A DNA stretch of 37,706 nucleotides. It comes from Nitrosomonas sp. GTDB lineage: Bacteria; Pseudomonadota; Gammaproteobacteria; Burkholderiales; Nitrosomonadaceae. Positions 1-37,706 of the stretch are shown here, one piece after another. The stretch spans positions 1 through 37,706 of the forward strand of contig NZ_JAIEME010000031.1 of NCBI RefSeq assembly GCF_019752415.1. The letters are read 5' to 3'. Below the pieces are notes generated by a model. The model saw nothing but the letters and a program-made list of their open reading frames with translations. It did no database searches and was not told where the DNA came from. How positions within the stretch are numbered: the stretch's first letter is position 1; each line of letters opens with the position of its first letter. The translations under genes and the position numbers were made by a program.

Positions 1-19
1 TTCAATTTAGCTAGTTCTA

Positions 20-96
20 GGAGTGGTAGTTCAGTTGGTTAGAATACCGGCCTGTCACGCCGGGGGTCGCGGGTTCGAGTCCCGTCCACTCCGCCA
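20..96 (+). tRNA. tRNA-Asp (anticodon GTC)
   Basis: A complete cloverleaf can be read. The acceptor arm ggagtgg pairs with ccactcc. The D-arm lies around ttcagttggttagaa, the anticodon loop cctgtcacg carries GTC, and the T-arm contains gggttcgagtccc. The 3' end is G discriminator plus an encoded CCA. It lies about 80 bp upstream of ppiD on the same strand. No terminator is obvious between them, so read-through into ppiD is possible. Confidence 0.97.
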
Positions 97-174
97 AATA
101 AAAATTGTGTTAGCTGGCTGTATAAAAATTCTTCGACCTTATTTTTTACTTTCTAGTATTTTTAGGTTCTAATT

Positions 175-2058
175 GTGTTTGATTTCGTCAACCGTAAGAA
201 ACGTGTCGTTCAAGTCATTATGGGCTTGGCAGTATTGCCATTTTTGTTTTGGGGCGTTGAATCGTACCGTGATAAAGGTGGCGAAGGTTATGTTGCAATA
301 GTTGATGGTGAAGAAATTCCACGTCGTGAGTATGAACAAGCTTTACGTGACCACCATGAAAGAATGCGTGCCATGCTGGGTGCTAATTTTGATAGTGCAA
401 TGCTTGATACTTTCGAAGTAAGGAATTCGGTGCTGGAAAGACTTATTCAGCAACGATTATTACATCGGGAAGCCGTTAATAATGGATTTATTGTTCTGGA
501 CTCGGAGCTAGTTAAAACGATCCGGGATATACCTGCCTTTCAAAGGGACAATAAATTTTCCAAGCAGCAATATGAAGAATTGTTGAGAAACCAAGGACTG
601 ACTCCAGTAATGTTTGAGTCACGTGTGCGTCAAGAGCTTTTGTTGCAGCAGTTATTGGATGGCTATAGCGAGAATGCATTTGCCCCTAAAATGGTTGCTG
701 AGAGAGTACAGTATCTCAGCGAAGTGCAGCGTGAAATCAGTCAAATGCAGATTACCCCTGAGACATATTTATCAAAAGTAATCCCAAAAGATGAGGATAT
801 TGCCGCTTATTATGAAAGACATAAAGTTGATTTCAATTTGCTGGAACGTGCGCGCATAGAATATCTGGTTTTATCGTTGGATGCGGTAGCGAAAAATGAG
901 ACGGTGAGTGATGAGGCGGTCAAAAATTATTTTAAAGAACATCGGGATGAGTTTGGTCAATCTGAAGAACGTAGGGCCAGTCATATCCTGATTAGTGTAC
1001 CACCTGACGCCTCGGACGATGCGAAACAGGCAGCACGAGATAAAGCTGAAGGAATATTGGAGCAAGTTAGGCAGGATTCTGAGCAATTTTCGGAGATTAC
1101 AAAGGAACATTCGGATGATCCAGGTTCGGCCGCGCAAGGTGGAGATTTAGGTTTCTTTGGTCGTGGCGTCATGGTTAAATCCTTTGAAGATAAAATTTTC
1201 TCTATGCAGCTGGATGAAATTAGTGATGTTGTAGAAACAGATTTTGGTTTTCACATTATTAAATTGACTGCGATTAAGGAAGGGAAGCATCCCGATTTAG
1301 AAGAAGTACGGGAACAAATTGAGAATAAACTAAAAATAGAGATGGTAGGAAGTGTTTTTGGGGAGATTGCTGAAGATTTCAGTAATGTGGTTTATGAGCA
1401 GGGTGATAACCTGCAGGCAGCAGCAGAAAAGTTTGAATTGCCAATCCAAACGAGTGATTGGATTACCAGGAATGCAACAGAGCCAGCCATTCTGACCAAT
1501 GAAAAGCTGCTCTCAGCGATTTTTTCTGAAGATGCTATCATAAATCAAAGAAATACTGGTGCTATTGAAGTTAAACCGGATACTTTCGTATCCGCTCGTA
1601 TTCTTGAACACAAGCCAGCTACTGCACAATCACTGATGGTGGTTAGAGATCTGATTGTAGAAAAGCTCAAGAAACAAATGGCAGAAGCATTGGCCGTTGA
1701 AGAAGGACAAACAAAACTTGCTCGCTTACAAGCTGGAGAAGATATTGATGATGTTGCCTGGAGCGATTCAGAGCAAATTTCTTATATGCAATCGCAAGGA
1801 TTGGATCATGAAACATTGCGTGCCATTTTTCGAGCAGAAACCAATAATTTTCCCGTTTATACGGGAGTAGCTAATCCAAATGGCGGGTTTAATCTGATTC
1901 GAATCAGTAAAGTTATAGAGCCAGAATCTTCAGACACAGCAAAGTTTGGTAATTTTACTAAACAATTGCAACAGATGATCACGCAAGAAGAAATGTCTTC
2001 TTATCTAGCTGCGCTCAGACTGCGCTATGATGTGAGAATCAAACAAGATAATTTCTAG
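175..2058 (+). CDS. ppiD: Peptidyl-prolyl cis-trans isomerase PpiD (SurA-like periplasmic chaperone)
   Basis: PpiD is an inner-membrane-anchored periplasmic foldase that helps newly exported outer-membrane proteins. The 627-residue length is normal for the family. A short basic N-terminus (MFDFVNRKKR) is followed by one membrane segment at about residues 12-30, then a SurA-N-like chaperone region. The parvulin-type PPIase domain spans about residues 267-365 and contains ASHILI, GGDLGFFGRG and DFGFHIIKL. A second, degenerate region follows to the C-terminus. The start is GTG at 175; no in-frame ATG gives the conserved FDF..RK N-terminus, and the ribosome binding site is weak. It lies downstream of tRNA-Asp and converges with fabI, leaving only a 21-bp gap. 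Confidence 0.93.
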   Translation: MFDFVNRKKRVVQVIMGLAVLPFLFWGVESYRDKGGEGYVAIVDGEEIPRREYEQALRDHHERMRAMLGANFDSAMLDTFEVRNSVLERLIQQRLLHREAVNNGFIVLDSELVKTIRDIPAFQRDNKFSKQQYEELLRNQGLTPVMFESRVRQELLLQQLLDGYSENAFAPKMVAERVQYLSEVQREISQMQITPETYLSKVIPKDEDIAAYYERHKVDFNLLERARIEYLVLSLDAVAKNETVSDEAVKNYFKEHRDEFGQSEERRASHILISVPPDASDDAKQAARDKAEGILEQVRQDSEQFSEITKEHSDDPGSAAQGGDLGFFGRGVMVKSFEDKIFSMQLDEISDVVETDFGFHIIKLTAIKEGKHPDLEEVREQIENKLKIEMVGSVFGEIAEDFSNVVYEQGDNLQAAAEKFELPIQTSDWITRNATEPAILTNEKLLSAIFSEDAIINQRNTGAIEVKPDTFVSARILEHKPATAQSLMVVRDLIVEKLKKQMAEALAVEEGQTKLARLQAGEDIDDVAWSDSEQISYMQSQGLDHETLRAIFRAETNNFPVYTGVANPNGGFNLIRISKVIEPESSDTAKFGNFTKQLQQMITQEEMSSYLAALRLRYDVRIKQDNF

Positions 2059-2079
2059 CTTTTGTGGAAATTGGCTTTT

Positions 2080-2865
2080 CTAGTCATCGATATTAAATGC
2101 AACCGTATTGAAGCCCGCATCGACATAAGTTATTTCTCCCGTAATACCGCTGGCTAGGTCGCTGCATAAGAAGGCGGCAACATTACCCACTTCATCCGTT
2201 GTTACATTGCGGCGCAGTGGTGAAACCTTTTCAGTATAACCTAATAATTTACCAAAGTTTCCGATACCGGAAGCTGCCAAGGTCTTAATAGGCCCAGCAG
2301 AAATTGCGTTGACGCGTATACCTTTAGGACCCAAACTGGAAGCCATGAAACGGACATTTGCTTCAAGGCTGGCTTTGGCTAATCCCATAACGTTGTAGTT
2401 TGGCATGACCCGGACTGCACCCAAATAGCTTAATGTGAGCAGTGCGCCGTTTCTGTTTTGCATTAAAGGGAGCGCAGCTTTGGCGAGTGCAGAAAAGCTA
2501 TAGGCGCTGATATCATGTGCAATGCGAAAGGCCTCTCGGTCGACACTTTCCAGGTAATCGCCAGTAAGTGCTTCACGGGGGGCGAAAGCAATAGAATGGA
2601 TAATACAATCCAACCCATCCCAATGCTTTTTAAGATTTTCAAAGCACAGTGCTATCTCATCGTCGCTAGCTACATTACAAGGAAATAGCAAGTTACTATC
2701 AAACTCAGCAGCCAGCTTTTCGACGCGTCCACGGATTTCTTCACCTTGGTAAGTGAAAGCCAGTGATGCGCCTTCACGTTTCATTGCCTTGGCGATGCCG
2801 TAGGCAATTGACCGGTTGCTAAGTAATCCGGTAATAAGTACGCGTTTATTAGCGAGAAATCCCAT
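2080..2865 (-). CDS. fabI: Enoyl-[acyl-carrier-protein] reductase (NADH), FabI
   Basis: FabI catalyses the last reductive step of each fatty-acid elongation cycle, turning enoyl-ACP into acyl-ACP with NADH. The Rossmann start [25 protein letters not shown] is typical of FabI. The catalytic Tyr-x6-Tyr-x6-Lys pattern is visible in [19 protein letters not shown]. It is followed by the family stretch [19 protein letters not shown]. An upstream in-frame ATG at 2898 would add 11 non-conserved residues. The ATG at 2865 is chosen because AAGGAT lies 8-9 nt before it and it gives the usual ~261 residues. The gene is transcribed convergently with ppiD, with no room for a separate terminator. Confidence 0.95.
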
Positions 2866-2898
2866 AAAATATCCTTGTGAAATTGAATGAACTGGCAA

Positions 2899-2904
2899 AT
2901 TATA
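2899..2904 (-). promoter_or_regulatory. Putative -10 box of the fabI promoter
   Basis: A perfect TATAAT on the minus strand lies about 35 nt upstream of the chosen fabI start. The -35 position is poor (CCACCT-like), so this would need an activator or be a modest promoter. Its position with a short leader fits the fabI start at 2865 better than the upstream ATG at 2898. Confidence 0.35.
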
Positions 2905-3004
2905 GCTGAAGGTAGAAGTGAGGTGGGAGCATACAAGAAAAGATATAGGGTATGCGCGTATTATTTTGCTTAGAACAGACTAATTCCGATAAACTGGATC
3001 TGCA

Positions 3005-5197
3005 ATGGAAAAATTAGTTACTACGTCATGGTCGTTGATTCTGCTGGCATTATTTTTGTCTGCCTGTGGTGAATCTAATTGGAATAATCCTTATGCAACC
3101 GAGGATGCAGAGAAGAATATTCTTTATAATGTGTTTACCGAACGGCCAAAACATCTTGATCCAGTACAATCCTACAGTTCTAATGAAATTCAATTCACCG
3201 CACAAATTTACGAACCCCCGCTGCAATACCATTACTTAAAACGCCCTTTTGCATTGATTCCAGCGACGGCAAAAGAAATACCCATTGTGAAATATCTTGA
3301 TAATGAAGGAAATCAATTAGCGGAAGATGCGCAGGTATCGGATATCGCCCTTAGTATTTATGAAATCTCGATTAAGCCAGGAATTCTTTTCCAGCCACAT
3401 CCAGCATTTGTAAGTAATGTGCAAGGTGACTGGTTGTACCATGATCTGAATGAACAAGAAATGGCAGCGATATTCAAGTTATCTGATTTCCCTCAAACAG
3501 GCACAAGAGAATTACTTGCGGAGGATTATGTCTATCAGATCAAACGTTTGGCACATCCCAGATTGCATTCACCGATATACGGGCTCATGGCAGATTACAT
3601 CGTGGGGCTTAGTGACTATGCCAAGGTATTAAAACAAGCCAACCAGAATCACTCCGATGGAAAAACATACCTTGACTTGAGAGATTATCAGTTAGATGGA
3701 GTGCAGGTCGTCGATAGATATACTTATCGAATAAAAATAGCAGGTAAGTATCCGCAATTTGTCTATTGGCTGGCGATGCCTTTTTTTGCACCGATTCCTT
3801 GGGAAGCAGATCGCTTCTATTCGCAGAAGGGTTTAATACAAAAAAATATCACATTGGACTGGTATCCGGTTGGTACAGGCCCGTATATGTTAACTGAGAA
3901 CAATCCCAATTTGAGAATGGTATTGGAAAAAAATCCTAATTTTCATGATGAATTCTATCCGGCTGAAGGGATGCCGGGAGATGAAGAAAATGGCTTGTTA
4001 ATTGATTCAGAGAAGAAATTACCATTTATCGATAAAATTATTTTTACCCGCGAAAAAGAAAGTATTCCACGGTGGAATAAATTCTTGCAAGGTTATTACG
4101 ATGCTACCGGTATTGGTTCAGATAGTTTTGACCAAGCAGTGCAATTGGTGGGTCAGGGAGAAGCGACCGTCACAGAAGCCATGGCAGAACAAGGGATAAG
4201 GCTGGAAACAACCGTGGCGGTGTCGACTTATTACATGGGTTTTAATATGTTGGATCCGGTAGTGGGCGGAAGTAATGCGCAGGAACGTGAGTCAGCAAGA
4301 AAACTCAGACAAGCGATTTCTATCGCTGTGGATTATGAAGAATTTATTTCAATTTTTGCAAATGGCCGCGGAATGCCGGCTCAAAGTCCGATCTCTCCGG
4401 GTATTGCAGGTTATCGTGAGGGGAAAGAAGGTATCAACCCCGTGGTGTATGAATGGATGAATGATCAGCCGCAGCGCAAATCAATTCAAGTTGCAAAGGC
4501 TCTGCTTGCCGAGGCAGGATATCCAAACGGAATAGATCAGCGAACCGGCGCACCCTTAGTCCTGTATTTTGATGTGACGGCGCGCAGTTCTGAAGACAGA
4601 TCGAAGCTCGATTGGATGCGCAAACAGTTCCAAAAATTAAATATACAACTGGTGGTAAGGAGTACTGATTACAATCGCTTTCAAGACAAGATCCGTAAAG
4701 GAAATGCGCAAATTTTCGAATGGGGTTGGAATGCAGATTATCCCGATGCAGAGAATTTCCTGTTTTTATTGTACGGGCCGCAAAGTAAAGTACGCAACAG
4801 TGGCGAGAATGCGACTAACTATGATAATGCAGAATACAATCAATTATTTGAACAGATGAAGAATATGGATGATGGGCCACAGCGGCAATTAATAATTGAT
4901 CGTATGGTGGAAGTATTGCGTCATGATGCCCCTTGGTTGTGGGGATACCATCCGAAAGATTATGGGTTGTACCATGCCTGGTATCAGAATATTAAACCCA
5001 ACAGAATATCGAATAATAATCTTAAGTATTTAAAAATAGACGCTACGTTGAGAGCGCAAAAGCGACGTGAATGGAATGAGCCGGTATTATGGCCCATTGC
5101 GCTGCTGCTGGTGATAGTGGCACTCAGTCTTTTCCCCGCCATAGCAGCCTTTCGCCGTCATGAAAGCAGTCCCGCGGTGCGCAACGCATCTTCCTGA
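3005..5197 (+). CDS. ABC transporter substrate-binding lipoprotein, oligopeptide/dipeptide type (SBP family 5), with C-terminal membrane segment
   Basis: This is a periplasmic solute-binding protein of the DppA/OppA family, which delivers peptides or similar solutes to a membrane permease. The N-terminus is a lipoprotein signal with lipobox LSAC and Cys21 as the lipidation site. The body holds SBP_bac_5 features: the YEPPLQYHY region near the start, WYPVGTGPYMLTENNPN in the middle, and LRQAISIAVDYEEFI followed by GNAQIFEWGWNADYPDAENFLFLLYG later. At 730 residues it is longer than the usual ~530. The last 35 residues contain a hydrophobic segment (about 697-718, WPIALLLVIVALSLFPAIAAF) followed by basic residues, which most family members lack. 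It sits 21 bp before a DppB-type permease, so the two are probably co-transcribed. The substrate cannot be read from the sequence. Confidence 0.85.
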   Translation: MEKLVTTSWSLILLALFLSACGESNWNNPYATEDAEKNILYNVFTERPKHLDPVQSYSSNEIQFTAQIYEPPLQYHYLKRPFALIPATAKEIPIVKYLDNEGNQLAEDAQVSDIALSIYEISIKPGILFQPHPAFVSNVQGDWLYHDLNEQEMAAIFKLSDFPQTGTRELLAEDYVYQIKRLAHPRLHSPIYGLMADYIVGLSDYAKVLKQANQNHSDGKTYLDLRDYQLDGVQVVDRYTYRIKIAGKYPQFVYWLAMPFFAPIPWEADRFYSQKGLIQKNITLDWYPVGTGPYMLTENNPNLRMVLEKNPNFHDEFYPAEGMPGDEENGLLIDSEKKLPFIDKIIFTREKESIPRWNKFLQGYYDATGIGSDSFDQAVQLVGQGEATVTEAMAEQGIRLETTVAVSTYYMGFNMLDPVVGGSNAQERESARKLRQAISIAVDYEEFISIFANGRGMPAQSPISPGIAGYREGKEGINPVVYEWMNDQPQRKSIQVAKALLAEAGYPNGIDQRTGAPLVLYFDVTARSSEDRSKLDWMRKQFQKLNIQLVVRSTDYNRFQDKIRKGNAQIFEWGWNADYPDAENFLFLLYGPQSKVRNSGENATNYDNAEYNQLFEQMKNMDDGPQRQLIIDRMVEVLRHDAPWLWGYHPKDYGLYHAWYQNIKPNRISNNNLKYLKIDATLRAQKRREWNEPVLWPIALLLVIVALSLFPAIAAFRRHESSPAVRNASS

Positions 5198-5218
5198 AAT
5201 TACAATATTACATTAGCG

Positions 5219-6196
5219 ATGCTTGGCTATATTATTAGACGTATTTTATATGCAATACCGATTCTTATCGGAGTGAATCTGATTACATTCGCTTTGTTTT
5301 TTGTGGTGAATACACCCGATGACATGGCGCGTATGCAATTGGGCATTAAATACGTCACGCCTGAGGCAATAGAAAAATGGAAAATCGAGCGTGGCTATGA
5401 TAAACCGCTTTTGTTCAATCAAGAAGCTGAGAAACTGGGAAAATTGACCGATACAATTTTCTTCGAGAAATCGGTCTCGATGTTTGTTTTCGATTTCGGC
5501 CGGGCAGATGATGGACGCGATATTGCACTGGAGATCAAGTCGCGCATGTTGCCTAGCCTTGCCATTGCATTGCCGGTATTTGTCCTGGGATTGATTGTGT
5601 ACATTACTATCGCATTGCTGATGGTTTTTTTTCGCGCCACTTATATTGATTTCTGGGGAGTGGTTTTTTGTGTGGCGTTGATGTCTATTTCCAGCTTATT
5701 TTATATTATCGCGGGGCAATTTTTAGTGAGCAAGCTATGGCATTGGGTGCCCATATCGGGTTATGGAAGCGGGCTGGATGCAGCCAAATTTCTGTTGTTG
5801 CCTATCCTAATTGGCGTTATCGGTAGCATTGGATCCAGTACGCGCTGGTACCGCACAATTTTTTTGGAAGAAATGAATAAAGAGTATGTGCGCACAGCAA
5901 GAGCGAAAGGGTTGTCCGAGCGTATTGTTTTATTTAAGCATGTACTCAGGAACGCAATGATTCCTATTCTAACGGGTGCGGTGGTTGTAGTGCCTTTGTT
6001 ATTTTTAGGCAGCTTGCTGGTTGAATCGTTTTTTGGTATTCCCGGGCTTGGCAGCTATACCATTGATGCGATTAATTCGCAGGATTTCGCAATTGTTAGG
6101 GCAATGGTTTTCCTGGGGTCGATGCTGTATATCATAGGTCTAATTTTAACGGATATATCCTATACCCTCGTTGATCCTCGAATTCGTCTAACATAG
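5219..6196 (+). CDS. ABC transporter permease, DppB/OppB type
   Basis: An inner-membrane permease subunit of a peptide-type ABC importer, 325 residues and near the family norm. The N-terminus MLGYIIRRILYAIPILIGVNLITFALFF is characteristic of DppB/OppB. About six membrane segments follow. The cytoplasmic EAA loop, which docks onto the ATPase, is visible as EEMNKEYVRTARAKGLSERIVLFKHVLRNAMIPI. The C-terminus has the family stretch ESFFGIPGLGSYTIDAI. It lies directly after the binding-protein gene. The DppC-type second permease and the two ATPases that normally follow are absent; the next gene is an unrelated deacetylase-family protein. Partner subunits may be encoded elsewhere, or the system is incomplete. 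Confidence 0.85.
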   Translation: MLGYIIRRILYAIPILIGVNLITFALFFVVNTPDDMARMQLGIKYVTPEAIEKWKIERGYDKPLLFNQEAEKLGKLTDTIFFEKSVSMFVFDFGRADDGRDIALEIKSRMLPSLAIALPVFVLGLIVYITIALLMVFFRATYIDFWGVVFCVALMSISSLFYIIAGQFLVSKLWHWVPISGYGSGLDAAKFLLLPILIGVIGSIGSSTRWYRTIFLEEMNKEYVRTARAKGLSERIVLFKHVLRNAMIPILTGAVVVVPLLFLGSLLVESFFGIPGLGSYTIDAINSQDFAIVRAMVFLGSMLYIIGLILTDISYTLVDPRIRLT

Positions 6197-6352
6197 AGAA
6201 CTGGTGATGTCAGGTGCCCCAGAATAATCGCAGCATCCAGAACTGAGCCTTGATCATTCTGGTTAAACTTACGATTCCAAGTGGTTTCCACGGAGTTGTT
6301 TATTGAGATCAACACGAGTTTGGTTAACGGCAAACTAAAAGAGTGTACGCCT

Positions 6353-7276
6353 ATGAAAACCGGCTACCTGATTCATCCTTCCTCACTTAAACACGACATG
6401 GGTGCGGGCCACCCCGAATGCTCTGCGCGCATTCAAGTCATTGAGGATCAACTTATCGCTTCCGGTTTGATGCCTTTTCTGGATCTGCAAGATGCTCCCG
6501 CCGCAAGTAAGGAACAACTCCAGCGCGTTCACTCAATCGACTATATCGAAACTATTTTCAGGGCTTCACCCAGTAATGGACTGGCTTATCTCGATGTGGA
6601 CACGACAATGAATCCGTATAGCCTGGAAGCTGCTCTGCATGCTGCTGGTGCGGCGATCAAAGCGGTTGACTTGGTGATGTCAGGCCAGAATGAAAACGCA
6701 TTCTGCAATATTCGTCCTCCCGGCCACCATGCCGGGCGCAACAGCGCTGCGGGATTTTGCATTTTCAATAATGTAGCGGTCGCTGCCGCCCATGCGCTTG
6801 CGCATTACGGCCTGAGCCGTGTGGCAATTGCCGATTTTGATGTGCACCACGGCAATGGGACTGATGAGATTTTCAATGGCGATAGCCGTGTCATGCTGTG
6901 TTCGACATTCCGGCATCCGTATTATCCTTACGAGGGAGTTGATAGCGGCAATGAGCACATTATCAACGTGCCGCTTACCGCTGGTGCAACAGGTGAACAA
7001 TTTCGCGCTGCCGTGACCGAAAATTGGCTGCCTGCTCTGGAACAATTCCAGCCAGAGCTGTTGTTAATTTCAGCAGGATTCGATGCACACTGGGAAGATG
7101 ACATGGGCGGACTTGCTTTGCGCGAAGAAGATTACGTGTGGATTACAGAAAAACTTAGGCGTATCGCCATCGATCACGCCAATGGCCGAATTGTGTCCGT
7201 CCTAGAAGGGGGCTATGCTTTGCATGCCCTAGGCAGTAGCGCGCTTGCCCATATCAAAGTACTTAACAGACTTTAA
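6353..7276 (+). CDS. Histone deacetylase / acetylpolyamine amidohydrolase family protein
   Basis: A zinc-dependent amidohydrolase of the arginase/deacetylase fold. Bacterial members deacetylate acetylpolyamines, acetyl-lysine or related amides; the exact substrate is not readable here. Visible motifs are RPPGHHAG (His125-His126, the catalytic pair), DFDVHHGNGT (zinc ligands Asp163 and His165), AGFDAH (third ligand Asp244) and the C-terminal EGGYAL loop. The first 24 codons of the longer reading frame (from 6281) are not family-like. ATG 6353 gives the usual beginning MKTGYLIHPSSLKHDMG..HPE and 307 residues. It follows the orphan ABC permease after 156 bp without a strong terminator, so its transcription unit is unclear. 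Confidence 0.88.
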   Translation: MKTGYLIHPSSLKHDMGAGHPECSARIQVIEDQLIASGLMPFLDLQDAPAASKEQLQRVHSIDYIETIFRASPSNGLAYLDVDTTMNPYSLEAALHAAGAAIKAVDLVMSGQNENAFCNIRPPGHHAGRNSAAGFCIFNNVAVAAAHALAHYGLSRVAIADFDVHHGNGTDEIFNGDSRVMLCSTFRHPYYPYEGVDSGNEHIINVPLTAGATGEQFRAAVTENWLPALEQFQPELLLISAGFDAHWEDDMGGLALREEDYVWITEKLRRIAIDHANGRIVSVLEGGYALHALGSSALAHIKVLNRL

Positions 7277-7401
7277 AGCACCGGTTTGGCGTATCGCTTA
7301 ATAGGGTTTTCTGTAAACTCATTTTTAAATCCAAGTCAAGGTTACTGCTGTTTTTTGAATCTGCTACGCATGCCGTCCATGTATGTGCTGGAATCTGTGA
7401 C

Positions 7402-7420
7402 TTTGCACTATAATTGCAAA
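7402..7420 (+). promoter_or_regulatory. Putative -10 box (TATAAT, 7409-7414) inside an inverted repeat
   Basis: A perfect TATAAT is flanked by the inverted repeat TTTGCA-7nt-TGCAAA, which brackets the -10 box. The thioesterase start is 75-80 nt downstream. The -35 position is weak. The arrangement suggests a regulated promoter for the thioesterase gene, with a protein able to bind over the -10 region, but it is inferred only from position and symmetry. Nothing else is seen in the 7277-7494 gap. Confidence 0.38.
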
Positions 7421-7494
7421 CATTGAATTCTGTGTGCATGCAATATCCGGGTTAAGTGTTACCAATTACCAAAAGAATAAAAAGGAAATGTTTC

Positions 7495-7971
7495 ATGAGT
7501 GCTATTTGGTTTAAAGATTACACCATTGCGTATCTAGAAGGTTTACGCAATGCCAATATGGGCGAACATATCGGTATTCAATTTACTGAGTTGGGGCCGG
7601 ACTTTTTGAAAGCGCGTATGCCCGTCGATAAGCGTACAACGCAACCATTCGGTATCCTGCATGGCGGTGCCAGTTGTGTACTATCTGAAACCTTGGGCAG
7701 CGTGTCTGGTTGGATGACAATTGATCCGGAAAAATACCGTGCAGTCGGTCTGGAGCTTAATATCAATCACATTCGTGCTGTTACCAAGGGTCATGTGATA
7801 GGTATTTGCACACCGTTACATACTGGCCGCCGAACACAAGTCTGGCAAACGGATATTGTTGAAGAAGCTACTGGGAGGCGCGTAGCGATTTCGCGATTAA
7901 CATTGGCGATCATTGAACAAGGTACGCTCAGTGCGCAGAAGGAACATGTGATCGTCGATAGGGAGTCATAA
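7495..7971 (+). CDS. Hotdog-fold acyl-CoA thioesterase (PaaI/YdiI-like)
   Basis: A small hotdog thioesterase of 158 residues. The family hydrolyses acyl- or aryl-CoA thioesters such as DHNA-CoA or phenylacetyl-CoA derivatives. The central helix motif QPFGILHGGASCVLSETLGS holds the His-Gly-Gly loop and the Glu that acts as catalytic base in the YdiI/PaaI branch. The sheet NINHIRAVTKGHVIG..PLHTGRRTQVWQTDI is also typical. A GTG at 7456 would extend the frame by 13 basic residues. ATG 7495 is preferred because AAGGAA lies about 9 nt upstream and MSAIWFKDYT fits family N-termini. It is followed by a strong terminator, so it is the last gene of its unit. The substrate is unknown. Confidence 0.85.
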   Translation: MSAIWFKDYTIAYLEGLRNANMGEHIGIQFTELGPDFLKARMPVDKRTTQPFGILHGGASCVLSETLGSVSGWMTIDPEKYRAVGLELNINHIRAVTKGHVIGICTPLHTGRRTQVWQTDIVEEATGRRVAISRLTLAIIEQGTLSAQKEHVIVDRES

Positions 7972-7985
7972 CACAGTAATCCAAT

Positions 7986-8019
7986 AAAAAACCCTCATAC
8001 TTTCGGTGTGAGGGTTTTT
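7986..8019. terminator. Intrinsic terminator (bidirectional) after the thioesterase gene
   Basis: The stem accctcatac/gtgtgagggt closes a short TTTCG loop, with an A-run on the left and TTTTT on the right. It can therefore stop transcription in both directions. It sits 15 bp after the thioesterase stop codon and also faces the convergent membrane-protein gene at 8094-8555. Confidence 0.9.
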
Positions 8020-8026
8020 AATTAAT

Positions 8027-8065
8027 GTGTTGTACGAAAGTGTTGTACGAAAGTGTTGTACGAAA
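8027..8065. repeat. Three perfect tandem copies of a 13-bp unit
   Basis: The unit gtgttgtacgaaa is repeated head-to-tail three times without mismatch, between the terminator and the 3' end of the convergent membrane-protein gene. It is non-coding in any supported gene. Copy number is probably variable by slippage. Confidence 0.9.
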
Positions 8066-8093
8066 ACTTGAGTCAGCGTTGTTTATGAGCTTT

Positions 8094-8555
8094 TTAAGCT
8101 TCCTTGCTGTCTTTACGCTTGCTGGTTTCCACTGCTTTACTGACTAATTTTTCATCTGACGATTCAGTAGCTTCGGATTGTACTTCTGTTTTTTGGTCAC
8201 TGGTTTCAGCAAAAGCCGTTTCGGTAGCGCTTCTGTCATCGTCTGACGAATTGTCGCCGGGATGGTCATTATCTTTACCTTTGCTGTTCCACATGAAATA
8301 AGCCGCGCCTAGCGTAACCACTACAACCGGCATAGTAATAAAAACCAGCAATGCATATTCCACTGTGACATCTGAGCCTTGAGGAGGGGGGCTATTCACC
8401 AAAACGTAAGCGTGCGTCAAGGCAACGCCATAAACAGGCAGCAATGCCGCCATATAACGGTTAGTAATGAACGGGCGAACCGTCAGCATATTCAAAATAT
8501 TGGAACCGTAATATCCAATGAAATAAACAACAATATAAAAGAAGATGGCGCCCAT
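8094..8555 (-). CDS. Small membrane protein of unknown function with a long acidic cytoplasmic-type tail
   Basis: I do not recognise a family. The 153-residue protein starts MGAIFFYIVVYFIGYYGSNI and has about three hydrophobic segments (residues 3-23, 34-54 and 66-89). The C-terminal ~60 residues are low-complexity and highly charged, rich in Asp, Glu, Ser, Thr and Lys (for example GDNSSDDDRSATETAF), and are surely disordered. The start is supported by AGGAAA about 8 nt upstream of the ATG. It is alone on the minus strand between convergent and divergent neighbours, so it is likely monocistronic. The membrane segments and intact frame argue that it is a real gene despite the unassigned role. 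Confidence 0.7.
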   Translation of the reverse strand: MGAIFFYIVVYFIGYYGSNILNMLTVRPFITNRYMAALLPVYGVALTHAYVLVNSPPPQGSDVTVEYALLVFITMPVVVVTLGAAYFMWNSKGKDNDHPGDNSSDDDRSATETAFAETSDQKTEVQSEATESSDEKLVSKAVETSKRKDSKEA

Positions 8556-8717
8556 AGGTTTTCCTGTATTAATCTGGTTTATCGGTTATAAAAATCAGGT
8601 TTCATGAAAAGGCTAAGAATCTTTGGTCTTATGATACACAGATCACCATCAAAAATGTACTGATAAAAATGAATGAGGAATTACTGATTCTAGGTGAAAT
8701 AGGGAATGTGCTTCGAT

Positions 8718-8745
8718 TTTCTGGGGATATAGGATGGGTTATACT
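8718..8745 (+). promoter_or_regulatory. Weak sigma70-like promoter upstream of the DUF938 gene
   Basis: TATACT at 8740-8745 with a poor -35 candidate TTTCTG at 8718-8723 and a 16-nt spacer, about 40 nt before the methyltransferase start. It would drive the plus-strand run DUF938, SDR, DUF1326 and perhaps DUF2182. Confidence 0.3.
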
Positions 8746-8786
8746 GATCACCTGAATTTTTAATTCAATCATAAAAGGAGTCACAT

Positions 8787-9440
8787 ATGAGTCAGGAAGT
8801 TCCTCCATTAGATCCACATCCGTTGAGTGAATATGTTGCGTGGGCAGGTGGGCGTAATCGTGAGCCCATTTTAGGTGTGTTGAAAGATAAGTTGCCGAAA
8901 GATCCTGAGCGCGTTCTGGAAATGGCCAGTGGCAGCGGTATGCATATTAATTATTTTGCACCCCATTTTGAGCATCTGCATTTTTATCCGACTGATAAAG
9001 ATACTGATGTTTTTGATAACATTAAGAAATTAACTGGAGACCTCGACAATAATAATATTGCAGATCCAGTTCATTTGGATTTGACGGATCCACAGACCTG
9101 GTTCAATCCAGGGCCGGGAAAAACATTTGCTGCTATTTTCTGCATCAATATTTTTCAGGTGGCGCCAATTTCAATTGCCGATGGTATGATGAAGTGTGCT
9201 GCGCATTTACTCAAAGATGACGGATTTCTTCTGATCTATGGGCCCTTCCAGATTGAAGGACAATTTTCTACCGATTCCAATAAATCTTTCCATGAAACAT
9301 TAAGTTCTGTGGGTGTACCCGAATGGGGATTAAAAGACATCGCCGATTTAAAAAAAGCGGCTGCCAATCATGGATTGGAGTTGAAAGAAAAGATTGATAT
9401 GCCTAGCAATAATTTTTCACTCATCTTCGGTAAAATATAA
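8787..9440 (+). CDS. DUF938 family SAM-dependent methyltransferase
   Basis: A predicted class I methyltransferase of the DUF938 family, 217 residues. The family N-terminus runs HPLSEYVAWAGGRNREPILGVL. The SAM-binding loop is VLEMASGSGMHINYFAP, an E-x-G-x-G-type motif with Ser in the first Gly positions. An acidic residue follows beta-2 (YPTDKD), and AAIFCINIFQVAPIS matches the post-I region. The Shine-Dalgarno sequence AAGGAGT is strong. Its stop codon overlaps the start of the next gene by one base (TAATG), so translation is probably coupled. The methyl acceptor is not known for this family. Confidence 0.85.
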   Translation: MSQEVPPLDPHPLSEYVAWAGGRNREPILGVLKDKLPKDPERVLEMASGSGMHINYFAPHFEHLHFYPTDKDTDVFDNIKKLTGDLDNNNIADPVHLDLTDPQTWFNPGPGKTFAAIFCINIFQVAPISIADGMMKCAAHLLKDDGFLLIYGPFQIEGQFSTDSNKSFHETLSSVGVPEWGLKDIADLKKAAANHGLELKEKIDMPSNNFSLIFGKI

Positions 9441-10177
9441 TGATCAGTCAGCCCGGTTCAGCGATGGTGGTCGGTGTTGGACCTGAGCGGGGACTGGGAG
9501 CTGCATTGGCTATGTGCTTTGCTGATAAAGGCTTGCATGTTTTTATGATCGGACGTAGTGAAGAAAAGCTAAACAATATTGTGCAACGGATTCAAGAGAT
9601 GGGGAAGTCGGCAACAGCCATTGTTGCTGATATAACTGTTGAGCAGGATGTTGCCAAATGTTTTAGTATATTGCGAGAGCGCGCTGACGTCATGCAGGTT
9701 GCCGCCTACAATGTGGATAGCAATATCCCTTCCCCGTTTTTGCAGACTGACGTGACAACATTCACTACTTTGTGGCAGCAGAACTGCCTGGGTGCATTCC
9801 TGTTTGCCAAAGAGATCGTCGCGATCATGCAAGCTCAGCAACAGGGAACTGTATTTTTTACCGGAGCAACCGGCTCACTAAGAGCCAAGCCGCCTTTTAC
9901 TGCATTTGCATCGGCCAAGGCTGGATTGAGAGCATTGGCGCAAGGATTGGCGCGAGAATTCTCACCGCTGGGTGTACATGTAGTGCATACCGTGATTGAT
10001 GGTGTGATTGATGGTGACCGTGCACGTAATCAGTTTCCCGAGTATGTCAAAGCCAAAGGTCCGGAAGGATTGCTGCAATTGGAAGCTATTGCGCAAACTT
10101 ATTGGGCAATACATCAGCAACCACGCTGTGCGTGGACACATGAACTGGATTTGCGGCCTTTCAAGGAGCCGTTCTAA
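9440..10177 (+). CDS. Atypical short-chain dehydrogenase/reductase (SDR)
   Basis: A Rossmann-fold SDR protein of 245 residues. The cofactor loop is VVGVGPERGLGAALA, a variant of the classical T-G-x3-G-x-G. R39 or a nearby residue in MIGRSEEKL suggests NADP preference. The active-site strand is FFTGATGSLRAKPPFTAFASAKAGLRALAQGLAREF. At the place of the usual Tyr in Y-x3-K there is Phe (FASAK), so classical Tyr-based proton transfer is missing. The C-terminal HVVHTVIDGVIDGDRAR matches a known SDR subgroup that also carries this variation. It is translationally coupled to the DUF938 gene upstream and is 16 bp before the DUF1326 gene. The substrate is unknown; it may be a non-catalytic or unusual reductase. 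Confidence 0.83.
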   Translation: MISQPGSAMVVGVGPERGLGAALAMCFADKGLHVFMIGRSEEKLNNIVQRIQEMGKSATAIVADITVEQDVAKCFSILRERADVMQVAAYNVDSNIPSPFLQTDVTTFTTLWQQNCLGAFLFAKEIVAIMQAQQQGTVFFTGATGSLRAKPPFTAFASAKAGLRALAQGLAREFSPLGVHVVHTVIDGVIDGDRARNQFPEYVKAKGPEGLLQLEAIAQTYWAIHQQPRCAWTHELDLRPFKEPF

Positions 10178-10193
10178 AATATTAGGAAATGTT

Positions 10194-10802
10194 ATGAATA
10201 CAGCAACTAATTGGAACCTACAGGGCAGTTATTTTGAAACTTGTAATTGTGAAACCGCTTGTCCATGTGTCTGGCTTCAGCCGCCTTCTGAAGGCGATTG
10301 CAAGTTACTGGTCGCATGGCATATTGATTCGGGTTATTTGAATGACGAAAAATTGGATGACCTGAATGTTGCATTAGCATGCTATTCACCGGGCCATATG
10401 AAAGAAGGTAACTGGCAAGCGGCACTCTATGTGGATGAGCGCGCAACGGATACGCAGTTCGACGCCATCACGCAAATCTATGCGGGAAAACTAGGTGGGC
10501 ATCCAGCCATTTTGATGAGTTTTGTCACCGAAGTTTGGGGCATCAAAAGAGTGAAGATTGATTTTAAAATGCAAGGTAATCAGCGGCGATTGATTATTCC
10601 TGATATCGCACAAGCAACGATTGAGAGCATTCAGGGTATTAAAGGCGGAGATGCGACCATTGATAATCCACCCTTATGTGTTGTGTCAAGTCACCCGACG
10701 GTAGTAGCAAAATCCAGTCAATATCAATACCAGGATTATGATAAGGCCTGGAAATTTACCGAACGCAATGGGTATTACTCGCCGTTTACTTATCAGCCCT
10801 GA
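10194..10802 (+). CDS. DUF1326 protein with a CxCx4-x-type cysteine cluster
   Basis: A 202-residue soluble protein of the DUF1326 family. The diagnostic N-terminal cluster is SYFETCNCETACPCVW, giving Cys17, Cys19, Cys23 and Cys25, a probable metal or Fe-S type ligand set. The rest is a beta-rich domain (LLVAWHIDSGYLNDEKLDDLNVALACYSPGHM, then QFDAITQIYAGKLGGH) ending in WKFTERNGYYSPFTYQP. The longer frame from 10008 overlaps the SDR gene and is not family-like. ATG 10194 has AGGAAA 6-7 nt upstream and matches family starts. DUF1326 genes commonly neighbour DUF2182 genes, as here, which supports a joint function. The biochemical role is undescribed to my knowledge. Confidence 0.85.
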   Translation: MNTATNWNLQGSYFETCNCETACPCVWLQPPSEGDCKLLVAWHIDSGYLNDEKLDDLNVALACYSPGHMKEGNWQAALYVDERATDTQFDAITQIYAGKLGGHPAILMSFVTEVWGIKRVKIDFKMQGNQRRLIIPDIAQATIESIQGIKGGDATIDNPPLCVVSSHPTVVAKSSQYQYQDYDKAWKFTERNGYYSPFTYQP

Positions 10803-10865
10803 AACATTAAACAACATTTCTGAAATACCTTATTCGTGGATAATCTCTAGACATAGGGGTTATCC

Positions 10866-11627
10866 GTGGCCATTCTAATGCCTAAAAATCAATTGGCTAT
10901 TTGGATAGCCTTGTTGACAGTTATTGCTGTTGCCTGGTTTTATCTATTTTATCAAAACTGGCAAATGACATCCCTGCCCATGTCTGAAATGTGGATGCCG
11001 CCATCTGAAACATTTGCCTGGCAATGGATGGATTTTGGTCTGACTTATCTGATGTGGGCGGTGATGATGGCTGCCATGATGTTGCCATCTGTTATACCAA
11101 TGATTCTGGTGTATGCCAAGATCTGTCAGCAGCGCAAGCAAACAATCAATCCATTTGTTCCATTGTTTTCACTGGCATATTTGCTGGTATGGATGGTATT
11201 TAGTATAGTGCTGACGTTATTGCAATGGCAAATGCACGGACTGCATTTTTTATCACCAATGATGGACAATCAAAACGAAACCATAGCGGCAGCTATTTTT
11301 ATTTTTGCAGGCATTTATCAATTTACGCCATTGAAGAACAGTTTTTTGCAAAACTGCCGCTCGCCCATGGGATTTCTGTTAATCGAGTGGCGTGAGGGTG
11401 CCATGGGATCTTTTCAAATGGGATTAAAGCATGGTGGTATGTGTCTTGGGTGTTGCTGGGCGCAGATGATGATTATGTTTGCTGTCGGCGTGATGAATCT
11501 GTTGGGGATGGTATTGATCACTCTACTAGTTTTAATTGAAAAAGTTTTGCCCATGCATCAGCAGTACTTTTCTAAAGCGGTCGGTGCTTTATTTCTTTTG
11601 TGGGGGATTGGGCTTCTACAGTTTTGA
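10866..11627 (+). CDS. DUF2182 predicted metal-binding integral membrane protein
   Basis: A multi-spanning inner-membrane protein with about six hydrophobic segments over 253 residues. It is unusually rich in Met: the stretch around residues 35-80 includes MWMPPSETF, WQWMDFGLTYLMWAVMMAAMMLPS. A later segment carries a HGGMCLGCCW motif (His189, Cys193, Cys196, Cys197). Family annotation is predicted metal-binding membrane protein; Met plus Cys/His ligands would suit copper, but that is inference. The start is GTG 10866 with AGGGG 6 nt upstream; ATG 10878 is the alternative. It follows the DUF1326 gene after 63 bp and probably works with it. Confidence 0.85.
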   Translation: MAILMPKNQLAIWIALLTVIAVAWFYLFYQNWQMTSLPMSEMWMPPSETFAWQWMDFGLTYLMWAVMMAAMMLPSVIPMILVYAKICQQRKQTINPFVPLFSLAYLLVWMVFSIVLTLLQWQMHGLHFLSPMMDNQNETIAAAIFIFAGIYQFTPLKNSFLQNCRSPMGFLLIEWREGAMGSFQMGLKHGGMCLGCCWAQMMIMFAVGVMNLLGMVLITLLVLIEKVLPMHQQYFSKAVGALFLLWGIGLLQF

Positions 11628-11715
11628 TCAAAATAGATTTTATAACTTCAAGATTCACATATTTTTAATATAAATTCGGTATGCTTCAGTTTGATTAAAT
11701 CTTGTCAGGTAATTT

Positions 11716-13071
11716 ATGGATTCCTCTACAACGCTATCTTCATTGACTACTGAACCCCAGGATCTCCTTAGAGAGAAATTGCTGGCTATCCCTGAATATT
11801 CGCAAAGACAGGAGTTACATAACGAGCTTAATTCGGTCGCGTATGAACTTTTGGCGCCGCCTGTTCAACTCTCGCATTTGGTATTAATGTCCGAACGGCA
11901 CTGGGTTGATCAGGAGCGTAAATTAATCGGTGAGTTATGTGTCCGCTATGGCATTACTCCGCCCAATACACACGAAAATGATTTCAGTGCGGATTTTGGC
12001 GAATTTCGCCTCCGTTGGGAGCGGCATACCGAATACTCGACATATACCGTTTATCGCGCAAAGCCATTTGTAACCCCTTTTGAGCAGCCGGCAATTGAAT
12101 TCGTGCCGCAGGAGTGGTGGATTCGCTTGCCTGGTGAATTGCTGGTGGCGACGCATATTGCTTTGGATGACCGGTCGCGACCCAAGCGCAGCTTGCATGA
12201 ACTGGCTATTCTATTTGCTTCCGGAACAGTGATTGGTTCCAAAGTGGCGGGAGGCGCTGCCAGTGTGTGGAGTGATAATCAGATACATCGAGATAATTTT
12301 GGCCGCATACTGATTCATGATGAAAATTTGCGCAGCCGCCAGGTAGGGCGGTTGGTGCAGCGCCTGCTTGAGATCGAAACCTACCGTATGCTGGCGATGT
12401 TGCCATTGCCGATTACTCGCGAGATCATTCCGCAATTGGCGCGCGCCGATCAGCGGTTGGCTTCACTAATTGCTGACAATGTGGAACTGACCAGCATCGA
12501 AGATGAACAGCGTTTGCTGGACGAACTGACGCGTTTGGCGGCGGAAACCGAGCGGTTGTCCGCGCAAACCAGCCATCGTTTTAATGCATCCAGAGCCTAT
12601 TATGATATCGTGAAATTACGTATTACCGAATTGCGCGAAGAGCGTATTGAGGGCTTGCAGATGCTCCAGGAATTCATGATTCAGCGACTGTCTTCAGCGA
12701 TGGGGACTTGTGAGTTGGTGCATACCAAACTGGAAACATTATCGATGCGTCTGGGGCGTGCATCGGCTTTACTGCGCACACGGGTTGATCTGTCCATGGA
12801 AGCGCAAATCCGCGACTTGTTGAAATCCATGGATCATCGTGCCCATGTGCAATTGCGCATGCAGGAAACGGTTGAGGGTTTGTCCGTTGTCGTGCTGAGC
12901 TACTACTTGCTGGGTATTCTGGGCTATGGCTTAAAGGCACTCCAGGCAGCGGGGCAGGATATTAATGTTGAATTACTAACCGGTATTGCGATTCCTGTCG
13001 TGGTACTCAGCGTCTTTTTTGTTGTGAGCGGTTTGCGCCACGTGATTAGAAAGCTGCATCGGGATAAGTGA
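11716..13071 (+). CDS. DUF3422 family membrane-anchored protein
   Basis: A 451-residue protein of the DUF3422 (COG4949) family, common in beta- and alphaproteobacteria, role unknown. The N-terminal half carries family stretches such as RHWVDQERKLIGELCVRYG, FRLRWERHTEYSTYTV and NFGRILIHDENLRSRQVGRLVQRLLEIETYRMLAML. The middle is long-helical (about 250-385) and likely coiled. Two membrane segments close the protein (about 393-411 and 422-442), with a short basic tail. It lies 88 bp after the DUF2182 gene and converges with sdaA, leaving 7 bp. Whether it belongs to the DUF1326/DUF2182 unit is uncertain. Confidence 0.88.
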   Translation: MDSSTTLSSLTTEPQDLLREKLLAIPEYSQRQELHNELNSVAYELLAPPVQLSHLVLMSERHWVDQERKLIGELCVRYGITPPNTHENDFSADFGEFRLRWERHTEYSTYTVYRAKPFVTPFEQPAIEFVPQEWWIRLPGELLVATHIALDDRSRPKRSLHELAILFASGTVIGSKVAGGAASVWSDNQIHRDNFGRILIHDENLRSRQVGRLVQRLLEIETYRMLAMLPLPITREIIPQLARADQRLASLIADNVELTSIEDEQRLLDELTRLAAETERLSAQTSHRFNASRAYYDIVKLRITELREERIEGLQMLQEFMIQRLSSAMGTCELVHTKLETLSMRLGRASALLRTRVDLSMEAQIRDLLKSMDHRAHVQLRMQETVEGLSVVVLSYYLLGILGYGLKALQAAGQDINVELLTGIAIPVVVLSVFFVVSGLRHVIRKLHRDK

Positions 13072-13078
13072 GCGCTGA

Positions 13079-14458
13079 TTAACATTCGGTGATACTGACT
13101 GCCAGCCCGCCCAGGGAGGTTTCCTTATACTTCACCGACATTTCCAGTCCGGTTTGTTTCATCGCAGCGATGCAATTATCCAATGACATGAAATGCTGGC
13201 CATCGCCACGGATGGCCAGTGATGACGCGGTATAAGCCTTGATGGCGCCGAAGCCATTGCGTTCAATGCACGGCACCTGCACCAGACTGCCTACCGGATC
13301 GCAGGTCATGCCCAAATGATGTTCCAGTGCGATTTCTGCAGCGTTCTCGATTTGTTCGGTGGTGCCGCCTTTAATTGCACATAAGCCTCCAGCCGCCATG
13401 GCTGAGGCAGAGCCCACTTCGCCTTGACAACCCACTTCAGCACCGGAGATTGAACTGTTATGTTTGATCAATCCGCCGATCGCACCGGCTACCAGCAGGA
13501 AATCACGCACTTGCTCCGGTGTTGCGTCCTCATGTTTCACTGCATAATAAATAACTGCCGGTATGACGCCTGCTGCGCCGTTGGTGGGTGCTGTCACTAC
13601 CATATGACCCGCAGCATTTTCTTCGTTCACCGCCATGGCATAAGCGCACAGCCAGTCGTTCAAATTAGCTTTTTGCGGATTCTCTTGTAATTGGAGGTGC
13701 AAAGAATGCGCGCGCCGTTTAATGTTAAGACCGCCGGGTAACCGGCCTTCAGCTACGAGGCCATTTTCCAGGCAAGTGCGCATCGCATCCCAAACGGCAT
13801 CCAATCCAGCATTCAATTCTGATTCACTGATGCGCTCGAGCTCATTACTGCGCTTCATCGCAGCAATCGATAGGCCGCTGTCGGCTGACATTTTCATCAT
13901 CTGATTGGCCGAGTCAAAAGGAAAACCACAGGAACTGGCTGCCTCCATTTTAATGGGCGCAACAATTTGACCTATCTCGGACAATGTGGTGATAAAACCA
14001 CCGCCAATTGAAAAATAAGTTTCTGTCAACAGGGTTTTTCCGGTTTCGTCCAGCAACTGAAAAATCATACCATTCGGATGTTCCGGCAGCGGTTCTCCGC
14101 GATCGAAGATAATATCTTCAGGCGGATTAAAGTGGATCACTGTCGATTCGTTGATGCGGATGGTGTTTTGTTGCCAAAGTGTTTGGAACAATTCATTCAC
14201 ATTCAGTTTCGCCAATCCTCGCGGTGTATATTCATGCATTCCTAGGGTTACCGCACGATCGGTAGCATGCCCTTTACCGGTAAACGCCAGTGATCCCCGT
14301 AAAGTACAGCGTACCTGCAGGAAGGATGGCGCAAGATGGCCGGAAATAAAAACCGAGATACGGTCGCGAAAATCCTTGGCCGCAACCATGGGACCCATCG
14401 TATGCGAACTGGATGGGCCGATACCTATTTTAAAAAGATCTAGAACGCTAATGAACAT
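13079..14458 (-). CDS. sdaA: L-serine ammonia-lyase (iron-sulfur, single-chain)
   Basis: Cytosolic [4Fe-4S] L-serine dehydratase, which converts L-serine to pyruvate and ammonia. It begins MFISVLDLFKIGIGPSSSHTMGPM, the signature of the beta domain. The alpha domain shows HNSSISGAEVGCQGEVGSASAMAAGGL and HHLGMTCDPVGSLVQVPCIERN, which supply the cluster cysteines. The 459-residue length is standard for the single-chain form. An AGG-containing weak ribosome binding site lies about 10 nt upstream. It is convergent with the DUF3422 gene. In an autotroph it may work with the serine-glyoxylate aminotransferase at 27232, since both drain serine, but they are not linked here. Confidence 0.94.
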   Translation of the reverse strand: MFISVLDLFKIGIGPSSSHTMGPMVAAKDFRDRISVFISGHLAPSFLQVRCTLRGSLAFTGKGHATDRAVTLGMHEYTPRGLAKLNVNELFQTLWQQNTIRINESTVIHFNPPEDIIFDRGEPLPEHPNGMIFQLLDETGKTLLTETYFSIGGGFITTLSEIGQIVAPIKMEAASSCGFPFDSANQMMKMSADSGLSIAAMKRSNELERISESELNAGLDAVWDAMRTCLENGLVAEGRLPGGLNIKRRAHSLHLQLQENPQKANLNDWLCAYAMAVNEENAAGHMVVTAPTNGAAGVIPAVIYYAVKHEDATPEQVRDFLLVAGAIGGLIKHNSSISGAEVGCQGEVGSASAMAAGGLCAIKGGTTEQIENAAEIALEHHLGMTCDPVGSLVQVPCIERNGFGAIKAYTASSLAIRGDGQHFMSLDNCIAAMKQTGLEMSVKYKETSLGGLAVSITEC

Positions 14459-14613
14459 TAGATTGCCTATGAAAATTCGAAATTCTTAGAAGATCAAGAC
14501 GAAGTTTTGTGGAATATGCGCGTTGAAAATGATAGCGTAGCTAGTATGCTATATGTCATGCGCTGACTCAATAAATTTTTTGAATAGACTAATGGTTTTG
14601 TTGTGCAAAAAAC

Positions 14614-14781
14614 CGCATAGAGAGTACAGAGAGCTTCTATAACCGGCAGAGAAAACAGAAAAGGCTTGGCTATTTGTCACCAGAACAATTTATGCAGCAA
14701 TACTTTGCAAATTGCCTGCGACTCTGTACAGGAATCTGTATGCTATCCCGATTGCGCAGCAAGTATTTGGGCATCTGCTAG
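14614..14781 (+). pseudogene. Remnant of an IS3-family transposase OrfB C-terminus
   Basis: In frame from about 14629, the sequence reads ESFYNRQRKQKRLGYLSP followed by EQFMQQYF. This is the conserved end of IS3-family integrase-type transposases (FYNR.RRHS.LGYLSP.EF). No catalytic D-D-E portion, start codon or flanking inverted repeats are found. The frame runs on to a TAG at 14779 with unrelated residues, and the sequence upstream of about 14614 is not recognisable. It fills the 390-bp gap between sdaA and tpm, where nothing else is seen. It marks an old insertion at the 3' edge of the guanidine operon. Confidence 0.72.
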
Positions 14782-14848
14782 TCGAACAAAAAAGACAGAT
14801 CAAGGCATAAGGGCTTCTGCCGCAGATACTGATTAATCTGGTTCCACG

Positions 14849-15511
14849 TTATGGAGTACCTATTCTCAGCAAAATTGTATTTTCCTGTAACCGGCTCAGA
14901 CCGCGTTCCTGAAAACGCGGATTTTGTTCGAGCACATCCTGCTGTGACAACAATGTGATCGCGGCGTACGGTTGATAGAGTGCAGTAACTTCATCCATGG
15001 AAACTGCAAACGGCGGGCCGGACATCTCATGCTGAGGGTAGTTGAGTGTGATGAGCAGGATTTGCGTTGCGGGCGGAAGAATATGCAAAAGGTGATGTGC
15101 ATAGCGTTTACGCATTTCCGGCGGTAATGCGATTAATGCCGCGCGGTCGTAGACCGCAGTAATTTTTGCTACAGCATTTTTATCCAAATCAAAAAAATCC
15201 CCACACAGAATGTGCATGTCATCTGCTTCCAGATGGGTGAATGGATCATGCACCCTGCATTGGGGTGTCAGGCCATTCTCTGTAAAAAATGCTTGTGCTG
15301 CAACCCCACTTAATTCGACACCCAAAACTGTATGCCCTTGTTGATGCAGCCAAAGCATATCGCGGCTTTTACCGCACAATGGCACAAGCACCGCACTACC
15401 CGGAGCAAGCTGTAAGCGCTGCCAATATTGATCCAAATATGGATTGGTTTCATTCTGATGAAAACCGATATCTTGCCGTTCCCAACGGTCCAGCCAGTAT
15501 TCTTTCTGCAT
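14849..15511 (-). CDS. tpm: Thiopurine S-methyltransferase family protein
   Basis: A SAM-dependent methyltransferase of 220 residues. Bacterial members methylate thiols and detoxify tellurite or selenium oxyanions. The N-terminus EYWLDRWERQDIGFHQNETNPYL and the motif-I region VLVPLCGKSRDMLWLHQQGHTVLGVELS are classical Tpm. AVYDRAALIALPPEMRKRYA and LLITLNYPQHEMSGPPFAVS also match. Its ATG overlaps the allophanate hydrolase stop by one base (TAATG), making it the last gene of the guanidine operon and probably translationally coupled. No terminator is seen after it. A role in guanidine use is not established; co-expression is what the sequence shows. Confidence 0.93.
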   Translation of the reverse strand: MQKEYWLDRWERQDIGFHQNETNPYLDQYWQRLQLAPGSAVLVPLCGKSRDMLWLHQQGHTVLGVELSGVAAQAFFTENGLTPQCRVHDPFTHLEADDMHILCGDFFDLDKNAVAKITAVYDRAALIALPPEMRKRYAHHLLHILPPATQILLITLNYPQHEMSGPPFAVSMDEVTALYQPYAAITLLSQQDVLEQNPRFQERGLSRLQENTILLRIGTP

Positions 15512-17328
15512 TATGGGTTAGCCAATTGTCGCAGGTAGTTGCGCCATCCGCCCGAGTAACTGATATCTGCAGCATTTTCGATAGCATAATGTTCGCAGAG
15601 GAAACCTGGTAGGGTGTCACCGTTTGCCAAGGTTATCGAGCCGATTCCCAGGGGCGCTGGAATACTGGCTACAAAACTACCCAATTCGCGGACTGGCAAC
15701 TCCCAGACTTCCACTTCAATCGAAACGCCCTGCGCATTGTTGTTTACGCGAATTAACCCAGGGCGTTGTGGAGGGTTGCCCGGTAATGCGTAGAGTCTAT
15801 AATCTGATGAAGTGGTGGTGGTTGCGATTAATCGACCCTGGCGGCTAATCAGTTGTCCATTTAATGGCAAACCGGATAAATGCGCGCCACAAACAATAAC
15901 ACGCACCTGATTCGATAGAGAAACACCGGGAAAGCGGGTATTGGAGGGAAACGTAATGCCAGTTGCGCCCAGTGGGAATGAATAAGCTCGCTGCAAAAGG
16001 TGAGCAAGCTGCAGCAAGGGTTCATCCTGATGGGGCGGTGCTGCCAGCGTTATGCCAAAAGGCAATCCGTCTCTCTGAAAACCAGCAGGAACGGCTACCG
16101 CGGCATAGTCGAGCAGATTCATGAAGTTCGTGTAGTAGCTCAGATTAGTATTCAAGCGGATAGGATCTTGCTGCATGGCTTGAATGGAATAAATCGTGCC
16201 GGCCGTTGGAGTCAGTAAACAATCAACATTTGCATAAATCCGATCTGCTTCCTGTTTAATCCGGCGCAATTGATAGAATCCATTGAATGCATCTGTAGCC
16301 GAGCGCTGTTTCGCGGTTGCGATGATTTCATTGACCGGAGCAATGATCTGGTCACCATGCAATTCGAAGAATGATTGAATTGCCGCATAACGTTCGGCTA
16401 TCCAGGGGCCCCCGTAAAGTAGGCGGGCAGCTTCGAGGAATGGCTCAAAATCTATTTCAATGGTTTCTCCCCCCAGTTTCTGCATCTGGGCTACTGCTTC
16501 GTTGAACAACCGTTCACTTTCGCGATTACCGAAAAACTGTAGCTGCTTTTTGCGTGGAATAGCAAAGCGAAAATGGGGTGCCTCGCCAAAATTGAAGCCG
16601 TGTCCTTCTCTTTTTCTGGAATAGATATCGGCTGCATCGTAACCGGCAGAAATTGTCAGGATGCGTGCCGCATCTGCAGCAGTCAAGGTGAAGAGGGATA
16701 CCGTATCCAGGGAACGGCAGGCCGGGACCATGCCATGCGTCGAGAGCCAGCCTCTGGTAGGTTTATATCCGATCAGGTTGTTAAAAGCGGCGGGAACCCT
16801 GCCTGAACCGGCGGTATCGGTGCCGAGGCTGAAACATACTTGTCCCTTGGCTACGGCGACAGCCGAGCCTGAGCTGGAACCACCGGAAATATAAGCGGGG
16901 TTGAATGCGTTCCGGCAAGCGCCATACGGAGATCGTGTACCATTTAGTCCGGTGGCGAACTGGTCGAGATTGGTTTTGCCGATTGGAATGGCGCCTGCAT
17001 TGATCAACCTTTGCACGACAGTTGCGCTACCAGGAGGTGTGTACGCAAAAGCTGGACAAGCTGCCGTTGTGGGTAACTCTGCCAGATCAATATTATCTTT
17101 GATAGCGAAGGGTACGCCATACAGCGGGAGAGATGTCATACCTTCAGCTTCCACTTTGCGGGCATAATCGCGCAATGATTCCAGCGGGAGCGTAGAAATC
17201 CAGACATGATCGGGATCATTCTGAATCTCGACATGAATTGTTTCAACCAACTGAGTCGGTGAGTGTTCATTGCGCGCATAGCTTTGCAGCAACGCTGCAA
17301 TGTCACCAAGCGGTAAAAGCTTTCCCAT
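15511..17328 (-). CDS. atzF: Allophanate hydrolase
   Basis: It hydrolyses allophanate to two ammonia and carbon dioxide, the last step of the carboxylase route. The amidase-signature domain covers about residues 1-440. Catalytic residues can be placed: Lys77 in GVPFAIKDNIDL, the cis-Ser in SGGSSSGSAVAVA (about 151-153) and the nucleophile Ser175 in GTDTAGSGRVPAA. The C-terminal domain (about 455-605) has the AtzF-C stretches VIVCGAHLSGLPLNGQL and DISYSGGWRNYLRQ. Length is normal at 605 residues. The start lies 2 bp after the carboxylase stop, with AGGAAGAAA inside the end of that gene. The downstream tpm overlaps it by 1 bp. All catalytic residues are present. Confidence 0.95.
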   Translation of the reverse strand: MGKLLPLGDIAALLQSYARNEHSPTQLVETIHVEIQNDPDHVWISTLPLESLRDYARKVEAEGMTSLPLYGVPFAIKDNIDLAELPTTAACPAFAYTPPGSATVVQRLINAGAIPIGKTNLDQFATGLNGTRSPYGACRNAFNPAYISGGSSSGSAVAVAKGQVCFSLGTDTAGSGRVPAAFNNLIGYKPTRGWLSTHGMVPACRSLDTVSLFTLTAADAARILTISAGYDAADIYSRKREGHGFNFGEAPHFRFAIPRKKQLQFFGNRESERLFNEAVAQMQKLGGETIEIDFEPFLEAARLLYGGPWIAERYAAIQSFFELHGDQIIAPVNEIIATAKQRSATDAFNGFYQLRRIKQEADRIYANVDCLLTPTAGTIYSIQAMQQDPIRLNTNLSYYTNFMNLLDYAAVAVPAGFQRDGLPFGITLAAPPHQDEPLLQLAHLLQRAYSFPLGATGITFPSNTRFPGVSLSNQVRVIVCGAHLSGLPLNGQLISRQGRLIATTTTSSDYRLYALPGNPPQRPGLIRVNNNAQGVSIEVEVWELPVRELGSFVASIPAPLGIGSITLANGDTLPGFLCEHYAIENAADISYSGGWRNYLRQLANP

Positions 17329-17330
17329 GA

Positions 17331-20300
17331 TTAATTTTCTTCCTGAATGACGAAAAGTACCTGTCCGGCAGAGACATATCCGCCTTGTTTGCAGAATATC
17401 TGTCGCACGGTGCCAGTGACCGGCGCGTCTACCGGGAATTCCATTTTCATCGATTCGATCATAATAATCGCCTTGCCTGCATCCACACGGTCACCTTCTT
17501 TCACCAGCAGTTTCCAGACTGTGCCCGTGACTTGCGAACTGACGGCTTGTGCCCCCTGCGGCAGATCCAATTCGCTCTGGGTATCCGCTTCGTCGAGCAT
17601 ATCTTCACTGACATACTGTGATTGGCCATTGGCTTCCCAGCGCTGGCGTTCGGCTTCAAACGCAGCTTGTTGAGCGGCCTTGAATGCGGTGATGCTGACA
17701 GCATGTTGTTGTAAGAAAGCGTTGTATTGTTTCAGACTCAGAACCGTTTCTTCGGTACGCAGTTTGAAGCGCCCGCTAATGAAATCCTTACGCAGCTTGA
17801 GCAGTTCGCTTTCATTGACCGGATAAAAGCGGATTTGATCAAAGAAACGCAATAACCAGGGTTTGCCTTCTTTGAAGTCGGCCGTTTGACGGTAGCGGTT
17901 CCACATGGGTATTGTACGTCCGACAAATTGATAGCCGCCAGGACCTTCCATACCATACACGCATAAATAGGCACCCCCAATGCCGACGGCATTTTCAGGT
18001 GTCCAGGTACGTGCCGGATTGTATTTGGTGGTGACAAGACGGTGACGCGGATCCAGCGGGGTGGCAACGGGCGCGCCCAGATAGACATCGCCCAGCCCCA
18101 TGACCAAATAGCTGGCCGCAAATACAATATGTTGAACATCCTCGATTTGCGCCAATCCGTTAATGCGGCGGATAAATTCGATATTGCTGGGACACCACGG
18201 AGCGTCGCTGCGTACCGATTGCATGTATTTTTCAATGGCCAATCGTGTGGCGGCGTCATCCCAGGATAGAGGCAAGTGGATGATGCGCGACGGCACTTCC
18301 ATGTCATTGATGGCGGGCAGCTTGCTTTCCCCTGCAATCAGAAGATCTAATAAAGTCTCGCGAGACAGCCGGTTGGAATCAAAATGAATCTGCAGTGAAC
18401 GAATACCAGGTGTCAGATCCAGAATTCCGGTCAGCTCCCCGGCCTCGATGCGTTGCTGTAGCCAGGTCATCAATGCATGCGCGCGAAAGCGCAAATTCAG
18501 ATCGAGCACGGGCGGTCCATATTCAATCAACAGATATTTATCGCCGGATTGGCGGTAAGTCACTTGCACCTGCTCCGTGTGCTCGCGAATGCAATGCAGA
18601 ACTGGGCTGCCTGGATTTCCGGAATGAGCGCTGGTAATAGGAATTTGATCAACACGAAGCTGCTGAATAAGCAGATTCTGCTGTTTTTCCAGTGCAAGTG
18701 CATGCGCCAGAGCGATGGGCAGAAAGCGAACGCTGTCACCCGGTTTGAGTTGTCCGGTTTTCCACAATTCCGCATGAACTATGGTGACCGGACAGACGAA
18801 ACCACCCAGACTAGGACCATCAGGTCCCAGGATAATCGGCATATCGCCGGTAAAATCGACAGCGCCAACCGCATACGCGTTATCGTGAATATTCGAGGGA
18901 TGCAATCCGGCTTCGCCGCCATCGGTTCGCGCCCATTGCGGTTTAGGGCCAATTAAACGGATACCCGTGCGGCTGGAGTTATGATGTACTTTCCATTCAG
19001 CGGCAAAGAAATGTTCGATATCCGCTTCTGTAAAGAAATCAGGCGCACCATGCGGTCCAACCAACACGGCGATTTCCCAATGATCCGTATAACGCGGGAT
19101 CAATTCCTGCGATAACTGTTGTGAAAGATGAGGCTGAGAGGGTTGTAAGGGCTGAATATGTAATACATCACCAACGCGCAGCACGCGCCCGGCGTGTCCG
19201 CCGAACTGACCGAGCGTAAAAGTAGATTTGCTGCCCAGGTAATCAGGCACCTGAAAACCGCCTTGCACGGCCAAGTAAACCCGGCTGCCCGATTGCTTGA
19301 CTTTGCCAATTTGCAACAGCGTTCCGGCTTTGGCGAAGTGAGATTGCCATTGGGACAATGGTTCACTGTCCAGTAACACATCGATGGATGCGCCGCAGAT
19401 TGCGATGATGCTGTCACAATTAAAGCGCAGCGTCGGGCCTGCCAGGGTAATTTCCAATCCGGCGCTATCTTCAGGATTGTTCACCAGCCGGTTGGCAAGG
19501 CGAAAAGCTAAGCTATCCATCGGTCCGGAAGGCGGAACGCCGACGTTCCAGTAACCGATTCGTCCCGGATAATCCTGTATCGTGGTTTGTACGCCCGCAT
19601 TCAGCACATCGATACTGTGCGGCTGATAATTGAAGCCATTGAGGAATTGCGTATACGGTTGTCCGCTGCGAAACACGGCGCTGTGCAGAATTTGTTTGAG
19701 ATACGCCAGATTGGTTTCAATTCCCTGTAATGACGTGTCATCCAGTACGCTCAGCAGTTTGGCGATTGCTGTGTCACGATCAGGTGCATGTACAATGATT
19801 TTTGCCAGCATCGGATCATAAAATGCGGATACCTCAATGCCGCGTTCTACCCAGGTTTCAACGCGTGCTGCAGTAGAAAATTCCGCTGCAGTCAGTATGC
19901 CGCTGGAAGGCTGGAAATCCTTGGCAGGATTTTCAGCATAAACCCGTACCTGAATGGACGCGCCATTGGGTCTGATGGTGAAAGAGTCGAGCGAAGGGAG
20001 CTCGTCTGCGGCTTGCCGTACCATCCATTCCACCAGGTCGATACCGGTGACTTCCTCAGTCACGCCATGTTCAACCTGCAGGCGCGTATTGACCTCAAGA
20101 AAATAAAATTGACCGCTGGCGGCATCGAAAATATATTCAACAGTGCCGGCGGATTGATAATGAATGGCTTTGCCAAGGCTTACCGCAGTGTCCAGCAATG
20201 CCTGGCGCAAATGCGGCGGGAGGTTGGGGGCGGGTGTTTCTTCGATGACTTTCTGGTTGCGCCGTTGCATGGAACAATCTCGCTCGCCCAATGCCACGAC

Positions 20301-20957
20301 TTGGCCTTTGCCGTCACCAAAAATCTGTACTTCAATATGGCGTGCCCGGTCGACAAATTTTTCCAGGAAAAGACCGGCATCCTTGAAATTGTTTTGTGCC
20401 AGATTCTTGACCGATTCGTAAGCGCCGACCAGCTCATCCTGGTTCCAGCACAGGCGCATGCCGATGCCGCCACCGCCAGCGGTGCTTTTCAGCATGACCG
20501 GATAGCCGATATGCTTAGCCTGATGACACGCCGCTTCAAGGTTTTCCAGCAGATCGGTTCCTGGCAGGAGCGGCACCTGATTTTTCAAGGCCAGCGCGCG
20601 CGCGGTATGTTTTAATCCAAAGGCGCGCATTTGTTGCGGGGTAGGGCCGATAAAACGAATCCCATGCGCAATACATTGCTCAGCAAAGTCGGCTTTCTCA
20701 CTGAGAAAGCCGTAGCCAGGGTGGATGGCTTGCGCGCCTGCTTGCTGCGCAATTTCCAATATTTTATCGGCGCGCAGATAACTCTCAGCCGCAATGCCGC
20801 TGCCGATACAGTAAGTTTCATCCGCTTCGGTCACATGGCGCGATAAGGCATCGGCTTCGGTATAAACCGCCACACTTTTTACATTCATGCGGCGCAGCGT
20901 ACGGATAATACGGCAAGCAATGGCGCCACGATTGGCAATCAAGACTTTCTCGAACAT
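17331..20957 (-). CDS. Biotin-dependent urea/guanidine carboxylase
   Basis: A single-chain ATP- and biotin-dependent carboxylase of 1208 residues. Domains run in the urea-carboxylase order. Biotin carboxylase spans about 1-445 ([20 protein letters not shown], the [15 protein letters not shown] loop, [18 protein letters not shown]). The KipA/AHS2 half of the carboxyltransferase is at about 447-770 ([21 protein letters not shown]), and the KipI/AHS1 half at about 795-1010 ([36 protein letters not shown]). A helical linker precedes a biotin domain, with biotin on Lys1171 in ESMKMEF. AAGGAT lies 7 nt before the ATG. Placement behind a guanidine-I riboswitch with two DUF1989 genes points to guanidine rather than urea as the substrate; sequence alone does not prove it. 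Confidence 0.93.
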
Positions 20958-21020
20958 AGCGTTATCCTTTTTCTTGATGATTCATTAGATGGGCTCCGTT
21001 AATCCAACTCGATTGATTCC

Positions 21021-21686
21021 TTACTGAGAATCCCAGACCAGTAAACGAATCGGTGTCGGGTTATAAGCATTGCAGGGATTGTTCAGTTGCGGGCAATTCG
21101 AAATCAATACCAAGACATCCATTTCAGCCTGCATTTCTACGTACATGCCGGAGGCAGAAATGCCATCGACAAATTCCAATCCGCCTGCTTCAGTCACTGG
21201 TACGTTCATGAAAAAATTGATGTTGCTCGGCAAATCACGCTTATTCATCCCAAGTTGCTGGCAAAGCGGATCATGCGCCAGGGCATGCAAAAAGCTATCA
21301 CGGCAGCTGTGCATCGGAAACTTCTCCAGCGCATAGCGCACCGTATTGCTTTCTGCCGCACAGGCACCGCCCAGTGTGTCGTGGCGCCCGCAGGTATCGG
21401 CTACGATCGTGAGCATGACATTGCCCAGGTTGGAGTAGAGCTTGCTGCCAGTGGTTAAATACAGTTTATTCTGGGCACGTATCGTATCCGTTGCGCTGTA
21501 GCGTTCCACAGCATGATTTGCGTTGAAGAACAACGTATCAACGGCTTGATTGCCTTCCAGATCGACAATGCGGAAAATTTGTCCTTGCTTCACGAGATTG
21601 ACCCAAGGCTCTCCAGCCGCACAGATTTCATCGATTATGGCGTGATGGGGATCAAACGGACTTGTAATGGGATAAGACGTATTCAT
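21021..21686 (-). CDS. DUF1989 urea carboxylase-associated protein; likely metal-bearing carboxyguanidine deiminase subunit (CgdA/CgdB type)
   Basis: A DUF1989 protein of 221 residues. In guanidine-degrading operons a pair of these forms carboxyguanidine deiminase, which converts carboxyguanidine to allophanate and ammonia. Core family stretches are [37 protein letters not shown] and [15 protein letters not shown] probable metal ligand set is visible: Cys109 in GGACAAESN with His126 and Cys128 in MHSCRD; Cys99 and His102 are nearby. The start ATG 21686 overlaps the upstream gene stop (ATGA), with GGAG 8 nt before it; the longer start at 21701 is less likely. The carboxylase begins 63 bp downstream. 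Which of the two genes corresponds to CgdA or CgdB I cannot say. Confidence 0.9.
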
Positions 21687-22408
21687 TTTTCGTCTCCACA
21701 ATAAAAATGTTGTGTATTCTTTAATGCGCGGATGTTTTCTGCGCTATGCAGGCATTCTGTAACTGCTTCCACAGGCGTGTTAAATACCGCCAGATTGACT
21801 GCACCAGGTTGGTAAGATGGCTTGGGATCCAGTGGATGCGGTGCGGCCGATAACACCACCAAGGTATTCATCACGAAGCTCAAATCAACATAATCACCCG
21901 CCTTGCTGTTCCCTGGTTGAAATGCCAGTTCACCGAGGGCATCCGGGGTGACTTTGCTGAAAAAATTGATATTGGAAACAATGTCACGCATCCCTAGTCC
22001 CCACTTACCCAATTCGATCAGCATGCCATCCAGACCACTGCGAGCCATTTCATTGCGATGCTCCTGGTAGCGCGCAACCCCGTATTTATGCTGAATTAAA
22101 TTGCTATCACTCAAGCCGCATACCGTGTCGTTCCAACCGGCGGTGTCGGCTCTGATGCAACAAAAAATCCGCCCCATGTCGGAATGGCAAGCATGCCCTT
22201 TGGTCAGACGGAAGGTGTGCTGCGATTTCAAGGTGTCGGCCATGTTGTAGCGTTCAAGTTTTTCTTCCTGATTAAAAAACAAAACAGCCGCATTTGCACC
22301 GCCCTGTAAATCAGTCAGACGTAACGTTGTGCCACGACGCAGGATGCCAGACCAGTGGCATCCGCCTGGGATGGATTGTTCCCAGATCAATGGATTGGGT
22401 TGATTCAT
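21683..22408 (-). CDS. DUF1989 urea carboxylase-associated protein; second carboxyguanidine deiminase subunit
   Basis: The paired DUF1989 protein, 241 residues. Family stretches are [68 protein letters not shown] and [25 protein letters not shown]. Unlike its partner, it lacks the Cys/His ligand set: the position of TCGRHD reads TAGWND, and MHSCRD reads YQEHRNE. It is therefore probably a structural or regulatory subunit of a heteromer. An excellent Shine-Dalgarno (AAGGAG) lies 6-7 nt before the ATG. The gene starts 25 bp after the permease stop and overlaps the next gene by 4 bp, so 1:1 translation with its partner is likely. Confidence 0.9.
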
Positions 22409-22433
22409 GATGAACTCCTTGTTGAAAATGATT

Positions 22434-23870
22434 TCACTTAATAGTTATCCATTTTTTGCAAAGGATATACAGCGTAGTGATCGTTAAAATGCTTCCTAAT
22501 ACCAGCGGAGTGGCCCACAATTGCCACCAGGGCGCATCCGCTGAAATCGCGTAGGGACGCGGCCAGGCGATATTGATGAGTTCAAACAATGACCAGATAA
22601 ACGCCAGGATATTGATGGCCAATCCCCATGCGCCCAGTTTTAATTCGCCCAGTGCGGGATTCCACCGGCCTGTGAGCCGGGCAAACAATGCAAAGCCTGT
22701 GGTGAACGCGAACATGGCGTATAAACCGCCGGTACCGAAAGCGATGATGGTCGCCACGGCGTCGTCATTGAGCCCAAATACCAATCCGCAACCTGCCAGC
22801 AGAACGGTGAAGAGAACCGCATTACGCGGTGTTTTGCTCGCCGTCACCTGACTCAACAGTGCTGGCATATTGCCTTCGCGCGCCATGGAAAAAACAATGC
22901 GTGAAGAGTATTTGACCATGGATGCGCCGCAGGCCAGGAAAGCAGTCATCACAATGGCCAAAAAGGGTTTTTCAAACCAATCGCCAATGCTGCTGGCGAT
23001 CAAGGGGGTAACGGGATCGGCCGTATGGCTGGAATTTCTCAATGTATCATGCTCAAAGGCTAAAATCAGCGCGGCTGAGTTAAATAAAACGACTGTGCCG
23101 ACAACGAGCAACGACATGAAAATTGCACGGGGTACCATGCGTTTCGGTTGATGGGTTTCTTCCGCGGTGGTGGAGCACGCATCAAAACCGATGAAAGCCC
23201 AACCGGCAATGGCCAGTGCCGCCAGGAAAGCAGCCATTTCACTGGGCGCTGTTCCGGTACCCATGTGCTGGAACAATTCCATGACAGGATGCTGACGGAA
23301 GAAAAAAAATAATAAGAGCGCCACGCCGAATGACCCGACGACTTCCGCGTAAACACCCAATTTGATTACAAGATTGAAAATGCTGACAGGAGCCAGATTG
23401 AGTAATGTGCAGATAAGCAGAAATATCGCACCCCAGAGCACCATCATGCCGCCGCCATCACCCGGCGATCCGCAAAAGGTGGCCAGCCAGAAGCCGCCGG
23501 TATAAGCAGTCGTGGTGACCATGGCGATGGTGGAGCAAATATAAATCACGCCGGCATATTGCCCGGCGATCGCGCCGCCGAGTTGCCGCGCCCATTTATA
23601 GGCCCCGCCAGCAATCGGAAACTGTGAAGACAATTCGGCGTAAACAGTCGCCACCAGTAGCTGCATGAGCAAACAGACCGCCAGCGCAGCAAACCATCCG
23701 CCACCGGCGACTACAGTTTGCACACCGATGATGGCATACAGTCCGGCAACCGGCGAGACAACCGCAAAACCGAGCGTGAAACTGTGCCATACACTCATGC
23801 TGCGATTGAGGGTGTTACCTGTTACATGGGTATCTTGCGAAGTAGCGATTTGTTTTGTTGAACCTGACAT
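22434..23870 (-). CDS. APC-superfamily permease of the urea carboxylase-linked type; putative guanidine importer
   Basis: An inner-membrane transporter with about 12 segments, 478 residues from the chosen start. The N-terminal helix-1 region reads SMSVWHSFTLGFAVVSPVAGLYAIIG, followed by SSQFPIAGGAYKWARQLGG, both typical of amino-acid/choline-type APC permeases. AGWAFIGFDACSTTAEETHQPKRMVPRAIF is also conserved. The frame opens at 23924 inside the riboswitch-linked hairpin. ATG 23870 (MSGSTKQIATSQ) is chosen because GGAGAC lies 6 nt upstream. It is the first gene after the guanidine-I riboswitch and before the deiminase and carboxylase genes, so uptake of guanidine is the likely role; other family members move amino acids. 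Confidence 0.88.
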   Translation of the reverse strand: MSGSTKQIATSQDTHVTGNTLNRSMSVWHSFTLGFAVVSPVAGLYAIIGVQTVVAGGGWFAALAVCLLMQLLVATVYAELSSQFPIAGGAYKWARQLGGAIAGQYAGVIYICSTIAMVTTTAYTGGFWLATFCGSPGDGGGMMVLWGAIFLLICTLLNLAPVSIFNLVIKLGVYAEVVGSFGVALLLFFFFRQHPVMELFQHMGTGTAPSEMAAFLAALAIAGWAFIGFDACSTTAEETHQPKRMVPRAIFMSLLVVGTVVLFNSAALILAFEHDTLRNSSHTADPVTPLIASSIGDWFEKPFLAIVMTAFLACGASMVKYSSRIVFSMAREGNMPALLSQVTASKTPRNAVLFTVLLAGCGLVFGLNDDAVATIIAFGTGGLYAMFAFTTGFALFARLTGRWNPALGELKLGAWGLAINILAFIWSLFELINIAWPRPYAISADAPWWQLWATPLVLGSILTITTLYILCKKWITIK

Positions 23871-23904
23871 AACCAGTCTCCATACAAAAGGGTTTACCGA
23901 GATT

Positions 23905-23927
23905 GTAATGTACTTCGAGTACATTAC
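23905..23927 (-). other. Perfect hairpin between riboswitch aptamer and permease start
   Basis: On the RNA strand, GUAAUGUACU and AGUACAUUAC form an uninterrupted 10-bp stem with a CGA loop, 5-6 nt after the aptamer. It is followed by AAUCUCGG, not a U-run, so it is not a standard intrinsic terminator. It may be part of the expression platform or an mRNA-processing signal. Confidence 0.75.
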
Positions 23928-23934
23928 GCTTAAC

Positions 23935-24032
23935 CTCCCGGGCTTTTATCCCTCCGTGGAGCCTCGTTATCACGAGACCGGAAACTCTTGGACCTGACGC
24001 CGTTGACAAAACCGGCCGGAACCCTAGTTTCC
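23935..24032 (-). promoter_or_regulatory. Guanidine-I riboswitch (ykkC aptamer)
   Basis: Reading the minus strand, the ordered ykkC consensus blocks are present: CTAGGGTTCCGG near 24027, then CAGGTCCAAGAG near 23993, then a hairpin GTCTCG-TGATAA-CGAGGC, then ACGGAGGGATAAAAGCCCGG and GAGG ending near 23935. These blocks and their order define the guanidine-I class, which senses free guanidinium and turns gene expression on. It lies about 65 nt before the permease start. No U-tract terminator follows. Instead, the segment CCGGUCUC (23981-23974) is complementary to the permease Shine-Dalgarno region GAGACUGG (23880-23873), including one G-U pair, so control could be translational. Exact stem borders are approximate. 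Confidence 0.93.
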
Positions 24033-24108
24033 CATTGAATTACTGCTTTTTGAGTTGCTATGCTGCCAATCGTTCAATTGGCGATTTAGAAAGCGAGTAA
24101 CGGTGGGC

Positions 24109-24137
24109 ATTTTAAATGTGCAATTTGGAAAAAGCAA
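24109..24137 (-). promoter_or_regulatory. Sigma70-like promoter for the guanidine operon
   Basis: On the minus strand, TTGCTT (24137-24132) and TAAAAT (24114-24109) are separated by exactly 17 nt. Transcription would start near 24102, about 70 nt before the guanidine-I aptamer. No better pair is seen in the 24033-24290 interval. Confidence 0.45.
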
Positions 24138-24222
24138 TGGTTTTGGAGATTGATCTATTACTTGTTTTGATAGGTAAATTGCAGAAATGGATTCCGGCGT
24201 CTTGCTGTTATTCATTCTATAT

Positions 24223-24250
24223 TTGTGGGTCTAAACAAGTCTGGTATGAT
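24223..24250 (+). promoter_or_regulatory. Sigma70-like promoter for the small ORF and Mrr-like gene
   Basis: TTGTGG (24223-24228), a 16-nt spacer and TATGAT (24245-24250), about 45 nt before the ATG at 24294. It is divergent from the guanidine operon promoter, about 90 bp away. Apart from these two promoters nothing else is seen in the intergenic stretch. Confidence 0.4.
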
Positions 24251-24293
24251 GACAGCTAAATCGGTCAATTAGCTTAAAATATAAGGGGATGGC

Positions 24294-24362
24294 ATGAACA
24301 ATGCAGTATTAGATCTCATTTATGACATATTACATTACGTCATTTCGGAAGGCGAATTGTAG
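24294..24362 (+). CDS. Possible 22-residue peptide upstream of the Mrr-like nuclease
   Basis: A very short open frame encoding MNNAVLDLIYDILHYVISEGEL. It has a strong Shine-Dalgarno (AAGGGG, 24283-24288) at good spacing and a candidate promoter upstream. The peptide is amphipathic with a hydrophobic middle and an acidic end. It stops 29 bp before the nuclease start, so the two would share a transcript. It could be a leader peptide, a small regulator or a partner of the nuclease. I recognise no family; the case for translation rests on the ribosome binding site. Confidence 0.4.
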   Translation: MNNAVLDLIYDILHYVISEGEL

Positions 24363-24391
24363 TTAGGCGCACATGTTCCGAAGAGAATAAA

Positions 24392-25582
24392 ATGTCTACA
24401 AAACTATCTGACGATTATTTGGAAAACCAAATAATCTCTTTGCAGAAGCATATTGAAGAATGGGCTAAAAAGCATGACTTGTGGTATGACTGCGGCTTTA
24501 CATCTTGGATAGAACGGTACGATGACGAGCCATATGAAAGTCCATGTGTACTGATTTTTTGTTTTGAAGGCCCTCTCTACAACGTATTTAATTTGGGTGT
24601 AGATGAATTAGTCGAGGAATTTGACGCATTAATAGAGTCAAATACAAAATTTTTCTATGAGATTGAAGACCATGTCACTATGTCTTTTTGGGTAAAAGAT
24701 GACGAGATTTCTCTAAATGCAGCCTTTAAAGATTTTTTTGAATGGAAGTGGATTGCTGGTCTAATTCAAGAAGATCATGGAGATATTTATGAAGAAATAT
24801 ATAGCAGAATTGATCGATCTCCCTTGGACTTGCATAAATTTTCTTCAAGACAATTTGAACAATTCCTAGATTCTGTATTTAAAAATAATGGGTACAGTTC
24901 TTTGCTTGGTCCGGGTCAAGGCGACGGTGGAATTGATTTAAGACTATATAGTGAAGATGCTGTTGGGGAATTTGTTACTCTGGTTCAAGCAAAAAGATAT
25001 GCGAGTAAAAACCCAATACGACTTGAAGCAGTCCAAGCTTTAAGCGCCGTAGTCGAAGACGAAAAAGCGAATAGAGGGCTTTTTGTTACAACGTCTAGAT
25101 ACTTGCCTGGCGTTAAAAAATTTGCGAAAAGGCAGAACAAAAAAATCATATTGGCTGATTCAGATAACATCGTAGAGTGGTCTAGAATTGCAAGTCAAAA
25201 AATTATAAGAGATAAATCAAATCTTGTTAGCAATTCATACATTCAAGATGTTCTGAACGGTAAATGCGGACAGGGGCTGGAAGGAAAAATATTCTGTGCC
25301 CACAAGGGCTATAATATTCACTATCATTCCTTTGCGATTGTGTTAAAAGAGGGCCGAAATGCGGTTTTGGCAATGAGCTTGCCGACCATGGTTTTTAGCG
25401 ATGATGGGTATGGCCAGATTGGGACACATATCCCAGATACAAAGTTTTCTAACTCATCAAGCAGCTATGTGATATTTAGGGCGAAGAAAAAGAAATCTCA
25501 AAGTGAGATAAACCTTTGGGGGCAAAGAGAACTCTATTCCCTTTGGGATGGGAAGCCTACTCCCTTTAATTACATGGATTAG
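24392..25582 (+). CDS. Mrr-like restriction endonuclease domain protein with novel flanking domains
   Basis: A 396-residue protein with a central Mrr_cat-type PD-(D/E)xK nuclease fold at about residues 148-255. It contains FSSRQFEQFLDSVFKNNGY, then GQGDGGIDLRLY (Asp178 and Asp182) and LVQAKRY (Gln199-x-Lys201), followed by RGLFVTTSRYLPGVKKFA. These are the expected catalytic and helix positions. The N-terminal ~145 residues (acidic, with SPCVLIFCFEGPLYNVFNLG) and C-terminal ~125 residues (HSFAIVLKEGRNAVLAMSLPTMVF) match nothing I know. Neighbours do not include a methylase, so it may be a Type IV-like nuclease or another defence effector. The gene is clearly AT-richer than the guanidine operon next to it, suggesting transfer. 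A GAAGAG ribosome binding site precedes the ATG. Confidence 0.8.
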   Translation: MSTKLSDDYLENQIISLQKHIEEWAKKHDLWYDCGFTSWIERYDDEPYESPCVLIFCFEGPLYNVFNLGVDELVEEFDALIESNTKFFYEIEDHVTMSFWVKDDEISLNAAFKDFFEWKWIAGLIQEDHGDIYEEIYSRIDRSPLDLHKFSSRQFEQFLDSVFKNNGYSSLLGPGQGDGGIDLRLYSEDAVGEFVTLVQAKRYASKNPIRLEAVQALSAVVEDEKANRGLFVTTSRYLPGVKKFAKRQNKKIILADSDNIVEWSRIASQKIIRDKSNLVSNSYIQDVLNGKCGQGLEGKIFCAHKGYNIHYHSFAIVLKEGRNAVLAMSLPTMVFSDDGYGQIGTHIPDTKFSNSSSSYVIFRAKKKKSQSEINLWGQRELYSLWDGKPTPFNYMD

Positions 25583-25588
25583 CGCGGT

Positions 25589-25660
25589 AGTTTGGGGTGA
25601 GTCGACGAACCCCAACAATTGGCGGTAGTGTGATGTTGGGGTTCCTATCGTCACCCCAAC
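25589..25660. repeat. Pair of related inverted repeats (GTTGGGG/CCCCAAC element)
   Basis: Two imperfect copies lie side by side after the Mrr-like gene. The first is tttgggg with ccccaac (25590-25616, one bulge), the second a perfect gttgggg/ccccaac (25635-25660). Both resemble the short dispersed palindromic GTTGGG...CCCAACCTACG elements found in many proteobacterial genomes. They may serve as a transcription end for the gene before. There is no poly-T, so they are not called a terminator. Confidence 0.6.
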
Positions 25661-25688
25661 CTACGGGTTTCTTAAAATCGCGTATCAA

Positions 25689-26222
25689 TCAAAAACAATG
25701 ATCAATCGTTTCCACTTTGTATAAGCGCTGGGAGAGTGACGCATTAGGATCCGGTGTATAAGAAGCCGGCGGGTAATCGCTCAGCAGATCTTTGCTACTA
25801 CGAATTTCGATTTCGGATTGGGTGTTTTGCGCATTACCGGTATCTTTGATCGTTATGATCCAGTTTCCATTGCCGTGGGATATCGGTTTGTCGAGGCTTC
25901 CAAAAGACTTAGGATTGTGAATCTCAGTAATGTAGAAAGTCTTGGCAGCTTCGTCGTGCATTTGCGGGTATCCATCCACTTGCAAAGATTCATGGTAGAT
26001 AAAATAGGTATTGATATCACGCCAGGTATGACGATGCCATTTCGGTAAAGGAAATCCTTCCTCGCTTTTTAGACATTCCGCAATTTCCAGATAATTTTTG
26101 TCACTGCTGCGGCTATAAATCACTTTCTGATCCAGTAATTCTTCTCGTGTGGGCGTTGTCATGCAAGCGGTTATTAGTACACAGAGCAGAAGCGGGATCG
26201 ATTTTTTTAGAGAATAGCGCAT
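25689..26222 (-). CDS. Putative lipoprotein of unknown function
   Basis: A 177-residue protein with a lipoprotein signal: MRYSLKKSIPLLLCVLITAC, lipobox ITAC, Cys20 as lipid site. The mature part begins MTTPTREELLDQKVIYSRSSDKNYLEIAECL. It contains WHRHTWRDINTYFIYHESLQVDGYPQMHDEAAKTFYI and SHGNGNWIITIKDTGNAQNTQSEIEIRSS, and ends in Cys-Phe with another Cys near residue 50. It is likely a soluble periplasmic beta-rich domain anchored to a membrane. No family is recognised. The Shine-Dalgarno is poor. It is 110 bp downstream of mazF on the same strand and may simply be a separate accessory gene. Confidence 0.7.
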   Translation of the reverse strand: MRYSLKKSIPLLLCVLITACMTTPTREELLDQKVIYSRSSDKNYLEIAECLKSEEGFPLPKWHRHTWRDINTYFIYHESLQVDGYPQMHDEAAKTFYITEIHNPKSFGSLDKPISHGNGNWIITIKDTGNAQNTQSEIEIRSSKDLLSDYPPASYTPDPNASLSQRLYKVETIDHCF

Positions 26223-26332
26223 AAGATAGAAAGCTGAGAAATTTTTAGGGTAAATCGCATGGTATCAGAACCATTTTGTATTGCACACGATTGAAGGATT
26301 AAACCTTAATTTTGTTAAAACTTGAGTGCAGA

Positions 26333-26674
26333 TTAGTAAGCAAATAACTCTTGCAGCCGAAGACACAATTCGACTTGAGTGGCTTCGTCGATCACGCCGA
26401 GTTTGCTGACTAAACGTACTTTATCAACGGCCCGAATCTGATCCAAGAGGATGAGACCTTGTTTATTTTTGAAAGTACAAGCAATCCGGCAAGGGAATTC
26501 AAAACTTTTGGTCGTCATCGGTGCCATGAGTACAGTCGATAAGGCGGATAGTTCATTGGGGGATATCACAACGCAAGGTCTGGTTTTGTTGATTTCCAAG
26601 CCTTGGGTAGGATCAAGCTGTACCAGCCAGATTTGGAACCGCAGAATCGTTGGGGTTACCAAGTTAATCATCAT
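26333..26674 (-). CDS. mazF: MazF/PemK-family mRNA interferase toxin
   Basis: A type II toxin of the MazF/PemK fold, about 113 residues. It begins MINLVTPTILRFQIWLVQLDPTQGLEINKTRPCVVISPNEL, the signature beta strands with the family Gly and RPCVV motifs. It continues with VLMAPMTTKSF, FKNKQGLILLDQIRAVDKVRL and a C-terminal helix. The conserved Arg in the NKTRP loop and the Thr of MTT are present, so it should be active. The GTG at 26692 would give a longer form; one of the two adjacent ATGs (26674 or 26671) is preferred. Either start overlaps the mazE stop by a few bases, so the toxin is translationally coupled to its antitoxin. Confidence 0.9.
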   Translation of the reverse strand: MMINLVTPTILRFQIWLVQLDPTQGLEINKTRPCVVISPNELSALSTVLMAPMTTKSFEFPCRIACTFKNKQGLILLDQIRAVDKVRLVSKLGVIDEATQVELCLRLQELFAY

Positions 26675-26909
26675 CAGTGGATACAGGGGCACTCAGCCAT
26701 TCCTGATCCAGTGTTTCCTTGTTGTGGTTTTTTAGTGTGTTTTCGATGGCTTCCTTCCAGCCCGCTCTTGCACCTTTTTTGGGTGTAATCAATAAACCAC
26801 CTTCTACGACTTGTAATTGCAGATCCTTGCCTTCCAATTGCGCTTGTTCAATCAGTGGCTTGGGGATGCGGATGCCGTGGGAATTGCCAATTTTAACGAG
26901 GTGAGTCAT
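26664..26909 (-). CDS. mazE: MazE-type antitoxin, SpoVT/AbrB DNA-binding fold
   Basis: An 81-residue antitoxin. Residues 1-47 form the swapped-hairpin AbrB domain: VKIGNSHGIRIPKPLIEQAQLEGKDLQLQVVEGGLLITP. The acidic C-terminal tail (NTLKNHNKETLDQEWLSAPVSTDDD) is the usual toxin-binding segment. The start is ATG 26909, with no strong Shine-Dalgarno but GCTTCCCC upstream. It precedes and overlaps mazF. It should repress its own promoter, where a 12-bp palindrome lies between the -35 and -10 boxes. Confidence 0.9.
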   Translation of the reverse strand: MTHLVKIGNSHGIRIPKPLIEQAQLEGKDLQLQVVEGGLLITPKKGARAGWKEAIENTLKNHNKETLDQEWLSAPVSTDDD

Positions 26910-26942
26910 GGGGAAGCCGGTGATTGTGGAAGTGAATGTGTA

Positions 26943-26971
26943 ACTATAATGTAATTACATAGTGTGTGCAA
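26943..26971 (-). promoter_or_regulatory. mazEF promoter with internal palindromic operator
   Basis: On the minus strand, TTGCAC (26971-26966), an exact 17-nt spacer and TATAGT (26948-26943) give a good sigma70 promoter. The spacer holds the perfect 12-bp palindrome ATGTAATTACAT (26949-26960). Its placement suits binding by MazE, or the MazE-MazF complex, for autorepression. The predicted transcript starts about 27 nt before mazE. Confidence 0.6.
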
Positions 26972-27133
26972 AATTTTGTTAATGATCCTTATGTCCCATT
27001 CTGGAATTGATTGTGTTTCAAATGAATAAGGGAGGGTAATTAGAAAGTGTAGAGAAAGAACTGCATTTACGCTAATAGTTCAGTATTTCATCCTGTTATG
27101 CGAATTTCTTTGCTTTTCTATAAGGATAATTTA

Positions 27134-27161
27134 TTGAGCACACCTTTGTTTATAGTAAACT
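27134..27161 (+). promoter_or_regulatory. Candidate promoter for the glyoxylate aminotransferase
   Basis: TTGAGC (27134-27139), 16-nt spacer and TAAACT (27156-27161), about 70 nt before the ATG. The boxes are mediocre. The remainder of the 320-bp gap between mazE and this gene (26972-27130) shows nothing recognisable. Confidence 0.33.
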
Positions 27162-27231
27162 CTCGTTTCACTTGTTAGAATCAACATTTTTCAAAAATAG
27201 ATCAGATTACATTATTAACTTAGGATTGTTC

Positions 27232-28449
27232 ATGAATACCGAAGATTTTCGCCCAGAAAAAGAAATCAAAATATTTTACCCACCCCAGCGCGTTCTGATG
27301 GGACCGGGGCCATCGGATACCCATCCGCGCGTGCTGAATGCCATGGCACGCCCGACCTTAGGTCACTTGGATCCTGTTTTCACCGAAATGATGGAAGAGA
27401 TTAAGGGGTTGATGCGTTATGCATTCCAAACCAAAAACCGGATGACTTTTTCGGTTTCCGGACCGGGATCTGTCGGGATGGAAATGTGCTTTGTTAACAT
27501 GATCGAACCCGGTGATAAAGTGATCGTGTGTCGCAATGGCGTATTTGGCGGACGCATGATTGAAAACGTTGAACGTCATGGTGGCGTTGCGGTGGTCGTG
27601 GATGATAAGTGGGGTGAGCCGGTTGATCCGCAGAAAGTGGAAGATGCGCTGAAAAAGAACCCCGATACCAAGATTGTTGCGTTTTGTCACGCCGAGACTT
27701 CAACGGGCGCGCAGTCCGATGCTAAAACCTTGTGCGAAATCGCGCGTAAATACAATTGCCTGACGATTGTGGATACCGTCACTTCGCTGGGCGGCACGCC
27801 GATTAAAGTCGATGAATGGGGAATTGATGCGATTTATTCCGGCAGTCAGAAATGCTTATCTTGTCCGCCCGGTCTGTCTCCAGTGAGTTTCTCCGAACGC
27901 GTAACCGAACTGGTTAAGAATCGTAAGACGAAAGTACATAGCTGGTTTATGGATATCGGCTTGTTGTTGAATTACTGGGGATCATCAACTCGTACGTATC
28001 ACCATACGGCACCGACCAATGCATTGTATGCATTGCATGAATCATTGCTGATGCTGGCTGAAGAAGGATTGGAACATTCCTGGGCACGGCATCGGTATAA
28101 TTATGAAGCCTTAAAAGCCGGTTTTGCCACGTTGGGTATGAGCTATGTGGTTGCGGAGCAACATCGCTTGCCGCAACTGAATTCCGTTTTTGTACCGGCT
28201 GGTGTAGATGAGAAAGAAGTGCGTCGCCGTTTGTTGGATGACTATAGTCTTGAGATTGGCGCCGGTTTGGGTGATTTTGCAGGAAAAGTATGGCGCTTCG
28301 GTTTGATGGGCACATCCTGTCGCGTTGAAAACGTGATTTTCTGCTTAAATGCACTGGAAAGTATTCTATCCGACATGGGCATGAAAGTAGAGCGCGGCGC
28401 TGCGGCAGCAGCGGCGCATCAGAAGTATGCAGAAAACCCTATGTTTTAA
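27232..28449 (+). CDS. Alanine/serine-glyoxylate aminotransferase (class V, PLP)
   Basis: A cytosolic PLP enzyme that converts glyoxylate to glycine using serine or alanine; in CO2-fixing bacteria it belongs to glycolate salvage. Length from the chosen ATG is 405. Family motifs are LMGPGPSDTHPRVLNAM, FSVSGPGSVGMEMCFVNMIEPGDKV, AFCHAETSTGAQSD and VDTVTSLGGTPI. The PLP lysine is Lys207 in IYSGSQKCLSCPPGLSP. The glyoxylate-enzyme stretch TYHHTAPTNALYALHE is present. ATG 27232 has AGGAT about 8 nt upstream; the first 20 codons from 27172 are unlike the family. Serine versus alanine preference cannot be read. It ends in a long Ala-rich tail followed by a terminator. Confidence 0.92.
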   Translation: MNTEDFRPEKEIKIFYPPQRVLMGPGPSDTHPRVLNAMARPTLGHLDPVFTEMMEEIKGLMRYAFQTKNRMTFSVSGPGSVGMEMCFVNMIEPGDKVIVCRNGVFGGRMIENVERHGGVAVVVDDKWGEPVDPQKVEDALKKNPDTKIVAFCHAETSTGAQSDAKTLCEIARKYNCLTIVDTVTSLGGTPIKVDEWGIDAIYSGSQKCLSCPPGLSPVSFSERVTELVKNRKTKVHSWFMDIGLLLNYWGSSTRTYHHTAPTNALYALHESLLMLAEEGLEHSWARHRYNYEALKAGFATLGMSYVVAEQHRLPQLNSVFVPAGVDEKEVRRRLLDDYSLEIGAGLGDFAGKVWRFGLMGTSCRVENVIFCLNALESILSDMGMKVERGAAAAAAHQKYAENPMF

Positions 28450-28484
28450 GGTTTGTTCCGAATTGCTGGCATTTTAGCCGCCCC

Positions 28485-28522
28485 ATGCCACTTTCTTTTC
28501 GCGAATGATAAGAAAGTGGCAT
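28485..28522 (+). terminator. Long perfect hairpin, likely terminator of the aminotransferase gene
   Basis: The arms ATGCCACTTTCTT and AAGAAAGTGGCAT are perfect 13-bp complements around a 12-nt loop that contains TTCGCGAA. The right arm is followed by ATGTCTTTT. It separates the aminotransferase from the polysaccharide genes. Confidence 0.75.
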
Positions 28523-28560
28523 ATGTCTTTTACTGACTTATAACGGATAATCCGCTCACT

Positions 28561-29553
28561 ATGGTTTTGGGTTCTCCTCTATCTACTGTCGCAGCACCGC
28601 TGCTATCTTTCTTTATCTCATTTGTCTCAATTTTATGGTTGATCAAAAAAAAAGCTGATTGGGTGCTGGATCATCCGAATTCACGCTCGCTACATTCTGT
28701 ACCGGTTTCCCGTATTGGTGGTGTTGGCTTGTTCTTCGGGATCATTACTACTTGGTTATGTTTTTCGGTTGTCATGCCTGTTACGATTTGGGTAGGCATT
28801 GGGCTACTGGTGGCCATATCATTCATAGATGATGTTTGGCACGCGCCGGTGTGGTGCCGGTTGCTGATACAGGGCATCGTTGCCGCTGGATTTGCTATGG
28901 AGCTATTGTTGGATACTTATGGTTGGACAATGGTATTGTGCAGCGCAGTTGCAGTGGTCTGGATGGCTAATCTTTATAATTTCATGGATGGTTCGGATGG
29001 CTTGGCGAGCGGAATGACCGTGATTGGGTTTGGCTATTATGGCTTAATTGCATACTTGGCAGGGGATAACGATTTCGCTGTGCTAAATTTTTCAATAGCT
29101 GCTGCTGCCGGCGCATTTTTGCTCCATAATTTTTATCCGGCGCGTATTTTCCTAGGGGACGTGGGCGCTGTTCCGCTTGGATTCCTGGCTGCTGCATTGG
29201 GAATACTCGGATGGATGGATAATTTGTGGTCATTATGGGTACCGGTGCTAATATTCTCACCTTTCATCGCAGATTCGACAATGACGTTGATAAAGCGCTT
29301 ATTGCGCGGAAAAAAAATCTGGCAAGCGCATCGTGAACATTATTATCAGCGCTTGGTGCAAAGCGGTTTTGGTCATCGTAATACGGCGTTATCGGCTTAT
29401 ACTTTGATGCTTATGGTAGGTGCAAGCGCTGTCTGGGCATGTAGGCAAGACCCCGTGGTGCAAAGTTGGATTGTCATGCTATGGGGAGGCTTTTATTTGC
29501 TATTAATGTTTATTTCTGATTGGAATCAGAAATATTATTCCAATCGGGGATAG
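28561..29553 (+). CDS. WecA/MraY-like undecaprenyl-phosphate sugar-1-phosphate transferase
   Basis: A polytopic membrane enzyme of 330 residues that links a sugar-1-phosphate (usually GlcNAc- or GalNAc-type) to undecaprenyl phosphate, the first step of an envelope polysaccharide. Characteristic motifs are DHPNSRSLHSVPVSRIGGVG near the N-terminus, the Mg-binding Asp90-Asp91 in SFIDDVW, NLYNFMDGSDGLA at about 137, FLGDVGAVPLGF and the sugar-binding loop HREHYYQRL at about 257. About ten membrane segments are predicted. It is one base before the CapD-like gene, so they form an operon. The ribosome binding site is weak. The exact sugar is unknown. Confidence 0.9.
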   Translation: MVLGSPLSTVAAPLLSFFISFVSILWLIKKKADWVLDHPNSRSLHSVPVSRIGGVGLFFGIITTWLCFSVVMPVTIWVGIGLLVAISFIDDVWHAPVWCRLLIQGIVAAGFAMELLLDTYGWTMVLCSAVAVVWMANLYNFMDGSDGLASGMTVIGFGYYGLIAYLAGDNDFAVLNFSIAAAAGAFLLHNFYPARIFLGDVGAVPLGFLAAALGILGWMDNLWSLWVPVLIFSPFIADSTMTLIKRLLRGKKIWQAHREHYYQRLVQSGFGHRNTALSAYTLMLMVGASAVWACRQDPVVQSWIVMLWGGFYLLLMFISDWNQKYYSNRG

Positions 29554-29554
29554 T

Positions 29555-31444
29555 ATGTTTCGCAGAAAATACGGAATACGCACCTTCATTGCTTTTACAC
29601 ATGATTTTATTGCAATTGCCGTAGCCTGGTGGCTTGCTTTTCTATTCCGCTTTAATTTTGAGATTCCTGCGCCTTCATCGCAGTTCTTACTGGAAATTTT
29701 GCCGTGGACAGTACTTGTTCAGGGCAGTTTCTTTTTGTGGTTCGGACTTTACCGCGGATTATGGCGCTATGCCAGTTTACCCGATCTAAAGAGAATTTTT
29801 GTCGCGGTGATGAGCGGTACTGTGACTGTATTGCTGATCTTGTGGCCATTGGGTTTGCTGGTCAATGTTCCAATAGCGGTCATTCTGTTGGCGCCATTAT
29901 TATTGCTGCTGATCATGGGTGGCAGCCGTTTGACCTATCGTGCATGGAAAGAACGGCGGTTGTATGGTCTGGAGAGTAATGAAGCGAAACTGGTATTGAT
30001 ACTTGGTGCAGGCAGCACTGCGGTGAGTCTGGTTAAGGATTTGACGAGAAGCCGTGACTGGCACGTTGTTGGAATGCTGGATGATGACCAAAGAAAATTG
30101 GGTACGCGATTGCAAGGCATTCGTGTGCTCGGTACGATCAATGAATTGCCGCAATGGGTGCAGAAACTGAATGTCGGTCATGTGATTATTGCTATCCCGT
30201 CTGTTTCTCGTCGAATACACCGTCAAGCTTTGGAGATGTGCTCGGAAATTGGCGTGAAAGCGATGACAGTGCCGTCTTACGCAGATCTGATCAGTGGTAA
30301 AACAACCGTGTCGCAGATTCGTGAGATAGAACTCGACGATTTGCTGGGTAGAGCGCCTGTAGTTCTAGATAATGATGGGTTGCATGGTTTATTGACAGGA
30401 AAAGTAATCCTGGTTACAGGAGCAGGTGGTTCGATTGGCTCAGAATTATGCCGCCAGCTCGCTGCATTTGAACCCAATCGTATTGTTTTCCTTGAACTAA
30501 ACGAATTTGCACTTTACAGCATACAAGAGGAATTCTTGTCGTGTTTTCCTGACATGGCGATGTCATTTGTCATCGGTGATATCAAAGACCATGTGCGCAT
30601 AACACAATTATTTACGCAGTTCCGGCCTACTGTGGTTTTTCATGCCGCTGCTTACAAACATGTTCCGCTCATGGAACAAGAGAATGCGTGCCTGGCTTTG
30701 CTGAATAATGTCCTGGGTACGCATGTGCTGGCTCAGGTGGCGATAAGTTTTGGCGTGGAAAAATTTGTTCTGATTTCGACGGACAAAGCAGTCAATCCTG
30801 TGAGTGTTATGGGAGCCAGTAAGCGGTTGGCTGAGATGGTATGTCAAGCTTTGCAGCAATCCATTGCAAAGAATGCGAAACCTGATCGGAATAATCAATC
30901 GAATCAAACCTGCTTTGTAATGGTGCGTTTTGGCAATGTATTGGGCAGTACCGGCAGTGTTATCCCGAAATTTCGCGAACAGATCGCCAGAGGTGGCCCT
31001 ATCACGATCACTCATCCAGAGATGACACGTTATTTCATGTCTATCCCGGAAGCGGCACAACTGGTTTTGCAAGCCGGGTTGATGGGTGGTGCAAAAGGCG
31101 GGGGAGAAATATTTGTGTTGGATATGGGTGATCCGGTAAGAATTGTTGATCTGGCCAACGATCTAATTCATTTGTCGGGATTGGGGGAGGATGATATTCG
31201 TATTATTTTCACTGGGCTACGGCCTGGTGAGAAATTGCATGAGGAATTATTGGCAACCAGTGAAAATACTTTTCCGACACCGCATCAAAAATTACGTATT
31301 GCGCAGGCACGCCAGGTTGATGAGCAGTGGCTATCCGAGTTAACAGCCTGGTTGAGCAAAATAACTGTTTTAAGCGATCAGGAAGTCCGGGATCAACTGG
31401 CAAAGTGGGTGCCAGAATATACCACGAAGGAAACGGAGCATTAG
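29555..31444 (+). CDS. CapD/WbpM-like membrane-bound UDP-sugar 4,6-dehydratase
   Basis: A 629-residue inner-membrane enzyme of the CapD/WbpM/PglF family, normally turning UDP-GlcNAc into a 4-keto-6-deoxy sugar. Four N-terminal membrane segments (about 1-125) are followed by a first nucleotide-binding domain (LILGAGSTAVSLVKDL at about 149) that is regulatory in the family. The catalytic SDR domain starts at about 285 (VTGAGGSIGSELCRQL). The active-site stretch STDKAVNPVSVMGASKRLAE has Met419 and Lys423, the Met-x3-Lys form typical of this family. RFGNVLGSTGSVIPKFREQI and LRPGEKLHEELL are also present. It is one base after the WecA-like gene and is likely co-transcribed; the product would be built onto its lipid carrier. 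Confidence 0.92.
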   Translation: MFRRKYGIRTFIAFTHDFIAIAVAWWLAFLFRFNFEIPAPSSQFLLEILPWTVLVQGSFFLWFGLYRGLWRYASLPDLKRIFVAVMSGTVTVLLILWPLGLLVNVPIAVILLAPLLLLLIMGGSRLTYRAWKERRLYGLESNEAKLVLILGAGSTAVSLVKDLTRSRDWHVVGMLDDDQRKLGTRLQGIRVLGTINELPQWVQKLNVGHVIIAIPSVSRRIHRQALEMCSEIGVKAMTVPSYADLISGKTTVSQIREIELDDLLGRAPVVLDNDGLHGLLTGKVILVTGAGGSIGSELCRQLAAFEPNRIVFLELNEFALYSIQEEFLSCFPDMAMSFVIGDIKDHVRITQLFTQFRPTVVFHAAAYKHVPLMEQENACLALLNNVLGTHVLAQVAISFGVEKFVLISTDKAVNPVSVMGASKRLAEMVCQALQQSIAKNAKPDRNNQSNQTCFVMVRFGNVLGSTGSVIPKFREQIARGGPITITHPEMTRYFMSIPEAAQLVLQAGLMGGAKGGGEIFVLDMGDPVRIVDLANDLIHLSGLGEDDIRIIFTGLRPGEKLHEELLATSENTFPTPHQKLRIAQARQVDEQWLSELTAWLSKITVLSDQEVRDQLAKWVPEYTTKETEH

Positions 31445-31633
31445 CTAACTGATTGGTTTTCAGTTTCATCGTGGTTCCAAGAAAACTTACGCTAATTACT
31501 TACTGCTTGTTTTTCTTGCTTTGCCTAGGTCGGGACATTTTATAAAAACACTTGCAGTATCAGTGGATTAAAATTTATCCTCGCGATTGTAAGCGGTTAT
31601 CTTTAAATACCTATTTTGAAACGTCAACAGACC

Positions 31634-33316
31634 CTAGGAATTGTTTGGTCCTTTCAAACTTTCTGTGATACATCCATTTTCCAGAACAATAATTCGATCA
31701 ACCTTTTTCAATTGGGGAATATATTGATTAAAAATCAGAGTCGTGCGATTTTGTATTAATTTTTCTAAGGCTGACAGTAGATTCCCAGAATTAGATTCTT
31801 CCTGTGCCGTAGGTATTTCATCAAGAATCAGGATGGGGGCGTTTTTAACTAACGCGCGTGCAATCGCAAGCTGTCGAAATTGTTGTTGATTGATTGTTGT
31901 ACCTTCTTTGCCAATCTGCGTCTGTAAGCCATCCGGCATGTGCCGGATAAATTCCATCGCGTGAGAGGCGTGTGCTGCAGTGGTAATTTTCGCTTCGTTG
32001 GCACAACGCATCGTGCCGTACGCGATATTGCCGGCAATTTTTTCATCCAGCAAATAACCATCTTCCGTCACTATGGCGATATTGGCATGTAAGTTATTTA
32101 ACTGGATATCGGCGAGCGGATGATCATCCAGCAATATTCGTCCACTGGCCGGTTGTTGTAAATGTAGTATTAGGTTAATGAGCGCATTTTTCTCTTCTGC
32201 GGTATAACCGGTAAAAACGGTTACTTCGCCCGGTTTTATGGTGAAGTTAATATGATTCAGAATGGGTGTTGCGTGTGCATCGCTACAGAAGCGCACTTGT
32301 TCAAAAACGAATTTCCCGCTGACATGTGGGATGCTAATGATCCCGGTATCGTGTTCGGATGCTTGATCCAGGAATGAAAAGATGTTTTCTATGATCTTTT
32401 GGTCATGTGCAAGTTGTTTGGGTAAGCCGGCGATGCGTTGTATCGGCAAGATGAGGAGCAATACAACGGAAATGAGCGCGCCGACTTCATGCAGATTCAA
32501 TGCACCAGTAATAACTTGCAGTGCGACCATGTAAATGACGGCTGTCAAAATCAACGCCGTAATGATTTGACTTGCTGGGACGGCTATTGCTCTGGCTAGT
32601 GCTTGTTGCATTTCTGCGTGATAAATAGTTTCTGAAATTTTTCCAAGACGCTGACTTTCATACATCTGTCCGCCATCTAGTCTGATTTTTCTGTGGTGTG
32701 CAATGGATTGCGACAAGTGCTGAGTCAGGTTTTTAGAGGCCTGCCAGTTTTTCTGGTCAGGACTGTTCAAATGATTGCGCGTCATCTGAGTCACTAATAG
32801 GACGAACGAAGTAACCAGAAGTAGAAACAAAGAGAATTCTTGGTTGAGATAAAACGTGCAAATAATCAACCCTACGATTGTTAAGCTGTTTTGCGTAATG
32901 ACGGTGATATAACGAGATGTGGATTGAGATATCTGGCTGATATCCAATAGCAGCGCGTCGATTTCATTATTCTTATTAAGATGGCTGTAGTGATTGACCG
33001 GTAGTGTTAGCAGTTTGTTAAAAAACTCCATACGTAAATCTATTCCTAATTTTCCAACAGTTTTGTTGGCAGTATAAATACTGATATAACCTGCGATTCC
33101 ACGGATTATAAATAATACGATAATCGCCAGCGCTGCTGTTTGCATCAGCGATTGATCTTTATCGATAAAGGTGCTTTCAAGTATTTGTTTAATCAGTATG
33201 GGCAGGGAAGCTAAAGCGGCTGCTACGATCACCATGGCAAATAATGCCAGCAAGAGTAATTTCCAATAGGGAAAAAGTCTTCTGAGTAGGCGGAGGAAAA
33301 GGTGTGCACGGATCAT
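31634..33316 (-). CDS. MsbA-like ABC exporter homologue with degenerate ATPase motifs
   Basis: A 560-residue full-length half-transporter of the MsbA/lipid-flippase type: six membrane segments (about 1-305), then a nucleotide-binding domain. The membrane part and fold are intact, but the ATPase motifs are not. Walker A reads TGYTAEEKNALI instead of G-x2-G-x-GK-S/T. The Q-loop reads IVTEDGYLL with Glu for Gln. The LSGGQ signature reads TINQQQ. The switch His region reads IFNQYIPQ. Only Walker B (ILILDE) looks normal. The reading frame is open throughout, so this is not simple decay. It is divergent from rmlA, inside the polysaccharide region. It may be an inactive partner of another ABC protein or a non-transport membrane protein. 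Confidence 0.85.
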   Translation of the reverse strand: MIRAHLFLRLLRRLFPYWKLLLLALFAMVIVAAALASLPILIKQILESTFIDKDQSLMQTAALAIIVLFIIRGIAGYISIYTANKTVGKLGIDLRMEFFNKLLTLPVNHYSHLNKNNEIDALLLDISQISQSTSRYITVITQNSLTIVGLIICTFYLNQEFSLFLLLVTSFVLLVTQMTRNHLNSPDQKNWQASKNLTQHLSQSIAHHRKIRLDGGQMYESQRLGKISETIYHAEMQQALARAIAVPASQIITALILTAVIYMVALQVITGALNLHEVGALISVVLLLILPIQRIAGLPKQLAHDQKIIENIFSFLDQASEHDTGIISIPHVSGKFVFEQVRFCSDAHATPILNHINFTIKPGEVTVFTGYTAEEKNALINLILHLQQPASGRILLDDHPLADIQLNNLHANIAIVTEDGYLLDEKIAGNIAYGTMRCANEAKITTAAHASHAMEFIRHMPDGLQTQIGKEGTTINQQQFRQLAIARALVKNAPILILDEIPTAQEESNSGNLLSALEKLIQNRTTLIFNQYIPQLKKVDRIIVLENGCITESLKGPNNS

Positions 33317-33468
33317 AATATGTAATTCTACCTGAACATTCAGCGGCTATTGCATCGTGCAATTATCCGGAACGTGAAACAGATATAATACAAGCATCAT
33401 TATTTCTAGTGAATTAATCCGGGTGAAAGCGATTCGTTCATAAGCGTGTAAACATCGGGATTTTATTT

Positions 33469-34401
33469 ATGCCAACATCAAATACTTCATATACGACAAG
33501 AGATTTTCCAAAACCCACACTCCCGCGGCGAAAAGGTATCGTACTTGCGGGGGGATCCGGTACGCGGCTTTATCCGGTTACTCAGACCGTTTCCAAACAG
33601 TTGTTGCCGGTGTTTGATAAGCCGATGATTTATTACCCGCTCAGTACCTTAATGCTGGCGGGAATCCGGGATATTCTGGTTATCTCAACACCGCGTGATG
33701 TTGGAAATTACGCAGAGCTTTTGCGGGATGGTCATCAGTGGGGATTGAATATATCGTATGCCGAGCAACCTTCTCCCGACGGCCTTGCGCAAGCATTTAT
33801 CATCGGTAAATCGTTTATTGGTAACGATTGTTCAGCACTTGTATTGGGCGATAACATTTTTCATGGGCACGACTTTCACCATTTACTCACAAGCGCGATG
33901 GAACGCACGCAAGGGGCGAGTGTGTTTGCCTATCATGTGCATGACCCGGAACGGTATGGCGTGGTTGAATTTGATGCCGAGGGTAGCGTGATTAATCTGG
34001 AAGAAAAGCCCAAACATCCGAAGTCCCATTACGCAGTGACTGGTTTATATTTTTATGATCAACAAGTGGTGGATTACGCCAAAAGCCTGAAACCATCGGT
34101 ACGCAATGAGCTGGAAATCACCGATTTGAATCGTATTTATCTGGAGCGGTCTGCATTGCGTGTTGAAATCATGGGGCGTGGCTATGCGTGGTTGGATACC
34201 GGTACGCACGAATCATTGCTGGATGCGAGTCAGTTTGTCGCCACCATTGAACATCGGCAAGGATTGAAAATCGCCTGCCCGGAAGAGATAGCCTTCAGGC
34301 AAGGATGGATTGATGCAGCGCAACTGGAGAAACTGGCGATTCCGTTGGCCAAGAATGGCTATGGGCAGTATTTGCTGCAAGTGTTAAAACGTGAATTTTG
34401 A
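33469..34401 (+). CDS. rmlA: Glucose-1-phosphate thymidylyltransferase
   Basis: It makes dTDP-glucose from glucose-1-phosphate and dTTP, the first step to dTDP-rhamnose. The nucleotide-binding motif is [66 protein letters not shown] and [20 protein letters not shown] are family landmarks. The body is normal in length, but 22 residues precede the usual start, without another Met to choose; they are Ser/Thr/Pro-rich. It is followed 12 bp later by rmlC, so they form an operon. rmlB and rmlD are not in the window. Confidence 0.95.
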
Positions 34402-34413
34402 TTGGACCGATAG

Positions 34414-34962
34414 ATGAAATCAACCCAGCTGGCTATTCCGGAAGTTCTGTTATTTGAACCGCGTGTTTTTGGCGATGAACGCGGATTGTTTTTCGAGAGT
34501 TTTAATCAGCGTGAATTTGAGTCAGCAGTAGGGGAAAAAATAAACTTTGTGCAAAGTAATCACTCCCGTTCCATTCAACATGTTTTGCGCGGCCTGCATT
34601 ACCAGATCAAACAAGCCCAAGGAAAACTGGTGCGTGTGGTGGTGGGAGAAGTATTCGACGTGGCAGTGGATATCCGCCGTTCATCCCCAACTTTTGGACA
34701 ATGGGTGGGGGAAATGCTCAACGCAGAGAACAAAAAACAATTATGGGTTCCGGCAGGTTTTGCCCATGGATTTATAGTTCTTTCTGAGTATGCGGAGTTT
34801 TTGTACAACACAACCGATTACTGGGCACCTGAGCACGAGCGCTGCATTGTGTGGAATGATGCAACTTTGGCGATAGATTGGCTGCTTGCTGGCAAGCAGC
34901 CGGTGCTGTCTGAGAAGGATGCGCGTGGAATCACATTCGATGCTGCCGAAGTTTATGATTAG
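34414..34962 (+). CDS. rmlC: dTDP-4-dehydrorhamnose 3,5-epimerase
   Basis: A cupin-fold epimerase of 182 residues acting on dTDP-4-keto-6-deoxyglucose in dTDP-L-rhamnose synthesis. Family stretches are EPRVFGDERGLFFESFNQREF, the catalytic His in LRGLHYQ with KLVRVVVGEVFDVAVDIRRSSPTFGQW, and FAHGFIVLSEYAEFLYNTTDYWAPEHERCIVWND. It follows rmlA closely and precedes radA by 9 bp, so radA may be read from the same transcript. Confidence 0.95.
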   Translation: MKSTQLAIPEVLLFEPRVFGDERGLFFESFNQREFESAVGEKINFVQSNHSRSIQHVLRGLHYQIKQAQGKLVRVVVGEVFDVAVDIRRSSPTFGQWVGEMLNAENKKQLWVPAGFAHGFIVLSEYAEFLYNTTDYWAPEHERCIVWNDATLAIDWLLAGKQPVLSEKDARGITFDAAEVYD

Positions 34963-34971
34963 CTGTTGAGA

Positions 34972-36321
34972 ATGGCCAAGCAGAAAACGATCTATTCGTG
35001 TATTGAGTGTGGCGGACAAACCTTAAAATGGCAAGGCCAGTGTCCACATTGCCAGTCTTGGAATACCTTAATAGAAACGATTGCAGAGAAATCTGTATCG
35101 CGCTTCAGTCCAGTATCAGAAGTCGGCCAAGTACAAAATTTAAGTACTATTGAAGCGCGTGAAGAACCGCGCTATCCAACGGGCGTAGACGAGCTGGACC
35201 GGGTTCTTGGCGGTGGCCTGGTGCAAGGCGGTGTGGTGCTGTTGGGCGGGGACCCTGGAATTGGCAAGTCGACATTATTACTGCAAGCACTCGCTCATTT
35301 GTCGAGTCATCGCTCTGTATTGTATGTAAGCGGTGAAGAATCTGCACACCAAGTGGCATTACGTGCCAAGCGTTTAGCGCTGAATGTGGAAACAGTCAAT
35401 TTATTTGCAGAAATTCAACTGGAGAAAATCCAGTCTGTTCTGATTGAACGGAAACCGGCTGTGGCCGTGATCGATTCCATTCAGACGATCTATTCGGAGG
35501 TATTGCAGTCTGCACCGGGATCTGTTGCGCAAGTGCGCGAGTGTGCAGCGCAATTAACACGCCTGGCGAAAGCAAGCGGAATTTGCATTATTCTGGTTGG
35601 TCATGTGACCAAGGAAGGCGCGCTGGCTGGTCCTCGTGTGCTGGAACATATGGTCGATACGGTGCTGTATTTTGAAGGCGATATGCATTCCAGTTTTCGC
35701 ATGATCCGCGCTTTCAAGAATCGTTTTGGCGCGGTTAATGAATTGGGTGTGTTTTCTATGAGCGAAAAGGGATTGCGTGAGGTCAAGAATCCTTCGGCAC
35801 TGTTTCTTTCGCATCATGACACGCAAGTGCCGGGATCGTGCATTATGGTTACACAAGAAGGCACGCGTCCGCTGTTAGTGGAAATACAGGCACTGGTTGA
35901 CGAAGCGCGCTCGCCTAATCCGCGCCGGTTATGCGTCGGTTTGGAACAAAACCGCTTAGCCATGTTGCTCGCGGTACTGCATCGCCATGCGGGGATTCCC
36001 TGTTTCGATCAGGACGTGTTCGTCAATGCCGTCGGTGGCGTGAAAATTACCGAACCGGGTGCTGACCTCGCGATTTTATTGGCAGTGGTATCGTCGCTGA
36101 AAAACAAACCGCTGGCGGAAAAAATGATCGTCATCGGTGAAGTCGGCCTGGCAGGCGAAATACGCCCGGTGCAACGCGGGCAGGAAAGACTGAAAGAGGC
36201 GGCAAAACTGGGTTTTAAACAAGCCATCATTCCACTGGCCAATAAGCCCAAACAAGCCATTCCCGGTATGGACATCATTGCCGTAGCGCGAATCAGGGAT
36301 GCTGTTGCGCATATGCATTAG
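34972..36321 (+). CDS. radA: DNA repair protein RadA
   Basis: A RecA-like branch-migration ATPase that helps process recombination intermediates. The N-terminal zinc finger has Cys10, Cys13, Cys24 and Cys27 (CIECGGQTLKWQGQCPHC). Walker A is GGDPGIGKST with Lys99. The RadA-specific KNRFG motif is at residue 249. The Lon-protease-like domain fills the C-terminal third (NAVGGVKITEPGADLAILLAVVSS and VIGEVGLAGEIRPV). ATG 34972 (MAKQKTIYSC) is preferred to the TTG at 34966. It starts 9 bp after rmlC, an unusual partner for a repair gene but likely only a shared transcript. Length, 449 residues, is normal. Confidence 0.96.
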   Translation: MAKQKTIYSCIECGGQTLKWQGQCPHCQSWNTLIETIAEKSVSRFSPVSEVGQVQNLSTIEAREEPRYPTGVDELDRVLGGGLVQGGVVLLGGDPGIGKSTLLLQALAHLSSHRSVLYVSGEESAHQVALRAKRLALNVETVNLFAEIQLEKIQSVLIERKPAVAVIDSIQTIYSEVLQSAPGSVAQVRECAAQLTRLAKASGICIILVGHVTKEGALAGPRVLEHMVDTVLYFEGDMHSSFRMIRAFKNRFGAVNELGVFSMSEKGLREVKNPSALFLSHHDTQVPGSCIMVTQEGTRPLLVEIQALVDEARSPNPRRLCVGLEQNRLAMLLAVLHRHAGIPCFDQDVFVNAVGGVKITEPGADLAILLAVVSSLKNKPLAEKMIVIGEVGLAGEIRPVQRGQERLKEAAKLGFKQAIIPLANKPKQAIPGMDIIAVARIRDAVAHMH

Positions 36322-36393
36322 GAAAACATTGAAGCAATTGATTACATTTATGATTCTGCAAGCTCACCCCGAACGTAATCAAGGACTGATTTA

Positions 36394-37179
36394 ATGGAAA
36401 TTCGCCGACAGCTCTGGATACTCGCGGGGATAACGGTTTTGGTCGTTGCTGCCGCAATGATCCTGCCACCCGTTTCGCAGCCTGCCGATTACCACCAGTT
36501 CGCCGATCAGCGCGTTTTTTTCGGTATTCCCAATTTTAATGATGTCATTTCCAACCTGGCTTTTTTTCTCAGTGGCGGTGCTGGGCTGGTGTTTCTGTTG
36601 CGGGTTTATCGGACACCTGCACAAACCACATTTCATGACCTCAAAGAATGCTTACCGTACGGGGTGTTATTTTTCAGTGTGACCGCAGCCGCACTCGGAT
36701 CGATGGTTTATCACTGGACGCCGGATGTTGATCATTTGATGTGGGACCGGTTGCCCATTGTCATCGGTATTGCCGCTTTACTGTCCGCAACGCTGGTTGA
36801 CCGCATAAGCCAGGCTGCCGGTTTGTGGGCATTACCCCTGCTTGTCGTTTCAGCCGTATTTAGCGTGTTGTATTGGTATTGGACTGAGCTGCAAGGCACG
36901 GGCAACTTGAACTTTTACATTGTGATGCAGTTTTATTCGATTCTGCTGATTGTCTGGATCAGCCTGCGTTTTCCATCACGCTACACGCGCGGCAGCGACG
37001 TTTATCAAGTGATTGCCCTGTATGCGATTGCGAAACTGGCTGAAATGCTGGATGGGAAAATATTTGTTTGGACGGATGGCTGGATCAGCGGCCATACGCT
37101 AAAGCACCTGATTGCTGCGTATGCGGCTTATCGGATTGTGCAGATATTGCGGAAACGGATGTTGGTAGGGTGTCAATAA
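36394..37179 (+). CDS. CREST/ceramidase-like integral membrane hydrolase family protein
   Basis: A 261-residue membrane protein with about seven hydrophobic segments. It has the spaced polar motifs of the alkaline ceramidase/CREST superfamily of membrane metal hydrolases: NFNDVISNLAFF at about 49-60, GSMVYHWTPDVDHLMWDRLP in the middle and SGHTLKHLIAAYAAYR near the end. The Ser, Asp and three His of these motifs are the predicted metal and catalytic residues. Ceramide itself is unlikely in this organism, so the substrate could be another lipid amide or ester. AAGGA lies about 8 nt upstream of the start. It lies 72 bp after radA on the same strand. Confidence 0.8.
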   Translation: MEIRRQLWILAGITVLVVAAAMILPPVSQPADYHQFADQRVFFGIPNFNDVISNLAFFLSGGAGLVFLLRVYRTPAQTTFHDLKECLPYGVLFFSVTAAALGSMVYHWTPDVDHLMWDRLPIVIGIAALLSATLVDRISQAAGLWALPLLVVSAVFSVLYWYWTELQGTGNLNFYIVMQFYSILLIVWISLRFPSRYTRGSDVYQVIALYAIAKLAEMLDGKIFVWTDGWISGHTLKHLIAAYAAYRIVQILRKRMLVGCQ

Positions 37180-37243
37180 GCGAAGCGCATTGCACCGGCT
37201 GTTTTGCGAGTTGGAGGACTTATCGTTTATCCCTTCCATTTCA

Positions 37244-37270
37244 TTTTATGGAACTTCGGATTCCATAAAA
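37244..37270. repeat. Inverted repeat with a C(TTCG)G loop
   Basis: TTTTATGGAA and TTCCATAAAA are perfect 10-bp arms around cttcgga, in which TTCG is closed by a C-G pair. It sits 65 bp after the CREST-like gene. There is no T-run on either side, so termination is possible but unproven. Nothing else is supported in 37180-37395. Confidence 0.6.
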
Positions 37271-37395
37271 ATCAGCACATCCCAAGATCTCTGTCATTGT
37301 AAATTTCAAGAGTTGCTGGACTCAGGCCGTGAATCAAAAATGACGCGGCAGGAATTCCACGCTTTTATTCTTAATTCACGACCTTAGTTTATTGA

Positions 37396-37461
37396 TTACT
37401 TCGGTGTTTCTTTCTTAGGTTTCTTCGCTTCTTTGTTTTTGCGTTGCTGTCCTTTTGCCAT
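37396..37461 (-). CDS. Small very basic 21-residue protein (MAKGQ..KEAKKPKK type)
   Basis: A short frame encoding MAKGQQRKNKEAKKPKKETPK. It has a good Shine-Dalgarno, GGAGA, 5 nt before the ATG. Peptides of this pattern, with MA-G-Q-R-NKEAKKPKK, occur widely in proteobacteria as short hypothetical proteins. It is Lys-rich, with no hydrophobic segment, probably disordered and nucleic-acid- or ribosome-associated, but no function is known to me. It lies about 100 bp downstream of the partial DUF457-like gene on the same strand. Confidence 0.65.
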   Translation of the reverse strand: MAKGQQRKNKEAKKPKKETPK

Positions 37462-37562
37462 GATCGTCTCCTTGTGTAATGACAACGACATCATAAACTG
37501 AATGGCAATGCTTGTGTTGCCGGTGCATTTTATCGTGAAATGTGTATTTTTTAGCTGCGTTG

Positions 37563-37706
37563 TCAGTCAATATAGAACAATCCCCGCTGCCGGAACATTT
37601 CCCAATCGGAATAACTGTCTTGACGGCACACGCCGTAGCGGAATGAGGGGGGCAATTCCGGGAATTTGAAGCGTAAATCATAGAACCAGACACACAGGCC
37701 TTGTTC
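37563..37706 (-). CDS. C-terminal fragment of a DUF457/YdjM-like membrane metal-dependent hydrolase (truncated by window edge)
   Basis: The minus strand is open from the window end to TGA at 37563 and encodes 47 residues: EQGLCVWFYDLRFKFPELPP, then SFRYGVCRQDSYSDWEMFRQ and a short end. The V-W-F-x-D-L-R-F and FRYGVC stretches are typical of the last part of inner-membrane YdjM/DUF457 proteins. The 5' portion is outside the window, so start, membrane helices and metal ligands cannot be seen. Confidence 0.6.
   Translation of the reverse strand, partial: EQGLCVWFYDLRFKFPELPPSFRYGVCRQDSYSDWEMFRQRGLFYID

Follow-up and report, generated by a model that had tools for sequence, protein, structure and literature searches.

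A predicted guanidine-inducible operon for guanidine import and breakdown in a Nitrosomonas, with allophanate hydrolase as its labile gene

The window, i.e. the whole stretch of 37,706 nucleotides that was analysed, very probably carries a guanidine-inducible operon for the import and full breakdown of guanidine in a Nitrosomonas, as judged from its genes and RNA motifs. All parts named by an earlier sequence-only reading of this DNA, namely the aptamer, an APC permease, two DUF1989 proteins, a carboxylase and allophanate hydrolase (AH), were found on the minus strand by covariance and family models (Table 1). The aptamer, a carboxylase with two characteristic Asp residues, the paired carboxyguanidine deiminase subunits CgdA and CgdB and a complete AH together point to an operon for guanidine rather than for urea, as that reading had supposed.

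Table 1. Features of the predicted operon in the window, and pieces of amo-region DNA on contigs (C numbers) of the same genome assembly.
Feature	Position	Strand	Basis
Guanidine-I (ykkC) riboswitch aptamer	23933..24038	-	RF00442, 92.1 bits, E 1.4e-15
Probable expression platform	23897..23941	-	CCGGGA (23941-23936) able to pair with UCUCGG (23902-23897) around a hairpin
APC-superfamily permease, predicted guanidine importer	22434..23870 (ORF open to 23924)	-	PF13520; TIGR03428 below cut-off
CgdA-type carboxyguanidine deiminase subunit (DUF1989, UAAP1)	21683..22408	-	TIGR03425, 320.7 bits, over cut-off; PF09347
CgdB-type carboxyguanidine deiminase subunit (DUF1989, UAAP2)	21021..21701	-	TIGR03424, 339.4 bits, over cut-off; PF09347
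Predicted guanidine carboxylase (default annotation: urea carboxylase), 1208 aa	17331..20957	-	TIGR02712, 1962 bits
Allophanate hydrolase (AH), amidase and C-terminal domains	15511..17328	-	TIGR02713, 782.9 bits; PF01425 and PF21986
TPMT-family methyltransferase, 3' end of the operon	14849..15511	-	TIGR03840, 282.6 bits
amo-region piece	C49 20562-20734 of 20734		
amo-region piece	C35 26354-26604 of 26604		
amo-region piece	C93 from base 13		
amo-region piece	C89 9020-9070 of 9095		
amo-region piece	C65 from base 46		
amo-region piece (sixth)	C35, 453 bases in		

In the profile search, the four enzyme families of the operon (two DUF1989 proteins, carboxylase and AH) all scored above their curated cut-offs. 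The permease reached 166 bits with TIGR03428 ('permease, urea carboxylase system'), for which the cut-off is 740. The two DUF1989 proteins comprise one of each type, TIGR03425 and TIGR03424, models which we take to represent CgdA and CgdB, respectively. AH could be aligned over residues 40–601 of 605 with a solved AH structure (4gyr). The genes are indeed as tightly packed as had been described: the AH stop codon and the start of the TPMT-family gene have one base in common, and the CgdA stop codon overlaps an ATG at 21686, which is a likelier start of CgdB than the listed TTG. The contiguous order APC permease, CgdA, CgdB and carboxylase was found in 43 of 59 related loci (L001–L059), while L031, L034, L054 and L057 have permease and carboxylase with CgdAB not between them. 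A search for repeats around the ends of the operon found none.

The score of the aptamer compares with a gathering score of 63, and the match covers the full model (1–107). Of the related loci L001–L059, 44 have the permease on the plus strand and more than 500 bases in front of it and were thus judgeable; in 43 of these an aptamer lies at most 500 bases before the permease. Hence, the match in the window is not due to chance. The single judgeable locus without an aptamer (L033) belongs to a MAG titled Nitrospira. A conserved pairing probably joins the 3' end of the aptamer to downstream RNA and would be the expression platform. In an alignment of 22 leaders, which were chosen by eye from 47 for a similar hairpin shape, a choice that favours the structure, standard pairs fill 92.4% of the cells in a structure of 15 pairs. 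Six pairs are changed on both sides, five in the inner hairpin and one in the outer CCGGGA/UCUCGG helix, of which 87.9% of the cells are paired. None of 500 shuffles of this alignment reached the paired fraction or the number of changes on both sides, and sliding the partner by 1–3 columns gave 33–45% paired cells. Without any alignment, a complementary hexamer was found in the 50 bases after 33 of 53 aptamers (those of the window and L001–L059) versus 2.6% in shuffled stretches; among the remaining 20, 11 have only four Watson-Crick pairs plus two G-U pairs and nine have none. In the window and in the inspected leaders of its relatives, no run of T was seen by eye to follow the hairpin directly, which speaks against an intrinsic terminator as expression platform.

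The same leader bears on the start of the permease. Since the listed ORF start at 23924 falls inside the hairpin stem common to the relatives, and the ATG at 23870 has counterparts in close relatives, translation most likely begins at 23870 rather than at 23924. The ATG is preceded by GGAGAC at 23881–23876.

According to the riboswitch family and the conserved pairing, free guanidinium would bind the aptamer and block the pairing of its 3' end with the downstream RNA, leading to expression. The permease would then import guanidinium, the biotin enzyme would carboxylate guanidine using ATP and bicarbonate, CgdAB would deaminate carboxyguanidine to allophanate, and AH would split allophanate into two NH3 and two CO2. 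The predicted net yield is three NH3 per one ATP, available for assimilation and for ammonia oxidation. Several points speak against this reading of the operon: amoA and HAO gave no match in the assembly of the host, five tested ammonia-oxidising bacteria (AOB) did not use guanidine alone, and the permease scores below its specific cut-off. Further points are the missing T run behind the hairpin and the four related loci without CgdAB between permease and carboxylase.

The last enzyme of the pathway is unevenly distributed. In a survey of 85 genomes of the genus, with a table compiled by hand, 78 genomes have the carboxylase. AH was found above the cut-off in 32 of these, one of which (G075) was counted only after summing neighbouring pieces, and no AH match above the cut-off was found in the other 46. 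Together with urease alpha, 23 genomes have both proteins, nine only AH, 26 only urease alpha and 20 neither. A quality subset (at least 95% complete, at most 5% contaminated) comprises 60 of the 85 genomes, 59 of them with carboxylase; here AH is present in 26 and absent in 33, and 15 have neither AH nor urease. Five of the 46 AH-less genomes (G015, G046, G056, G062 and G092), of which G062 is among the 33 of the quality subset, have a carboxylase that is itself cut or broken. Broken contigs could therefore hide AH in some genomes, but they are not the whole explanation, since G006, G051 and G052 are single contigs. A genome may also have AH away from the carboxylase, as in G065, where the two lie about 100 kb apart. 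A carboxylase tree of 61 rows requires seven changes of the AH label, gain and loss not being distinguished; in three rows labelled as lacking AH (L035, L048 and L059) the sequence extends less than 800 bases beyond the carboxylase. Of the genes of the operon, AH is the labile one.

Three possible accounts of a missing AH were rejected. The idea that AH is preferentially kept where urease was lost, with allophanate elsewhere decaying to urea for urease, found no support (Fisher p 0.23, with the trend in the opposite direction). Replacement by a stand-alone protein with the AH C-terminal domain, which gave matches in at least 16 of the 46 AH-less genomes, was not favoured; in the one of these 16 contexts that was inspected (L091) its gene stands between phage-integrase-family and helicase genes, about 1 Mb from the carboxylase. 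Substitution by another gene 3' of the carboxylase was rejected as well, since clustering of the downstream ORFs of 28 loci gave no cluster of more than four loci.

Traces of a loss are visible close to the window itself. In L001 and L002 about 100 bases separate the carboxylase from the TPMT-family gene, and within this gap the first ~50 and the last ~64 bases of AH are still readable, the latter detected with BLAST for L001 and visually for L002. Both loci thus carry the scar of an AH deletion, one loss in the window's own clade. Two independent losses were rejected, since the scars have a common junction and several further changes in common. L001 groups with L002, though weakly, in the permease tree (support 0.87) and in the TPMT tree (support 0.25), and in the carboxylase trees L002 is nearer to the window; despite the latter, one deletion in a sister lineage is the simpler reading. 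Carboxylase and AH are both present in L016, and in L014 (= L089) part of the interior of AH is deleted. In G045 (L103, one contig) the gene order carboxylase, AH and TPMT is as in the window, with identities of 96%, 93% and 88%, respectively.

Seven genomes, including those of the N. eutropha and N. europaea kind, have an additional, shorter carboxylase that lacks the biotin-carboxylase domain. It retains both Asp residues discussed below and the ESMKM biotin site. In L093 and L094 this shorter form closes the permease-CgdA-CgdB operon, and a full-length carboxylase lies in the opposite orientation behind a Guanidine-I aptamer of its own. It seems quite possible, if somewhat doubtful, that the guanidine pathway of Nitrosomonas often ends at allophanate. 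AH would then have disappeared several times, genomes lacking urease included, while riboswitch, permease, CgdAB and carboxylase were kept, leaving a gain of one ammonia per guanidine or detoxification; in the europaea/eutropha kind the carboxylase of the operon would have lost its biotin-carboxylase domain, beside a divergent full-length copy with a riboswitch of its own, and the window would belong to a minority with the full three-ammonia pathway.

These numbers also bear on the idea that the operon serves mainly for detoxification, the removal of harmful guanidine, with the gain of ammonia being secondary. The 46 of 78 carboxylase-bearing genomes without AH above the cut-off, 20 of them without urease alpha too, would fit, as many genomes seem to retain the early steps but not the final one with its high yield. 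Inhibition of N. europaea by 1 mM guanidine, cited in PMC11410670, and the partial, ammonium-dependent guanidine use by the AOB tested there (PMC11410670) point in the same direction. An importer and an intact AH in one operon are, however, an odd set for pure detoxification, and for the window we consider this explanation unlikely compared with import and full breakdown of guanidine.

The host is a Nitrosomonas. Its genome comprises 2.96 Mb in 108 contigs and is 99.93% complete. Among the best 80 of 503 matches, the full-length carboxylases closest to that of the window belong to Nitrosomonas records, L001 (91% identity) and L002 (95%), and the top identity (98%) belongs to L016, a 4-kb fragment of a MAG titled Nitrosovibrio. 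Nitrosovibrio is an ammonia oxidiser. A Nitrosomonas-type host had been suspected from the window alone, and this is borne out by the related loci, by pieces of the amoC region at contig ends of the host's assembly and by relatives from the same genus, 10 of which have amoA (it is missing from the other eight of the 18). The sequence-only reading had further looked to amo and hao genes elsewhere in the genome for confirmation of a nitrifier, and here the outcome is divided. Neither amoA nor HAO gave a match in the host's own assembly, and the same searches were positive in same-genus relatives; the amoC-region pieces speak for the nitrifier. Taken at face value, the missing matches are the outcome that the sequence-only reading had named as removing the nitrifier part, but for amo an assembly artefact is the better explanation. 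Urease alpha likewise gave no match in this assembly, its search being positive in controls. The absence of matches to amoB and the cytochrome c554 family in the assembly carries little weight, these searches having no Nitrosomonas positive control.

The single-contig relative G006 has three amoA and three HAO copies. Its amo-region DNA matches the genome of the window's host in six pieces on five contigs, and five of these pieces lie at most 46 bases from a contig end (Table 1). The pieces match both ends of amoC (PF04896) and the DNA before amoC. Because they lie at the ends of five contigs, the assembly probably breaks at amoC and amo was probably lost in assembly. This accounts for the missing amo only, not for the missing HAO.

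The stretch delimited by the sequence-only reading takes in the TPMT-family gene, which was left unnamed there. It is highly improbable that this gene functions in guanidine metabolism and is not a mere neighbour. By eye comparison of coordinates, 12 of the 78 carboxylase-bearing genomes have it immediately behind the carboxylase or AH and in the same orientation, and in the window it has a base in common with AH; in the other 66 genomes, however, it is not adjacent or was not found. Moreover, the family matches 65 of the 85 genomes (63 above the cut-off) in varied places, and the host has a second copy on another contig.

The carboxylase matches TIGR02712 over residues 2–1205 and contains the BC, CT_A_B, CT_C_D and biotinyl domains. 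Carboxylase and AH align over most of their length with the urea amidolyase of Kluyveromyces lactis (5i8i, 3va7), which is one fused chain in contrast to the separate genes of the window. To our knowledge, the K. lactis enzyme works without CgdAB. An alignment of the carboxyltransferase site, which had been proposed as a check, revealed the two-Asp signature of guanidine carboxylases: in the alignment to 5i8i, D701 lies opposite Asn1330 of the K. lactis enzyme, and D957 within GLGD corresponds to Asp1584, a number counted by hand from the alignment. According to PMC11410670, a guanidine rather than a urea carboxylase is recognised by Asp at both of these positions (1330 and 1584 in K. lactis numbering), and the same Asp/Asn rule is given in PMC12186494. 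Both are Asp in all 83 aligned rows, which comprise two shortened paralogs besides the window and 80 loci. Since this signature is accompanied by a guanidine aptamer in front and by CgdAB in between, guanidine would be by far the better guess than urea for the substrate. Default annotation had been expected to label these genes urea degradation, and NCBIfam calls the enzyme urea carboxylase.

That carboxylase and AH form a urea amidolyase degrading urea in place of the missing urease, as this name and the lack of a urease alpha match in the host genome might suggest, is extremely unlikely, because the specificity position holds Asp where K. lactis has Asn, a guanidine aptamer precedes the genes, CgdAB genes, for which we know of no role in urea breakdown, lie within the operon, and AH does not act as a urease replacement among the 78 carboxylase-bearing genomes (Fisher p 0.23). 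In favour of urea, the genome papers report urea carboxylase and a putative AH for N. communis Nm2, which like the window's host has no urease, and for the urea user N. ureae Nm10, there beside urease. Nitrosomonas sp. Is79, however, with 'urea carboxylase' and a putative AH and without urease, forms no nitrite from urea, according to an unpublished remark of the authors in PMC3764937.

Operons of this kind have already been described from betaproteobacterial AOB (Palatinszky et al. 2024, PMC11410670), and the idea is not new. Guanidine-degradation genes were reported there for 135 of 145 betaproteobacterial AOB genomes, with the carboxylase route exclusively and an APC permease in most. The pathway described, e.g. 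for Nitrosospira multiformis, has the same Guanidine-I riboswitch, APC permease, carboxyguanidine deiminase, two-Asp carboxylase and AH as the window, which differs by the TPMT-family gene after AH. Five AOB carrying all genes of the pathway, including AH, were tested there; none could use guanidine as its only substrate, and three of the five degraded part of it with ammonium (PMC11410670). Since all five had AH, its absence does not explain their failure on guanidine alone. The enterobacterial operons of Raoultella, Erwinia and Klebsiella (PMC12186494) share the three enzyme steps and the control by a guanidine riboswitch; unlike the window, they have an ABC importer and a second riboswitch (Guanidine-II) before carboxylase and AH. 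In the comammox Nitrospira inopinata a Guanidine-I riboswitch and an APC permease likewise feed an ammonia oxidiser, but with guanidinase and urease instead of carboxylase, CgdAB and AH (PMC11410670). The text of PMC11410670 on lacking or incomplete pathways, supplementary tables aside, was found to contain no mention of AOB without AH, nor was one found in the other literature searched. As far as could be seen, the pattern of AH presence and absence in Nitrosomonas is undescribed.

Only recently has free guanidine been recognised as a nitrogen compound, and ammonia oxidisers that carry such an operon could convert it to nitrite. The main interest of the copy in the window is its completeness, in a host in which no urease match was found. 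Many Nitrosomonas genomes have the first two enzymes but show no AH match, which predicts differences between strains in the nitrogen yield from guanidine. The AH pattern indicates which strains to compare and is in this respect more useful than a single copy of the operon.

Guanidine-I aptamers are paired back to back in five related loci from other genomes (L043, L047, L051, L093 and L094). One aptamer of each pair lies in front of the permease and the two carboxyguanidine deiminase genes, cgdA and cgdB, and the other in front of a divergent full-length carboxylase. In L093 and L094, permease, CgdA and CgdB are followed by a carboxylase paralog without the biotin-carboxylase domain. The Gallionella locus L060, which contains a Guanidine-II aptamer, also carries a Guanidine-I aptamer.

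A still shorter version of the operon is present in L031, L034, L054 and L057. Here, the carboxylase comes directly after the permease, no match to CgdA or CgdB was found anywhere in the locus, and no allophanate hydrolase (AH) follows the carboxylase. In L001 and L002, deletion scars in which bases of both the start and the end of the AH gene are still legible mark the former position of AH. Stand-alone proteins consisting of the AH C-terminal domain (PF21986) occur in several Nitrosomonas genomes among the matches listed. The single case inspected, in L091, adjoins a phage-integrase-family gene and is distant from the guanidine operon. By visual comparison of coordinates, 12 of the 78 carboxylase-bearing Nitrosomonas genomes have a TPMT-family gene immediately 3' of either the carboxylase or the AH gene.

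Features of the window and of related loci (L numbers, locus-internal coordinates)
Feature	Location	Coordinates	Position
TPMT-family gene	window	14849-15511	
Mrr-type restriction endonuclease gene	window	24392-25582	upstream of operon
PemK/MazF-family toxin gene	window	26333-26692	upstream of operon
AH deletion scar	L001	6941-7048	between carboxylase and TPMT
AH deletion scar	L002	12625-12731	between carboxylase and TPMT
PF21986 stand-alone protein	L091	4205-4684	
Guanidine-II aptamer	L060	8939-8983	immediately 5' of carboxylase

Since the permeases of L058, L041 and L046 are 91-93% identical to that of the window but their carboxylases only 73-77%, parts of the guanidine operon seem, judged by these identities, to differ in history.
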